From an uncultured Verrucomicrobiota bacterium (GTDB lineage Bacteria > Verrucomicrobiota > Verrucomicrobiia > Limisphaerales > UBA9464), in the NCBI GenBank assembly GCA_903880005.1, contig CAIRNV010000030.1, positions 1-56,101 of the forward strand: a stretch of 56,101 nt of DNA, in the 5' to 3' direction. Of the stretch, positions 1 through 56,101 are shown one piece after another. The notes under the pieces were generated by a model, which was not told where the DNA came from, did no database searches, and saw nothing but the letters and a program-made list of their open reading frames with translations. How positions within the stretch are numbered: position 1 is the stretch's first letter; each line of letters begins with the position of its first letter. Made by a program: the position numbers and the translations under genes.

Positions 1-1368
1 CACGGCCGGGACCATGCGTGCCGCGCGGAACTGGTTGGGCCAATTCCAATCCTCCTGCTGCACCAATCCCTCCGCCCGGCCGTCGCGGACCCATGGCTCA
101 AAGCTCGCCGAGGCCTCGGCGTGCAGGATCAGCATCAAGGGATCCCGCGGGTGCGACGGCAGTTGAACGTCGTGGAGTTCCACGCCCAGCTCCCGCAGCG
201 CCGCGAGGGCGGATTCGTGACGGGATTCACCGCCTTTCTCACGCGCAAGGTCCGCCCGCAGCACGCCCACCTTGAAGCCGCGGATGCTGGCGACCTCATC
301 CCATCGAAACCCTGCGTTGACCGCCGCAGGATCCTCGCCATCGGGGCCCTGGATGACCGACAGCACGAGCGCGGAATCCTCCGCCGTCCTGGCCAGCACG
401 CCGAGCTTGTCGAGCGACGGACACAAGGCCATGGCGCCCGTGCGCGGCACCCGTCCGAACGTCGGTCGCAACCCGGTGATGCCGCAGACCGTCGCGGGCG
501 AGACAATGGACCCGAGCGTCTCGGATCCGATGGCAAACGGGACCAACCCGGCCGCGACGGCGGCGGCGGACCCTGCGGAGGAACCGCTGGAGCCGGTGTC
601 GGGAGCCCATGGGTTCCGGGTTTTCCCCCCATGCCAAACGTCCCCCATCGCCAGCTCCCCAAGGCTCAGCTTGGCCACCAGGATCGCCCCGGCGTCCTCC
701 AGTCGTTGGATCACCGTCGCGGACGACGTCGCGATGGCGTTGGAGCGAACGGCCACGCCCCATGAGGTGGGCAGGGCGGCCACGTCGAGGAGGTCCTTCG
801 CCCCGAAGGGAACCCCATGGAGGGGACCTTTCCATCGGCCGGCACGAAGCTCGGCGTCGGCCCGGCGGGCCGCCTCGATGGCTCGTTCATCACACCATGT
901 GACGACGGCATGGAGGGTGCGGTCGATCTCGTGCAGGCGTTGGAGGCTGAGGCGCACCAGTTCCTCGGACGTGACCTGGCGCGAGCGCAGCAAGGCCGCG
1001 AGATCCGCGACGCCCATCCACGCGAGATCCTCGTCTCGCACCGGACGGCGCACGCCTCGCGAAGGGCTCCAACGCAGGCCATCCGGCATGGGCGGCACAT
1101 GGGCGAAGGGCCGGAACACCAGGGATTGAGGAACGTCGGGCGACGTGGGCTTCGATCGTATGGCGTCGAGGGCATTGCGGGATTCGCGGGCCGCAGGGTC
1201 CAGTTGACGGGCTTGGTCGGGCGTGAATCCCAGGCCGAGCCATCGCAGCGCGGGCGCCGACTCGGGCATGCCGGTCTCGGCGGCGTGGGCGGCGAGTCGC
1301 AAGGCCAAGGCGGACACGACGACGGTGGCCCATGCGGACACACGAGGGATCGACGACCCAAAGTACAT
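1..1368 (-). CDS. Amidase-signature family hydrolase, exported, 3' end cut by the window
   Basis: Seen: the frame is open from ATG at 1368 to the window edge (456 residues, no stop). The N-terminus has a hydrophobic stretch ending Ala-His-Ala-Ala, so export is likely. The family core follows: GPLHGVPFGAKDLLD (Lys about 191), then a Gly/Ser-rich stretch around GSSGSSAGSAAA with the later GSETLGSIVSP serine. These correspond to the Ser-cisSer-Lys triad of amidase-signature enzymes. Known: such enzymes hydrolyse amides or transfer amide nitrogen. Inferred: a periplasmic amidase of unknown substrate; about 100 residues precede the usual domain start. No Shine-Dalgarno is visible before 1368. The upstream gap carries a dispersed repeat. 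A second, non-exported amidase-signature gene lies at 15227. GatA is unlikely because of the signal peptide and absence of gatB/gatC. Confidence 0.85.
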   Translation of the reverse strand, partial: MYFGSSIPRVSAWATVVVSALALRLAAHAAETGMPESAPALRWLGLGFTPDQARQLDPAARESRNALDAIRSKPTSPDVPQSLVFRPFAHVPPMPDGLRWSPSRGVRRPVRDEDLAWMGVADLAALLRSRQVTSEELVRLSLQRLHEIDRTLHAVVTWCDERAIEAARRADAELRAGRWKGPLHGVPFGAKDLLDVAALPTSWGVAVRSNAIATSSATVIQRLEDAGAILVAKLSLGELAMGDVWHGGKTRNPWAPDTGSSGSSAGSAAAVAAGLVPFAIGSETLGSIVSPATVCGITGLRPTFGRVPRTGAMALCPSLDKLGVLARTAEDSALVLSVIQGPDGEDPAAVNAGFRWDEVASIRGFKVGVLRADLAREKGGESRHESALAALRELGVELHDVQLPSHPRDPLMLILHAEASASFEPWVRDGRAEGLVQQEDWNWPNQFRAARMVPAV

Positions 1369-1466
1369 GCGGGGGTTGAACCAAACCCGCGGCACCAGGA
1401 CAAGCCCGCGAGGTTGGCCGGGACGATTCCGACGGGTCCGTTGCTCGCGTTGAATGGTTCCGGCTT

Positions 1467-1633
1467 AGCCGGAACGATGCAGTTGGGAGGGCAGTGATTG
1501 CGAAGCAGATGCTTGTGCAAGCCGAGGAGTGAGGTAGGCGCGCGCCAGTGCCAGGCACGTAACGAGCGAACGACTGAGGATTTGCGGGAGCAGATCGAGC
1601 AAGCACGACCGATCCAATTGAATCGTCCCGGCT
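1467..1633 (+). repeat. 167-bp long-form inverted-terminal-repeat element, copy 1
   Basis: The left arm AGCCGGAACGATGCAGTTGG (1467-1486) and the reverse complement of 1614-1633 match at 17 of 20 positions. Inside are AGCAGAT direct repeats at 1504-1510 and 1589-1595, exactly 85 bp apart, and a small palindrome GCTTGTGCAAGC next to the first. The same element, same length, lies at 55539-55705; 82-bp versions lacking the 85-bp segment lie at 25712, 34147 and 38167. Just before it, 1457-1475 forms a perfect 8-bp hairpin (GTTCCGGC/GCCGGAAC, loop TTA). The copy sits between the 3' end of pbpC and the start of the amidase, both on the minus strand. It has no coding capacity. Confidence 0.88.
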
Positions 1634-1660
1634 CAGGGAAGCCTCCGCCCCGGGGCGGCG

Positions 1661-3895
1661 TCATCGTCGCCGCACCCAGATCCACGCCTCGGCCTCGCCG
1701 CCGGGACCGGACAACACGATCCGATGCCTGCCCGGGATCAGGTGGGCCTCGGTCTCTCCCGCGACGGCCTGCAGCGGCAGCGTCGGGCTGCTCCAATTCG
1801 CCCCGGCGAAGCCCTTGAGCACGATGCGTTCGGTGCCGGGCGAGGCGTCGCCATCCAGGATGTAGGTGGCGCCGGCGACGGGCGACGTGATGACCGGAGG
1901 GGTCGCTTTGGGAACGCTGGGGGATGGGCGGGGAAGGGGGGCGTCGGGGCTGGAGAGCCATTCGCCATAGACGGGCCCGAGCCGGACGCGCCCGGCGTCG
2001 TCGCGGTCCTGCGCTGTTTCCTCGCTGGGAAAGGTGCCTGCCAAGAAGACCTCGTCCCGTCCCACGCCCGGGGAGCCGGGTCTCCGGCCCGTCCAAGGTT
2101 CCACGCGAGCCCTCTGGAGGCCGTGGGGTTCCGCGAACAACCCGGCGGGCCCGAATCGCCGGTCCAGTTCGCCAAGGATGTCGGCCAGGATGGGCGCGGC
2201 GCCGGTGACGCCGGACACGTCCTTCATGGGCGAGCCGTCGAAATTGCCGGCCCATACCCCCACCGTGAAGCGCGGGTTGAAGCCGAAGGCCCAATTGTCC
2301 CGGAACCCCGTGCTGGTGCCGGTCTTGCAGGCGGTGCGGCTGGGCAGCGCCAGGGGCGAGTGCAGCCCGAATTGCCCGGCGCGCGCGAGCGGGTCCGAGA
2401 GAATGTCGGCGACCAACCAGCAGGCGTCCGACCGGGCCACGACCTTGCCCTGCGATGCCGGTCCCGGCGTGGCGCGCCATGGCAACCAGCGGCCCATGCG
2501 GGCGATGGTGGCGTAGGCATTGGCCAGGTCGGCGAGCCGAACCTCGACGTCGCCCAGCACCAATCCCAGCCCATGGCGGCCGGCCTCGCCCGACACGGTT
2601 TCCAGGCCGAGGTCCATCAACGTTCCACGCAGGCGCGCGGGTCCGCCGATGCGTTGCAGCACGTGGACGGCGGGGATGTTGAGCGACCCGGCCAGCGCCT
2701 CGCGCAGGCTCACGGGGCCGCGGAAGCGCCCGTCGTAGTTGCGGGGCTCGAAGACGCCGGTGTCGGTCGCCACGCGCATCGGGACGTCCGGCACCACGTC
2801 GGCGGCGGTCGCCCCGTCCTCGAAGGCCCGGAGGTAGGCGAACGGCTTCAAGGCGGACCCGGGCGAACGCCGCGCCAGGACGCCGTCCACCTGGCCATTG
2901 CCCGCGCGCGACCAATCCGGCGAGCCCACCCACGCCCAGACGTCGCCGGAGTCGTTCGCGAGGACGATGACGGCGGCGTCCTCGACGTGGCGTCCGTGCA
3001 GGGCGGCGAGGCGGGATCGGACAATGTCCTCGCAGGCCTCCTGCAACCCGAGGTCCAGCGTCGTTTGGATCCGCTCGCCTGACGGAGGGCCCGCTTGGGC
3101 GCGGGCGACCTCGACGAAGTGAGGGGCGGCCCATCGCTTTCTTGCGGGGGCGAGCCGCAACGGCTCATGCATCGCCCTGCTGGCGTCCTCGGCATCGAGC
3201 CAACCCAGGGCCACGCATCGTCCGAGGATCCATGCCTGGCGGGCCCTCGCGCGATCGGGGTGCAGGCGCGGGTTCAATCGCGACGGGGCCTGCGGTAGCC
3301 CGGCGATCAAGGCTGCCTCCGCCCACGAGAGATCCCGTGGTGCCTTGCCGAAGTAATGCCGAGCCGCCGCCGCCAAGCCCTCGGCTTGGTTGCCGTAGTC
3401 GATGCAGGAGAGGTACGACCTCAGGATGCGTTGCTTGTCCCACTCCCTTTCGAGCCGCAGCGCGAGCGCGGCCTCGACGACCTTGGTGCGAAGGGTGCGC
3501 GGGCGCGGGTGGGCGAGCTTCACGCGTTGCTGGGTGATGGTGGAGGCACCGCTCACAACGCGGCCGTGTCGCGCCCATTGCCACGCCGCCCGCAACGTCG
3601 CGAGCGGATCCACCCCGGGGTGCCGGAAGAAGCGGGCATCCTCGGCCGCCAACGTGCATCGCACGACGCAATCGGGCACGTCTTCCTCCGACAGCGGCAG
3701 CCGCCATGGGCCGTCTGGGGCGGGCGTGGTTCGCAGCGTTTGCCCGTGGCGATCCGTCCAGTCGATGGAGGGGCGTGCCCGGGCCTCGTCCAGGATGCCA
3801 TCTGGCAGCGGAAGCCAACCCACGGCCAGCCATCCCATGAGCGCCCACAGCGGCAAGGCCAGCCAGGCGCGTCGTCTTCGGAGCCAAGCCTTCAT
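1661..3895 (-). CDS. pbpC: Penicillin-binding protein 1C (bifunctional glycosyltransferase/transpeptidase)
   Basis: Role: polymerises and cross-links peptidoglycan from the outer face of the inner membrane. Seen (residues counted from the alternative GTG at 3922): Arg-rich N-terminus and one signal anchor (17-37); GT51 glycosyltransferase region with catalytic-type Glu94 in AAEDARFFRHPGVDP and the TITQQ segment; transpeptidase motifs SALK (Ser356-Lys359), SLN (413-415) and KTGTSTG near 519; then a C-terminal beta domain like the BiPBP_C domain typical of PBP1C. About 744 residues, normal for the family. Start: ATG at 3895 places the basic residues directly before the anchor; GTG at 3922, 4 bp after the previous stop, is equally possible and neither has a clear ribosome site. 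It is last in an apparent operon with an ECF sigma factor, so it may be under envelope-stress control (inference). Confidence 0.92.
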   Translation of the reverse strand: MKAWLRRRRAWLALPLWALMGWLAVGWLPLPDGILDEARARPSIDWTDRHGQTLRTTPAPDGPWRLPLSEEDVPDCVVRCTLAAEDARFFRHPGVDPLATLRAAWQWARHGRVVSGASTITQQRVKLAHPRPRTLRTKVVEAALALRLEREWDKQRILRSYLSCIDYGNQAEGLAAAARHYFGKAPRDLSWAEAALIAGLPQAPSRLNPRLHPDRARARQAWILGRCVALGWLDAEDASRAMHEPLRLAPARKRWAAPHFVEVARAQAGPPSGERIQTTLDLGLQEACEDIVRSRLAALHGRHVEDAAVIVLANDSGDVWAWVGSPDWSRAGNGQVDGVLARRSPGSALKPFAYLRAFEDGATAADVVPDVPMRVATDTGVFEPRNYDGRFRGPVSLREALAGSLNIPAVHVLQRIGGPARLRGTLMDLGLETVSGEAGRHGLGLVLGDVEVRLADLANAYATIARMGRWLPWRATPGPASQGKVVARSDACWLVADILSDPLARAGQFGLHSPLALPSRTACKTGTSTGFRDNWAFGFNPRFTVGVWAGNFDGSPMKDVSGVTGAAPILADILGELDRRFGPAGLFAEPHGLQRARVEPWTGRRPGSPGVGRDEVFLAGTFPSEETAQDRDDAGRVRLGPVYGEWLSSPDAPLPRPSPSVPKATPPVITSPVAGATYILDGDASPGTERIVLKGFAGANWSSPTLPLQAVAGETEAHLIPGRHRIVLSGPGGEAEAWIWVRRR

Positions 3896-3926
3896 GGCCG
3901 GGGCGCTTCGGGAGCGAGGCACGACG

Positions 3927-4937
3927 CTACCGATTGGTGCTGACGAGGGCGGGGGCCTTTTGGACCGGAAGGGGGGGAGGTTGCAGGTTGAAGACCAACC
4001 GCCGCCACTGGTCGCGTTCGTCGGCGCTCATGGCTTGCCAGAGGGCGGCATGGCGCAGGAAGGCGTCGCGCTCGGGTGGGGCGAGCCGGGCCAGCCGATC
4101 GAGTCCGGCGATGCATCGCTCCCGCTCGGCGGGCGGCAGGTTGCTGAACCGCTCGAGGGAACGTTCCATGGCCTTGCGCTCCGTTGCGCCGAGGCCTTGC
4201 AGCGCGCGCAAGCGACCTTCGGTTTGGAGCGCGAAGAGCGCCTGGAACGCCGCCGACCGCTGCCGCCGCTCCACCTCGGGCAAGGCGCGCCACCGGGCGA
4301 ACTGGGCCTCGACGTCCGCCTGCGCCCGCGGGCCGGCCTTCGCAAGGACCTCGGCCAACCGGCCGGTGTCGGCGGTGGGACGTTGGACGAAGTGATGGAA
4401 CTGCCGCTCGCTCTCAAGCACTTGCCGGCGGGTGGGCTCGTCCAGTGCATCCCATGCCTTGAGCCGCTCCGCCAGCAAGGCCCGCTCCGGGGCCGGTGCC
4501 TGGGCCAGGCGTGCCGGGCGTTGGTCGGGGGGCACCGAAAGGAGCCCGGACAGGTAAAACCGGAACTGGGCGAGCCGGAGGTTCCACTCGGCGTCGGCAC
4601 GGGCCTCGGGCGGGAGCGCCTCGAATTCCGCGAGGCGTCGCTCGATGACCTCCCGGGCCGCCGGGGATTTCCCTTCGAGAAGCTGCGTCCGGCGGGCGGG
4701 CGACGCCGCCAGGAGCTCGGAGAAGAATTCGATGGGCGGACGCGTCGGGGGCGGGAGCGGTGGCAGGGCCGGGATCGGTCCCTGTATCGGGCCGGACGGG
4801 GTGGGCTTGCGGGTTCCTCCGTGGGCCTTCGCGTTGGGATCTGGGACTTGGGCCAGCACCGTGACGGCGAGCCCCACGAACCATCCGGCGGCGATCGTCG
4901 CCGCGGCTCGGGACGGAGGTGTGCAGGACGGCATCAT
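3927..4937 (-). CDS. DUF3106-like exported protein
   Basis: No known activity. Seen: 336 residues; an N-terminal hydrophobic segment (about 12-29) ending in Ala; a Pro-rich linker (about 45-68); then a highly charged helical body with recurring Leu-Pro-Pro/Glu-x-x-Arg units and regularly spaced Trp/Phe, as in DUF3106 proteins. Its start codon overlaps the stop of the anti-sigma-like gene by 4 bp (ATGA), so translation is probably coupled. pbpC follows within 4-31 bp. Inferred: a periplasmic helical partner of the sigma/anti-sigma pair, possibly in envelope sensing. The DUF3106 assignment rests on the repeat pattern only. Confidence 0.72.
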   Translation of the reverse strand: MMPSCTPPSRAAATIAAGWFVGLAVTVLAQVPDPNAKAHGGTRKPTPSGPIQGPIPALPPLPPPTRPPIEFFSELLAASPARRTQLLEGKSPAAREVIERRLAEFEALPPEARADAEWNLRLAQFRFYLSGLLSVPPDQRPARLAQAPAPERALLAERLKAWDALDEPTRRQVLESERQFHHFVQRPTADTGRLAEVLAKAGPRAQADVEAQFARWRALPEVERRQRSAAFQALFALQTEGRLRALQGLGATERKAMERSLERFSNLPPAERERCIAGLDRLARLAPPERDAFLRHAALWQAMSADERDQWRRLVFNLQPPPLPVQKAPALVSTNR

Positions 4938-5449
4938 TGGGCCAGGGCTAGGATCAGCGCGTCATCCTCCGGACGAGGCTCGGCTCCCAGGCGCCGGACG
5001 GCGTCGAAGTCGGCCATCGTCGCGGCATCGACGCCCGGCAGGGAGGCCGCGTGGGCGATCGTGGCGCTCTCGGGGCCGAGACGAAGCTCAGGCGAGCCCG
5101 TGCGCAGCAGGGCCAGGGCGGCGAGCGACGCGCAGGCCGCGACGGCCCCGCCGGCCAGCACGCGTCGCCAGCCCATGCGGATCCATGCGGGAAGGCCGGG
5201 AAGGGCGGGTCGTGCGGCGGCCGATCCCTCCCGCGAGACCTCCGCGACCACGAGGGACGCGAAGTTGCTGGAGGCGGCGGGCGCGGGCCGATGCGCATCC
5301 AGGAGCCGGTTCAGGGCCAACTCGTCGGCCAATCGCCGCCGCTCGGCGGGGTTGAGGACGCCGTGTGATTGAAGCCGGCGGACCACGGAGGGGTCCGGGC
5401 GCGGACCGGAGACGTGGTCCAGCCAGTCCTCGTGCGATTCAGGATTCAT
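4934..5449 (-). CDS. Putative anti-sigma factor, single-pass membrane protein
   Basis: Seen: 171 residues from ATG at 5449 (MNPESHEDWLDHVSG). A short acidic/Arg-rich cytoplasmic part of about 85 residues includes a RRRLADELALNRLLDAHRP helix; one transmembrane segment follows near 100-120 (WRRVLAGGAVAACASLAALA); then about 45 periplasmic residues. No zinc-binding HxxxCxxC motif is present, so it is not a classic ZAS-type anti-sigma. Inferred role: membrane-tethered inhibitor of the ECF sigma encoded immediately upstream, judged from gene order, size and topology. An in-frame start at 5503 would add 18 residues; the 5449 start gives a more typical N-terminus. Its stop overlaps the DUF3106-like start by 4 bp. 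Confidence 0.66.
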   Translation of the reverse strand: MNPESHEDWLDHVSGPRPDPSVVRRLQSHGVLNPAERRRLADELALNRLLDAHRPAPAASSNFASLVVAEVSREGSAAARPALPGLPAWIRMGWRRVLAGGAVAACASLAALALLRTGSPELRLGPESATIAHAASLPGVDAATMADFDAVRRLGAEPRPEDDALILALAQ

Positions 5450-5537
5450 GATGCAACGCGCCTTCGGCGACGCTCCATCCCTTCGATGCGACCCGTCGCC
5501 CATGTTTCATCACCCGCCCGCTGGAAAAGTTGCGGGC

Positions 5538-6164
5538 TCATGCAGCCGGGTCCCAATCCCCCGAGGCCAGGTAGGGCTTGAGCCGGCCCTTGAGGGTCTC
5601 TCGCGCCCGGTGGATCAAGGACTTCGTGGCCGGCACGGTGGTCCCGAGGACGTCGGCGATCTCCTCGTAGCTGAGTTCCCCTTCGCGGCAGAGCGCCAGG
5701 GCCGTGCGTTGCTTTTCCGGCAGGGCGGCGAGGGCCTCGTCGATCTTCGCCGTCAATTCCGCCCGTTGTGCCAGCTCGTCGGCGGCGGGCTGGCCAGGGT
5801 CTGGTATGGGGCGTCCCTCGTCGCCCTCGGCGTCGTCCGTGGCGGGACGGCCGCCCTCCAGGCTGTCGGCCGGGTGGCGTACCCGGCGCCGGACCTCGTT
5901 GAGGGTGAGGTTGCGGGCGATGGTGAACAGGAACGTGCTGAAGCGCGCCCGCCTCGTGTACCGCCCGGCTGTCTTCCAAAGCTGCACGAACACCGCCTGC
6001 GCCAGGTCCTCGGCCTCGTCCGGGTCCGGGAGGAGCCGGAACACGAAGCGCACCACGGGCGTCTTCCAACGCTCCACCAAGCCCTCGAATGCGGCGATGT
6101 CGCCCTCGCAAACCCGTTGCATGAGGGCGGCATCGTGATCCTCCTCTGGGATTTCTGGCCGCAT
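5538..6164 (-). CDS. ECF-type RNA polymerase sigma factor
   Basis: Role: directs RNA polymerase to a stress or envelope regulon. Seen: 208 residues; sigma region 2 at about 15-85, including DEAEDLAQAVFVQLWKTAGRY and FSTFLFTIARNLTLNEVRR; a variable acidic linker at 95-130; region 4 at about 135-195 with ALPEKQRTALALCREGELSYEEIADVLG followed by the helix-turn-helix segment TVPATKSLIHRARETLKGRL. There is no region 1 or 3, as expected for ECF sigmas. It heads an operon with an anti-sigma-like gene, a DUF3106-like gene and pbpC. The 187 bp upstream hold no recognisable gene; an autoregulated promoter there is likely but no convincing -35/-10 pair could be picked by eye. Confidence 0.93.
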   Translation of the reverse strand: MRPEIPEEDHDAALMQRVCEGDIAAFEGLVERWKTPVVRFVFRLLPDPDEAEDLAQAVFVQLWKTAGRYTRRARFSTFLFTIARNLTLNEVRRRVRHPADSLEGGRPATDDAEGDEGRPIPDPGQPAADELAQRAELTAKIDEALAALPEKQRTALALCREGELSYEEIADVLGTTVPATKSLIHRARETLKGRLKPYLASGDWDPAA

Positions 6165-6351
6165 GTCGCGTGGTCACGCTAGCGAGGGCCGCGCCGCGAA
6201 TGAAGCCTGTCGATGCGTCCCGGCCGCCTTCTCGTGTTGTCCCTCTTCAACTCCAGCCACCGCCATTCGATGCCCCCGACACTTTCCGTGGCCTGCGGTC
6301 AACGCCCGGAGCACGGCGCATCCCCCACGATCCTCCACGGTCCCGGACCGT

Positions 6352-7146
6352 TTACCCTCCGCGAGGTGGCTCCCCAGGCGGCGCAGGGAACAGCCCCGGG
6401 TGCGGCCACGACGACACGTCGGGTGGGGCCTTGCGTTGCCCGGCCCATGCGGTCAGCTCCGGCCATGCCGCTGGATCGACCAGCGGCGCATTCATCCGAT
6501 GGACGGCGGTGCCCACCATCCCGTCCATCGCGGCCTCGTCGGGGAACCGCCGGTAATAGTCGGTCTCCAGCCCGAGGCGTGCGGCCCATCGGGCGCCGGA
6601 GCCGGGCTCGTGCCCGACCCACGCATGCAACAGCATCGTGCGCGCGAGCTGCCGCAGGAACCATGCGTCCACGAGATCGAAGCGGCCCTCCTCGGCGTGC
6701 CGTTGCTGCATGCCCAGCGCCACCCATTTCTGGCCAAACGTAAACGTCGCCATCCCCAGCCCTTGGAGGCTTCGGAACGTGTCCGCCAAGGCCATCTCGG
6801 CCCCCGTGTGGAGGCCCCCGGCCGTGGCGAATACCGTGGCGGGCGTCCCCCATGCGGCGAGCCCGGCGGACAACTCAAAGAACCGGCGCACGTACCATGG
6901 CGACCCCTGCGCGTACGTGGGCGTCGCGACCGCCAGCACCGAGGCCCCCGCCAAGGCCGACGCGACGGCCTCGCGCGATGCCATCGCCGGGTAGGCCTCC
7001 ACCACCTCGACCGCGCAGGGCACGGCATGGGCGTCCGCCGCCTCCCGGAGGAAACCCGCCATGCCCAACGCCGCCCTCAGGGTGTCGTGCCGTCCCGTGG
7101 CCGTGCCGGGCGAGAAATGCAGGATGCGAGCCGGCGCAAGCTTCAC
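6352..7146 (-). CDS. Flavodoxin-fold NADPH-dependent FMN reductase-like protein
   Basis: Seen: 264 residues from GTG at 7146, which overlaps the stop of the upstream binding-protein gene as GTGA; a longer frame to 7254 exists but would bury 36 residues in that gene. The start LAPARILHFSPGTATGRH resembles beta-1 plus a phosphate-binding loop, VLAVATPTYAQGSPWYVRRF resembles the TPxYxGxxxxxxKxF segment, and TAGGLHTGAEM the second flavin loop. Known: such proteins reduce FMN or quinones with NAD(P)H, often to feed flavin-dependent oxygenases. The C-terminal about 90 residues are Trp-rich and unlike the minimal family. Inferred: supplies reduced flavin, or reduces an intermediate, in the catabolic operon it ends. 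No partner monooxygenase is visible here. Confidence 0.7.
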   Translation of the reverse strand: MKLAPARILHFSPGTATGRHDTLRAALGMAGFLREAADAHAVPCAVEVVEAYPAMASREAVASALAGASVLAVATPTYAQGSPWYVRRFFELSAGLAAWGTPATVFATAGGLHTGAEMALADTFRSLQGLGMATFTFGQKWVALGMQQRHAEEGRFDLVDAWFLRQLARTMLLHAWVGHEPGSGARWAARLGLETDYYRRFPDEAAMDGMVGTAVHRMNAPLVDPAAWPELTAWAGQRKAPPDVSSWPHPGLFPAPPGEPPRGG

Positions 7147-8138
7147 GGGCGACGGGTGGGCGTGGGTTGGAACCGCGGGTCCACCATTTCCTCGGCGGTG
7201 ACCGTCCGCGGCAGGACCTTGGCGTCGTTGAAGACCTTGACCATGCGGCTCCACGTCTTGGGGCTCATCTGCCCGAACGAGCCCGGGCCGCCCTCAAGCT
7301 GCGCCAGCACGAGGATCTCGCGCAGCGAACGCCTTTGGTACTCGGGGTCCGCATCGGGTTGGTGCTTGCGCAGGACGAGTTGCACGGCTGCCTCGGGGTC
7401 GCGCGCGGCCTCGGCCCATCCGCGGCGGGAGGCCTCCAGGAAGGCACGGACCACGCCCGGGGCCTGGGCGAGCGTCCGTTCGCTCGCGAAGTAAACCTGG
7501 CTGTAGGCCACGTACCCGTGTTCATGACCGCGGATCACGTCGATCGCATGCCCCGCCGTCTCCAGGGCCACCACCTCGTCGATCAGGTAGCCCATCAGGG
7601 TGTCCACCTGTCCCGAGGTCAGCGGCTCCGTCGAATGCGCCACGTCGATGGTCCGCATCGAGGAGCGCGCCACCCCGGCCGATGCCAGCACCACGTTCAG
7701 CGCGAGGTCGGCGTCCGGGTGGACCCCGAGGGTGCGTCCCGCGAGGTCGGCGGGCTTCCGGATGCCCTTGTCCTTGGGTGACATGAGGCAGAAGGGGCTC
7801 CCTTGCAGCATGGTGCCCACGGCCTTGATGCGCGCCCCTCGGGCCCGTGCCCCCAGGAGGACGCCGGACTCGGAGCACCCCAGCCAGTTCGTCCCGGCCT
7901 CGACGGCCTCGACCACCTTCATCCCGGAATCCACGGGTCGCAGTCGGACGTCGAGGCCGGCGTCGCGGTAGTAGCCCTTTTCCAGGGCCACGATGAGGCC
8001 GGCGAACTGCACGTTGGGCCTCCAGTCGAGTTGCATCGTCACGGGGATGATCTCGGCGGGCCTTGCCACGAGGCCGGCGGCGAACGCGTGCGCGGCGGCC
8101 AGCCATGTCATGATGCGAATCGGGTTCATGGGGTTCAT
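7143..8138 (-). CDS. NMT1/THI5-family periplasmic substrate-binding protein (ABC importer)
   Basis: Role: captures the substrate for the ABC importer encoded just upstream. Seen: 331 residues; repeated Met starts (8138, 8129), then a signal peptide ending near AGLVARPA; mature start VTMQLDWRPNVQFAGLIVA followed by EKGYYRDAGLDVRL, the hallmark of the NMT1/THI5 fold used by ThiY-, SsuA- and TauA-like proteins; SGVLLGARARGARIKAVG and IRKPADLAGRTLGV are further family landmarks. The gene lies 29 bp after DUF3891 and overlaps the next gene by 4 bp. Two other members of the family are encoded at 19280 and 21816, but those two resemble each other more than this one. Substrate unknown; a thiamine-pyrimidine precursor is possible. 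Confidence 0.9.
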   Translation of the reverse strand: MNPMNPIRIMTWLAAAHAFAAGLVARPAEIIPVTMQLDWRPNVQFAGLIVALEKGYYRDAGLDVRLRPVDSGMKVVEAVEAGTNWLGCSESGVLLGARARGARIKAVGTMLQGSPFCLMSPKDKGIRKPADLAGRTLGVHPDADLALNVVLASAGVARSSMRTIDVAHSTEPLTSGQVDTLMGYLIDEVVALETAGHAIDVIRGHEHGYVAYSQVYFASERTLAQAPGVVRAFLEASRRGWAEAARDPEAAVQLVLRKHQPDADPEYQRRSLREILVLAQLEGGPGSFGQMSPKTWSRMVKVFNDAKVLPRTVTAEEMVDPRFQPTPTRRP

Positions 8139-8167
8139 CGGGTTCAATGGGGGATGGGTTCCTGCAT

Positions 8168-9040
8168 TCAATCGCGCGTCACCACGACATCGAGCGAGGC
8201 CTCCGGCGCCGCCGCGTGGAGGTCGCGGAGCCGTTGGACGTCGTCGAACACGTGGCCCGCCACGTGCCGCGCCGGGATGGAGCAACGCAGCACCGGGACG
8301 TCGAGGGGCCATGGCGTGAGGCGGAACGTGCGGGGCCCCAGGCGTTGGACGTCCACCGTGCCGAGGCCGCCGTCGCGCGTGGGCAGGGGATGGAGCAACG
8401 TCGCCGGCCCTTCAAAGTCCACGCAGGCGAGGAGCGAGAGGTTGTCGCAGGCCTGCAACAGGCGGAAATGGGCGTCCAACGTGCCCGGCGCGAGGTCGCG
8501 GGGCTGGAAGGTCCCGAGCGCCAAGCACGCGCCCCGGAGCTCGGCTTGTCGCCGCCGTTGCCCTTCGACGAAGGCGTCCAGCAAGGGCAGTTGGTCGGGG
8601 CGGATCGTCGAGCGATCCGCATGCTCCGTCAGCAGGTTGCACGTGTGCATCGAGATGAGGATCGCCGCGTAGGGGTTCTCGGCGGCCACCGCCTCCAGGG
8701 CTCGCCCACGCACCGCAAGGTACTCCGGGAGGTCGATCTCCTCGAAGGCCGTGTACCGGCCCACCAAATCGGCCCCGAAGGCCGAGGGCTTCCCCTGCCG
8801 TGTCAGGAAGGGCTGGGCGTCACGGCCCGCCCATCCGTCGTCGTGCCGGCGTATCCCCTCCAGCACGTCGGGGCGGGGCTCGGGGGCATGGAACAGGCGG
8901 TTGCCCCAATGGGCGGCAAACTCGCCCGCCAGCCGGGCATGGTCCGGGTGGCGAATCAGCCACCAACCTGTGGGGTCCATCGCGCGTAGCATGGGCAGGG
9001 CCTGGGGTTTGGGGTTCGGGCTTCCATCGTCGGGCGCCAT
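8168..9040 (-). CDS. DUF3891 family protein
   Basis: No established activity. Seen: 290 residues from ATG at 9040, whose A is shared with the permease stop (TGATG). No signal peptide or membrane segment, so probably cytosolic. The N-terminal half carries WWLIRHPDHARLAGEFAAHW, IRRHDDGWAG and ILISMHTCNLLTEHAD: several conserved-looking His/Asp residues in a helical setting that could bind metal (inference). The C-terminal half reads like beta-strands (LGPRTFRLTPWPLDVPVLRCS). Overall pattern and length fit DUF3891. Its tight coupling inside the ABC operon suggests it handles the imported compound. Confidence 0.78.
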   Translation of the reverse strand: MAPDDGSPNPKPQALPMLRAMDPTGWWLIRHPDHARLAGEFAAHWGNRLFHAPEPRPDVLEGIRRHDDGWAGRDAQPFLTRQGKPSAFGADLVGRYTAFEEIDLPEYLAVRGRALEAVAAENPYAAILISMHTCNLLTEHADRSTIRPDQLPLLDAFVEGQRRRQAELRGACLALGTFQPRDLAPGTLDAHFRLLQACDNLSLLACVDFEGPATLLHPLPTRDGGLGTVDVQRLGPRTFRLTPWPLDVPVLRCSIPARHVAGHVFDDVQRLRDLHAAAPEASLDVVVTRD

Positions 9041-9831
9041 CAATCTCCCTCCGCCTTGAGGGCGGACTCGTGCCAGTGGTGCAACAGGAGCCATTCGCAT
9101 CCCACGACGGCAAAGAAGAAGGTCGATCCCAGCGCGGCGCATGCGAGCACCAGGGCGAAGAGGTAGTCCGTCTGGAGCTGGCTGTTCGCGTAGATGATGG
9201 AGTAGCCCAGGCCGCCTTGGCCCACGGTGTTCGAGGAGGCAAACCACTCGCCGGTGAACGCGCCGATGACGGAAAGGCCCGAAGAGATGCGCAGGCCGGT
9301 GAACAACGAGGGCAGCGCATGCGGCAGGCGAAGCCGCACCAGCACTTGCAGGCGCGACGCGTTCGACATCCGGAACAAGTCCAGGAGGTTGCGGTCCACC
9401 GACACCAAACCCTGCGTCGTGTTCGCGATGATGGGGAACAAGCAGATGATGGCCACGACGATGACCACCGAGCGGAGCCCGCTCCCGAACCACATGAGGA
9501 TCAGGGGCGCGATGGCCACGACCGGGACCGTCTGCAGCAGGATGGTGTAGGGGACGAGGCAGCGACGGATGAGTGGCGACTGCGCGAGCACCACGGCCGC
9601 CATCACGCCCAAAAAGGCCGCCAGGAGGAACCCCGAGAGGGCGGCCGTCGCCGAGGTTCGCACGGCCAGGAGGAGGTTGGCGTGTCGCTCGATCCCCGCC
9701 GCCACGACGCGGCCCGGCCCGGGCAGGATGTATGGGGGGATGTCGAACATCACCGTGGCCCCATGCCAGCCGAGCACGACCAGCACCAAGACCCCCAGCG
9801 GCCAGCAGGATTGCACCACGATCCTCTTCAT
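9040..9831 (-). CDS. ABC transporter permease (SsuC/TauC/ThiX type)
   Basis: Role: membrane channel of the importer, expected to work as a homodimer. Seen: 263 residues with six predicted hydrophobic spans; the EAA-type cytoplasmic loop is visible as RMSNASRLQVLVRLRLPHAL; the segment GAFTGEWFASSNTVGQGGLG is typical of the nitrate/sulfonate/taurine/HMP permease class. It overlaps the ATPase gene upstream by 4 bp (ATGA) and the DUF3891 gene downstream by 1 bp (TGATG), so the stoichiometry is likely set by coupling. It is the only permease in the locus although three binding proteins are encoded. Confidence 0.93.
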   Translation of the reverse strand: MKRIVVQSCWPLGVLVLVVLGWHGATVMFDIPPYILPGPGRVVAAGIERHANLLLAVRTSATAALSGFLLAAFLGVMAAVVLAQSPLIRRCLVPYTILLQTVPVVAIAPLILMWFGSGLRSVVIVVAIICLFPIIANTTQGLVSVDRNLLDLFRMSNASRLQVLVRLRLPHALPSLFTGLRISSGLSVIGAFTGEWFASSNTVGQGGLGYSIIYANSQLQTDYLFALVLACAALGSTFFFAVVGCEWLLLHHWHESALKAEGD

Positions 9832-10649
9832 GCAGCCGTCCCTCCGTCCCCCGGGCCGTGCAACTCGCGCAACGCCCCGGACACCTCGCCCACCAGCGCC
9901 AGAAACGCCGGGTCGCTCCGCAGCGACGCCTTCCTCGGGAACGCGAACGGCACCTTGATCTCACGGTGAACCCGCCCCGGCTTCGCCCGCAGCACCACCA
10001 CCCGCGTCGAGAGGAACACCGCCTCGGCGACCGAGTGCGTGACGAACAACGCCGTCCACCCGTGCTCGGCACGCAGCCGGAGCAACTCCTCGTTCAGGCG
10101 GTCCCGCGTCATCTCGTCGAGCGCCCCGAACGGCTCGTCCATCAACAACAGCCGGGGCCTCGTCGCCAAGGCCCGCGCGATCGACACCCGCATCCGCATG
10201 CCGCCCGACAATTCCCTCGGGTAATGCGTCGCCACGTCGCCCAGGCCCACCAGGCGCAGCAGTTCCTCCGCCTTGGCCCGGCGACGCCCGCGGTCCAGCG
10301 AACGCTCCAGCTCCAGCCCCAGCTCCACGTTGCGCAACACCGTCCGCCATGGAAGCAGCGTGGCCTCCTGGAAGATGAAGGACATCAACTCCCGGGCGTT
10401 CGCCGGGGTCATGCCCTCCACCTCGATGCACCCCGACGTCGGCGACACCAACCCCGCCACGAGCTTCAACAAAGTGGACTTCCCGCATCCGGACGGCCCG
10501 ATCAGGCTGATGAAATCCCCGGCGCCCACGTCCATCGAGAGGTCCTCGAGGATGGCGGCCCCTCGCCCGTATTGCTTGTGCAGCCCGCGGAGGGTCATGA
10601 AGGGCCGCCCAGGGTCGCCGCCGCGCGACGTGATCGTGGTGGGGTTCAT
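9828..10649 (-). CDS. ABC transporter ATPase (SsuB/TauB/ThiZ type)
   Basis: Role: ATP hydrolysis for the importer. Seen (273 residues from 10649): Walker A GPSGCGKST (51-59), Q-loop Gln94 in FQEATLLPW, signature LSGGMRMRV (147-155), Walker B LLLMDEPFGALDE (167-179), H-loop His205 in VTHS. All catalytic motifs are intact. Start choice: ATG at 10649 overlaps the preceding stop as ATGA, matching the coupling used by its neighbours; ATG at 10661 would add MSHT. The LPW sequence after the Q-loop is typical of nitrate/sulfonate/taurine importers. Confidence 0.95.
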   Translation of the reverse strand: MNPTTITSRGGDPGRPFMTLRGLHKQYGRGAAILEDLSMDVGAGDFISLIGPSGCGKSTLLKLVAGLVSPTSGCIEVEGMTPANARELMSFIFQEATLLPWRTVLRNVELGLELERSLDRGRRRAKAEELLRLVGLGDVATHYPRELSGGMRMRVSIARALATRPRLLLMDEPFGALDEMTRDRLNEELLRLRAEHGWTALFVTHSVAEAVFLSTRVVVLRAKPGRVHREIKVPFAFPRKASLRSDPAFLALVGEVSGALRELHGPGDGGTAA

Positions 10650-12391
10650 GGTGTGGGACATGTCCTCGGAGGGGAGGCCAGCAGCGGCAGCTCGATCCGG
10701 GATAGGTGCCCCGGCCCATGCAGGACCTGCTGCCGTGCCCGCAGCCAGTCCCGTGGGGTGGCCATGCGCGACGGAATCCCGGACCCCGGGTTCCGGTCAA
10801 ACAGGGGGAATGCCGAGCTCGCGACCTCCACGCGGAGGCGGTCCCCGGGCGACAGGACGCAGGACGTCGCCTCAAGGTCCAGCGTCCATGCATGGGGCGC
10901 GTTCGCCTGATGCGGCGGATCCTTGAACAGCGCGGACGACCGGGCGCCTCCCATCGAGAAGGGGAAGGCCCGCCCGTCGGGAAGCACGCGTAGCAGCTTC
11001 ACCACGAGGTCGCAGTGATCGAGGGACGATTGGAGGAAGACGACGGCCGCGGGCGTGCCGCACACGTGGATCCGGGTCTCCAGGGGGGGCGACGTGTAAA
11101 CGAGGACGTTGTTGCCCTGTTCCAACCGCGCCTGGTTGAAGCATCCCTGCGCGGCCGTTGGGCCCCCCGGCGCGACCACCGGGACGTCCGGGTCATGGAC
11201 GAACGTGTCCCTGGGCTCGTCCGACGTCGGAGGCTCCGGCGACAACCAGCCGTCGCCGCGAAGCCCGTTGGCGCGGCCGCCGCTGCGCAGGTGCCATCGA
11301 AGAGGCTCGCCCGAGCCCGCCCCCGGCCATGCGTCCAGCGCGTGCCATCGGTTTTCCCCCAAGGCGAACACCCGGGCGCGCGGCTCCTCCGCGAACGTCC
11401 CCGCATCCTTCAACCAATGGTCAAACCACCGCAGCAACAGCCCGTCCGTGTCCAGCAGCGCGCCCGGGCCAAGGTCGGCCTCGCCAATGTAAGGTCCCCA
11501 CGGGATGTGAACCCATGGGCCCGCGACCAAGTACTGCGCTTCACGTGCACGCCCCGCGTGCAGGGCCATCTGCTCGAAGAGCTGGATGCCCCCGTGCAGG
11601 TAGAGGTCATACCACCCCACGAGATGGAGCGCCGGCACCTGGACGGCGTCCCATCGGGTGGAGATGTCCTGCCGCTCCCAGTACGGGCCGGGCTGGTCGT
11701 GGGCGACCCAGTCGGCGTAGTAGCCGGGCAACCCGGGGGCCGTGAGGTGCGGAATGCCCGCAAAGGGCGCGGCCTGGGCGTGCGTCGTGGGGCTCGTCCA
11801 GGCCGCGTCGAGGGCGCGCGCGGCTTCGGGAAGCCCAAGCCGATGGGCGTCGCCACGGAGCATCTGCGTGGCCCACCCCACGGTGGACGCGAGCCGAAGC
11901 AGCCCTCCTTGGTAGAACCATCCTCGGTACAGGTCCCCGGCCGTCATCCATGGGGCGATGCAACGCAGGGCAGGGTGCCCGCGCGCCGCCGCCAGGAGCT
12001 GGGTCACGCCTTGGTAGGAGAACCCGTACATCCCGATGCGCCCGTTGCACTCGGGCCGTCGCGCCAGCCAGTCCAGCGTCTCGTGCCCGTCCTGCTCCTC
12101 GGTCGCGAAGGGGTAGAACTCGCCCTCCGAGGCCCCGCGCCCGCGCACGTCCTGCACCACGACGACGTAGCCGTGACGCGCGAACCAGACGGGGTGGGCA
12201 TAGACCACGGTCGTGGCGATGTCCTTGCCGTAGGGTTGGCGCACGAGGAGCGCCGGGGCCGGCCCGCCCCCCGGCGGGAGGTAGTGGTCGGACCGGAGCA
12301 CCGTGCCGTCCGAGAGCCGCATCTCCACGTCGCGCACCATGCGGACGCCATCGCCGCAATCGACGACCTGTGGAGAGGGAGGCTGGCTCAT
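10646..12391 (-). CDS. CocE/NonD-family alpha/beta hydrolase (X-Pro dipeptidyl-peptidase fold)
   Basis: Seen: 581 residues from ATG at 12391 (ATGA overlap with the creatininase-family stop). The alpha/beta-hydrolase core carries nucleophile Ser125 in GMYGFSYQGVTQ; likely Asp in HLVGWYDLYLHG; likely His in VAGPWVHIPWG. A C-terminal jelly-roll domain (about 360-581) follows, the two-part architecture of cocaine esterase, X-Pro dipeptidyl-peptidases and alpha-amino-acid ester hydrolases. No signal peptide, so cytosolic. Known: the family hydrolyses esters or amides. Inferred: cleaves an ester or amide bond in the imported compound. An in-frame upstream Met exists (12538) but would lie wholly within the previous gene. 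Confidence 0.88.
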   Translation of the reverse strand: MSQPPSPQVVDCGDGVRMVRDVEMRLSDGTVLRSDHYLPPGGGPAPALLVRQPYGKDIATTVVYAHPVWFARHGYVVVVQDVRGRGASEGEFYPFATEEQDGHETLDWLARRPECNGRIGMYGFSYQGVTQLLAAARGHPALRCIAPWMTAGDLYRGWFYQGGLLRLASTVGWATQMLRGDAHRLGLPEAARALDAAWTSPTTHAQAAPFAGIPHLTAPGLPGYYADWVAHDQPGPYWERQDISTRWDAVQVPALHLVGWYDLYLHGGIQLFEQMALHAGRAREAQYLVAGPWVHIPWGPYIGEADLGPGALLDTDGLLLRWFDHWLKDAGTFAEEPRARVFALGENRWHALDAWPGAGSGEPLRWHLRSGGRANGLRGDGWLSPEPPTSDEPRDTFVHDPDVPVVAPGGPTAAQGCFNQARLEQGNNVLVYTSPPLETRIHVCGTPAAVVFLQSSLDHCDLVVKLLRVLPDGRAFPFSMGGARSSALFKDPPHQANAPHAWTLDLEATSCVLSPGDRLRVEVASSAFPLFDRNPGSGIPSRMATPRDWLRARQQVLHGPGHLSRIELPLLASPPRTCPTP

Positions 12392-13173
12392 GGCTGCGTG
12401 TGCTCGAAGGCCGCCATCTCGACGAGGGCCTGCGCGATGCACCCGGCCATCTCGTCCCGCCACCGTCGTCCATGCTCGGCCGTGGAGGGCGCCGGGTCGC
12501 CCATGACGCCGGTGGGCGACACGTCGCGCGTCAGCCACGCGTACGTGGCGTAGGCGAACTCGGGCATCAGCGTGCCCGGGTCCCCGACGCGCCGGATATA
12601 GCTCGCGGTGTAATGGTCCGTGGCGACGAGGTCGGGCGTGGCGTCGAGCAGCAGGGACGTCTCCACCTCGCCGGCGTGGAAGCCGTACTTTGCCTCCTGG
12701 GCGGAGAGCCCGGATGCCGGGCCGCCCCCGAACAGGCAGAAGGTTGTCAGGCCCAGCTCGGCGCGCAGGTCGCGCGCCATCACGTCCACGAGGGAATGGT
12801 TGCCGCCGTGCGAGTTGAAGAAGACGAGCTTTCGGAAGCCGCCCGCCTTGAGGCTGGCACCGAGGTCGCGCAGGACCGAGACGAACGTGTCGCGCGCGAG
12901 CGAGAAGGTGCCCGGGAAGCCGATGTGCTCGTTGCTCTTCCCGTAGCAGACCGGCGCCAGCGCGTACACGGGCAGGTCGGCGGGGAGCCTGCGCAGCGCG
13001 TGGCCCAGGAGGTAGTTGTTGAGGAGCGTGTCCGTCGCGAGGGGCAGGTGGTGCCCGTGCTGCTCAATGGCGGCGGTGGGAAGCACCACCAGCGCCCGGT
13101 CGCGCGGCAAGGCCTCCACCTGCTTCCACGTCATGTACGGCAGGAAACGTTCGTCGGGGATCCAGGTCCTCAT
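12388..13173 (-). CDS. Creatininase-family metal-dependent amidohydrolase
   Basis: Seen: 261 residues. Family motifs: LPTAAIEQHGHHLPLATD (Glu37, His39, Asp48 as metal ligands), FFNSHGGNHS (His123) and FHAGEVETS (His167, Glu170). Known: the family includes creatininase, the FAPy deformylase ArfB of archaeal flavin/F420 synthesis and the mycofactocin peptidase MftE, so sequence class alone does not fix the substrate. Neighbours: 12 bp after the FAD-oxidase stop, then a 4-bp overlap with the CocE-type gene. Inferred: opens a cyclic amide or removes a formyl group during breakdown of the imported heterocycle. Mycofactocin is unlikely because no mftA-D genes are nearby. Confidence 0.88.
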   Translation of the reverse strand: MRTWIPDERFLPYMTWKQVEALPRDRALVVLPTAAIEQHGHHLPLATDTLLNNYLLGHALRRLPADLPVYALAPVCYGKSNEHIGFPGTFSLARDTFVSVLRDLGASLKAGGFRKLVFFNSHGGNHSLVDVMARDLRAELGLTTFCLFGGGPASGLSAQEAKYGFHAGEVETSLLLDATPDLVATDHYTASYIRRVGDPGTLMPEFAYATYAWLTRDVSPTGVMGDPAPSTAEHGRRWRDEMAGCIAQALVEMAAFEHTQP

Positions 13174-13185
13174 GGTCCTTGCGGT

Positions 13186-14592
13186 TCAGGCGGCGTTGGC
13201 GTGCTCCGGGCGGGGTTGGTAGCCCAGCATCTTTCCCGGGTTGAGCAACCCGCGCGGGTCGTACTCGGCCTTGGCCACGAGCTTGGCGTCGTCCGGCCTC
13301 CAGCGCCCGCTCCCCTCCAGGTGGTTGATGTGCGGGTTGGCGATGCCCACGCCGATGGAGAGCGAGTGATCGATCATCTCCTGCAAGCGCGCCTCGGTGG
13401 TGAACCGCACGATGGGCAGGGCCCCGGGCACCACCACGCCGTCGGACCGCAGGAATTCCATGTGCATCAGGATCTCGTCGCCAAAGCGCTCCTTCAGCGA
13501 GCGTATCTGCTCGCGGACCCGCGAGGGCGTGAACCCCGACTGGAGGTAGGTGATGGAGGGGTCCGCCTTCTTGGCCCACAGGGTGGTGTGGTTCCACGTG
13601 TAATCCGAGAGCTGCGCCCCGCGGCGCGGCTCCTGGAAGGGCGCGCGGAACGCCACGGTGCCGCCGGCCTCCACCGTCGCCGCGCCCAGGGCGTCGAGTT
13701 GTTCCTGCGCGACCTCGAGGAAGGCCAGCGCCTCGCCTTGGGGCACCCATTTGACCAACGGCGTGAACCAGGCCGGGATCGGCCACTCGAACGCCGTGAC
13801 GAGCCGCTTGCGCCATCCGTCGTCGTTCGCCACCCGCTCCGCGAAGTCAAGGCAGGCGTCGAAGCGCGGGAAGGACACGGCCACCTGGGCCCAGTCCACC
13901 TTGGGGGCCAGGGCGATCGTGGCCTCGACCATCACGCCCGTCGTGCCCCACGCGTGCAGCGCCCGCAGGACGTCGGGCCCTTCCAGCACCACCTCCCGCG
14001 GCTCCTCCTCCAGCGTCAGCAATCGAATCCGCCGCACGGTGCCGTTGTCACGCAGCACGCCGTGCGTGATCGACCCGATGCCGCCCGAGCCCCCCGCGAG
14101 GAACCCGCCCACGGAGGCCTTCTGGTACGTGCTCGGGTAGCAGCGCAGCTCCCAGCCCTCCTTGCGCGCCGTCGCCTCGACCGTCCCAAGGCGTGCCCCG
14201 GGCTCGCACACGGCCGTCCCGTCCGCCGTCACCGCCAGCACGCGGTCGAGCGCCCCCACGTCGAGCAGGATCCCGCCCCTCAACGGGATGCACTGCCCGT
14301 AGTTGCCCGTGCCCGCGCCGCGAACCGTCACCGGGACGCCATGCCGCGCCGCGAACCGGAGCACCGCCCGGACGTCGTCCACGTCCCGCGCCTGGACCGC
14401 CGCGTCGCCCCGCTTCTCGCGGAGTTGCCGCTCCAGGACGGGCGAGTACCAATAAAAATCCTTCGACAGCCGGTCCACCTCCGCGTCCGCCGCGACCACG
14501 CGGCCCGGGCGCAGGGACTTCTCCAGCAAGGGAAGCCACTCGGAGGGACGGTGCTGGGGCGTGTATGGCATGGGTTCGTTCGTTGGGGGCAT
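13186..14592 (-). CDS. FAD-linked oxidase with PCMH-type FAD-binding domain
   Basis: Seen: 468 residues. The N-terminal p-cresol-methylhydroxylase-type FAD domain (about 60-240) contains PVTVRGAGTGNYGQCIPLRG and GGFLAGGSGGIGSITHG, the pyrophosphate-binding loops of GlcD/lactate-dehydrogenase-like enzymes; the C-terminal cap ends YDPRGLLNPGKMLGY, a family landmark. There is no cysteine pair or His for covalent flavin that I can point to, no signal peptide and no Fe-S motif. Role: two-electron oxidation of an alpha-hydroxy acid or related group. It lies 28 bp after the deaminase and 12 bp before the creatininase-family gene, inside the same operon. Start at 14592 or 14571; no ribosome site decides. 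Confidence 0.87.
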   Translation of the reverse strand: MPPTNEPMPYTPQHRPSEWLPLLEKSLRPGRVVAADAEVDRLSKDFYWYSPVLERQLREKRGDAAVQARDVDDVRAVLRFAARHGVPVTVRGAGTGNYGQCIPLRGGILLDVGALDRVLAVTADGTAVCEPGARLGTVEATARKEGWELRCYPSTYQKASVGGFLAGGSGGIGSITHGVLRDNGTVRRIRLLTLEEEPREVVLEGPDVLRALHAWGTTGVMVEATIALAPKVDWAQVAVSFPRFDACLDFAERVANDDGWRKRLVTAFEWPIPAWFTPLVKWVPQGEALAFLEVAQEQLDALGAATVEAGGTVAFRAPFQEPRRGAQLSDYTWNHTTLWAKKADPSITYLQSGFTPSRVREQIRSLKERFGDEILMHMEFLRSDGVVVPGALPIVRFTTEARLQEMIDHSLSIGVGIANPHINHLEGSGRWRPDDAKLVAKAEYDPRGLLNPGKMLGYQPRPEHANAA

Positions 14593-14620
14593 GGTGGGGG
14601 GGTGTAAAAGGTCGTGCGCT

Positions 14621-15103
14621 TCAGGGCTTGCCAGGCTTCGGGTGCCTCCAGAGCCGCATCGCCGCGGTCATGCGCGGGTCCTCGAACAACGCGACGCAGG
14701 CCGCCCGCTCCACGGGGCCCACGACCTCGCATCGGAGGTCGCTCCGGCGAACCAACTGCCGCGCCGACGTGTAGATCTGGGAGCAGAAGCGCGCGGCGTC
14801 GGCGATCGTCGCGCCATAGACCACGCGATCCACCCCCGCCCACAACGCCGCCGCCATGCACATGGGGCAGGGCTCGCACGTCGTGTACAGCACGTAGCCC
14901 TTCAATGACGTCCCCTTCAGCCGCTTCGTCGCCGCCCGGATCGCGCGCACCTCCGCATGCGACGTGGGATCGTGCTCGGCCGCCACCGCGTTCAGTCGCC
15001 TCACGAGCCGCCGCCCGGTCGCCACGTGGACGACGTCCGCGCAGAAGGGCGACTGGCGGGGAGTCCCGAGATGCGTCGCGGTCGATGCAGCAAGGTCCTT
15101 CAT
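14621..15103 (-). CDS. Cytidine/guanine-deaminase-type nucleobase deaminase
   Basis: Role: zinc hydrolase removing an exocyclic amino group. Seen: 160 residues; zinc and catalytic motifs SHAEVRAI (His49, Glu51) and TTCEPCPMC (Cys79, Cys82), as in GuaD guanine deaminase and related enzymes; WAGVDRVVYGA follows as in that family. Start at 15103 because GGAGG lies 11 bases upstream; ATG at 15151 lacks such a site. It heads the leftward operon and diverges from the amidase gene at 15227, leaving about 120 bp for shared control. Typical GuaD length is about 156 residues. The deaminase, together with the 8-oxoguanine-deaminase-like enzyme at 20363, is the main clue that the locus handles an amino-substituted purine or pyrimidine. 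Confidence 0.88.
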   Translation of the reverse strand: MKDLAASTATHLGTPRQSPFCADVVHVATGRRLVRRLNAVAAEHDPTSHAEVRAIRAATKRLKGTSLKGYVLYTTCEPCPMCMAAALWAGVDRVVYGATIADAARFCSQIYTSARQLVRRSDLRCEVVGPVERAACVALFEDPRMTAAMRLWRHPKPGKP

Positions 15104-15226
15104 GCGTTCGATGTCCTCCGTCGATGCGGCCTGTGGCCGAAGAGCGCCCATGTGAATCCGCGGAAGCAAGGGGCGTTCCAAGATCGCCACGACCCCGCGC
15201 GGCACGAGGATTGCACCGACTTGCCC

Positions 15227-16573
15227 ATGGTCATCCCACGAGGCGTCTCGCTCGAAGAAGCAGTGTCGCAGATCGACCGCGCGGCCCGCGCCCTGGAGAC
15301 GTCCCACGCCTTCATCCAGTACGATTCCGACGCGATGGAACGGGCCGCCGTCGCGATGCGGGACCGTCCCGGTGGACCGCTCTCGGGCATGGCCGTCTCG
15401 GTGAAGGACCTGATGGACGCCGAGGGTTGGCCGACCACCCATGGCGGCCGGCGACCTTGCGCGCCGCAGCCGCCGGCCAGGCGCGACGCCTCGTTCGTCT
15501 CCGCATGGCGCGACGCCGGCGCGTGGATCGTGGGGAAGACCCACCTCAACGAGCAGGCCTATGGATTGACGGGCGAGAACCCATGGTGGGGCGATTGCAC
15601 CGTGCCGGGCCAACCGGGGCGCCTGACGGGCGGCTCAAGCAGCGGCGCGGCGGCCAGCGTGCTCGGGGGCGCCGCCGACGTCGGATTGGGCACCGACACC
15701 GGGGGATCGCTGCGCGTCCCGGCCTCGCTATGCGGCCTTGCCAGCCTTCGCGCACCGGGGTGGTTCCCCTCCCATGACGGCGTCCGCCCGCTGGCGCGAA
15801 CCTTCGACACGCTGGGCTGGATCGGACGCGACGCCTGCGAGTTGGAGTCGGTCGCGGAGGCCTTGATGGGCCGGTGGTCGGTGCGGTTCGCGACACCCCG
15901 GGTCGTGGTGTTGGACGGCCCCTTGTTGGACGCATGCGACGAGGATGCTCGGCGAATTTGGCGCGGATTGGAGCCGGCCCTCGCGGCGGCTGGGGTGTCG
16001 TTCGAGCTCATCGACGTCGGGTGGCTTGAAGGTGCCGCGAAGGTTTTCCCGCCGCTCCAGGCCCGGGAGGCGTGGCGCTTTCATCGCGCGCAATGGGAGA
16101 TGGACCCCGAGGCGTTTGGAGGCGCGGTGCGGCAGCGGTTGGAATGGGGCGCGAGCCTCGGTGACGCCGACGAGCGCGCGCTGCGGCGCGACGCCGCGGC
16201 CTTTCGCAGGCGAATGAACCGATGGCTGGGGTGCGGCGGCGTGCTGGCGCTGCCCGCGTGCGCCGTGACGCGACTGGAAACGGGGGCGGACCATGGGCCC
16301 GTGCGCTCGCGAATTCTTTCGCTGACAACCCCGGCCAGCGTGGCCCGTCTCCCGGTCGTGACCCAGCCGTGCCCGTGGGCGGATCCAGGGCGTCCCTTGG
16401 GCATCCAATGGGTCGGGCCCAGCGGGGGCGAGTGGATGTTGCTGCGCTGGGCCTCGTGGCTCGCCCGTGCATGGGCGGAGAAGCAATTGGGCCAGTCTGG
16501 CTACAACGAGCCAGCGGCGACGGAGGCGCCGGGCGCGACGCAGCCATGCGATCTTCGCGCATGGAATGCATGA
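15227..16573 (+). CDS. Amidase-signature family hydrolase, cytosolic
   Basis: Seen: 448 residues from ATG at 15227. Triad candidates Lys60 (VSVKDLMD), cis-Ser137 (LTGGSSSGAAAS) and nucleophile Ser161 (GTDTGGSLRVPAS). The pattern is clean and complete. No signal peptide. Known: the family includes amidases, GatA, AtzE/AtzF-like ring-degradation enzymes and allophanate hydrolase; no C-terminal AtzF-type domain is present. It is the first gene of the rightward arm, 150 bp before the TonB-dependent receptor. Inferred: hydrolyses an amide produced from the imported compound. Its length and PGQPGRLTGG wording resemble AtzE-like enzymes more than GatA, but the call is not specific. Confidence 0.88.
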   Translation: MVIPRGVSLEEAVSQIDRAARALETSHAFIQYDSDAMERAAVAMRDRPGGPLSGMAVSVKDLMDAEGWPTTHGGRRPCAPQPPARRDASFVSAWRDAGAWIVGKTHLNEQAYGLTGENPWWGDCTVPGQPGRLTGGSSSGAAASVLGGAADVGLGTDTGGSLRVPASLCGLASLRAPGWFPSHDGVRPLARTFDTLGWIGRDACELESVAEALMGRWSVRFATPRVVVLDGPLLDACDEDARRIWRGLEPALAAAGVSFELIDVGWLEGAAKVFPPLQAREAWRFHRAQWEMDPEAFGGAVRQRLEWGASLGDADERALRRDAAAFRRRMNRWLGCGGVLALPACAVTRLETGADHGPVRSRILSLTTPASVARLPVVTQPCPWADPGRPLGIQWVGPSGGEWMLLRWASWLARAWAEKQLGQSGYNEPAATEAPGATQPCDLRAWNA

Positions 16574-16722
16574 ACAGGAATCCGCTGGGGCGCGCGCGGC
16601 CAGCCAGCAAGGGGTTTCGACCCATGCACCGTCCCCGGGCACTCGATGGGGCCGCGTTGGCAGACGCGTTGCTTTCCTCCCCTCGTGCCGAAGCCGCGAC
16701 GTCGTCGCGAGGGAGGACAAGG

Positions 16723-19203
16723 ATGCAAACGAACACGAATCACATGAAGAACCCGAGGACCCGGAGGAACGACCGTCGGCTTGCTCTCAGGCTGGGCGGG
16801 GTGGCGACCGCGATGGCGGCGCAACAACTGGCGGCACAGGGCACCAACGCGGCCCCGGCCGCCGTGGTGACCAACACGATGGACCGGGTGGTCGTCGAGG
16901 GCCTGCCGCTGAACGAGACCGTGCTTCCCACGGCGCGGCCCGTGGAGTCCGTGATGGGCGACGATCGCTCGATCCTGGACACGCCGCGCTCGGTGAGCTT
17001 GGTGACCAAGGCGCAGATGGAGGCCCGCGCGATCAACCGCGCGACCGACTTCAACCAGTATTCCCCCGGGGTCTATACGCCCTCGCGATACGGCCTGGCG
17101 AACGTCCCCGTGATCCGCGGCGAGCTCAGCGAGATCTACCAGAACGGACAGCGCACGATCTATAGCCGCAACTCGCTCCTCGCCAGCTTCAACCAGGTCG
17201 AGGCCATGGACATCGTGAAGGGGCCCGGGTCGGCGGTGTATGGGCCGCAGGGCCAGGGGCCCGGTGGCTATGTGAACTTCGTCACCAAGTCCCCTTACTT
17301 CGACCAGTTCCGCGGCGACATGATCACGCGCTGGGGGACCTTCGTCCCCGGCGGCCAGAGCTACTTCAGCCCGGAGTGGGTCTTGGACGTGGGCGGGCCG
17401 ATCAACGAGAAGGTGGCGTACCGCGTCAGCTACCTGGGCCGCGAGGCGGACGGCTACTACCAGAACGTGAAGGACAACACGCAGGACCTCTTCGCCGCGT
17501 TGTCCGTGAAGGCCACCGACCGGCTGACGCTCGACCTCAACGCCCAGGCCTACACGAGCCGCTTCAACGAGGTGGTGGGCATCAATCGCGTCACCCAGGA
17601 GCTCATCGACACGTGGACCTACATCGCGGGCCCCGTGCAGCCCAACAACCGCTTCGGCGACCCGCTCAATTCCATCGGGCCGTTCGGCATCAACGCCAAC
17701 TTCGCCCTGCTCGACCCCGCCCAGGCGCGCCGGGTGAAGGTGTACCCGTGGCAGTCCATCAACGCGCCGTCCGACAGCGCGGCAGGCAAGCGGTTCTCGT
17801 CCCAGTTGACCGCCACCTACCTCGTCTCCGAGGACACCAAGGTCGTGAACCGGGCCTATGGCGAGACGCAGGAGAGCCGCAAGGTCTCCGGCTATGGCTA
17901 CACCGAGTGGGTGCCGGAGAACTGGATGATCAACGACCGCATCGAGCTCCACCATGCGTTCACGCCGGAGGTCAAGGGCTACGAGACGCCCATCAAGACC
18001 ATCTCGGGGGCGGACCTCCGCTACTCGAGCCTCCTCTCCTACCAGGACTTCTCGGTGGAGCCGTTCTTCCTCTACGACGTCACGCAGCCGCCCTCGACCT
18101 TCCGGCTGCCCTTCAACCCCGCCGTCACCAGCGCGGGCGGCGGCTTCAACGTGCCCGGCCAGCCCGGCTACGGCGCCAACCCGTTCCCCACCTCCGGCAA
18201 CCAGGACAGCACGCTCCTCCAGTCGGCCCTGTTCACCCAGTGGGACGTCCAGTTGCACGAGAGGTTCAACATCATCGCCGGCGGCCGCGGCGACTACTTC
18301 GACGCCGAGGCGGCCAGCCCGCTGATGGTCGAGAGGGCCCGGGGCGCGTTCTATGACTCCAAGGCCGACGTCATCAACGGGTCGGTCTTCGTCAGCGGCG
18401 TGCTCAAGTGGACGCCCACGCAGAGCACATACGCGACCTACAACCTCGTCAACGCCGTCGCCGGCAGCGCCAACTTCGGCGGCGTGGATGGCACGGGCGG
18501 CAACGCGGGCCTCGAGAGGTCCTTGTCCTCGGAGAGCGAGCTGATCGAGGTCGGGCAGAAGGCGAGCCTGCTGGGCAACACCGTCTTCCTCAGCGGATCC
18601 ATCTTCCAGCAGACCCGCGTCGCGCCGGTCCTGCTGGGCCCGCCGATCGGCATCCGCACCCGCGGCATCGAGCTGGAGGCCTTCTACCAGCCCGACCGCA
18701 ACTTCAACGCGAGCGGCAACCTGACCCTTCAGGACGCGGTCCAGGACGACTTCACCTACCAGCAGACCTTCGACTACCGCGACGGCTACCCCACCAGCTT
18801 CCTCGTCGATGGCCAGCCGGGCACGGGCCAGGGGTCGCCCAACTACAACAACGCGTTCGGACGCCCCCAGCGCTCCGGGCGGTCGCGCGCCGCCTCGGTG
18901 CCCCAGGTCATGTTCAACGCCTACGTGACCTACCAGTTCGACAACGGCCTCGGCGCCAGCATCGGGCCCCAGCTCACCGGCGAGCAGTGGCAGAACCAGG
19001 AGGGCTCGCTCCGCATCCCGGTGCAATACACGCTCAATGCCTTCGTCTTCTACAGGCGGCCGCGATGGGAGGTGCAGATCAACTTCCTCAACATCACCGA
19101 CGAGCGGAACTGGACGTCCATCGACCCCAGCTTCGCCGGCAACGATGTGATCTTCCCCGAGCAACCCTTCCGCGTGAGCGGGCAGGTTCGCTTCAAGTTC
19201 TAG
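16723..19203 (+). CDS. TonB-dependent outer-membrane receptor
   Basis: Role: energised uptake of a bulky or scarce compound across the outer membrane. Seen: 826 residues from ATG at 16723, chosen because GGGAGGACAAGG (16711-16722) directly precedes it; longer in-frame starts run back into the amidase gene. Signal peptide (RRLALRLGGVATAMAAQQLAAQ); TonB-box-like MDRVVVEGLP; plug domain about 75-190 with DTPRSVSLVTKAQME, IRGELSEIYQNGQR and GPGSAVYGPQGQGPGGYVNFVTK; then a 22-strand-type barrel ending VSGQVRFKF with the terminal Phe needed for barrel assembly. Siderophore-receptor-like. It stands between the amidase and a binding-protein gene and is closed by a strong hairpin (19217-19256). No tonB/exbBD in the window. 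Confidence 0.93.
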   Translation: MQTNTNHMKNPRTRRNDRRLALRLGGVATAMAAQQLAAQGTNAAPAAVVTNTMDRVVVEGLPLNETVLPTARPVESVMGDDRSILDTPRSVSLVTKAQMEARAINRATDFNQYSPGVYTPSRYGLANVPVIRGELSEIYQNGQRTIYSRNSLLASFNQVEAMDIVKGPGSAVYGPQGQGPGGYVNFVTKSPYFDQFRGDMITRWGTFVPGGQSYFSPEWVLDVGGPINEKVAYRVSYLGREADGYYQNVKDNTQDLFAALSVKATDRLTLDLNAQAYTSRFNEVVGINRVTQELIDTWTYIAGPVQPNNRFGDPLNSIGPFGINANFALLDPAQARRVKVYPWQSINAPSDSAAGKRFSSQLTATYLVSEDTKVVNRAYGETQESRKVSGYGYTEWVPENWMINDRIELHHAFTPEVKGYETPIKTISGADLRYSSLLSYQDFSVEPFFLYDVTQPPSTFRLPFNPAVTSAGGGFNVPGQPGYGANPFPTSGNQDSTLLQSALFTQWDVQLHERFNIIAGGRGDYFDAEAASPLMVERARGAFYDSKADVINGSVFVSGVLKWTPTQSTYATYNLVNAVAGSANFGGVDGTGGNAGLERSLSSESELIEVGQKASLLGNTVFLSGSIFQQTRVAPVLLGPPIGIRTRGIELEAFYQPDRNFNASGNLTLQDAVQDDFTYQQTFDYRDGYPTSFLVDGQPGTGQGSPNYNNAFGRPQRSGRSRAASVPQVMFNAYVTYQFDNGLGASIGPQLTGEQWQNQEGSLRIPVQYTLNAFVFYRRPRWEVQINFLNITDERNWTSIDPSFAGNDVIFPEQPFRVSGQVRFKF

Positions 19204-19216
19204 GCCCTCCTGAACC

Positions 19217-19256
19217 GGCGTCGGCGCGGCCCGTGACTGCCGGGTGCGCCGACGCC
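19217..19256 (+). terminator. Intrinsic terminator or attenuator after the TonB-dependent receptor
   Basis: A perfect 11-bp stem, GGCGTCGGCGC (19217-19227) with GCGCCGACGCC (19246-19256), loop of 18 bases, followed by CTTTCC. It starts 14 bp after the receptor stop and ends 24 bp before the next start codon. The T-run is weak (three T), so it may only reduce read-through into the binding-protein gene, giving high receptor and lower downstream expression (inference). Confidence 0.75.
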
Positions 19257-19279
19257 CTTTCCATCCCCGATCCCACCGC

Positions 19280-20356
19280 ATGACACGACGTGCCGTCCCA
19301 TGGCTTCTCGCCCTAGTCCTGCTTTCATGGTCCGTGGGCTGTGGCCGGCGTGAGCCGCCAGCGGATGCAGGGGCAGCCCAGGGCCAGGGCAACGGCCCGG
19401 CGCCCACGTTGCACTTCACCCATGACTGGGTCCCCGAGCCCGAGCACGGCGGCTACTACGCGGCGGCGATCGGCGGGATATGGAAGGGCCTCGGCCTCGA
19501 CGTCGAGGTGCTCGTGGGCGGCCCCAACTCGGAGATCGAGAAGCGCGTCGCCCTCGACCCCTTCGGCCTCGGCATCGTCCGCGGCGACGCCGTCTTCATC
19601 GCCGTCGAGCGCGGCCTGCCCGTCATCGCCGTCAACTCCTACTTCCAGCACGACCCGCAGGGGCTCCTGGTGCGAGCCGACTCCCCCGTCCAGTCCTTTG
19701 CCGACCTCGACGGGCGCGAGGTCGCCGGCCAGACCGGGGCCACGTGGCAGCTCTACCTCCAGCGGAGGTTCAACCTGTCCCGCATGCGCGTGCGGCCCGT
19801 CACGGGCAACGTGATGAACTTCGTGAAGGATCCCGACTGGATCATGCAGGCCTACCCGACCAGCGAGCCCTACTATGCCCTCAAGGAGGGCGTGGCATCG
19901 CGCTTCCTGCCCATCAGCGCGTCCGGCTTCGACCCCTACCGCGTCATCATCGCCAACAAGCGCCTCGTCGAGCGGCACCCGGAGCTGGTCGCCAAGTTCA
20001 GCCGCGGCGCCTACCTTGGCTGGCAGTCCTACTTCGCCAATCCCGTCCCCGTCCACGAGCACATCGGCCGCATTTCCCCGTCGATGGAGCCGGACGGCAT
20101 GCGCTATAGCTACGTCAAGATGCGTGAATTGCGCTTGGTGGAGGGCGACGCCGCCCAAGGTGAGTCCATGGGTGCCGTGGACCTCGCCCGATGGGCGCGG
20201 CTGGGCGACGTGCTCAAGGAGCTGGGCGTCGTGAGCTCCGTCCCGCCCATCGGCTCCGTCGTCACCGATGCCTTTTCCCCGCGGGCCCTGGGCGTCGAGC
20301 CCGCCTTGGGCCCGTGGTACTGGACCAACGCCCCCGTTCAACGTCGTCAACCCTAG
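19280..20356 (+). CDS. NMT1/THI5-family substrate-binding lipoprotein
   Basis: Seen: 358 residues from ATG at 19280. Signal peptide with LLALVLLSWSVGC, a slightly imperfect lipobox (Ser at -3), so probably lipid-anchored. The mature domain begins LHFTHDWVPEPEHGGYYAA and continues GLGLDVEVLVGGPNSEIEK, ERGLPVIAVNSYFQHDPQG, IMQAYPTSEPYYALKEG and SASGFDPYRVIIANKRLV. These phrases recur almost word for word in the protein at 21816 (HDPQG, TSEPFFA, SESGYDPYRV), so the two are paralogs flanking the amidohydrolase gene. Role: presents ligand to an ABC permease; the only permease in the locus is at 9040. An upstream in-frame Met (19244) precedes the signal peptide and lies in the terminator, so it is rejected. 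Confidence 0.9.
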   Translation: MTRRAVPWLLALVLLSWSVGCGRREPPADAGAAQGQGNGPAPTLHFTHDWVPEPEHGGYYAAAIGGIWKGLGLDVEVLVGGPNSEIEKRVALDPFGLGIVRGDAVFIAVERGLPVIAVNSYFQHDPQGLLVRADSPVQSFADLDGREVAGQTGATWQLYLQRRFNLSRMRVRPVTGNVMNFVKDPDWIMQAYPTSEPYYALKEGVASRFLPISASGFDPYRVIIANKRLVERHPELVAKFSRGAYLGWQSYFANPVPVHEHIGRISPSMEPDGMRYSYVKMRELRLVEGDAAQGESMGAVDLARWARLGDVLKELGVVSSVPPIGSVVTDAFSPRALGVEPALGPWYWTNAPVQRRQP

Positions 20357-20362
20357 GGAATC

Positions 20363-21799
20363 ATGCCGAAAGGAAAGAAGCCCCGTTCCACCACGGCGCC
20401 CCATGCGGCGGCCGCCCGCCCAGGCCCGGAGGCCACCCGCAGGCTGCTTGTCCGCAACATCGGCCACCTGGTCACGATGGACGCCTCGCGCCGGGTCCTT
20501 CGCAACGCGTGGGTCCTGGCCGAGGACGGATGGGTTCGCAAGGTGGGCGAGGGCAGGGTGCCTCGCGTCGAGGGGGCGGAGATCCTCGATGCCCGCGGCG
20601 GCATCGTGACGCCGGGGATGGTGAACACCCACCATCACATGTTCCAGAACCTCGCCCGCGCGTTCAGGCCCATCTCCAACCTGCCCTTGCTTCCATGGCT
20701 GGCAGGGCACATCCCGCTGTGGAGACGATTCACCCCGGACGACCTTTTCGTGGCCACCCAGGTCGCGTGCGTCGAGCTGATGCTGTCCGGATGCACGATG
20801 ACGAGCGACCACCACTACCTCTTCCCGAGGGATGGCGCGGGCGACGTGCTGGACGCGGGCTTCCATGCGGCGGCGGACCTTGGCATTCGCTACGTGGGCT
20901 GCCGCGGGTCGGTCAACCAGCCCTCGGACATCATGCCCGAGTGGAGCACGCAGGACCTGGACGTGATCCTCGCGGACTGCGCCCGGTTGCATGGCCGCTT
21001 CCATGACGCGCGGCCCGGCTCGATGGCGCAGGTGGCCTTCGCGCCCTGCACCGTCTTCGGTTGCAGCGGCGAGCACTACGCGGAGTCGGCCCGCCTCGCA
21101 CGGAGCCTGGGGGCGCGTCTGCACACCCATTGCGGCGAGACGATTCCGGAGAACCGCGACGCCGTGGAACGCCTTGGCACGCGGCCCCTGGCCTACATGG
21201 CGCGCCATGGATGGGAAGGGGACGACGTCTGGCTCGCCCACGGCATCCATTTCACCGACGCAGAGGTCCGGCGCCTGGGAAGGACGCGCACCGGGGTCGC
21301 GCATTGCCCGGTCTCCAACATGCGCCTGGGTTCCGGGGTCTGCCGCGTCAACGACCTTCGTGCGACGGGAGCGACGGTGAGCCTGGGCGTCGATGGCTCG
21401 GCGTCGAACGACAGCGGCCACCTCCTGAACGAGGCGCGTGCGGCCCTGTTGCTCACGAGGGTCCAGCACGGTGCCGGCGCGATGACGCCGGAGCAGGCCC
21501 TCGAGCTCGCCACGATCGGCGGCGCGAGGAACCTGGGAAGATCGGCGGACCTGGGCTCCATCGAGCCCGGCAAGTGCGCCGACCTCGCCGTCTTCCCCGC
21601 CGAGGACGTCTTCAGCAATGGAGCCCACGACCCCGTGCACGGGCTGGTCCTGTGCCATGCCCGCAACGTGGACGCGCTCGTCGTGCATGGCCGCGTGAGG
21701 GTGCGCGACGGGCGTGTCGTGGGGCTTGAGCTGCCCCCGTTGCTGGAGCGGCATCGGCGGGTCGCGAGGCGCTTCCATGACGGCGTGAAGAAGGGTTGA
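20363..21799 (+). CDS. Amidohydrolase, 8-oxoguanine deaminase-like (ATZ/TRZ family)
   Basis: Role: zinc-dependent hydrolytic deamination or dechlorination of a heterocycle, probably cytosolic. Seen: 478 residues; small composite-beta N-domain; metal motif NTHHHMFQNLAR (His90, His92); MTSDHHYLF; VAFAPCTVFGCS; HTHCGETIPEN; AHGIHFTDAEV; AHCPVSNMRLGSG; catalytic Asp in LGVDGSASNDSGH. The HxxxQ after the first motif and the APCxxF phrase are typical of the 8-oxoguanine/isocytosine deaminase group of COG0402. Start 6 bp after the preceding stop; the first about 25 residues are Lys/Ala/Pro-rich and unlike the family. Alternatives: guanine, melamine or hydroxyatrazine-type substrates. It lies between two paralogous binding-protein genes, suggesting the imported ligand is its substrate. 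Confidence 0.9.
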   Translation: MPKGKKPRSTTAPHAAAARPGPEATRRLLVRNIGHLVTMDASRRVLRNAWVLAEDGWVRKVGEGRVPRVEGAEILDARGGIVTPGMVNTHHHMFQNLARAFRPISNLPLLPWLAGHIPLWRRFTPDDLFVATQVACVELMLSGCTMTSDHHYLFPRDGAGDVLDAGFHAAADLGIRYVGCRGSVNQPSDIMPEWSTQDLDVILADCARLHGRFHDARPGSMAQVAFAPCTVFGCSGEHYAESARLARSLGARLHTHCGETIPENRDAVERLGTRPLAYMARHGWEGDDVWLAHGIHFTDAEVRRLGRTRTGVAHCPVSNMRLGSGVCRVNDLRATGATVSLGVDGSASNDSGHLLNEARAALLLTRVQHGAGAMTPEQALELATIGGARNLGRSADLGSIEPGKCADLAVFPAEDVFSNGAHDPVHGLVLCHARNVDALVVHGRVRVRDGRVVGLELPPLLERHRRVARRFHDGVKKG

Positions 21800-21815
21800 A
21801 ACGAGGTCTGACATC

Positions 21816-22838
21816 ATGACGCGACGAACGAACGAGTTTCGCACTCGCTGGCTTCCGTGGCTGCTGGGCGCCGCGTTGTGGGCCGTGGCCTTGTCGATGG
21901 CGGTTCATGCGGCCGAACCCGCCAAGGTCCGGCTCGCGACCGACTGGTATCCCCAGCCCGAGCACGGCGGCTTCTACCACGCCCTGGTGAAGGGCTATTA
22001 CCGCGAGGCCGGCCTGGATGTGGAAATCCTCGCCGGCGGCCCCAACGCGTTCGCGACGCAGAAGGTCGCCACGCGCGCGGCGGAGTTCGGCATGGGCAGC
22101 ACCGACGACGTCCTGATGGCGAACGAGCGGGGCATCCCGGTGATCGCCGTGGGGGCGACGATGCAGCACGACCCGCAGGGCATCATGGTGCATGAGGCGT
22201 CGCCCGTGCGCGGCTTCGCGGACCTGTCGGGCAAGACGGTCGCCGTGACGCCGGGCACGACGTGGTTCCCGTACCTGGTCAAGCGGTACCGGCTCGAAGG
22301 CGTGCAGGAGCGGGCGCACACCTTCTCGATCGGGGCCTTCCTCAAGGACCCGGGCTACATCCAGCAGTGCTTCCTCACGAGCGAGCCGTTCTTCGCCCGC
22401 GAGTCGGGCGCCCGCACGCGGGTGCTCCTCATCTCGGAGTCGGGCTACGACCCCTACCGCGTCTTCTTCGCGCGGCGCGACCTGGCCCGTGAACGCCCCG
22501 AGGTCGTCCGTGGCTTCGTGCGAGCCAGCGTGCGCGGTTGGCGCGAGTACATGGCGGACCCCACGACCGCCCACGCCGAGATCTCCCGTCGCAACCCCGA
22601 GCTGACGGCGGCCAAGATGACCTACAGCCACGAGGCGCTGCGGGACCTGCGCTTCGTCCTCGGGGATCCTGCCAAGGGCGAGGAGGCGGGGACGATGTCG
22701 GGCGAGCGATGGGAGCGTCAGTGGAAGGTGCTCAAGGACCTGGGCGTGATGAAGGGGCGGTCCACCCTTGCGGACGCATGGACCCCGGAGTTCTGCGGCG
22801 AGCCCGCGGCGAAGGGGCAAGGCAAGGGCAAGCCATGA
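21816..22838 (+). CDS. NMT1/THI5-family substrate-binding protein, paralog of the one at 19280
   Basis: Seen: 340 residues; start ATG at 21816 with GAGG about 9 bases upstream. Signal peptide (LGAALWAVALSMAVHAAE), no lipobox, so freely periplasmic. The mature start VRLATDWYPQPEHGGFYHALVKGYYREAGLDVEI matches the family and closely matches the neighbour at 19280; the HDPQG and SGYDPYRV phrases also match. The C-terminus is Lys/Gly-rich (AAKGQGKGKP). Its stop overlaps the next start by 4 bp (ATGA). Inferred: one of two diverged binders, perhaps for parent compound and a processed form, sharing the permease and ATPase of the leftward operon. Confidence 0.91.
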   Translation: MTRRTNEFRTRWLPWLLGAALWAVALSMAVHAAEPAKVRLATDWYPQPEHGGFYHALVKGYYREAGLDVEILAGGPNAFATQKVATRAAEFGMGSTDDVLMANERGIPVIAVGATMQHDPQGIMVHEASPVRGFADLSGKTVAVTPGTTWFPYLVKRYRLEGVQERAHTFSIGAFLKDPGYIQQCFLTSEPFFARESGARTRVLLISESGYDPYRVFFARRDLARERPEVVRGFVRASVRGWREYMADPTTAHAEISRRNPELTAAKMTYSHEALRDLRFVLGDPAKGEEAGTMSGERWERQWKVLKDLGVMKGRSTLADAWTPEFCGEPAAKGQGKGKP

Positions 22839-23350
22839 ACGAGATCATCGCCAAGGCGCTGTTGGTCGGGGCGGTCGCCCTGTACATGGGCATCGTCACG
22901 TTCAACAACATCACCGACTACGGATCCAACCTGGCCTTCGTGCAGCACGTGTTGTCGATGGACACGACCTTTCCCGGCAATCGTCTGATGTGGCGGGCCT
23001 TGCCGTCCGCGCCGGTTCACCACGCGTTCTACGCGGGCATCATGGCGTGGGAGGGGGCGACCGCTCTCGCGCTGGCGTGGGCCTCGGTGCGGTTGTGGCG
23101 CGCGAGGCTGGGGGATGCGGCGGCCCGGGCCCGAGCGAAGTCGTTCGCCGCATGCGCGCTGGTGGCCAACCTGCTCCTCTGGTTCCTGGCGTTCCTCACC
23201 GTCGGCGGCGAATGGTTCGCGATGTGGCAGTCCCAGGTGTGGAACGGCCAAACCGCCGCGTTCCGCATGTTCGCCTGCGTGGGAATCGTTCTCCTTTACG
23301 TCCGCATGCCCGAGGACGCCCCCGAAGCCGGGGTACCGCCACCGCGTTGA
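22835..23350 (+). CDS. DUF2165-family small integral membrane protein
   Basis: Function unknown. Seen: 171 residues, four hydrophobic spans at about 5-25, 60-80, 105-130 and 140-158; the family-like phrases MGIVTFNNITDYGSN near the N-terminus and VGGEWFAMWQSQVWNGQ between the last spans. It starts in a 4-bp overlap with the binding-protein gene, so it is translationally coupled to it. Inferred: a membrane accessory of this uptake locus. It is too small and lacks an EAA loop, so it is not the missing second permease. Confidence 0.82.
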   Translation: MNEIIAKALLVGAVALYMGIVTFNNITDYGSNLAFVQHVLSMDTTFPGNRLMWRALPSAPVHHAFYAGIMAWEGATALALAWASVRLWRARLGDAAARARAKSFAACALVANLLLWFLAFLTVGGEWFAMWQSQVWNGQTAAFRMFACVGIVLLYVRMPEDAPEAGVPPPR

Positions 23351-23403
23351 GGCTCGCATCGGATGGAGATCACACCCCGCCCGTCGGACCCCCACGCCGC
23401 GGG

Positions 23404-23567
23404 CCTCGCCCTGGCTTCGATTGGAAGGGCAGGGATGGCACGGCAGATTCTTCCCCTAGACGAGACGTGAGCGAGGTGTCCCCGACTGCGGGATGAGGAG
23501 GGACGAACGAAGGTCTTGCGAAGCAAGATCAAGCCAGCACGCCCCACCCAACTGACTTGTTCCGGTG
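23404..23567 (+). repeat. Decayed long-form copy of the 82/167-bp element
   Basis: Still recognisable in order: TCGATTGGAAGGGCAGGGAT (left part), GCAGATTCTT, AGACGAGACGTGAGCGAGGTG, GACGAACGAAGG, TTGCGAAGCAAGATC, CAAGCCAGCACGCCCCACCC and right arm CCAACTGACTTGTTCCGG. Each block lines up with the 167-bp copies at 1467 and 55539, with small indels. It fills the gap between the convergent DUF2165 and beta-helix genes. Boundaries are approximate. The remaining gap 23351-23403 holds nothing recognisable. Confidence 0.66.
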
Positions 23568-23572
23568 TGGGG

Positions 23573-25663
23573 TCAACGCGCCGTCCGGTGGCCGGTGCGC
23601 GGGCCGATTTGCTCGAAGGGGATTCTTTGGAAGCCCATCCGCCAGGCGGGCGAGCCCGGGCGGGGCGGGAAGCCCCGGGACTCGGGACCGATGTTCACCC
23701 GCTCCAAGGTCACGTAGTTGTCGGCCAGGCGCAGAATGCTCGCGTCCGCCCGCCAGCCCACGTCCAGCCATCGACCGACGCAGACGTTGCGCGCGAGGAT
23801 GTTGTTCTCGGGCGGGACGCCCTTGAAGGCGTCGCCAACGAGGGCAGGGCCGCCCGGGGGACCGAAGTAACGGTCGAGCGCGACCAACTCCGGGTAGCGC
23901 GCCCGGTACACCGACGACGGGACCGCCGCGAGTTGCCGGCGCATGGTGTCATCGACCATCGAGCGCCAGACCGGGGTGGGGTCCACGCCCCGTCCATCCA
24001 TGCGCACGGCGGGGTCGCAATCGACGAACACGTTGTTCTCGACCCGGTGGTCCCGGCCGCCACCGATGAACATGGCCCAGTGGACGCGGGCGAAGACGTT
24101 GCCCACGACGGCGGTCCCGGACACGCAGTCGTCCATGTACACGCCCATGGAGCCCATGCCCACGCCGCCCGTGTCGTGGATGAAGTTGTGCTCGATGCGA
24201 TTGCCTCGGAAGGAGTAGTCGCGCCCCGCGTAGATGGCGCCGACGTCGCCGGACTCGAGGGCGATGCGGGCGATCTCGTTGAAGGCGATGCGGTGGTCGT
24301 TGCCGTTGAAGAGGATGGCGCAGTGGGGGTGCTGGGTGATGCGGTTGTGGCGCGCGGTCATGCCGACGCCATTCATGAGGATGGCCGGGACGTAGCACTT
24401 GGACCACCGCCCTTGCCGCTCGAAGACGCAGTCCTCCACGACGTGCCCGGCGGGCGTGAGCGTCTGGCGGTCGCCCCCGGACATGGAGACGCCGCCGTCG
24501 CCGGTGTCGAGGATCGTGCAGGCGGCGACGCGGTGGCCCTGGCCGCCTTCGAGAAGGATCGCCTGGCCGCCGAGGTTCCTCAGCACGCAGCGCACCACGG
24601 CGTTGGAGGCGCCGCCGCGGACCTCGACGCCGGACCCGCGCCCGGCCTCGAGGACGAGGCCCTCCACCGTCACGTGGGCGCAGCCGTGGAGCCGAAGGAA
24701 CGGGCCGCCCAGGTCCGACACCAGGGTCTCGGGCATGGGCTGCTGCGCGCGGGCCCCGGGCTCGGGCGGCCAGAAATACAGGAGGCCGGACGTGCGCTCG
24801 ACGAACCATTCCCCGGGCGCGTCCAGTTCCTCGAGGATGTTCAGGAATTGGATGCGCTGCCCCTTCCGGAACCCATACAGGCCATGGGGCGCGGCGGTCT
24901 CGACGAGTCGTTGCCCGACGTCGAGACGCTGGATGCGTTCGTAGGAGTTGGCCCAGTCCCAGGCCCAGTAGCCGTGAACCCAGATGTCGTCGCGGTCGCG
25001 CCAGCGCGAGGGGCGGTCGCCCTCGTAGTGAAACCCGCCCGTGATGGCCCCCACCTTGCCGCCGTGGTCGTCGCCTTGGCCGGAGGCACCCGGGAAGCCG
25101 TCGATGCGACTCCATTGCCCCTCGTTGGGCCAACGTGCCAACGGCATGGGACGGCCCCCGTGGAAGACCTCGGCATGGGCATCCGTCAGCGGCCTTGAGA
25201 ATCCTCGTGACCGGAGCCCGGCCGGGGACGCGATGCCCGCCGCGCGCAGGTCGGCCTGCACGACGTGGCCCCGCGCGGCCGGGTCGAGGCGATCGAGGAC
25301 GCCGCGATCCGTGACCGGGACGAAGCGCGTGACACGGGACCCGCCCAGCAGGCGCGGCGCATCGTTTCGCCAGGCCCTCCATCGAACGGGGGCGGACGGC
25401 GTGCCCGAGTCCTCGGGCCCCAGCTCCAGGGTCTGGGAACGCGGGTGGTCGCCCCCATGAATCCACACGTTGACCTCGCCCGCCGGCCTCGACATTCGGG
25501 TGCGGCTGGCGCGGACGGCCTCGCGGGCGCGCTCCAGGGAGGCGAACGGTCTCCCGCGCGTCCCGGGATTCTGGTCGGACCCGCCGGGGGCCACGTGGAA
25601 GTCAGCGCGTGCGACGAGGGCGAGGGCCAAGGCCAGCGATGCGCGGAACGACGGTCGGTGCAT
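23573..25663 (-). CDS. Secreted right-handed parallel beta-helix protein
   Basis: Seen: 696 residues from ATG at 25663, giving a signal peptide (SFRASLALALALVARA). It begins FHVAPGGSDQNPGTRGRPFASL, the usual start of DUF1565/pectate-lyase-like beta-helix proteins (Asp-Gly-Asn-Pro-Gly-type phrase, then Ala-rich helix). The middle and C-terminal parts show coil repeats such as VVEDCVFERQG, RHNRITQHPHCAILFNGND, GNRIEHNFIHDTGG and VVGNVFARVHW. Known: such proteins often act on acidic polysaccharides as lyases or epimerases. No lyase catalytic set could be assigned by eye, so substrate and activity stay open. It precedes no carbohydrate cluster, only the Tat-exported LamG protein further upstream on the same strand. 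Confidence 0.85.
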   Translation of the reverse strand: MHRPSFRASLALALALVARADFHVAPGGSDQNPGTRGRPFASLERAREAVRASRTRMSRPAGEVNVWIHGGDHPRSQTLELGPEDSGTPSAPVRWRAWRNDAPRLLGGSRVTRFVPVTDRGVLDRLDPAARGHVVQADLRAAGIASPAGLRSRGFSRPLTDAHAEVFHGGRPMPLARWPNEGQWSRIDGFPGASGQGDDHGGKVGAITGGFHYEGDRPSRWRDRDDIWVHGYWAWDWANSYERIQRLDVGQRLVETAAPHGLYGFRKGQRIQFLNILEELDAPGEWFVERTSGLLYFWPPEPGARAQQPMPETLVSDLGGPFLRLHGCAHVTVEGLVLEAGRGSGVEVRGGASNAVVRCVLRNLGGQAILLEGGQGHRVAACTILDTGDGGVSMSGGDRQTLTPAGHVVEDCVFERQGRWSKCYVPAILMNGVGMTARHNRITQHPHCAILFNGNDHRIAFNEIARIALESGDVGAIYAGRDYSFRGNRIEHNFIHDTGGVGMGSMGVYMDDCVSGTAVVGNVFARVHWAMFIGGGRDHRVENNVFVDCDPAVRMDGRGVDPTPVWRSMVDDTMRRQLAAVPSSVYRARYPELVALDRYFGPPGGPALVGDAFKGVPPENNILARNVCVGRWLDVGWRADASILRLADNYVTLERVNIGPESRGFPPRPGSPAWRMGFQRIPFEQIGPRTGHRTAR

Positions 25664-25711
25664 GCCGCGAGGCTGGGGCAAGGCGTGCCGGGATGGGAAG
25701 CCCGTCGGCTT

Positions 25712-25793
25712 TGGCGGGACGATTCGGTTGGGTCGGTCGTGCTTGCTGGATCTGCTTCGCAATCCCTTCCCTCCCAACTGAATCGTCCCGGCT
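25712..25793 (-). repeat. 82-bp short-form element, reverse orientation
   Basis: On the minus strand it reads AGCCGGGACGATTCAGTTGG ... AAGCAGAT ... and ends with the arm CCAACCGAATCGTCCCGCCA, giving near-perfect 20-bp inverted ends. The 85-bp central segment of the long form is absent and a single GCAGAT remains. It lies in the 274-bp gap between the LamG-protein 3' end and the beta-helix start, next to a hairpin-array repeat. Confidence 0.85.
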
Positions 25794-25800
25794 GAGATCT

Positions 25801-25941
25801 CTCGCCGCGGGTGAGGTTGGAAATGGGCCGGTTGGGGTTGTAGGCCGGGTGCCCTCACCCGGCGGAAGCGTGGCAGAGCCGTCTCGGCTCTGGCTGGGTC
25901 GCGTCCAGCGGCAGGATGCCGCTGCCACTCTACCGGCCTAC
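25801..25941 (-). repeat. Hairpin-array repeat, copy 1
   Basis: Three consecutive perfect stems: GCCGGGTG/CACCCGGC (25844-25863), CAGAGCCG/CGGCTCTG (25874-25892) and CAGCGGCA/TGCCGCTG (25906-25924). All are enclosed by an outer inverted pair GTAGGCCGG (25840-25848) and CCGGCCTAC (25933-25941). The last arm contains the stop codon of the LamG/dimethylformamidase-like gene. An inverted, longer copy with an extra stem is at 52031-52187. It may act as an RNA-stabilising or terminating structure for the minus-strand transcript. Confidence 0.8.
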
Positions 25942-28313
25942 TCGGCGGGCCGCCGAGGAAGGCGGACGCCGAAGTGATGCAGGACGTTTCGGAACAGCCT
26001 TTGGAGGCGGGCATCCGCGTGCAGCGCCCAGCCGGAGCCGATGCTGCCCGCGTGGAACACCCGCCCGCCCTGGGGGCGTTCCCAATAGATCATCTCGCCG
26101 CCCTGGTCGTTCCCGGGCCGGATGGGGCGGAAGTAGAAGTCGAAGGCCGAGCCCCCGAACTTCCAAGGGATGACGCCCCGCGCGAGGCACACGATGCCGG
26201 GTGGGTCGGACGGCACCGACGCGCCGGCTGGGTCGGGCTTTTCCTGGAGGGACTTGAGCGTGGAGAGGCGGACGTCGAACTCGTGGCCGTTGGCCAAGGG
26301 CAGCCCGCCCCCGGGCCCGTGCCCGAAGGCGTCGCCCGGGGCGAGGCCGGTTTCCTCGGGCTGATGAAAGAGGAAGTGCGCGGTCTCGGAGGCGATGTAG
26401 GGCCCGAAGTTGCGAGGCTCGCCTTGGTTGTTCCACCCCAGGGTTTCCATGCCGACGACCGTCCATCCGGGGTGCCCGCATTCGCGGAGCAATCCACCGC
26501 GCCGGCCGTCGTGGCTGTGCCAGCACTCGCCTCGTCGGGACGGCGGCAACTGGTCCCCGGGTGCGTCCACCTTGCGGCACTCCATCACCTCGCCGTCGGC
26601 GTCGAAGCTCACGCGCCAAAACAAGGAGTTGCCGGAAAGGACGGCGAGGTTGCCGCCGCCGCGCAGGTAATCCTCGAGGCCCCCGAGCGCGGGGACGGAC
26701 CAGTACTCGGAGTGGCCGTTGAGGATCACCACGCGGTGGCGTCGCAGGAGTCCCGGGTCCCGGTGCAGGTCGAGGTCCGACGCGAGGTCGAAGTCGATGC
26801 CCTCGTCTTCGAGCCAGGCGTGCAGGAAGCGCTCGGCGCGGAGGAGATGGCTGTAGCGGGTGGGGCCGCCGTAGAGGGCGTAGGGGCTGGCGGCGGGCCA
26901 TGGGACGCGCGAGCCCAGTTGATAGGTTCCTTGGCCGGCCGCGTGGCCCCGATAGAGGCAGTACGCGGGCGGATCACCCGGCGCGTTGGGCAGGCCGCCG
27001 GTGCCGATGACCGCGTGGAGCGTTTCGGGCCACGTCCCGAAGGGCGCGCCGTTGTAGGCCCGCCAGGTGTTGGTGGAGCACAGGACCAGGATCGGTGCCG
27101 CGGCCCGCCGGGCGGCGCGTCGCACGATGAACGTCACATGGTGCAAGGACTCGCGTCCCGCAGGTCCATGGCGGACCCGGGCCACGTACACGCCGGGACG
27201 GGCGTTCACGGGCGCCCGCCAGGCGAGGGTCAGCGGCCAACGACAGTCCGGGAGGTCGTCGGAGGCGAGCCGCAGGCCGTGGCCGCGATGCGGGTCCCGC
27301 GCCGGGTCGTAGTCGCCGAAGCGTTGGACCTCGGCGTCGAACGAAGGCCCACCGACCATCCAGGTTCCGCCGTTGATCAACCGCCCATGGCGACGGTGGG
27401 CCGAGGCGTCGCCGACGCGCTCGCCGCGTTCCTCGGCGAAGGCCCAGCAGGCGAGGACATCGCGGCCCGCCGGGCGAACCAGGCCGCGCGTCGCGTGGCG
27501 GGCCCGCACCTCGTCCCCGGACAGGGCGGTCGCGCGGAGGCTGGTCATGGCCAGGTCGCCGTCGAGCAGGCGCGTGGTCTCGCCGGCCTCGCCCATGGCG
27601 CCGAGGCGGATGGGATGCGTCCCCAGGGAGCATGGCCCGGCAAAGGGCCATTCCCCCGCGAGGGCGCCATCGACCCAGACGCGCTTGATGCGGCCGTCCC
27701 ATGTGGCGACGACATGATGCCAGCGGCCCTTCTGGACCGCGCCCGGGGGCGTTCGATGCACGACGGCGTCATCCGGCCCGGAGCCATTGCCGAGGAAGAA
27801 GCCCACATAGCCGCCGGGGCCGATGCCGAGGGCGAAGCCATGGTCGCTGGTCTTGTCCTCCTGGGACACGACGCCTTGCAGACGTTCGGTGGACCATGGA
27901 CGGACCCAGGCCTCGATGGACAAGGCGGGCGGGGCGGCCTTGAGGTTCCTGGGGACATGGACGTAGGAGCCCGGGTGGATGGGCCGGGGCGTGGCGGGCA
28001 GGGCCGGGAAGACATGCAGGCGTTCGTCGCCTGACGGGTCGTCCACGCGGGTGCCCAGGCGGCAGATTTCCACGACGCAGGGAACCGTGTTGCTGAGGTG
28101 AAGGCCCACGGTCTCGCCGGCCCGGATGCTGACGGCATCGGCGTAGCCGTGGACGCCTGGCACGGACAGCGCGACGTGGGGCGGGATGGGCGCGGGGAGG
28201 GACCGTGGTCGTGTGGGACGAGGGGGCGCGGCGACGGCGGCCCCGGCCGTCCCGGCCCCGGCGGCGGCGAGGGTGGCGAGCTTGACGAAGGCGCGGCGGG
28301 AGGTGCGAGGCAT
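25938..28313 (-). CDS. Tat-exported LamG-domain protein, N,N-dimethylformamidase large-subunit-like
   Basis: Seen: 791 residues. Twin-arginine signal TSRRAFVKLATLAAAG; a beta-rich N-terminal part; a LamG/concanavalin-like domain at about 115-265 (IEAWVRPW ... GRWHHVVATWDGRIKRVWVDG); then a large C-terminal domain from about 375 (VYVARVRHG ... ILVLCSTNTWRAYNG ... VVILNGHSEYWSVPALGGL). This order and length match the DmfA2 large subunit of N,N-dimethylformamidase. Known: DmfA2 holds mononuclear iron bound by two Tyr and one Glu. Here Tyr420, Glu536 and Tyr537 are candidate ligands, not verified. No small-subunit gene is adjacent, and export differs from the cytosolic enzyme. Inferred: an extracytoplasmic amide hydrolase of unknown substrate, or a non-enzymatic relative. 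Confidence 0.78.
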   Translation of the reverse strand: MPRTSRRAFVKLATLAAAGAGTAGAAVAAPPRPTRPRSLPAPIPPHVALSVPGVHGYADAVSIRAGETVGLHLSNTVPCVVEICRLGTRVDDPSGDERLHVFPALPATPRPIHPGSYVHVPRNLKAAPPALSIEAWVRPWSTERLQGVVSQEDKTSDHGFALGIGPGGYVGFFLGNGSGPDDAVVHRTPPGAVQKGRWHHVVATWDGRIKRVWVDGALAGEWPFAGPCSLGTHPIRLGAMGEAGETTRLLDGDLAMTSLRATALSGDEVRARHATRGLVRPAGRDVLACWAFAEERGERVGDASAHRRHGRLINGGTWMVGGPSFDAEVQRFGDYDPARDPHRGHGLRLASDDLPDCRWPLTLAWRAPVNARPGVYVARVRHGPAGRESLHHVTFIVRRAARRAAAPILVLCSTNTWRAYNGAPFGTWPETLHAVIGTGGLPNAPGDPPAYCLYRGHAAGQGTYQLGSRVPWPAASPYALYGGPTRYSHLLRAERFLHAWLEDEGIDFDLASDLDLHRDPGLLRRHRVVILNGHSEYWSVPALGGLEDYLRGGGNLAVLSGNSLFWRVSFDADGEVMECRKVDAPGDQLPPSRRGECWHSHDGRRGGLLRECGHPGWTVVGMETLGWNNQGEPRNFGPYIASETAHFLFHQPEETGLAPGDAFGHGPGGGLPLANGHEFDVRLSTLKSLQEKPDPAGASVPSDPPGIVCLARGVIPWKFGGSAFDFYFRPIRPGNDQGGEMIYWERPQGGRVFHAGSIGSGWALHADARLQRLFRNVLHHFGVRLPRRPAE

Positions 28314-28379
28314 GGCGAGGTCCGAGGCTTGGCCAAGGCGACGCCTCGTGGCAAGGCGACCCTGCCGGGCCGGTCAGGA

Positions 28380-28437
28380 TTGTAGTCCGGCTGCCCTCAT
28401 CCGGCGCACGGAGGCGCGGCATCCCCGCCGCCGCGCC
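28380..28437 (+). repeat. Fragment of hairpin-array repeat
   Basis: TTGTAGTCCGGCTGCCCTCA then TCCGGCG resembles the start of the copy at 25839 (TTGTAGGCCGGGTGCCCTCA). It is followed by a GGCGCGGC/GCCGCGCC stem. It lies in the 163-bp gap between the iscX stop and the LamG-protein start. Confidence 0.55.
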
Positions 28438-28476
28438 AGGGCACGTGGACGACGGGATCTGCAGGGGGTGAAGGGG

Positions 28477-28677
28477 TTACTTCGTCTCCTCGTACCAAGC
28501 CATCTGGATGTTCTCGAGGATGCGTTCGTTGGACGCGGCGGCGTCGTCCGTGAAGCCCTCCAGATCGAGCACCATCTTGTGGAGCTTCGGGAAGCTCAGG
28601 CGAAGCGGGTCTTGGCTCGGGTACTTGTCCATCAGCGCCCATGCGATCTCGTCCGCATCCTTCCACGTCAGTTTCAT
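28477..28677 (-). CDS. iscX: Fe-S cluster assembly protein IscX
   Basis: Role: small acidic modulator of the cysteine desulfurase/scaffold system; binds iron and IscS in other bacteria. Seen: 66 residues from ATG at 28677 with AAGGTGG just upstream; full-length family pattern LTWKDADEIAWALMDKYPS, then DPLRLSFPKLHKMVLDLEGF, TDDAAASNERILENIQMAWY. It is complete and of normal length. No isc or suf genes are adjacent, so it is an orphan here. It diverges from the CotH gene, leaving 112 bp for two promoters. Confidence 0.93.
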   Translation of the reverse strand: MKLTWKDADEIAWALMDKYPSQDPLRLSFPKLHKMVLDLEGFTDDAAASNERILENIQMAWYEETK

Positions 28678-28789
28678 GGGCCACCTTTGCCGTCGCGTGG
28701 GCATGCCGTCAAACTGCGGCATCGCCAACCTTCGACGCCGACGGCAACGTCCTGCTTGCATGCGTGATGTCTTGGCTTGGAGGACGTGC

Positions 28790-31700
28790 ATGGGCGCTTG
28801 GGCGTTGCTGGCCATGTGGACGCTGCGCGGGGCCGACGTGCTTGTTCCATGGTCCGGCCCATGGCAATGGGCGTGGCATGTGGAGGACCCCTTGGGAGGC
28901 TCGGCATGGCGTGAGCCCGGCTACGTGGCGGGTCCCGGGTGGCGAACGGGCATGGCGCCCTTCCGACGCTCGGAGGGATCCGGAACCCACTTGCCCACGG
29001 GGCCGGGGGCCTGGCTGGGGCGCTGTGAGTTCCTCGTGACGGATGGCCGGCTCCACGACCGGATCCAGTTGGGCGCCATGATGGCGGGCGCTGCGGTCGC
29101 TTGGGTGAACGGCGTGGAGGTGTTCCGCAATGGGTTGCCGGAAGGGGTGGAACCCTCCGTGGGGATGCGCTTTCCCGGAAGCTCGGCCACGAGGGTTCGT
29201 TCCACCCAATGGGACCGGTGGGATCTCCCGGGGTGGACCACCGGCACCAACGTGCTCGCCGTGATGGTCTTGCCGGAGGAGGCCAACGCCGAGGTGTATT
29301 GGAACGCCCGCCTCGAGGCGGACGTGGACACCACGCCGCCGGTCGTCGGCGAGGTGCGTCCGTCCGATGGGGCGACCGTTGCAACCCTGGATGCCGTTGA
29401 GGTGATCTTTGGCGAGCCCGTCCTAGGCGTGGACGCGGAGGATCTCTTGTTCAATGGGGCGCCCGCCGTCTCGGTCGTGCCGGTGGCCTCGGATCACTAT
29501 GCCTTCGTCCCGCCCCCGCTCACCAACGGTCCCGTGGACATTCGCTGGCGGGGCGACGCCGCCATCACCGATCGATCGACCGCGGCCAACGCCTTTGCGG
29601 GCGGGCCATGGAGCGTCCGGGTCGAGCGTTCGACACCGTCGTCGCAGGTCGTCTTGTCCGAGGTGATGTCCGACAACGACGAGACGCTCCGGGACGAGGA
29701 TGGGGACAGCCCGGACTGGGTGGAGTTGCACAACCCGACGACGCAAGGCGTGTCCTTGGAGGGATGGGGGTTGAGCGACGACCCGGGCATGCCGCTGAAG
29801 TGGCGGTTTCCGCCCGTGGTGCTGGGCGCCCGGTCGTTCCTCCTGGTCCATGCGTCGGGGAAGGATCGGACGAACGTCGCCGGGCGACTGCACGCGAACT
29901 TCAAGCTGGACGCGGGGGGCGAGTTCGTTGGGTTGGCGGACGCGGACGGTCGTTGGGTTTCGACCTTTTCCCCCAAGGTGCCGCCGCTTGGAAAGGATGC
30001 GAGCTACGGGCGCGTCACGGGAGTGCCCGACATTGCGGGTTACCTGGCCAAGGCGACGCCCGGGGCGGCCAATGCGTCGTCGGGCGCGGGCTACGCGCCG
30101 GGCGTCACCTTCTCGCGTCCATCCGGCACCTATTCGGGAACCGTCACCGTCGCCTTGGAATTGGCGCGTCCCGACCCGAACGCGGTGATCCGGTACACCA
30201 CCAACAACACGGCGGTCACGTCCACCTCGGCCGTGGTTCGGGGCCCCCTGTCCTTCTCCACGGCGGTCCATGTCCGGGCGCGGGCGTTCTCGCCGGGGCT
30301 CTTGCCCGGCCCGGCCACCAACGCCACGTACACGCCCTTGCTGACGTCGATGACGCAGGTTCGTTCCGACCTGCCGTTGCTCTTGATCCACGACTACGGC
30401 AAGGGGCGTCCCTCCACGACCGGTGTTTTTGGGACGGTGCAGGTGTTCGAGCCGCTCGGGGGCTGGGCCACCTTCACCAATGCGCCGGCGGTCTCGGGGC
30501 CGGTGCTCCTCGCATCGCGGGGTTCGAGCACGGAGGGGCTGGCCAAGGTGAGCCTCAAGGTGGAGTTCCGAGACGACGCAGGCATGGACCTCGACGTGCC
30601 GTTGCTGGGGATGCCGCCCGACTCGGACTGGGTGCTCTACGCGCCCAACGTCTTTGACCCGATCATGACGCACAACCCGTTGATGCATGACCTCTACCGC
30701 GCCCTGGGTTGGTACTCGTCGCGGACCCGCTTCGTGGAGGTGTACCTGGTGACCTCGGGCACGGGCCCCGTTTCGACGACGACCTACAACGGCATCTATG
30801 TCCTTGAGGAGAAGATCAAGCGGGGCAAGCACCGCGTGGACATCGACAAGCTCGAGCCCGAGCACGTCCTGGAGCCACAGGTGACCGGGGGATACATCTT
30901 CAAGGTGGACCGGGCGGACCCGGGCGACTCCGGCTTTGGGGTGCGCGGGCAGACGCTGATGTACGTGGATCCGTCGGAACCCGAGATCGAGCAACCGGCG
31001 CGTGCGGCACAGCGGGCTTATGTGAATCGCTTCTTCGCCCAGTTCACCGGCGCGCTTTACGGGACGAGCTGGCGCGATCCCGTCCTGGGCTACGGCCAGT
31101 ACTTCGACGTTCAGCAAGGCATCGACTTCCACCTGCTGAACACCGTCGCCTTCAACGTCGATGCCCTCGTGCTGAGCACGTACTTGTACAAGCCACGCGG
31201 GGGCAAGCTGACGTTCGGGCCCTTGTGGGACTTTGACCGAGCGCTGGGATCCACCGACGGGCGTGACAACAACCCCAAGGTGTGGGGCGCGAACTACTTC
31301 ACGGCCTACTGGTGGGCCCGGTTGTTTGCGGACCCGGACTTCACGCAGCGGTGGATCGACCGATATCAGGAGCTTCGACTCGGGCTGCTGGCGACGACCA
31401 ACCTGCACGCCCGCATGGATGCGATGACGGCATCCCTGCGCCTGGCGCAGCCGCGCGAGAGGGCCAGGTGGGGCACGACGTATCGCGGGGGCACCTACCA
31501 AGGGGAGGTGGTGTACTCGAAGAACTGGCTCTCCAACCGGGTCGCCTTCATGGACGCGCAGTTCGTCCCAAGGCCCGTGACCTCCACCAACCCCGCTCCC
31601 ACGAGCCCCGGGCGGGCCTCGCTTTCCCTCCAACGCCCCGCCAACACCAACTGGGTCATCTACTACACCACCAACGGACTCGACCCCCGCGCCGTCGGGG

Positions 31701-32713
31701 GAGGGATTCGTCCCGAGGCCATGCTTTATCCTGCGGGGGGCGCTCCCGTCTTCGACGACAACGTTCGGGTTCGCTCGCGCATTTACTCGCTGGTGCTGCG
31801 CGCGGGCACGCCCAACAGCCGCTGGGGCGGCATGCGCGAGGACGTCCTCGTGGCGCGTCGTCCCGCGCTTCGCTTCTCCGAGATCCATTACCACCCGCAA
31901 GGCGATGGCGACGGCGAGTTCGTCGAGTTGCTCAACGCCGGGCCGACCCCCATCCCCATGTCGGGGTGGTCGCTCGCGGGGGGGATTCGCATGGGTTTTT
32001 CAACGACGAATGGCCCGGCCGTGTTGGAGCCCGGGGCGCGAATCGTCCTCGTGCGCGACGACGCCCCGGCCGCGTCCTGGCCATCCGGTGTGTCGATCGG
32101 AGGTCGATACGCCGGGAGCCTGTCCAACGGCGGCGAGGAAGTCGTGTTGCTGGGGCCCGTCGGCGAGGTCGTGGACCGAGCCACGTTCGACCCCGCCGCG
32201 GAGCCGCTGGCAGACGGCGGCGGATGGAGCTTGGTGGCACGGAGCGAGGCCAAGATGGATGCATCCAACTGGCGGTTGTCCGCCCGGCCCGGCGGTTCCC
32301 CGGGAAAGGCGGACGAGGCCTCCGAGCCCTCGCGCCCAGACGACGCGGATGGCGACGGCCTTCCGGACGTGTGGGAGGCGCGGTTCGGGCTCGTGATGGG
32401 ACCTGGCTCGGACGGAGGCCTCGACGACCGCGACGGCGACGGGGTGTCGAACCTGGGCGAATGGCTGGCGGGAACGGACCCAACAAGGCCCGATTCACGC
32501 CTTCAACTGGACGCGGTCGCCTTGCCCGGGGGCCAGGTTCGGTTGCGCTGGCAGCGGGTGCCGGGCAAGGCCGTCGTCGTCCGCGTGCGCGACACCTGGG
32601 GGGGCGAGGAACGCATCCTGCACTCCATCCCCGGGCGCGGCACGGGCGGGACCGAGGAGTTGATGGATGCACCCGGCGAGAGTTCGAGATTCTATCGGCT
32701 CACGGCGTGGTGA
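28790..32713 (+). CDS. Large secreted CotH-kinase-domain protein with lamin-tail, Big_5-like and chitobiase-type domains
   Basis: Seen: 1307 residues from ATG at 28790, selected because GGAGG lies 6 bases upstream and a signal peptide follows (MGAWALLAMWTLRGA). Domains by position: jelly-roll-like 25-175; Ig/Big_5-like 180-270; lamin-tail domain 1 283-420 (SEVMSDNDETLRDEDGDSPD); chitobiase C-terminal-like 437-518; CotH domain 520-890 with GPLWDFDRALGS and YNGIYVLEEKIKRGKHRVD; second chitobiase-like 927-1003; lamin-tail domain 2 1025-1177; then DADGDGLPD and DDRDGDGVSNLGEW, calcium-binding repeats of the thrombospondin type 3 kind. Known: CotH proteins are atypical secreted kinases in spore formers; the role in Verrucomicrobiota is unknown. 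Likely a surface or secreted protein. Confidence 0.9.
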   Translation: MGAWALLAMWTLRGADVLVPWSGPWQWAWHVEDPLGGSAWREPGYVAGPGWRTGMAPFRRSEGSGTHLPTGPGAWLGRCEFLVTDGRLHDRIQLGAMMAGAAVAWVNGVEVFRNGLPEGVEPSVGMRFPGSSATRVRSTQWDRWDLPGWTTGTNVLAVMVLPEEANAEVYWNARLEADVDTTPPVVGEVRPSDGATVATLDAVEVIFGEPVLGVDAEDLLFNGAPAVSVVPVASDHYAFVPPPLTNGPVDIRWRGDAAITDRSTAANAFAGGPWSVRVERSTPSSQVVLSEVMSDNDETLRDEDGDSPDWVELHNPTTQGVSLEGWGLSDDPGMPLKWRFPPVVLGARSFLLVHASGKDRTNVAGRLHANFKLDAGGEFVGLADADGRWVSTFSPKVPPLGKDASYGRVTGVPDIAGYLAKATPGAANASSGAGYAPGVTFSRPSGTYSGTVTVALELARPDPNAVIRYTTNNTAVTSTSAVVRGPLSFSTAVHVRARAFSPGLLPGPATNATYTPLLTSMTQVRSDLPLLLIHDYGKGRPSTTGVFGTVQVFEPLGGWATFTNAPAVSGPVLLASRGSSTEGLAKVSLKVEFRDDAGMDLDVPLLGMPPDSDWVLYAPNVFDPIMTHNPLMHDLYRALGWYSSRTRFVEVYLVTSGTGPVSTTTYNGIYVLEEKIKRGKHRVDIDKLEPEHVLEPQVTGGYIFKVDRADPGDSGFGVRGQTLMYVDPSEPEIEQPARAAQRAYVNRFFAQFTGALYGTSWRDPVLGYGQYFDVQQGIDFHLLNTVAFNVDALVLSTYLYKPRGGKLTFGPLWDFDRALGSTDGRDNNPKVWGANYFTAYWWARLFADPDFTQRWIDRYQELRLGLLATTNLHARMDAMTASLRLAQPRERARWGTTYRGGTYQGEVVYSKNWLSNRVAFMDAQFVPRPVTSTNPAPTSPGRASLSLQRPANTNWVIYYTTNGLDPRAVGGGIRPEAMLYPAGGAPVFDDNVRVRSRIYSLVLRAGTPNSRWGGMREDVLVARRPALRFSEIHYHPQGDGDGEFVELLNAGPTPIPMSGWSLAGGIRMGFSTTNGPAVLEPGARIVLVRDDAPAASWPSGVSIGGRYAGSLSNGGEEVVLLGPVGEVVDRATFDPAAEPLADGGGWSLVARSEAKMDASNWRLSARPGGSPGKADEASEPSRPDDADGDGLPDVWEARFGLVMGPGSDGGLDDRDGDGVSNLGEWLAGTDPTRPDSRLQLDAVALPGGQVRLRWQRVPGKAVVVRVRDTWGGEERILHSIPGRGTGGTEELMDAPGESSRFYRLTAW

Positions 32714-32818
32714 TAGGGTCCTGAGTACGGTGACGAACGGAGCCGAAACGAAGCGGTTGGGAGGCGGTGAAGCCGCCGCTGGTTCGTTCGCGATGGCCCA
32801 GGGAGGAGCGCAAGGATC

Positions 32819-34147
32819 ATGAGCATGGCAAGGCAAGGATGGTTGGCATGGGGGCGTTGGATGGTCCTCGCATGGATGGTCACGGCGAGCCTCGCCCAGG
32901 CCACGAGGACCCTGGGCCAAGGGGCAAGCCTGCCTGCCGACGAAGCCCTCAGGCTGGGCCAGGAGTGGGAGGCCAAGCTCCAGCGTGGCGACTACGCCGC
33001 CGTGACCGGTCGCCTGGATTGGATTCGCGTCACGGGCCGCGCTCTTTCCGGCCTGCCTGGCACGCCGCAGGCCAAGGCGGCCTTCGTCCAGTCCCTCGCC
33101 ACCAACGCGGCGGCCGCCCATGACCGTCGCCTGCGTTCCTTTTCCAGCTTCCGCCTCCTCGGCGTCGCCCGCACCAATGACGTCGGAGGCGTCGTGCTTC
33201 GCATGTTGCTTCCCGACGGCGGCGTGGACGTGATCCGTTACCGACTGGAGCGCGATCGTTCCGGCGCCACCGTCGGCGACCTCTTCGTCCTTTCGACCGG
33301 TGAATGGTTCTCCGAGTCGGCCCGCCGCGCGTACATCCTGGCCGAGGCCCGCAAGGGGACCGTGTGGTCGTCGGGGGTGAAGCCGGTTGAAACGGAGCTC
33401 ATGCGCACGGTGGGCGTGCTGGATCGCGCGTTGGGATTGGCCCAGAAGGGCCTCGCCAAGGAGGTGCTCGACGTGTGCCAGGGCCTCCCGGCCGTCGTGC
33501 AGGCCGACCGTTCCGTCTTCCTCATGCGCCTCTCGGCCGCGCAGGTGGCGGATCCCGGGCAGTTCCAGGCGTTGTCCGGGGACTGGTCGCGCCTCCATGC
33601 CGGCGACCCCGGGCTCGACCTTCTGACCTTTGAAAGGCTGGCTCGCGACGGCAAGCACGCCCAATCCGCCGAGGCCCTGCGTCGGATCGAGGCGTTCGTG
33701 GGCGGAGACCCGCATCTACACGCCTTGGCAGGGGCCGAGCTCGCGCTCGGGGGCCGCCCGGACGATGGACGGCGCATGATCGAGGAGAGCCTCGCGGTCG
33801 AACCCAACCTGGCCACGGGCTACGACGCCGCCATCGGCATCGAACTCCATTTCAAGCGCCATGCCGAGGTCGCAAAGTGGCTCGACCGCGCCGCCGACCA
33901 CCTTGCGACCGACCCCAAGGAAATCGTCCGCACCCAGCCCCAGTACGAGGCCTTCCGATCCTCCCCCGAGGGCATCCGATGGATGGATGCCGAGCCCGAG
34001 GCCAAGGTGGTGGGTGGCGTGGGAAAAAGGGGTGGAAAGCCCCCGCCAGCCATCCGCTCGGATCCCGATCTTCCGGAGCCGCCTCCCGGGTTCGGCAAGC
34101 CCGCCGCAGGCACCAACAAGGCCGTCAAGGGCACGAGGCCGCGCTAG
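32819..34147 (+). CDS. Secreted helical-repeat protein of unknown function
   Basis: Not recognised as a named family. Seen: 442 residues from ATG at 32819 with GGGAGGAGCGCAAGGATC just upstream. Signal peptide ending near SLAQATRTLGQG; a mixed alpha/beta domain at about 40-185 (FSSFRLLGVARTN, LLPDGGVDVIRYRLERD, GDLFVLSTGEWFSESARRAY); then helical repeats of TPR type at 195-385 (VGVLDRALGLAQKGLAKEVL, EPNLATGYDAAIGIELHFKR). The tail is Pro/Gly/Lys-rich and low in complexity. The stop codon abuts an 82-bp repeat. It may share a transcript with the CotH gene (105-bp gap) but has its own good ribosome site. Confidence 0.7.
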   Translation: MSMARQGWLAWGRWMVLAWMVTASLAQATRTLGQGASLPADEALRLGQEWEAKLQRGDYAAVTGRLDWIRVTGRALSGLPGTPQAKAAFVQSLATNAAAAHDRRLRSFSSFRLLGVARTNDVGGVVLRMLLPDGGVDVIRYRLERDRSGATVGDLFVLSTGEWFSESARRAYILAEARKGTVWSSGVKPVETELMRTVGVLDRALGLAQKGLAKEVLDVCQGLPAVVQADRSVFLMRLSAAQVADPGQFQALSGDWSRLHAGDPGLDLLTFERLARDGKHAQSAEALRRIEAFVGGDPHLHALAGAELALGGRPDDGRRMIEESLAVEPNLATGYDAAIGIELHFKRHAEVAKWLDRAADHLATDPKEIVRTQPQYEAFRSSPEGIRWMDAEPEAKVVGGVGKRGGKPPPAIRSDPDLPEPPPGFGKPAAGTNKAVKGTRPR

Positions 34148-34228
34148 GCCGGAACGATTCAGTTGGGAGGGAAGTGATGGCGAAGCAGATCGAGCAAGAA
34201 CGACCGATCCAACTGAATCGTCACGGCT
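34147..34228 (+). repeat. 82-bp short-form element filling a convergent gap
   Basis: Left arm GGCCGGAACGATTCAGTTGG, right arm CCAACTGAATCGTCACGGCT; the arms pair at 18 of 20 positions. The element's first base is the last base of the upstream gene's TAG, and its last base is the first base of the porin's stop triplet on the other strand. The whole intergenic region is therefore the element. As an RNA hairpin it could terminate both converging transcripts (inference). Confidence 0.88.
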
Positions 34229-35784
34229 TAGTAATTCCACTGCACCTGCATGCCCACGCGGTCGGAATCCGCGGCGTCGGCATAGGGCGAGATGCTGGTG
34301 TTCGTTCGATGGAAGGTGTGGGTGTAGGCCACGCAAACCTCGATTTCCTTCCATGGCGACCATTCGATGCCCACGTCGAGTTCTTGCACGCGGGATGACG
34401 GGGCATTGCGGGCGAATTTTCGGCCGCCGTCGTACATCTGCCAGCGCACGAATGGGAACAACGTGGAGTGCCCGGCTTTCCCGAGGTAGTTGACCTGGAC
34501 GTAGCCGCCGTGAAGGAACCGGGACTCGACGCGCGTGAAGTCGGATCCGAGCTCCGGGCCGCGGCCCACCGTCCATTCGGCCTGGACGCCCAGGGGCTTG
34601 GGATACCAAACGGCGGTGGCGGCCACCCGTTCATCCGCGATCCCGTCCGTCCGGGCCAAGGGTCGGACGCTGGTGCCGCCTGGGACGCTGATCGAGGTCG
34701 TGTCCACGACGAACCGCCCGGTGTAGGCCTGCAGGCCAGGCTCGAAGACTTGTCCTCCCGGAAGCTCGAAGGGGTAGCTCACGCGGGCGACCGCGTGGAG
34801 GTCGCCGTTGCGGTCGGTTCGGTTCAGTCCTTGCCCGGAGTACAGGCCCAACCCCACCACGCCGTAGTCGCCCGACCCCTTCAGCCCGCTCGCAATCAGC
34901 GCCTTGAAGCGCTCCCGCACCTCGGCGGGCGCCCAGTAAACGAAGGCGCCAATGTCCCGCTCGCCCTCCACCGATGAATTCATGGCGTCGGACCGTTCCA
35001 GGGCGGGGCGGTTTTGGCTGGATTGCATGTTGTCGAAGCCGAATGGGACCTTGGATTGGCCCAGCCTCACCCGGTATTCCTTGGCCTTGTCGAAGGCCAC
35101 GTCCGCGTAAAGGTCCCGGAGTTGAACCGAGAACTGGCCGTCGGTGGGCGTCGCGTTGAACTCGGGCTGGACGTAAACGTAAACGTGGTCCGAGACATCG
35201 CCGCTCAGCACCATCCGGCCGCGTCGCACCATGAAGGAGTCGGTTCGGGAGACGGAACGGTCGTTCGGCACGTTCAGGCCCGGCCCCGTTTCGTCGAGGA
35301 TGGCGTGGTACCGAAACTGGACGTAGCCCCGGATGCTCAGGCGGTCGCTCCACTTCGGCGTGGCCTTGGCTGGGTCCACCGCGCTCCCGTGGCCCGGCGT
35401 TGCCGCTTGAGGTGATGAGGAACCGTGACCCGCCTTGGGAGGCTCGCCCGCCGGAGCCGGGGTCATCCCGGGCTTCGTCGCGGCGTCGGCCGGCGCAGAC
35501 GCCTGGGCGGCGGCGGGCGCCGTCACTGGCCCGGTTGGCGGCTCGGTCTTCTTTGGACCCCCTTGCTTGTCGGATTCCGCCGCCATGCGCAGGTCCTCAT
35601 ATTGCGCGGCCGTGATGGTGCCTTGGTCTCGCAAGACCTTCAGCAAGCGCAGCATGGCTTGTTCGTCGGCGAGGGCCTGCGGCGTCCATCCCAGCAAGGC
35701 GCCGAGCATCACGATGCGCCCCATGCGCAAGCCGGGGGGCATACATGGCTTTGAAGGGGAGCTTAAGTGTCCAAATGGCTTCAT
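34228..35784 (-). CDS. Phosphate-selective porin O/P-type outer-membrane protein
   Basis: Role: anion/phosphate diffusion across the outer membrane. Seen: up to 518 residues; signal peptide (GRIVMLGALLGWTPQALA); a short helical N-terminal segment (EQAMLRLLKVLRDQGTITAA) like the trimerisation helix of OprP-type porins; an Ala/Pro-rich linker at about 75-135; then a 16-strand-type barrel starting LSIRGYVQFRYHAI with FMVRRGRMVLSGDV and LGQSKVPFGFDNMQSSQ, classic porin O/P phrases, ending VGMQVQWNY with a terminal aromatic. Starts at 35784, 35742 or 35724 are all possible; none has a clear ribosome site. PiT and DUF47 genes follow upstream on the same strand, supporting a phosphate role. Confidence 0.9.
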   Translation of the reverse strand: MKPFGHLSSPSKPCMPPGLRMGRIVMLGALLGWTPQALADEQAMLRLLKVLRDQGTITAAQYEDLRMAAESDKQGGPKKTEPPTGPVTAPAAAQASAPADAATKPGMTPAPAGEPPKAGHGSSSPQAATPGHGSAVDPAKATPKWSDRLSIRGYVQFRYHAILDETGPGLNVPNDRSVSRTDSFMVRRGRMVLSGDVSDHVYVYVQPEFNATPTDGQFSVQLRDLYADVAFDKAKEYRVRLGQSKVPFGFDNMQSSQNRPALERSDAMNSSVEGERDIGAFVYWAPAEVRERFKALIASGLKGSGDYGVVGLGLYSGQGLNRTDRNGDLHAVARVSYPFELPGGQVFEPGLQAYTGRFVVDTTSISVPGGTSVRPLARTDGIADERVAATAVWYPKPLGVQAEWTVGRGPELGSDFTRVESRFLHGGYVQVNYLGKAGHSTLFPFVRWQMYDGGRKFARNAPSSRVQELDVGIEWSPWKEIEVCVAYTHTFHRTNTSISPYADAADSDRVGMQVQWNY

Positions 35785-35821
35785 AAATGCGTCGATTGTG
35801 CGTCGTATTCAGTCCAAGCGA

Positions 35822-35848
35822 GAACCGGCCCCATCGAGGGGCCGGCTC
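35822..35848 (-). terminator. GC-rich hairpin between PiT and porin genes
   Basis: Perfect 8-bp stem CCGGCCCC (35825-35832) / GGGGCCGG (35838-35845), loop ATCGA, extended by two pairs after a mismatch. No T-run follows on the minus strand, so it may be a processing or stability element rather than a strong terminator; it would separate expression of PiT and porin. Confidence 0.55.
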
Positions 35849-35889
35849 CGGGCGTGCCATGGTTGCCTGGTGCGGGTCTTAAAGATGTG

Positions 35890-36990
35890 TCAGGCCAGCC
35901 ACCGGACGGCACGGAAGAGTCCGTAGGCGGCCAAGGCCGTCATGGGCAGCGTGAGGAACCACGCCCAAAGGATGCGCTCCACGACGCTGAAGTTCAGGGC
36001 CGAGAAGCGCTTCGCGCAGCCCACGCCCATGATGCTCGTGGTGATGGCGTGGGTCGTGGAGACGGGCATGCCAAAGTGGGCGGCTGTCATGAGGACGGTG
36101 GCGGCGGTCGTCTCGGCGGCGAAGCCGTGGACGGGCTGCAGCTTCACCATCTTGTGGCCCATCGTCTTGATGATCTTCCATCCACCCGCCGCCGTCCCGG
36201 CCGCCATCGTGAGGGCACACGTGACCTTGATCCACGTCGCGATGCCTTCCTTGCCCGCTGCGTCCTTCATCATGGGATGACGGAGGAACTCGGCCCAGGA
36301 CGGCAGGCCGTCCAGCACGCCTGACTGGGCCCCGGCAAGGGCGAGGGCGATGATGCCCATGGTCTTCTGCGCGTCATTGCTGCCATGGCTGAAGCCCATG
36401 TAGGCGGCGCTGGCGAGCTGGGCCTTCCCGAACGCCCTGCTGACCCACTTGGGCGTCCACGAACGAAGCAGCAAGTACAGCAGCGTCATCATGACCAGGC
36501 CCACGAGGAATCCCATCACGGGCGAGAGGAACATGGGGATGACCACCTTGTAGAGGATCCCGTCAAACTTGTACCACGGCACGCCTTCCTTGGGACGGCT
36601 GAACACGATGACCGCCAGGTTGTTTTGGGTCGCCGCGACGCCGGCGCCGATGAGACCGCCGATCAACGCGTGGCTGGAGCTGGACGGCAGGCCGAACCAC
36701 CAGGTCAGGAGGTTCCACACCACGGCGCCGCCCAGCGCGCAGATCAACATCCAGGAAGCCCACTCCGACGGGATGAGCTTCGAGTCCAGGATTCCCGAGC
36801 TGATCGTCTTGGCGACGGCGGTGCCGTACAGGGCGCCCACGAGGTTGGTGACGGCGGCCATCAGGATCGCCAGGCGCGGGGTCAGGACCTTCGTCGAGAC
36901 CACGGTGGCGATGGAGTTGGCGGTGTCATGGAAGCCATTGATGTACTCAAACACCAAGGCCACCACGATCACGGTGAGGATCAGCGTCAT
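35890..36990 (-). CDS. pit: PiT-family inorganic phosphate transporter
   Basis: Role: cation-coupled uptake of phosphate or metal-phosphate at the inner membrane. Seen: 366 residues and about ten hydrophobic spans; the two inverted-repeat signature segments are both present, YINGFHDTANSIATVVSTKV at about 16-35 and GFSHGSNDAQKTMGIIALA in the second half; LPSSSSHALIGGLIGAG and MPVSTTHAITTSIMG are the paired Ser/Thr-His motifs. Length is that of the short bacterial type without the large cytoplasmic loop. It lies 30 bp after the DUF47 gene, the usual partner. Confidence 0.95.
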   Translation of the reverse strand: MTLILTVIVVALVFEYINGFHDTANSIATVVSTKVLTPRLAILMAAVTNLVGALYGTAVAKTISSGILDSKLIPSEWASWMLICALGGAVVWNLLTWWFGLPSSSSHALIGGLIGAGVAATQNNLAVIVFSRPKEGVPWYKFDGILYKVVIPMFLSPVMGFLVGLVMMTLLYLLLRSWTPKWVSRAFGKAQLASAAYMGFSHGSNDAQKTMGIIALALAGAQSGVLDGLPSWAEFLRHPMMKDAAGKEGIATWIKVTCALTMAAGTAAGGWKIIKTMGHKMVKLQPVHGFAAETTAATVLMTAAHFGMPVSTTHAITTSIMGVGCAKRFSALNFSVVERILWAWFLTLPMTALAAYGLFRAVRWLA

Positions 36991-37020
36991 GACTCGTTGG
37001 GGAAGGCGTGCGTGGAGGCC

Positions 37021-37647
37021 TCAGGAATTCTTGAGGACGATGTGGAAGATGACGTTGCCGGCGTCGCGACAGCGGTCGATGACCTTCTCCAACAGGTCGT
37101 AGAGGTCCTTGAGCGCGATGACCGTGACGGCGTCCTTCTCGCCCGCGTACAGGTCGCGCAGCAGCTCCACCATGAGCTTGTCGGCCTCGCCCTCGAGATA
37201 CTGAAGCCGGTCGTTCTGTTCCTTCACCTTCTCCAGGTCCGGCGAGGACCGCAGCGCGCGGACCATGATCAGGACGACCTCGGCCGCCTTGAGCAGCAGG
37301 TCGGCTTGCCGGGAGAAGTCCACCTTCCGGATGCGTTCCGGGCAGAGGAGGAGGCGTTCGCCGAACTTCTCGAGGGTCTTGGGGATCTTGTAGAGGGCGT
37401 TGCTGAGGGCCTCGATGTCCTCGCGTTCGAGCGGCGTGACGAAGGTGGTGGTGAGGCGCTCGCTGATCTCCTCGGTGATGCGCTTGTCCTTCCTGCGCAG
37501 CAACGCGAAGTCGTCCAGGCTGCCGGCGTCGGGCTTGGCGAGGAGCCGCACGAGCAGGTCCACGCTCTCCCGTGCCTCCTCGGCGCTCTTCTCCAGCAGC
37601 TCGAAAAAGACCTCCTCGCCCCCGATCAACTTCTTGAGTGAAAACAT
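37021..37647 (-). CDS. DUF47/PhoU-like phosphate transport regulator
   Basis: Role: cytosolic helical protein that typically regulates the PiT transporter encoded with it. Seen: 208 residues from ATG at 37647 (MFSLKKLIGGEEVFFELLEK); all-helical, charged; family phrases DKRITEEISERLTTTFVTPL, EREDIEALSNALYKIPKTLE and LKDLYDLLEKVIDRCRDAGN. Length matches DUF47 proteins. First gene of a pit operon; a possible regulatory motif lies 26-53 bases upstream. Confidence 0.93.
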   Translation of the reverse strand: MFSLKKLIGGEEVFFELLEKSAEEARESVDLLVRLLAKPDAGSLDDFALLRRKDKRITEEISERLTTTFVTPLEREDIEALSNALYKIPKTLEKFGERLLLCPERIRKVDFSRQADLLLKAAEVVLIMVRALRSSPDLEKVKEQNDRLQYLEGEADKLMVELLRDLYAGEKDAVTVIALKDLYDLLEKVIDRCRDAGNVIFHIVLKNS

Positions 37648-37672
37648 CGTGTCACGAGAACGCACCGACCAC

Positions 37673-37700
37673 GTGACGCCAGTTTGTCTTAAATGTGACG
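37673..37700 (-). promoter_or_regulatory. Candidate phosphate-control motif upstream of the DUF47-pit operon
   Basis: On the minus strand CGTCAC occurs twice, 22 bases apart (37700-37695 and 37678-37673), with ATTTAAGACAAACTGG between. Two 11-bp turns is the spacing expected of Pho-box half-site arrays, though the match to CTGTCAT is partial. A related string, CACATCTTTAAGAC, overlaps the PiT stop codon ahead of the porin. Speculative. Confidence 0.3.
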
Positions 37701-38053
37701 AATGGGTTACGCCGCGACTGGGAGGTGGCGCCGGGTGCGCGATGCCCCGCATAGGCCCGGACGCCGGCGACTGATGCAAGCAGCGTCCCCTCCAGCGGCA
37801 GATGGCTTGGAGGCTTGCGGGGCGTTCCCATTGCCTTGGCCGAGCTGCATGCCCCCGGGTGCGACGTCTCGTCCAACGGCGGCTCGCGTCCCGAAAGGCC
37901 CGGCCGGTTGACACCGGCCGACGAGATGCCGCACCGTTGGTCCGTTACGGGTAGACGTCGCCGGGACACGGCATGGATCCGACGGCCTTGTCCCGAGGTC
38001 TCCCGAAACGCCCCAAGTCGCGGCCACTCCAAGGCTGCATCACGGGGCCAAGC
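37701..38053. other. Intergenic region with no recognised feature
   Basis: Between the DUF47 operon and tRNA-Lys. Short frames exist on both strands but show composition-driven Arg/Pro/Ala translations and no ribosome sites. It must contain the tRNA promoter, but no clear -35/-10 pair was found. It contains a short inverted pair GGCCGG/CCGGCC near 37902-37920. Confidence 0.5.
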
Positions 38054-38128
38054 GGGTCGGTAGCTCAGTGGTAGAGCAGCGGCCTTTTAAGCCGTTGGTC
38101 GTGGGTTCGAGACCCACCCGACCCACCA
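38054..38128 (+). tRNA. tRNA-Lys (anticodon TTT)
   Basis: Full cloverleaf: acceptor GGGTCGG (38054-38060) with CCGACCC (38118-38124); D-arm GCTC/GAGC; anticodon loop CTTTTAA with TTT; T-arm GTGGG-TTCGAGA-CCCAC (38101-38117); discriminator A and encoded CCA (38126-38128). TTTTT immediately follows, with CCTCC after it, suiting termination. Confidence 0.97.
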
Positions 38129-38166
38129 TTTTTCCTCCTCGACACGGCGCGGTTCGTGTCGCGCCA

Positions 38167-38248
38167 AGCCGGGACGATTTCGTTGGGAGGCAAGTGATTG
38201 CAAAGCAGATCGAGCAAGCACGGCCGACCCAACTGCATCGTTTCGCCA
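38167..38248 (+). repeat. 82-bp short-form element downstream of tRNA-Lys
   Basis: Left arm AGCCGGGACGATTTCGTTGG; right arm, read on the other strand, TGGCGAAACGATGCAGTTGG; core AAGTGATTGCAAAGCAGATC and GAGCAAGCACGGCCGACCC. Same 82-bp length as at 25712 and 34147. It occupies the gap between tRNA-Lys and the 3' end of the ogg-type gene on the minus strand. Confidence 0.85.
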
Positions 38249-38261
38249 AAGCCCTTCTCCC

Positions 38262-39182
38262 TCACCGCCCACGCCGTGTCGAGGCGCTCCTCGCTTCGCG
38301 AGCCCAACGGCGTCCGAGCTGTGTCCGGGCATGGTGAAACAAGTATTGCTGGGCCAAGCCGCCATGGGGCCCGAAGTGCGTCTCGCTGAAGTGCTCGAGT
38401 CGGCGGGCGCCGAGGTTTCGTGCGCGTGGAAAATAAAGGCGGGCCAAGGCGGTCCGGACCCAGACGTCCACGGGGAAGGCCTGGTCGAATCCGAAGCCAA
38501 ACAGCAACGCGCAGTCGGCGACCTTGCGTCCGACGCCGCGGAGGGACATGAGGGTGGCCCGGGCCTCGGGGAGGGGCATTCTCCGGACTGCGTCCAAGTC
38601 GAGGCGGCCCTCGGCCACGGCCCGGGCGGCCGCCAGCAGGTTGGGGGAACGGAACCCGAGCTTGCAGGCGCGCAGGTGTTCCTCGCCCAGCGAGGCGAGG
38701 CGCTCGGGGGAGGGGAAGGTCCATGCCGCATGGGCGGGCGGCGTGGGGATGGGTTCGCCGTGGCGCTGGCGAAGCAGGCGGACGATTTCCTTGATCTGGA
38801 CGACCTGCTTGGTGGCGGAGCAAAGGAAGCAGGCGAGCGCCTCCCAGGGATCTTGCCGAAGCAAGCGGAGGCCCGGGCACGAGGAGACGGCCGCGCGCAA
38901 GGGCGGGTCATCTGGGAAGGTGGCGATCATCGCGCCCAGGTCCTCGTGGATGCCCAGGTAACGTTCCAGGAATCCCCAGTCCTCGATCGGCACGGCGCCC
39001 CGGGCCTCGATGCGCGAGCCCTCGCGCCGGAGCGCGATCCAGCGGCCTTGGACGACGCCATGCCATGCGTCCCCGTGGGGTTCCCATCCAAAGGCCTGGC
39101 CCCCGTCGAGGGTCCCTTGCAGGTCATAGGCGTCCACGACCCACGACCTGCCGGGGGGAATACTGGGCGGTGTTGCGGGCAT
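38262..39182 (-). CDS. ogg: 8-oxoguanine DNA glycosylase, OGG1-type
   Basis: Role: base-excision repair of 8-oxoguanine paired with C, bifunctional glycosylase/AP lyase. Seen: 306 residues from ATG at 39182. The N-terminal OGG_N domain carries GTLDGGQAFGWEPHGDAWHG; the helix-hairpin-helix-GPD domain carries SLRGVGRKVADCALLFGFGF with catalytic Lys220, and PVDVWVRTALARL with Asp239. These correspond to human OGG1 Lys249 and Asp268. The SATKQVVQI segment replaces the usual Asn-rich SNNNI motif. The C-terminal tail is Arg-rich. It ends 14 bp from a repeat and lies 35 bp after dapL on the same strand. Confidence 0.93.
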   Translation of the reverse strand: MPATPPSIPPGRSWVVDAYDLQGTLDGGQAFGWEPHGDAWHGVVQGRWIALRREGSRIEARGAVPIEDWGFLERYLGIHEDLGAMIATFPDDPPLRAAVSSCPGLRLLRQDPWEALACFLCSATKQVVQIKEIVRLLRQRHGEPIPTPPAHAAWTFPSPERLASLGEEHLRACKLGFRSPNLLAAARAVAEGRLDLDAVRRMPLPEARATLMSLRGVGRKVADCALLFGFGFDQAFPVDVWVRTALARLYFPRARNLGARRLEHFSETHFGPHGGLAQQYLFHHARTQLGRRWAREARSASTRRGR

Positions 39183-39217
39183 GCGAGGCGTCGGCCGCCG
39201 TCGTGGGCGGCCGGACG

Positions 39218-40459
39218 TCAACCCCAGCGCAATTGCTGGAGGCGGCGGGCGACTTCCTCGGCGTTGGCGCGGCTGTTGAACGCGCTCACGCGGAACCAGC
39301 CCTCGCCGTTGCTGCCGAAGCCGGACCCCGGCGTGATCACGACGTTGGCCTCGCCGAGGATCTTGTCGAAGGCCTGCCAGCTCGTGACGCCTTGGGGTGC
39401 GCCGACCCAGATGTAGGGGGCATTCACGCCGCCCAGGACCTTGAGGCCGGCGGACTTGGCGCCCTCCACGAGGACCCGTGCATTGCCCATGTAGTGATCC
39501 ACGAGGGAGCGGACCTGAGCCTTGCCCTCGGGCGAGTACAAGGCCTCGGCGGCGCGTTGGACGATGTAGGAGACGCCGTTGAACTTCGTGGTCATGCGAC
39601 GCAGCCACAGGGGGTGCAAGGGACGTGCGTCGCCCGAGCGGGTGCGCGCCTGGAGGGACTTGGGCACGACGGTGAAGGCGCAGCGGACCCCGGTGAAGCC
39701 GCCGTTCTTGGAGAAGGAGCGAAACTCGATGGCGCATTCGCGAGCGCCGGGGATCTCGTAGATCGAGTGCGGGATGCCGGGCTGGGTGATGTAGGCCTCG
39801 TAGGCGGCATCGAAGAGGATCACCGATCCATGGCGCCGTGCGTAGGCCACCCAAGCCTCGAGTTGGTCGCGTCGCGCGGCGGCCCCGGTGGGGTTGTTCG
39901 GGGAACACAGGTACACCACGTCCACCGGGATCTCCGGGGGCTCCGGGATGAAGCCGTTGGACTCGGTGCACGGCAGGTAATGGATTCCCGCGTAGGCGCC
40001 GGAGGCGTCCGCCTCGCCGGTGTGACCGGCCATGACATTGGTATCCACGTACACCGGATACACGGGGTCCGTGATCGCGATGCGGTTTTGGTTTCCCAGG
40101 ATGTCCAGGATCGCGCCGCAGTCGCACTTGGAGCCGTCGCTCACGAACACCTCGTCGTCGGCCACGTCAAGCCCGTGGGCGCGGTAGTCGTTCTGGGCGA
40201 TGGCGGCGCGGAGCCATTCGTATCCTTGCTCGGGGCCGTAGCCCTTGAAGGAGTCGCGCACGCCCATCTCGTCCACGGCCTTGTGCATCGCCGCGAGCAC
40301 GGCGGCGGGGAGAGGCTCCGTCACGTCGCCAATGCCGCATCGAATGAGGCGTTTGGCCGCCTCGGGGTGGGCGTCGCAAAACGCCCTCACGCGACGGGCG
40401 ATCTCGGGGAAGAGATACCCCGCCTTCAGCTTCAGATAATTCTCGTTCAGGTATGCCAT
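39218..40459 (-). CDS. dapL: LL-diaminopimelate aminotransferase
   Basis: Role: converts tetrahydrodipicolinate directly to LL-diaminopimelate for lysine and peptidoglycan, the one-step route found in Chlamydiae, Verrucomicrobiota, plants and some others. Seen: 413 residues from ATG at 40459 ([20 protein letters not shown]); [57 protein letters not shown] lysine Lys251 in [23 protein letters not shown] near the end. Near-perfect family match and normal length. Co-directional with ogg, 35 bp apart. Taxonomic support for Verrucomicrobiota. Confidence 0.97.
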
Positions 40460-40535
40460 GGCTCGAACAGGGGCGAAGCCTAGGGAATCCGGGGCGCGCG
40501 CCGCAACGCTGCATTGCCGCTCCCGAAGCGTGGCG

Positions 40536-40688
40536 GTGCATCCTGAAGTGGTTGGTGGCATCTGGGCGGGCAGCGGGGATCTGACCGGTCCCACGGCGCG
40601 GGACATGGGGTGGCGGCCGGGGACGGCCGCGCTCCCAGGGTTGAGCGCACACGACGTCCCCGGGACCACCCACAACTTCGGGATGCAC
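40536..40688. repeat. 153-bp element with 23-bp inverted ends in the dapL-TPR divergent gap
   Basis: Left end GTGCATCCTGAAGTGGTTGG (40536 onward) pairs with the complement of 40666-40688 at 20 of 23 positions. The interior is GC-rich. A further imperfect hairpin TGCATTGCCGC/GCGTGGCGGTGCA (about 40510-40540) touches its left end. No coding capacity; no second copy of it was found in this window. The rest of the 301-bp gap (40460-40760) shows nothing else. Confidence 0.68.
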
Positions 40689-40760
40689 GGGACGCGTCCA
40701 TCATGGAAGTCGCGCTTGGAATCGGCCCCGAACTCGGCGACAAGCAACCGTCTGAGCGCA

Positions 40761-41285
40761 ATGGCGGCGACCATTCCATATCCGGATCGAGTGCACCTGC
40801 AATTCGCGCGGGGCTGGCTCGAGCTGGGGTGCCTCGGCGAGGCGGAGAAGGAGCTGGGTTGCCTCGGGCCGGAGGCGGCTGGCTCGTCGGAGGGCATGGA
40901 GGTCCGGTTCCAGTTGCTGGTGAAGGAGCGTCGGTTCTCCGAGGCCTTGCCCGTGGCGTGGGATCAGCGGCGCCGGTTCCCGGGCGAGGTCCGGTGGCTC
41001 ATGAACGTGGGCAACGTCCTCTTTTGGCTCGGGCGCGCGGACGAGGCGGTGGACGTGGTCCTGCCGGCCTTGGAGGACAACCCCGGCGAGGCGGTCCTGC
41101 TGTACAACCTCGCTTGCTACTACGTCAGCCTCGGCGACCTCCCGGCCGCCAAGCGACGTCTCCAGGACGCCATGCGGGCCGGCGATCGCCGCCGCGTCAT
41201 GCGCCACGCGTTGGCCGACGACGACCTGCGCGCCCTCTGGCCCTGGATTCAGTCGCTGGACCCGGGTGCGGGCACCTCGGAGTAG
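40761..41285 (+). CDS. Small TPR-repeat protein
   Basis: Function unknown; likely a protein-interaction scaffold. Seen: 174 residues from ATG at 40761 ([20 protein letters not shown]). Helical pairs of TPR type: [60 protein letters not shown]. No signal peptide or membrane span. The C-terminus [20 protein letters not shown] is a typical ending of small cytosolic TPR proteins. 115 bp before the DUF1549/1553 gene. Confidence 0.8.
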
Positions 41286-41400
41286 GGAATGAGCCGGGAT
41301 GCCCCGGGACGGCCGGCGCTGGGAGTGGGGCTTTGGGCCTTCGGGGTTGCGGCCGCGAGTTTCGGCTCGCGCGGGAGGAGGCGTCCGGATAGCTAGGGGC

Positions 41401-43893
41401 ATGGCGTTTTCCCTTGGGTCGAACCTTGCGCTTGGGCTGTTGGCGGGTGCCTTGCTCGCGTGGACGTCGCGCGCCGCCGGGCCGGCCGCCGAGGCCGTGG
41501 CCAGGCTTCCCAAGGCGGCGGAGCGCACCGTGGATTTCGTTCGGGACGTGCAGCCCATCCTGGAGGCCAGTTGCATCAAGTGCCACGGGCGCGGCAAGGC
41601 CAATGGCGGATGGCGCATGGACGACCGCGAGGCGGCGTTGGCCCCGGCGGATGGCGGCGTGGTCATCGTCCCTGGCAAGAGCACGGAAAGCCGGCTGGTG
41701 CACCTCGTGGCGGGAACGGATCCCGACGACGTGATGCCGCAGAAGGGCACGCGGCTGACGCCCGAGCAGGTGGGGGTGCTTCGGGCATGGATTGACCAAG
41801 GGGTGGCGTGGCCCAAGGAGGCGCGGTTCGGGCGCATCCCGGCCAACAACCTGGTGCCCCGCCCGGTGGCCTTGCCCAAGGGCGGGAACGGCCACCCCCT
41901 CGACCAATGGCTGGCGGCTTATGCGGCACGGGAGAAGGTCAAGCTCGCCTCCCCCGTGGATGACCGCACGTTTGCGCGGCGCGTGTTTTACGACCTCGTG
42001 GGCGTGCCGCCGACGGAGGAGGAATGGGCGCGGTTCCAAAAGGATCCCGCAGCGAGCCGCCGCCGGCTGCTGGTCGAGCGCCTGCTTTCAGACCGGCAAC
42101 GATACGCCCAGCACTGGCTGAGCTTCTGGAACGACCTGCTGCGAAACGACTACAAGGGCACGGGCTACATCGACGGCGGGCGCAAGCCCATCCACAAGTG
42201 GCTCTATGCGGCGCTGCGCGACAACAAGCCCTACGACCAGTTCGTGCGCGAGTTGGTCAATCCCCGGCCCGAGTCGGAGGGGTTCACCAAGGGCATCGTC
42301 TGGCGGGGCGTGGTGAACGCGTCCATGACGCCGCCGATGCAGGCCGCCCAGAACGTCGCCCAGGTCTTCATGGGCGTGAACCTCAAGTGCGCGTCGTGCC
42401 ATGACTCGTTCATCGACGACTGGCAGTTGAGCGACTGCTACGGCTTGGCGGGCATCTACGCGGACGGGCCGTTGCCGATGGTCCAGTGCGACAAGCCCAC
42501 GGGCAAGGTGGCGCCCTTGCGCTTCCTGTTTCCCGAGCTCGGCTCCGTCGAGGCCTCCGCGCCGCGCAGCAACCGACTGGAGCAGGTCGCCCGCATCATC
42601 ACGCAGCCTTCCAACGGCCGCTTGTCGCGCACCGTCGTCAACCGCCTCTGGGCGCGCCTCATGGGCCGCGGGCTCGTCGAGCCGCTCGACGTCATGCAGA
42701 ACCCGGCCTGGGACCCGGACACGCTCGACTGGCTCGCGGAGGATCTCGTGGCCCATGGCTGGGACTTGAAGCGCACCATCGGCTTGGTCGTCACCAGCCG
42801 CGCGTACGGGCTCCCATCCGTGGACGTCGTGCCCAAGGCGGGCGAGCGGTTCGTGTTTCGCGGGCCCCTGTTGCGCCGCCTGACGGCGGAGCAGTTCCGC
42901 GACACGCTGGGACTCGTGACGGGCGAGTGGTTTGACCGTCCCGAGGGCGACCTCGCGCCGTTGCTCGTGCAGGAGGCTCCGGCGCCCGTGAGCAAGGAGG
43001 GCGCGGCGGGCTTGCCGGACGCATTCTGGATCTGGGGCTCGGCCCATGGCGCCTCCGGCGTGCCTCCGGGCACGAATTGGCTGCGCCGCGTCGTCGTCCT
43101 CCCGGGAATTCCGTCCGAGGCCGTCGTCCATGTCCACGCGGACAATGCCGCCCGCGTGTTCCTCAATGGCAAGCGCGTCCGCGGCACGGACTCCGGCGAC
43201 TGGGCCCAGCCCGGCGTGTACCCACTCGCGGACGGATGGAAGGCCGGCACCAACGTCATCGGGATCGAGGCCGTCAACGGCGGCGACGGCCCCAACCCCG
43301 CGGGCGTGCTGGCCTACGTCCGGATTCGGATGGGGTCGGGGCCGGGCAAGGGGACGGGCGGGGCGCCGGCGCAAGACGTCGCGACGGACGGTCGTTGGGA
43401 GGCGCGCATCGATGGCGCCGGCGGATGGGAAGGGGAGGGTTGGGGCGCGGCGTCCGTGCTGGGGCCCGAGGGCATGGGCCCGTGGTCGTTGCCGGGGGGC
43501 ATCGCGCGTCGCGTGCAAGGCACGCCCGTGATCGGGCAAGCCCGGGCGGCGTTGGTTTCGGCCGACCCCCTCTTGATGGCCCTGGGCCGTCCCAATCGCG
43601 AGCAGGTGACGACGGTTCGGGCGACGCAGGCGACGACGTTGCAGGCGCTGGAGTTGACCAACGGGGACACGCTGGCGCGCTTGCTCAGGAAGGGCGCCGA
43701 GCGCCTCGTCGGCAACGGCACCCAAGGCCGGGCGCTGGCCGAGCGCGTGTTTGGACGCGCGTTGGTCCGTCCTCCCACCGCCAAGGAACGGGCCCTTTCG
43801 GAGGAATTGCTGGGCAAGAACCCCACGCCCGAGGCCGTCGAGGATTACCTCTGGAGCGTGGCCATGTTGCCGGAGTTCCAGTTCATCCGTTGA
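41401..43893 (+). CDS. Exported cytochrome-type DUF1549/DUF1553 (PSCyt) protein with an inserted jelly-roll-like domain
   Basis: Seen: 830 residues from ATG at 41401. Signal peptide (NLALGLLAGALLAWTSRAAG); a PSCyt1-type cytochrome domain at about 40-135 with heme motif CIKCH; DUF1549 at about 150-370 with a second CASCH motif; DUF1553 from about 385. The DUF1553 part is interrupted at about 541-699 by a beta-rich module (FWIWGSAHG ... VHVHADNAARVFLNGKRVRG ... GTNVIGIEAVNGG) like a galactose-binding domain, then resumes to the normal end EDYLWSVAMLPEFQFIR. Known: these proteins are abundant in Planctomycetes/Verrucomicrobiota and usually sit next to a DUF1501 gene, as here; biochemical role unsettled, thought to be extracytoplasmic electron transfer in polymer degradation. 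Confidence 0.92.
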   Translation: MAFSLGSNLALGLLAGALLAWTSRAAGPAAEAVARLPKAAERTVDFVRDVQPILEASCIKCHGRGKANGGWRMDDREAALAPADGGVVIVPGKSTESRLVHLVAGTDPDDVMPQKGTRLTPEQVGVLRAWIDQGVAWPKEARFGRIPANNLVPRPVALPKGGNGHPLDQWLAAYAAREKVKLASPVDDRTFARRVFYDLVGVPPTEEEWARFQKDPAASRRRLLVERLLSDRQRYAQHWLSFWNDLLRNDYKGTGYIDGGRKPIHKWLYAALRDNKPYDQFVRELVNPRPESEGFTKGIVWRGVVNASMTPPMQAAQNVAQVFMGVNLKCASCHDSFIDDWQLSDCYGLAGIYADGPLPMVQCDKPTGKVAPLRFLFPELGSVEASAPRSNRLEQVARIITQPSNGRLSRTVVNRLWARLMGRGLVEPLDVMQNPAWDPDTLDWLAEDLVAHGWDLKRTIGLVVTSRAYGLPSVDVVPKAGERFVFRGPLLRRLTAEQFRDTLGLVTGEWFDRPEGDLAPLLVQEAPAPVSKEGAAGLPDAFWIWGSAHGASGVPPGTNWLRRVVVLPGIPSEAVVHVHADNAARVFLNGKRVRGTDSGDWAQPGVYPLADGWKAGTNVIGIEAVNGGDGPNPAGVLAYVRIRMGSGPGKGTGGAPAQDVATDGRWEARIDGAGGWEGEGWGAASVLGPEGMGPWSLPGGIARRVQGTPVIGQARAALVSADPLLMALGRPNREQVTTVRATQATTLQALELTNGDTLARLLRKGAERLVGNGTQGRALAERVFGRALVRPPTAKERALSEELLGKNPTPEAVEDYLWSVAMLPEFQFIR

Positions 43894-43957
43894 GAGGCCG
43901 CAGGAAATGGGGTTGGGCAAACGACCAAACGAGGGAAGAGATGAGGAAGGACAGCGA

Positions 43958-45472
43958 ATGAAGACGAGCAAGGATTACACGAGGCGGGAGTTCGTCCGGG
44001 GCCTGGGGGCGGCGACGCTCGGGGCGATGGCGGCGGGGCATTCGAGACCGGTCCACGGGGCCGAGCCGTTCCGCAGGCTGTCGGCGACGGCGGACTCGGT
44101 GATCGTGCTGTGGATGGGCGGCGGGATGGCCGCGACGGAGACGTTCGACCCCAAGCACTACGCGCCCTTTGAGAAGGGGATGGATCCCCGCCGGGTCCTG
44201 TCCACGTTTCCATCGGTGCCCACGTCGGTGGACGGCGTCCGGTTCAGCGAGGGATTGGAGCGCCTGGGCAAGGTGATGGACCGGGGCACGTTGATCCGCA
44301 GCTACACGGCGGGCGACCTCGGCTTCATCCTGCATTCGCGGCACCAGTACCAGTGGCACACGGGATACGCGCCGCCGCAGACGGTCGCGTGCCCGCACCT
44401 CGGCGCCGTCATTTCGCGGACGCTGGGGCCGCGCGACCCGGCGATGCCCTCGTTCATCAACATTGGCCAGCGCTTCGATGGGGGCGAGGGCGAGGAGTTG
44501 AAGGCGTTCACGACCGCCGGGTTCCTCGGGAGCGAGTACGGCCCCTTCAACGTTCCGTTCCCGGACGCCGCCAAGGACGTGGTGGCGCCGGCGAAGGGCA
44601 TGGCGCCCGGGCGCTTTGCGAGCCGCGACGCCTTCTATCGCCGCCTGCTGGAGGCGTCGCCGGTCGGCCAGCTCGGCAGCTCCGCGCAGAGGGAGTCCCT
44701 GGTGCGCTCGATGGACAACGCCCACCGGCTCCTGGCGTCGCCCGCGGCCAAGGCCTTCGACCTCACGCTCGAAAAGCCCGAGACCGTCGCCAAGTACGCC
44801 CCGGGCGGATGGGACTTCTCGCGTCGGTTGACGGGCGACTTCTCGCGCGAGGGGAGCTACGAGAAGGCCAACGTGCAGCGGTTCGGGTTGGGCTGCCTCC
44901 TGGCGCGTCGGCTCGTCGAGGCCGGCGCGCGCTACGTCGAGGTAACCACCGAGTACATCCCCTTCCTCAACTGGGACACCCACGAGCATGGGCACGAGAA
45001 GCTCGTCCAGATGAAGCGGGCCATCGACGGCGCCGTGGCCCAGCTCGTCCTCGACCTCGAGGAGCGCGGGCTCCTGGATCGCACCCTCATCGTGCTCGCG
45101 TCCGAGTTCAGCCGCGACATGATGCAGGAGGGCAAGCCCGACAAGCCCATCCAGGACCAGGTCCCGGTGCCGGAGCGCATCGAGTCCACCACGCACTACG
45201 GCATGCACCGGCACTTCACGGACGCCGGCTGCGTGCTGTTGTTCGGCGGCGGCATGAAGCGCGGCCATGTGCACGGGGTCACCGCCGACGAGCGCCCCTG
45301 CAAGACCCTCAAGGACCGGGTGGTCATCGAGGACCTTCACGCCTCCATCTACCGCGCGCTCGGCATCCCGCCCAACCTCTCCTACGAGATCGAGCAACGG
45401 CCCTTCTACGTGACGCGCGACGGGCTCGGAAAGCCCATCGACGCCCTCTTTGCCAAGTCCTTGGGCGGGTAG
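43958..45472 (+). CDS. Tat-exported DUF1501 protein
   Basis: Seen: 504 residues from ATG at 43958, AGGAAGGA upstream. Twin-arginine signal YTRREFVRGLGAATLGAMAA; alkaline-phosphatase/sulfatase-like fold pattern typical of DUF1501: SVIVLWMGGGMAATETFDPK near the start, HSRHQYQWHTGY, NWDTHEHGHEKLVQMKRAID, LIVLASEFSRDMMQEG. The WDTH motif is the family hallmark. Usual partner of the DUF1549/DUF1553 gene 64 bp upstream, so the two are one operon. Enzymatic role unproven. Confidence 0.93.
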   Translation: MKTSKDYTRREFVRGLGAATLGAMAAGHSRPVHGAEPFRRLSATADSVIVLWMGGGMAATETFDPKHYAPFEKGMDPRRVLSTFPSVPTSVDGVRFSEGLERLGKVMDRGTLIRSYTAGDLGFILHSRHQYQWHTGYAPPQTVACPHLGAVISRTLGPRDPAMPSFINIGQRFDGGEGEELKAFTTAGFLGSEYGPFNVPFPDAAKDVVAPAKGMAPGRFASRDAFYRRLLEASPVGQLGSSAQRESLVRSMDNAHRLLASPAAKAFDLTLEKPETVAKYAPGGWDFSRRLTGDFSREGSYEKANVQRFGLGCLLARRLVEAGARYVEVTTEYIPFLNWDTHEHGHEKLVQMKRAIDGAVAQLVLDLEERGLLDRTLIVLASEFSRDMMQEGKPDKPIQDQVPVPERIESTTHYGMHRHFTDAGCVLLFGGGMKRGHVHGVTADERPCKTLKDRVVIEDLHASIYRALGIPPNLSYEIEQRPFYVTRDGLGKPIDALFAKSLGG

Positions 45473-45473
45473 C

Positions 45474-45496
45474 CGCATCCGGCGCACGGGGATGCG
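45474..45496 (+). terminator. Hairpin after the DUF1501 gene
   Basis: CGCATCC (45474-45480) pairs with GGATGCG (45490-45496), 2 bp after the DUF1501 stop. The sequence CCGCATCCGGCGCACGG resembles the repeat fragment at 28396-28411. No T-run. Probably a 3'-end stabiliser or a remnant of the hairpin-array family. Confidence 0.5.
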
Positions 45497-45573
45497 AAGG
45501 GCACGCGGTCGCCATCGGGCTTCCAAGCGATCCCTTGCGGCCGGGGGCGTTCGGCAGCACGGTGCCCCCGACG

Positions 45574-47658
45574 ATGCGTGAATTATTCCGTGGCCCGGCC
45601 GCGTTGGCGGCGGCGTTGTTCCTCCAGTCATCGGCCCGTTCCGACGAGGGCATGTGGCTCTATACCAATCCGCCCCGCGAGCAACTGCGGTCCCGGCATG
45701 GCTTCGAGCTGACACAGGATTGGCTCGACCACCTCATGCGCGCCTCGGTCCGGTTCAACTCGGGCGGGTCCGGCTCGTTCGTCTCGGAGGACGGGCTGGT
45801 GATCTCCAATCACCACGTGGGCGCCGACGCGTTGCAAAAGCTCTCGTCGGAGAAGAGCAACTACCTGCGTGACGGCTTTCATGCGCGGACGACGGCGGAC
45901 GAGATCCGTTGCGTGGACCTTGAGTTGAACGTGCTCCAGTCCATCGAGGACGTCACCGCGCGGGTGAACGCGGCGGTGAAGGCCGACGCGTCGCCGGAGG
46001 AGGCCTTCAAGGCACGTCGGGCGGCGATGGCCGAGATCGAGAAGGAATCGCTCTCCAAGACCGGGCTGCGCAGCGACGTGGTCACGCTGTACCAGGGCGG
46101 GGCGTATCACCTATATCGCTTCAAGAAGTACACGGACGTGCGGCTCGTGTTCGCGCCGGAGCAGCAGGTGGCCTTCTTCGGGGGCGACCCCGACAACTTC
46201 GAGTACCCCCGTTACGACCTCGATGTGTGCTTCTTCCGCGTGTACGAGGACGGCCGGCCGGCGCGCGTCCCGCATTGGCTGAAGTGGTCGGCCAACGGGG
46301 CTGCGCCGGGCGAGCTGACCTTTGTGTCGGGCCATCCAGGCCGCACGAGCCGCCTCCTCACGGTCGCCGAGCTGGAGTACCTCCGCGACGAGCAGTTCCC
46401 TTACACGCTGGAACTGCTGAAGCGACGCGAGGTGTTGCTGACGGCGTGGAGCGCCCGCAGCGCGGAGAACACGCGGCGTGCGAAGGACGACTTGTTTGGC
46501 GTGCAGAACTCGCGGAAGGCGCGCGATGGCGGGCACGCCGGCCTGTATGACCCGGCCGTGATGGGCGCGAAGATCGCGGCGGAAAAGGCCTTGAAGGAAA
46601 AGCTGGCGGGCCGGCCCGAGTTCGCCGACGCACGGGCGGCCTTCGACACGATCGCGCGGGTGCAGGGCGAGGTGCGTCCGTTTGCCATGCGCCATCGCCT
46701 CCTGGAGGGCGCCCAAGGTTTGTCCTGCGACTCGTTCTCCATCGCCCGGCGCCTCCTGCGCGCGGCGGACGAGCTGCCCAAGCCGAATGGCGAGCGATTG
46801 CGCGAGTTCTCGGATGCCGGGCGCGAGTCGTTCGAGATGTCGTTGTTCTCGGAGCAACCCATCCATGAGGACCTGGAGACCCTTCTCCTGGCCGACTCGC
46901 TGACGTTCCTCGCCGAGAAGCTGGGCCATGGGGACGCCACGGTGCAGGCGGTGCTCGCGGGCAAGTCGCCCCGGGCGCGCGCCTCCGAGCTCGTCCGTGG
47001 CACCCAGGTGCGCGACGTGGCCTTTCGTCGGCGCCTCTACAAGGAGGGCGCGGCGGCCGTGACGGCGTCCAAGGATCCCATGATCGAGGTCGCGCGCGTC
47101 GTGGATGCGGAGGCGCGGGGGCTCCGGCGGAGGCTGGAGGCGCTCGACGAGACGGAGCGCCAGGCCTACGGGGCCATCGCGAAGGCCCGGTTCGCCCTGG
47201 AGGGATCTTCCTCCTACCCGGACGCCACCTTCACCCTCCGCCTCTCCTATGGCTTGGTGAAGGGCTACGAGGAGGACGGCCGCACGGTGCCGGCGCAGAC
47301 GACGTTGTCGGGCATGTTCGACCGTGCCGCAGGCATGGAGTACCGGCCGCCCTTCGACCTGCCCAAGCGCTGGATGGAGCGCCGCCGTGCCATCAAGGGC
47401 ACGGTGCCGTTCAACTTCGTGGGCACGCACGACATCATCGGAGGCAACTCCGGGAGCCCGGTCGTGAACCGGGCGGGCGAGTTCGTGGGCATCATCTTCG
47501 ACGGCAACATCCACTCGCTCGTGCTGGACTTTGCGTTCGAGGAACAGAAGGCGCGTTCGTTGTCCGTCCACAGCGCCGGCATCCTCGAGGCCCTGCGATC
47601 CGTCTATCGGGCGGACGTCCTGGTGCGCGAGCTCGTGCAAGGACGCCGCAAGGGTTGA
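45574..47658 (+). CDS. S46-family dipeptidyl-peptidase (DPP7-like)
   Basis: Role: periplasmic serine exopeptidase releasing N-terminal dipeptides. Seen: 694 residues from ATG at 45574; signal peptide (LAAALFLQSSARS); EGMWLYTNPP as at the family N-terminus; catalytic His81 in ISNHHVG; FFGGDPDNFEYPRYDLDVCF as in all S46 members; catalytic Ser626 in GGNSGSPVV. Known: the residue 18 after the Ser decides specificity, Arg in DPP11 (acidic P1), Gly in DPP7 (hydrophobic P1). Here it is Gly644 (FDGN), so DPP7-like specificity is inferred. Length is standard. No ribosome site is obvious before 45574. mqnD follows 17 bp downstream. Confidence 0.93.
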   Translation: MRELFRGPAALAAALFLQSSARSDEGMWLYTNPPREQLRSRHGFELTQDWLDHLMRASVRFNSGGSGSFVSEDGLVISNHHVGADALQKLSSEKSNYLRDGFHARTTADEIRCVDLELNVLQSIEDVTARVNAAVKADASPEEAFKARRAAMAEIEKESLSKTGLRSDVVTLYQGGAYHLYRFKKYTDVRLVFAPEQQVAFFGGDPDNFEYPRYDLDVCFFRVYEDGRPARVPHWLKWSANGAAPGELTFVSGHPGRTSRLLTVAELEYLRDEQFPYTLELLKRREVLLTAWSARSAENTRRAKDDLFGVQNSRKARDGGHAGLYDPAVMGAKIAAEKALKEKLAGRPEFADARAAFDTIARVQGEVRPFAMRHRLLEGAQGLSCDSFSIARRLLRAADELPKPNGERLREFSDAGRESFEMSLFSEQPIHEDLETLLLADSLTFLAEKLGHGDATVQAVLAGKSPRARASELVRGTQVRDVAFRRRLYKEGAAAVTASKDPMIEVARVVDAEARGLRRRLEALDETERQAYGAIAKARFALEGSSSYPDATFTLRLSYGLVKGYEEDGRTVPAQTTLSGMFDRAAGMEYRPPFDLPKRWMERRRAIKGTVPFNFVGTHDIIGGNSGSPVVNRAGEFVGIIFDGNIHSLVLDFAFEEQKARSLSVHSAGILEALRSVYRADVLVRELVQGRRKG

Positions 47659-47675
47659 ACCCATCGAGGACACCC

Positions 47676-48530
47676 ATGGACACACGCTTGCTGACCCTCG
47701 GGCATTCACCGGACCCGGACGACGCGTTCATGTTCTACGGGCTCGCCCGTGACTTGATCCCCACGCCGGGCCTGCGCTTCGAGCACATCCTCCAGGACAT
47801 CCAGACCCTCAACGAGAGGGCGGTGCGCGGCGAACTGGACATCTCGGCCATCTCCATCCACGCCTACGCCCACGTCTCGCTGGACTACGCCTTGCTCCCG
47901 AGCGGGGCCAGCATGGGCGACGGCTACGGCCCGATGCTGGTGGCGCGTCGCGCCATGGCAAAGGACGAGGTGGCGCGGGCGCGCATCGCCGTGCCGGGGC
48001 GCATGACCAGCGCCTTCCTGGCGCTGCAACTCTGGCTGGGGCGGCGCGCGGAGGAGATCGACCACGTGGTGGTTCCCTTCGATGAAATCTTCCGGGCGGT
48101 GCGCGACGGCGTGGCCGACGTGGGCCTCATCATCCACGAGGGACAATTGACGTTTCGCAACGAGGGGCTGGAGCTGTGCGCCGATCTTGGCGTCTGGTGG
48201 GGTTCTGAAAACGACGGGTTACCCCTGCCGCTCGGTGGCAATGTCATCCACAAGCGCCATGCCCCGGAGCTGCGGACGCGGGTTGCCCGCATCCTTCACG
48301 ACAGCATCCAGTTCAGCCTGGACCATCGGTCCGAGGCGGTGGCGCATTCCATGCAGTGGGCCCGTGACATGGGGATGGACCTCGCGGACCGCTTCGTGGG
48401 CATGTACGTGAACCACTGGACGCTCGACTACGGCGAGAAGGGGCGTGAAAGCATCCGTCGCTTCCTCTCCCGCGGCCAGCGTCTCGGCGTCTTGCCGGTG
48501 GCGCCTCCCCTGGAGTTCGTCGCGGTTTAG
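47676..48530 (+). CDS. mqnD: 1,4-dihydroxy-6-naphthoate synthase, futalosine pathway
   Basis: Role: last dedicated early step of menaquinone synthesis by the futalosine route, cleaving cyclic dehypoxanthine futalosine. Seen: 284 residues from ATG at 47676 with GAGG upstream; TTG at 47655 would overlap the previous stop. Family phrases LGHSPDPDDAFMFYGLARD, LDISAISIHAYAHVSLDYAL, IAVPGRMTSAFLALQLWLG, ADVGLIIHEGQLTF. The periplasmic-binding-protein-like fold lacks a signal peptide, as expected for MqnD. No other mqn gene in the window. Supports a menaquinone-using organism without the classical men pathway. Confidence 0.93.
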   Translation: MDTRLLTLGHSPDPDDAFMFYGLARDLIPTPGLRFEHILQDIQTLNERAVRGELDISAISIHAYAHVSLDYALLPSGASMGDGYGPMLVARRAMAKDEVARARIAVPGRMTSAFLALQLWLGRRAEEIDHVVVPFDEIFRAVRDGVADVGLIIHEGQLTFRNEGLELCADLGVWWGSENDGLPLPLGGNVIHKRHAPELRTRVARILHDSIQFSLDHRSEAVAHSMQWARDMGMDLADRFVGMYVNHWTLDYGEKGRESIRRFLSRGQRLGVLPVAPPLEFVAV

Positions 48531-48635
48531 CCGCTGGGCGGCGGATGCCGAACAGGCCATCCCTTGGCCAAGCACATCCTCCGTTCCTCGCTCAGGTTGC
48601 TTGAGGTGCGTGCGAGGTTCTGGCGTCCTTCGCCC

Positions 48636-50132
48636 ATGATTCCCGCCCGGGTGCGACGTTTGCTGCGCTGGCTCTGCCTTGTCGGATGGATGCTGCGCGT
48701 CGCGTCGCCCTCCCATGCGGCCGAGGGGGCGCTGGCGGGTTCGCGACCCAACATCGTGGTGATCATCACGGACGACCAAGGCTGGGGGGAATTGTCCTGC
48801 CATGGGAACCCGGTGCTGCGCACGCCCAACCTCGACCGCTTGCACGCCGAGTCCCTTCGCCTCACCCGCTTTCATGTCAGCCCCACGTGCGCGCCGACGC
48901 GAGCGGCGTTGATGACCGGCCGACATGAGTTCCGGTCCGGCGTCACCCACACGGTGAACGAGCGGGAGCGACTCGACCCACGCGCGACCCTGCTGCCCGA
49001 GTTGATGCGTCGCGCGGGCTATTCGACGGGCATCTTTGGCAAGTGGCACCTGGGGGACGAGGACGAGTACCAGCCTGGCCGACGGGGCTTCGAGAAGACG
49101 GTCATCCACGGGGCAGGGGGCATTGGGCAGACGTTCCCGGGCAGTTGCGGCGACGTCCCGGGCAACACCTATCACGACCCGTGGGTTCGTCACGATGGCC
49201 GCTTCGAGAGGCGGAAGGGCTATTGCACCGATGTCTTCGTCGATGCCGCGTGGGAATGGATCGAGGAGGCCTCGCGGCGTCGCCGGCCCTTCCTCGCGTG
49301 GATCGCGCCCAACGCGCCCCATGATCCGTTCGTGAGCCCCGGGGACGAATGGGAGAGGCCGTACCGCGACCGGGGTTTGCCCCCGGTGGCCGTGCCGTAT
49401 TACGCGATGATCGCGCACCTGGACGCCGCCGTGGGGCGATTGATGGCGCGCTTGGATGCCGCGGGCCTTGGGCGGGACACGTTGGTCGTGTTCATGACGG
49501 ACAACGGCCATTCGGTGCCGGGCATCTTCAATGGCGGCATGCGGGCCATGAAGGGAACCGTGTACGAGGGCGGCATCCGGGTGCCGAGCTTCTGGCGTTG
49601 GCCCGGAAGGTTGCCTTCGGGGGTCGATGCCCCGCCATGGACGGCTCACGTGGACGTGTTGCCAACGTTCCTCGGGCTGGCGGGCGCGCGGGTTCCCGAC
49701 GGGGTGGAGGGGCGCTCGTTGCTGCCGTTGCTCGGGAACCCCGCCGCGCCTTGGCCGGGCCGCCTCTTGTTCTCCCACCTGGGACGCTGGAAAACGGGAG
49801 GGGCGCGCGAGGCCGCCCACCAGCAGGGAGCGGTGTCCGACGGTCGCTTCAAGCTCGTCAACGACTCGGAGCTGTACGACGTCGTGGCGGATCCCGGCGA
49901 ATCCACGAACCGCATCCAGGATTTGCCGGCGGTGACGGCGCGGCTGCGGGCGGCGTATCGAGGCTGGTGGGATGGCATCCTTCGCGACGCCCAGCTCAAT
50001 GAATGGACGATGGGCCCCCTTCTGAACCCTTATGCCGCGGCGTTTTCCGATTCGCTCGGCGTCCTGCCCTCGACGGAGGAGCAGCTGCGCATGGATCCCA
50101 CGCGGAAGTTCATGGTGGATCGGGCGTGGTAG
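48636..50132 (+). CDS. Exported sulfatase (formylglycine Cys type)
   Basis: Role: hydrolyses a sulfate ester outside the cytosol, probably on a sulfated glycan. Seen: 498 residues from ATG at 48636; TTG at 48564 is an in-frame alternative. Signal peptide (LLRWLCLVGWMLRVASPSHA); metal-binding DD at 46-47 in ITDDQGWGEL; signature SPTCAPTRAALMTGR with Cys85, to be converted to formylglycine; FGKWHLGD; MTDNGHSVPG; KGTVYEGGIRVP. All active-site motifs are intact. No sulfatase-maturating enzyme in the window. Closest in style to arylsulfatase-A-like enzymes; substrate not predictable. Confidence 0.93.
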   Translation: MIPARVRRLLRWLCLVGWMLRVASPSHAAEGALAGSRPNIVVIITDDQGWGELSCHGNPVLRTPNLDRLHAESLRLTRFHVSPTCAPTRAALMTGRHEFRSGVTHTVNERERLDPRATLLPELMRRAGYSTGIFGKWHLGDEDEYQPGRRGFEKTVIHGAGGIGQTFPGSCGDVPGNTYHDPWVRHDGRFERRKGYCTDVFVDAAWEWIEEASRRRRPFLAWIAPNAPHDPFVSPGDEWERPYRDRGLPPVAVPYYAMIAHLDAAVGRLMARLDAAGLGRDTLVVFMTDNGHSVPGIFNGGMRAMKGTVYEGGIRVPSFWRWPGRLPSGVDAPPWTAHVDVLPTFLGLAGARVPDGVEGRSLLPLLGNPAAPWPGRLLFSHLGRWKTGGAREAAHQQGAVSDGRFKLVNDSELYDVVADPGESTNRIQDLPAVTARLRAAYRGWWDGILRDAQLNEWTMGPLLNPYAAAFSDSLGVLPSTEEQLRMDPTRKFMVDRAW

Positions 50133-50218
50133 CCGGGCGCGGGGACATCCCGTCGGCGTCGGCGCATCTGCGTGCTTGCCACCCGCCATGCATTGGTGCG
50201 AAACGGAATCCCATCCCC

Positions 50219-50659
50219 ATGAGCACGAAGAAAAACCTCGTCGTCGTGGCGGCGCTGGCCCTCGTCGGTGGCCTCGCCTTCGCCACGTTCGCCCAAAAAT
50301 CGGTTCCCCTCAGCAAGCTGCCGTTCAGCCCGTCGCGGCAAGCCGGCGGCACCTTGTACGTCAGCGGGCAGGTGCCCCGCACGGCCGATGGCGCCGACGT
50401 CCGCGAGTCCGTCGAGGCCGAGACGCGGCAGGTCATGGACAACATCGGGCGCATCCTCAAGGAGAAGGGCTACACCTTCGACGACGTGGTGAATGCGACC
50501 GTGTACCTCAAGGACATCCAGGACTACCCGGAGATGAACAAGGTGTACGCGTCCTACTTCAAGAACGCCTTTCCCGCCCGTGCCACCGTCGGCGGCGTCG
50601 AGATTGTCTTCGGCTTCCGCGTCGAGATTAGCTGCGTGGCCCACAAGGAAGGAAAGTAG
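50219..50659 (+). CDS. RidA/YjgF-family imine deaminase with an export signal
   Basis: Seen: 146 residues from ATG at 50219. The first about 25 residues (KKNLVVVAALALVGGLAFATFA) form a signal peptide or anchor, unlike the usual cytosolic RidA. The core is intact: QAGGTLYVSGQVPRTADG, TRQVMDNIGRILKEKGYTFD, FPARATVGG with the imine-binding Arg121, and a Glu in FRVEISCVA. Known: RidA hydrolyses reactive enamines/imines such as 2-aminoacrylate made by PLP enzymes. Only 2 bp separate it from a Tat-exported PLP-type enzyme gene. Inferred: both act in the periplasm on one pathway. Confidence 0.9.
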   Translation: MSTKKNLVVVAALALVGGLAFATFAQKSVPLSKLPFSPSRQAGGTLYVSGQVPRTADGADVRESVEAETRQVMDNIGRILKEKGYTFDDVVNATVYLKDIQDYPEMNKVYASYFKNAFPARATVGGVEIVFGFRVEISCVAHKEGK

Positions 50660-50661
50660 CC

Positions 50662-52017
50662 ATGGCCCGGCAACCTTCCCCCGACGGCATGCACGGGCCC
50701 GCCTCCTCGTTGAGCCGGCGCGCGGCCCTTCGGCGGATCACCCTCGGTGGCGCGGGGGCCGGGGTGGGCATGGGTGCCTGGACCGCGTCGCCGGTCGTCG
50801 CCGCGCCGGCGGATGCATCCGCGCCGCCTCGGGGGCAACCCATCCCCGCCTTGCCCGAACCCGGGCTTCGCGCCCGCGATCCCGAGGCCTACTGGACGCG
50901 GGTGCGGCGCGAGCAGTTCCTCCTTCCCGACGACCGGGCGTTCCTCAATCCCGGCAGCCTGGGCGTGATGCCCCGCCCGGTCTTGCAGGCGGTGTTCGAC
51001 TCCCTGACGCGCGGCGCCGAGTACCCCTCGGACGACGTGCCGCGATGGGGCTACGAATCCCTCGAGCCGGAACGTGCGGAGATGGCGTCCTTCCTCGGCT
51101 GCGGCCCGGACGAGCTCGCGTTCACGCATAATTGCACCGAGGCCATGAGCTTCATCGCGGCCGGGCTCGACTTGAAGGCTGGGGATGAGGTGCTCACCAC
51201 CAACCAGGAGCACGGCAGCGGCATCTCGTGTTGGCGCGTCAAGGCCGCGCGCGTCGGGGTGGTCGTCCGCGAGGTCGAGATCCCCCTGGCGCCGCGCGAG
51301 CCCGCCGAGTTGCTGGAACGTCTTCAGGCCGCGATGGGGCCGCGCACGCGCGTGCTCAGCTTCAGCGGCGTCACCAGCCCGACCGGGCTGGTCCTGCCCT
51401 CCCGCGAGATCTGCGAGGCGGCGCGCGCCCGGGGCATCCTCACGGTCCTCGATGGAGCGCACATGGACGGCCAGATGCCCGTGAACCTCCGGGACCTCGG
51501 CTGCGACTACTTCGCGGGAAGCCCCCACAAGTGGCTCTTCGCGCCCGCCGGTTGCGGCCTGCTTTATGGGAGGGGCGACGCCCTCGATCGCCTGTGGCCC
51601 ACCGTGGCAACCGGCGGATGGGACAACCGCGCCGGGCTCAAGTCCGCGCGCTTCATGATGATCGGCACCAACAACCGCTCCACCATCGATGGCATGATCG
51701 CCGGCGTGCGCTTCCTCAAGGCCCTCGGCGAGGAGGCCGCCTACCAGCGCCAGCAGGAGTTGTCCCGGCACGTCCTCCATGCCGCACGGCAACGGGCCTA
51801 CATCGAGACGGTCACGGCCGATGACCCCCGTCTCTACCGCGCGATGGTCTCGATCCGCTTCAAGCCCGAGAAGCTCGAGCCCCTCTGGAGCGAGATGCGC
51901 AGCGCAAACATCGGCGTCCTCAGCGGTCAACGCATCCGCATCTCCTCCCACGTCCACACACGCAAGGCCGACATCGACCGCTTCTTTGCCGTGTGCGACC
52001 GGGTCCTGCGGGCCTGA
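50662..52017 (+). CDS. Tat-exported class V aminotransferase-fold PLP enzyme (isopenicillin N epimerase-like)
   Basis: Seen: 451 residues; ribosome site AAGGAAGGAAAG inside the ridA end. Twin-arginine signal SLSRRAALRRITLGGAGAG; class V fold starting DRAFLNPGSLGVMPRPVL; FTHNCTEAMSFIA; Asp264 and His267 in VLDGAHMDG; PLP lysine Lys290 in FAGSPHKWLFAPAG. Known: the class includes isopenicillin N epimerase, cysteine desulfurases and kynureninase. A folded PLP enzyme fits Tat export with its cofactor. Reaction unknown; a racemase, beta-lyase or epimerase would each yield intermediates RidA could clear. Confidence 0.9.
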   Translation: MARQPSPDGMHGPASSLSRRAALRRITLGGAGAGVGMGAWTASPVVAAPADASAPPRGQPIPALPEPGLRARDPEAYWTRVRREQFLLPDDRAFLNPGSLGVMPRPVLQAVFDSLTRGAEYPSDDVPRWGYESLEPERAEMASFLGCGPDELAFTHNCTEAMSFIAAGLDLKAGDEVLTTNQEHGSGISCWRVKAARVGVVVREVEIPLAPREPAELLERLQAAMGPRTRVLSFSGVTSPTGLVLPSREICEAARARGILTVLDGAHMDGQMPVNLRDLGCDYFAGSPHKWLFAPAGCGLLYGRGDALDRLWPTVATGGWDNRAGLKSARFMMIGTNNRSTIDGMIAGVRFLKALGEEAAYQRQQELSRHVLHAARQRAYIETVTADDPRLYRAMVSIRFKPEKLEPLWSEMRSANIGVLSGQRIRISSHVHTRKADIDRFFAVCDRVLRA

Positions 52018-52030
52018 CCCTGCAACATGC

Positions 52031-52187
52031 CAGCGGCATCCTGCCGCTGGACGTGCTGGGCAAGCGGCGGGACGCCGCTGGACGTGACCCAGCCAGAGCC
52101 GAGACGACTCTGCCACGTTTCCGCCGGGTGAGGGCACTCGGCTTACAACCCTGACCTTCCCATTCCAACCTCACCCGCGAGGTGAGG
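52031..52187 (+). repeat. Hairpin-array repeat, copy 2, inverted, with an extra stem
   Basis: Reverse complement of the copy at 25801. Stems: CAGCGGCA/TGCCGCTG (52031-52049), AGCGGCG/CGCCGCT (52063-52079, absent from copy 1), CAGAG/CTCTG (52094-52112), CCGGGTG/CACTCGG (about 52124-52141) and CCTCACC/GGTGAGG (52169-52187). It starts 13 bp after the aminotransferase-fold stop. The rest of the gap to 52480 has a T8 run (52266-52273) and a tandem octamer but no gene. Confidence 0.78.
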
Positions 52188-52316
52188 CCTCGGATGGATC
52201 CCACAGGGCCTCTTTGTCTGGATGGGACGGCCATTTCCTTGCCTTGAAGCCCTCTTCGACAGCCGTTTTTTTTGGTTCAAGCCATGACCCACAGGCACGG
52301 AGGTTCATAGCTCATG

Positions 52317-52340
52317 CCTCCGCGTCTCCGCGCCTCCGCG
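52317..52340 (+). repeat. Three tandem octamers, CCTCCGCG type
   Basis: CCTCCGCG-TCTCCGCG-CCTCCGCG. A complementary-strand relative, GCGGAGGCGCAGAGGCGAGG, occurs about 110 bp later (52431-52450), so the pair could fold into a long hairpin upstream of the photolyase-like gene. Short-sequence repeats of this look are common in intergenic DNA of several bacterial phyla. Confidence 0.6.
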
Positions 52341-52480
52341 GGAGGTTCGTCCTCCAGCCGCTTCCATCAGCGGGTGGTGCCATGCGAGTGCCTCCAAGGA
52401 CGGATCCCACTTCCTTTGGCAGAACATCCTGCGGAGGCGCAGAGGCGAGGCGCGTGGTTGCCCGGACGGCGTTTCGCGGA

Positions 52481-53794
52481 ATGGTGCCGGGGATGGGTGA
52501 TGAAGCAGGCGTTGAACAAGGCCCGGAAGCGGGGCCATGGCGAGCCACGCGGGAGGCGGGCTTGGATCGATGGCGTGGGTTCGCGCCCAGGGCGTCTCGC
52601 TACGCGGCGTTGCGCAATCGCGTGGAGCCCGGGCACCCGCATGTGTCACGGCTCTCGCCTTGGGTGCGCTCTCGCTTGGTCACGACCGAGGAGTTGGTGG
52701 GGACCTTGTTGTCCACGCAGCGGTTTGGGGCGGTCGAGAAGCTCCTCCAGGAATTGGTCTGGCGGGATTACTGGAAGGGATGGCTGGAGTGGCGCCCCGG
52801 CGTTTGGCTTGCCTACCAGGACGCCCTGCGCCGCGTGCTCCGGGAAGGGCCGGCCTCGGTGTTGGATCGGGCCGACGCGGTCATGGCCGGCCGCGGGGGC
52901 GTGGCGGTCATGGATCGGTTTGCACGGGAGTTGATGGAGACCGGCTATCTCCACAACCACGCGCGGATGTGGTGGGCGGGCTATTGGTGTCACGTGGAGC
53001 GGCTGCCGTGGGTGTTGGGGGCGGACTTCTTCTACCGGCACCTGCTGGACGCCGACCCGGCGAGCAACACGCTCGGATGGCGTTGGGTGGCGGGGCTTCA
53101 GACGCGCGGCAAGGCCTACCTTCCGCGCCGTTCCAACCTCGAGCGCTACGGCGCGCCCGAGTGGTTGTCCGACACGCGGGGCATCGAGCGCTTGGACGAC
53201 CACGTGGTGACGGCATGCCCCTTGGAGTCGGAGGCCCCGGCGGCCCGGGTTCGTTGGGCCTCCCTGCCCGAGGTGCCGGAGGTGACGCCCGGGCGGTGGG
53301 GCTTGTGGGTGCATGGCGAGGACCTGACGCCGGAGTTGTCGGGGCTTGGGCGCTTCAGGCCGGGGTTGATGGTGACGGTGATGGACGCCCGCGTGCTGCA
53401 GGGGCATCGGCCCTCGGCCCTGAGGCTGGATTGGATGAAGGAAGGACTGGCGGACGCCCGACGACGGGCGGCCGCGCATTGGGGTTGCCCGGCGCTGCAA
53501 GTCGAGGCGGGCACCGAAGGGTTTCCGGAGGCCTTGGCCCGACTGGGATCTGCCCATGGGCTGGAGGGCTGGGTGGCGATGCGGCCGTCGGTCGGGCCCC
53601 TGGGGGATGCGGTGGAGGGCATCGAGCACGCGCTCGCGCGCGCAGGCCTCGGGATGAAGTGGTGCCGTCGTCGATGGGACGAGGCGATGTGGGCCCATGC
53701 GCATGCGGGGTTCTTTCCCTTTTGGGAGAAGGTGGCCCCGAGGCTTGCGGAGGCGGCGCGAGGCAGTGCGACGCAAGGGGATCTGGGCTTGTGA
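52481..53794 (+). CDS. Photolyase/cryptochrome FAD-domain protein with the alpha/beta domain placed C-terminally
   Basis: Seen: 437 residues from ATG at 52481 (52493 possible; longer starts run into repeats). Residues about 21-230 match the FAD-binding half of photolyases: SRLSPWVRSRLVTTEEL, LLQELVWRDYWKGWLEW, ELMETGYLHNHARMWWAGYW, LLDADPASNTLGWRWVAGLQ. Residues about 273-437 read like the N-terminal alpha/beta antenna domain of photolyases: WGLWVHGEDLTPEL, MVTVMDARVLQGHRPSALRL, PSVGPLGDAVEGIEHAL, HAGFFPFWEKVAPRL. Domain order is thus reversed. The stop overlaps the next, normally ordered photolyase gene (GTGA). Known: FAD-first relatives exist in databases as uncharacterised proteins. Role in light sensing or DNA repair is inferred. 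Confidence 0.82.
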   Translation: MVPGMGDEAGVEQGPEAGPWRATREAGLDRWRGFAPRASRYAALRNRVEPGHPHVSRLSPWVRSRLVTTEELVGTLLSTQRFGAVEKLLQELVWRDYWKGWLEWRPGVWLAYQDALRRVLREGPASVLDRADAVMAGRGGVAVMDRFARELMETGYLHNHARMWWAGYWCHVERLPWVLGADFFYRHLLDADPASNTLGWRWVAGLQTRGKAYLPRRSNLERYGAPEWLSDTRGIERLDDHVVTACPLESEAPAARVRWASLPEVPEVTPGRWGLWVHGEDLTPELSGLGRFRPGLMVTVMDARVLQGHRPSALRLDWMKEGLADARRRAAAHWGCPALQVEAGTEGFPEALARLGSAHGLEGWVAMRPSVGPLGDAVEGIEHALARAGLGMKWCRRRWDEAMWAHAHAGFFPFWEKVAPRLAEAARGSATQGDLGL

Positions 53795-55425
53795 AGGAGG
53801 CGCGCGCGGCACGGGTGCAGGTGGTGTGGTTCAAGCGGGACCTGCGGGTGCGCGATCATGCGCCGCTGGCGCAGGCCGCCGCCGCCGGCCCGGTGCTGGC
53901 GTTGTACCTGTTCGAGCCGGAATGCGTTCGGTCGGAGGATTGGGACCCGGTGCACTCGGAGTTCATCGCGGATTCGCTCCGCGCGTTGGAGGCGGCGTTG
54001 GCGGAGCGGGGTGTTCGTCTGGTGACACGCCTGGGCGAGGCCGTGGAGGCGCTGGAACGGCTGCGTGGCGAGGTGGGGATTGACGCGCTGTGGTCGCATG
54101 AGGAGACGGGCAACCGGGTCACGTTTGACCGCGACGTGCGGGTGGCCCGCTGGTGCCAAGCCCATGGGATCCGGTGGGTGGAGGTGCGCCAGGACGGCGT
54201 CGTGCGACGTTTGCGGGACCGGAACGGATGGGCGGAACGGTGGAACGAGAGGATGGGGTCGGCGTTGACGCCCGCCCCGGGAAGGATGCGCGATGCGGCC
54301 CCGATGGGCATGGCCAGCGTGGGGATCCTGGGGGCCCGTGACCTGGGGTTGGGTGCATGCGTGGGACGGGAGATTCAAGCCGGGGGCGAGGTTCGGGGCA
54401 TGGAGACCTTGGAGAGCTTCCTGGCCGGTCGCGGCGTGGCCTATCGCACGGACATGTCGAGCCCGGTGACGGCATGGGAAGGGTGCTCCCGGCTCAGCCC
54501 CTACCTTGCATGGGGCTGCGTGTCGCTGCGGACGGCGCACCAGGCCGCGACGTCCCGGTTGGAGGCGCTTCGGCTGGAGCGGACGGCGGGGGGCGAGGTG
54601 GACGGGCGTTGGTGGGGATCCTTGGCGAGCTTCCAGATGCGGTTGCGATGGCATTGCCACTTCATGCAGAAGCTGGAGGACGAGCCGCGCATCGAGTTCG
54701 AGAACTTTTGCCGGGCCTACGACGGCCTGCGCGAGCCCTTCACGGAGTCCCAGGAGGGGCAGGCGCGCCTGCGCGCATGGGTGGAGGGGCGGACCGGCTT
54801 CCCCATGGTGGACGCCTGCATGCGGGCGGTGCGGGCGACGGGTTGGCTCAACTTCAGGATGCGGGCCATGGTCATGAGCTTCGCCAGCTACGCCCTCTGG
54901 CTGCACTGGAGGCCCACGGCCGTGCACCTGGCCCGGTGCTTCCTCGACTTCGAGCCCGGCATCCACTTCAGCCAGGCCCAGATGCAGTCGGGCACGACGG
55001 GCATCAACACGTTGCGCATCTACTCGCCCGCCAAGCAGGTGGTGGACCACGACCCGCGTGGGGTCTTTATCCGGCGATGGGTGCCTGAGCTGGCGGGCGT
55101 CCCGGACGCGATGCTGCCCGCGCCCGAGAACATGACGTTGTCCCAGCAGGACCGTGCGGGCTGCGTCGTGGGCTTGGATTTTCCCCGTCCGGTGGTGGAT
55201 GTGCGGCGGGCCGTGGCGGACGCGAAGGAGCGGATGCAAGGCGTGCGACGCGGGGCCCTCGCGAGGGAGGAGGCGAGGCGGGTCTATCTGCGCCACGGGA
55301 GCCGTCGGCGTCCGACGCACCGGGGTGGCGACTCGGACGCCCGCCTGAGGGAAGGGCTTGGCAAGGATGCGGGCGAGGCTTCCGGGCCGGGTGACACGTG
55401 GGTTCAGGGGACGTTGTTTGGTTAG
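53791..55425 (+). CDS. Deoxyribodipyrimidine photolyase/cryptochrome family protein
   Basis: Role: light-driven DNA repair or blue-light signalling. Seen: 544 residues from GTG at 53791 in a GTGA overlap. N-terminal alpha/beta domain VVWFKRDLRVRDHAPLAQAA, HSEFIADSLRALEAALAERG, ALWSHEETGNRVTFDRDVRV; FAD domain from about 215: GCSRLSPYLAWGCVSLRTAH, RWHCHFMQKLEDEP, GFPMVDACMRAVRATGWLNF, RMRAMVMSFASYALWLHW, GINTLRIYSPAKQVVDHDP. The N-rich TGWLNFRMR replaces TGYMHNR of class I CPD photolyases, as in a distinct proteobacterial-type cryptochrome/photolyase clade. A tail of about 35 residues ends QGTLFG, resembling a sliding-clamp-binding peptide. Confidence 0.92.
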   Translation: MKEARAARVQVVWFKRDLRVRDHAPLAQAAAAGPVLALYLFEPECVRSEDWDPVHSEFIADSLRALEAALAERGVRLVTRLGEAVEALERLRGEVGIDALWSHEETGNRVTFDRDVRVARWCQAHGIRWVEVRQDGVVRRLRDRNGWAERWNERMGSALTPAPGRMRDAAPMGMASVGILGARDLGLGACVGREIQAGGEVRGMETLESFLAGRGVAYRTDMSSPVTAWEGCSRLSPYLAWGCVSLRTAHQAATSRLEALRLERTAGGEVDGRWWGSLASFQMRLRWHCHFMQKLEDEPRIEFENFCRAYDGLREPFTESQEGQARLRAWVEGRTGFPMVDACMRAVRATGWLNFRMRAMVMSFASYALWLHWRPTAVHLARCFLDFEPGIHFSQAQMQSGTTGINTLRIYSPAKQVVDHDPRGVFIRRWVPELAGVPDAMLPAPENMTLSQQDRAGCVVGLDFPRPVVDVRRAVADAKERMQGVRRGALAREEARRVYLRHGSRRRPTHRGGDSDARLREGLGKDAGEASGPGDTWVQGTLFG

Positions 55426-55538
55426 CGGCTGCCGGCGCCGCATTGCGGGCTCATTCCAGCCGCGTTGGCAGGGCCGGAGAATCCAATCTGGATCGATTGG
55501 TGTGGCGGCGGAGTGATGGCGCAGTGGAATTCTCTCTA

Positions 55539-55705
55539 AGCCGTAACGATTCAGTTGGGAGGGAAGTGATTGCGAAGCAGATGCTTTCGCAAGACGAGGA
55601 GTGAGCGAGGCGCGGGCCGGTACGAGGCCCGTAACGAGCGCGGCACCAGGCTCTTGCAGTAGGGCATCCGACCAGCACGGCCGAGCCCGCTGAATTGTTC
55701 AGGCA
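55539..55705 (+). repeat. 167-bp long-form element, copy 2
   Basis: Left arm AGCCGTAACGATTCAGTTGG; then GAGGGAAGTGATTGCGAAGC and AGATGCTTTCGCAAGACGAG; right arm ending CTGAATTGTTCAGGCA. Collinear with the copy at 1467 and the same 167-bp length; the second AGCAGAT of the pair has drifted here to AGGGCAT. It occupies the 340-bp gap after the photolyase gene; the remaining 55426-55538 and 55706-55765 show nothing recognised. Confidence 0.82.
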
Positions 55706-55765
55706 CAGGGGGTGCAGATTCGGGCTTGCCAGAAAAATGACTGCTTATTTGCATCCGCTTGCACC

Positions 55766-56101
55766 ATGAGGCGAACGACCCTGTCCATCCTGCTTATTCT
55801 GCTCCCAAGCCTTGGCATTTTGTCCTTCTTCGGAGCTCGCAACATATCCAAGCCGCAGCGGGACGATGCCCAGGCCAGTGGTGGCGCCGTTTCCATGCGC
55901 CAAGCACCAGACGAAGGCCGCGGGGTTGAGAGGCATGCGTCGGCTCCTGCTGCGGTGACCCCCGTCGAGCCCAAGACTTCGCCCTTGGCCTCCCGTTCCA
56001 CGGCACCTGATGCACGGCCCGCGGCGGAGGAGCGCCTTACGGCCGCCATGCTGGCCTCCATCAACGCCATGGACCGGGAAAAGGATGCGCGCACTCCGAC
56101 C
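55766..56101 (+). CDS. Secreted or membrane-anchored protein of unknown function, 3' end cut by the window
   Basis: Not recognised. Seen: ATG at 55766 opens a frame of 112 codons to the window edge. The N-terminus RRTTLSILLILLPSLGILSF is a clear signal peptide or anchor. A polar, Ala/Pro/Arg-rich low-complexity stretch follows (about 35-85), then a helix-prone segment EERLTAAMLASINAMDREKD. Upstream sequence at 55706-55765 is more A+T-rich than its surroundings, consistent with a promoter. The function must lie in the missing part. Confidence 0.6.
   Translation, partial: MRRTTLSILLILLPSLGILSFFGARNISKPQRDDAQASGGAVSMRQAPDEGRGVERHASAPAAVTPVEPKTSPLASRSTAPDARPAAEERLTAAMLASINAMDREKDARTPT

Follow-up and report, generated by a model that had tools for sequence, protein, structure and literature searches.

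Close to the end of a 56,101-nucleotide stretch of DNA from an uncultured Verrucomicrobiota bacterium (contig CAIRNV010000030.1; hereafter the window), two photolyase-family genes overlap on the same strand. In the original prediction, they were described as a mirror-image pair, with the FAD domain ahead of the alpha/beta domain in the first gene and the usual order in the second. The locus therefore raises the question of whether the domain order of the first gene is really reversed and, if so, what kind of enzyme each gene encodes and why the two are found together.

Organization of the locus

Gene 1 (52481..53794, + strand) is an open reading frame of 437 aa that begins with an ATG at 52481 and ends with a TGA at 53792-53794, although its real start may lie a few codons later, at the ATG at 52493. 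We describe it below as an inverted-order photolyase of the NewPHL/SPL type. Gene 2 (53791..55425, + strand) encodes 544 aa, from a GTG at 53791-53793 to a TAG finishing at 55425, and its product is a normal-order cryptochrome/photolyase-family protein with a substituted active site. The GTG start of gene 2 falls within the TGA stop of gene 1, forming a 4-bp overlap, GTGA (53791..53794, + strand), through which the two genes are likely to be translationally coupled. On all these points (reading frames, coordinates, strand, and overlap) we agree with the original prediction.

The frame of gene 2 remains open across nearly all of gene 1 (window positions 52516-53790), so that a 962-aa shadow ORF starts at 52537. 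On the opposite strand, a 765-aa ORF spans both genes. With these additional frames, automated gene calling could place the gene-2 start wrongly. The upstream neighbors, at 48564-50132 and 50662-52017, appear by eye to encode a secreted sulfatase and a class V aminotransferase-like protein, and on the same inspection neither has an obvious connection to light or DNA repair.

Domain order and C-terminal fold of gene 1

The FAD-binding core of gene 1 (residues 89-213; 52745..53119, + strand) is recognized by Pfam FAD_binding_7 with an E-value of 8e-19, but the match spans just positions 2-126 of the 203 in the profile. The PDB matches of this half of the protein are photolyases. Residues 273-437, on the other hand, match no family above the curated Pfam or NCBIfam cut-offs, PF00875 included, and so the alpha/beta domain that was originally placed there had been called from reading the sequence. 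In NCBIfam, all photolyase/cryptochrome matches fall below the cut-off for both genes.

Structure prediction gave a clearer picture. The AlphaFold2 model of full-length gene 1, built from 76 aligned sequences, has a mean pLDDT of 93.5 and a pTM of 0.91. Its helices extend from residue 24 to 238, the FAD domain beginning near residue 24, and they are followed by five strands alternating with helices (273-278, 296-301, 338-342, 363-367, and 391-395). When the C-terminal domain was modeled alone, the same elements were obtained with a pLDDT of 91.8. Together with the Foldseek and hhalign results given below, the models delimit a predicted alpha/beta domain at residues 273-426 (53297..53758, + strand). 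In a Foldseek search of the PDB with this domain alone, photolyases and cryptochromes occupy ranks 1-7 and most of the top 50; the match to 1owl, for instance, has an E-value of 5e-4 over 159 columns and a TM score of 0.57 (query). The search with the full-length model aligned essentially the FAD part and is thus uninformative on how the two domains dock.

Could the C-terminal domain instead be an unrelated Rossmann or HUP domain, similar to those of universal stress proteins (USPs) or short-chain dehydrogenases (SDRs), that was gained by fusion? USP structures do come second in the Foldseek list, after the photolyases, and a PDB sequence search with the C-terminal profile returned no photolyase and only weak SDR and PPE matches (for SDR, an HMM E-value of 0.007), which shows that the relationship to photolyases is remote. 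Nevertheless, direct profile comparison makes this explanation very improbable. When a profile of 75 C-terminal domains was aligned to one of 59 photolyase N-terminal domains, hhalign gave a probability of 92.3% over 100 colinear columns (E 5.5e-7, a value that refers to a single comparison), and 88.7% when only classic photolyases were used. The same domain scored 0.3% against USP, 0.5% against ETF, and 0.3% against SDR, with a maximum of 0.9% across 35 decoy families. It was 0.2% when the alignment was run in reverse, and the FAD half of gene 1 likewise gave 0.2%. An SDR identity was dropped on the basis of its score. In addition, we scanned 4637 ORFs with an HMM of the photolyase N-terminal domain, and the sub-threshold matches with E <10 were limited to the C-termini of two gene-1 orthologs.

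Judging from the predicted structure and the profile comparison, then, the C-terminal domain of gene 1 is homologous to the N-terminal, antenna-type domain of photolyases, and the domain order is truly reversed. The central proposal of the original prediction is in this way borne out by confident models, by a Foldseek list headed by photolyases, and by a profile match far above controls that all stayed below 1%. A C-terminal region folding unlike an antenna domain, which would have spoken against that proposal, is not what the model contains. In the literature, engineered circular permutation was found in optogenetics papers only.

Class assignment of gene 1

Using E. coli PhrB (NC_000913) as the reference for 76 members of the gene-1 family, we found that E274, W277, R278, N341, R344, M345, W359, D372, D374, N378, W382, and W384 (E. 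coli numbering) are kept in 75-76 of the 76. In gene 1, these positions correspond to E91, W94, R95, N159, R162, M163, W177, D190, D192, N196, W200, and W202, and in class I/III photolyases they bind FAD and the dimer. The equivalents of W359 and W382 are invariant and form a Trp dyad, while the position of the distal W306 is not occupied by Trp.

The architecture is not a chance event of one genome, given that orthologs are present in 34 of 96 related genomes and that relatives turn up on at least 591 stretches of the GTDB contigs. The orthologs are 39-65% identical, and most align over both the FAD and the C-terminal domains. Among the best 80 of these at least 591 relatives are sequences from Verrucomicrobiota, Alpha- and Gammaproteobacteria, Actinomycetes (Frigoribacterium), and a Candidatus Eremiobacterota MAG, and the family includes members of the Roseobacter group such as Ruegeria TM1040, Tateyamaria, Jannaschia, and Tropicimonas. 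In RefSeq, they are labeled simply as "FAD-binding domain-containing protein".

The inverted photolyase architecture as such is already published, since NewPHL and SPL are the same type. NewPHL reportedly goes back to Emmerich et al. 2020 (Nucleic Acids Res 48:12845), and SPL to Xu et al. 2021. Three articles (PMC13274461, PMC9426592, and PMC8948257) describe NewPHL as having an inverted topology, repairing cyclobutane pyrimidine dimers (CPDs) in single-stranded DNA, and carrying a Trp dyad. According to these articles, the enzyme has been characterized in D. shibae and M. mesophilicum (PMC9426592), and that of D. shibae, with "a mere Trp dyad", is poorly photoreduced (PMC8948257). SPLs, as Xu et al. 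2021 are cited in PMC9649867, are photolyases without an alpha/beta domain, a description that counts against our placement of gene 1. Gene 1 resembles this class in having the FAD domain first and a small C-terminal domain last, as well as in its Trp dyad and CPD-photolyase residues, and we found no feature that would set it apart. It is also similar to the NewPHL/Phr7 branch (Phr7 of Prochlorococcus), which lacks an Fe-S cluster and is wide in bacteria.

A second reversed type has been described in marine Synechococcus and Cyanobium, namely the Phr4/Phr5 and Phr6 proteins (Haney et al. 2022, PMC9426592), which contain an Fe-S cluster and were proposed to be (6-4) photolyases. Their domain order is reversed like that of gene 1, and they are the nearest relatives of the NewPHL-type Phr7, but it is most improbable that gene 1 belongs with them. 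Phr4 and Phr6 have four Fe-S cysteines, whereas no cysteine quartet is conserved across the 76 gene-1 members; the commonest Cys columns are filled in 23-31 of 76, and gene 1 itself (P0001) has Cys in just one of them. Furthermore, the C-terminal domain of Phr5/Phr6 is recognized as a photolyase domain by InterPro, while that of gene 1 is not recognized by Pfam. Phr4/5 is also one enzyme split over two adjacent ORFs, in contrast to our locus, where both genes code for full two-domain proteins. Given the retained catalytic residues, the Trp dyad, the lack of an Fe-S quartet, and the inverted order, gene 1 appears best filed as NewPHL/SPL, an assignment made by comparison with published descriptions of the class. 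By analogy with this class, it is probably a CPD photolyase that acts on single-stranded DNA.

A normal-order partner with a substituted active site

Gene 2 has an antenna-type DNA_photolyase domain (PF00875, E 1.7e-23) at residues 11-135 (53821..54195, + strand), followed by FAD_binding_7 (PF03441, E 1.3e-61, positions 2-202 of the 203 in the profile) at residues 282-483 (54634..55239, + strand), and this succession of domains places it in the cryptochrome/photolyase superfamily. The residue table shows that the usual FAD-binding residues are kept in its family. The residues that contact the CPD, however, are not the ones expected of a class I CPD photolyase (Glu274, Asn341, Met345, Asn378, Trp384, and the Trp triad). 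All 27 of the 27 members analyzed carry the same replacements, E274R, N341F, M345A, N378H, and W384M (E. coli numbering), and all have lost W382 and W306 while retaining W359.

Its place within the superfamily is unusual as well. The best PDB matches are the DASH-type proteins 6kii and 1np7, and the eight-group classification of PMC9178010 includes a "DASH-like" group, yet gene 2 scores 144.5 bits against NCBIfam TIGR02765, the Cry-DASH model, for which the cut-off is 317. In a tree of FAD domains, gene 2 forms a clade of its own, far from gene 1; support within its clade is moderate, and the gene-1 clade has a support of 100. This separation led us to reject tandem duplication as the source of the pair. 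It also qualifies the description of the pair as mirror-image, which holds insofar as one domain order is reversed and the other normal but does not extend to two versions of one protein, as the clades are distant and the active site of gene 2 has been remodeled.

It might be argued that gene 2 is a plain photolyase and that the two genes simply share an operon for UV repair. RefSeq names its homologs "deoxyribodipyrimidine photo-lyase", and operons of paired photolyases are known; PMC9649867 describes a UV-B-inducible operon of Synechococcus sp. PCC 7335 in which two photolyase-family genes overlap as they do here. One partner in that operon was modeled on a class II photolyase of the PhrSph98 type, and its CPD pocket, like that of the type, still has Glu, Trp, Asn, and Met. 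Gene 2 differs in this respect, and for that reason we rejected a PhrSph98-type (class II-like) assignment for it. With five pocket residues replaced alike throughout the family and two of the tryptophans gone, we regard the plain-photolyase explanation as doubtful.

Several observations on homologs of gene 2 deserve mention. On plasmid pDAETH-2 of Deinococcus aetherius (L214:5022-7343), one of them has a C-terminal uracil-DNA glycosylase (UDG) domain (PF03167). The fusion is annotated merely as "uracil-DNA glycosylase", an annotation shared by the gene-2 matches on other Deinococcus plasmids. Cytosines within dimers deaminate to uracil, and for this reason a UDG fusion would fit DNA repair; the arrangement in Deinococcus points to a possible role of the family in that process. 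In Tritonibacter and Salinivibrio, a tiny DUF2256 gene lies directly 3′ of the gene-2 homologs (L213:4142-4279 and L217:5613-5774). Finally, the genome under study contains a second gene-2 paralog (G000:C305:741-2363, L069), which is 72% identical, has no adjoining gene 1, and adjoins a divergent MetH-like reading frame.

Conservation of the pair

Among 85 non-redundant gene-1 loci, counted when the pair was visible or when at least 1.8 kb was present on both sides, 24 have a gene-2 homolog next to gene 1, a figure that is slightly too high because loci at contig ends were included if they contained the pair and excluded if they lacked it. The two genes are on the same strand in all 24, with gene 2 downstream in 20 and upstream in 4; they overlap by 1-4 bp or are separated by short gaps, mostly below 200 bp. 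The carriers belong to Verrucomicrobiota and several proteobacterial orders, and among them are Thiocapsa, Moraxellaceae, Telmatospirillum, Acidocella, Rhodospirillaceae, Marinicaulis, Silicimonas, and Alsobacter. A search of plasmids added Persicobacter (Bacteroidota), outside the 24, in which the genes are back to back. The pair is thus conserved in distant bacteria, as the original prediction had suggested checking, and its occurrence in both gene orders and several phyla argues for repeated selection for the linkage. In the 96 related genomes, a close gene-2 homolog was found in 20, and gene 1 was present in 20 of these 20, although two were judged from fragments at contig edges and the co-occurrence is confounded by kinship.

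At the remaining 61 of the 85 loci, gene 1 has no gene 2 in its neighborhood, so it can evidently do without an adjacent partner. In 20 gene-1 loci we observed an amine-oxidase/renalase-like FAD oxidoreductase, sometimes adjoining gene 1 (L134:7507-8454, and also L073, L108, L148, and L084). This protein is a candidate flavin reductase for a poorly photoreduced enzyme.

From the coupling, the original prediction had suggested a complex or a joint light response. One possible explanation for the linkage is an obligate heteromeric assembly of the two proteins, with gene 2 acting as the antenna, electron donor, or light sensor of gene 1. The overlap of the genes and their constant co-orientation, in either order and across phyla, would be compatible with such a complex, and a helper is plausible considering the poor photoreduction that PMC8948257 attributes to the D. 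shibae NewPHL and its dyad. We nevertheless consider an obligate complex unlikely, as gene 2 is missing from the vicinity of most gene-1 loci, homologs of gene 2 occur alone or fused to UDG, and the genome studied here has its second, unlinked paralog.

A possible mechanism

The interpretation that we favor, and that we hold to be highly probable, is that gene 1 is a NewPHL/SPL photolyase with a displaced alpha/beta domain and that gene 2 is a co-translated partner in which the pocket has been replaced. The scheme that follows combines the computed architecture, fold, homology, residues, and linkage with the NewPHL activity reported in papers, and from these we infer all the chemistry in this organism, any complex, and the role of gene 2. 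The N-terminal helical domain of gene 1 would hold FAD and the CPD pocket, while the displaced alpha/beta domain would probably pack on the FAD domain, closing the flavin pocket and substituting for the absent last third of FAD_binding_7. Blue light would excite the reduced FAD, which would pass an electron to the cyclobutane pyrimidine dimer, probably within single-stranded DNA, and the dimer would split.

Gene 2, made by co-translation, would bind FAD via the usual residues and have a normal antenna domain. Since both its CPD pocket and its tryptophan chain have been replaced, it is probably not a standard CPD photolyase. From its residues, its probable role would be to act on a different lesion, to assist DNA repair, or to serve as a sensor. 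More tentatively, the pair may constitute an undescribed two-part photorepair unit found in several phyla, pairing an active CPD photolyase for single-stranded DNA with a co-translated partner whose CPD pocket and Trp chain have been rebuilt to handle another lesion, reduce flavin, or sense light.

Implications for the family

Three of the results described here, namely the evidence for homology of the C-terminal domain, the conserved pairing, and the uniform replacement of the gene-2 active site, are possibly unreported, and the recurrence of the pair in distant bacteria seems to have received little attention. In NewPHL/SPL enzymes, the C-terminal (Z) domain has so far been regarded either as a cap or as a short domain of atypical kind, and SPLs have been described as possible ancestors of all photolyases. 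If this domain is instead a displaced alpha/beta domain, NewPHL/SPL enzymes would be rearranged two-domain photolyases, and the argument for a primitive one-domain ancestor would be weakened. The recurrent pair, for its part, singles out gene 2 as a protein with a uniform and unexplained active site whose function is directly testable.
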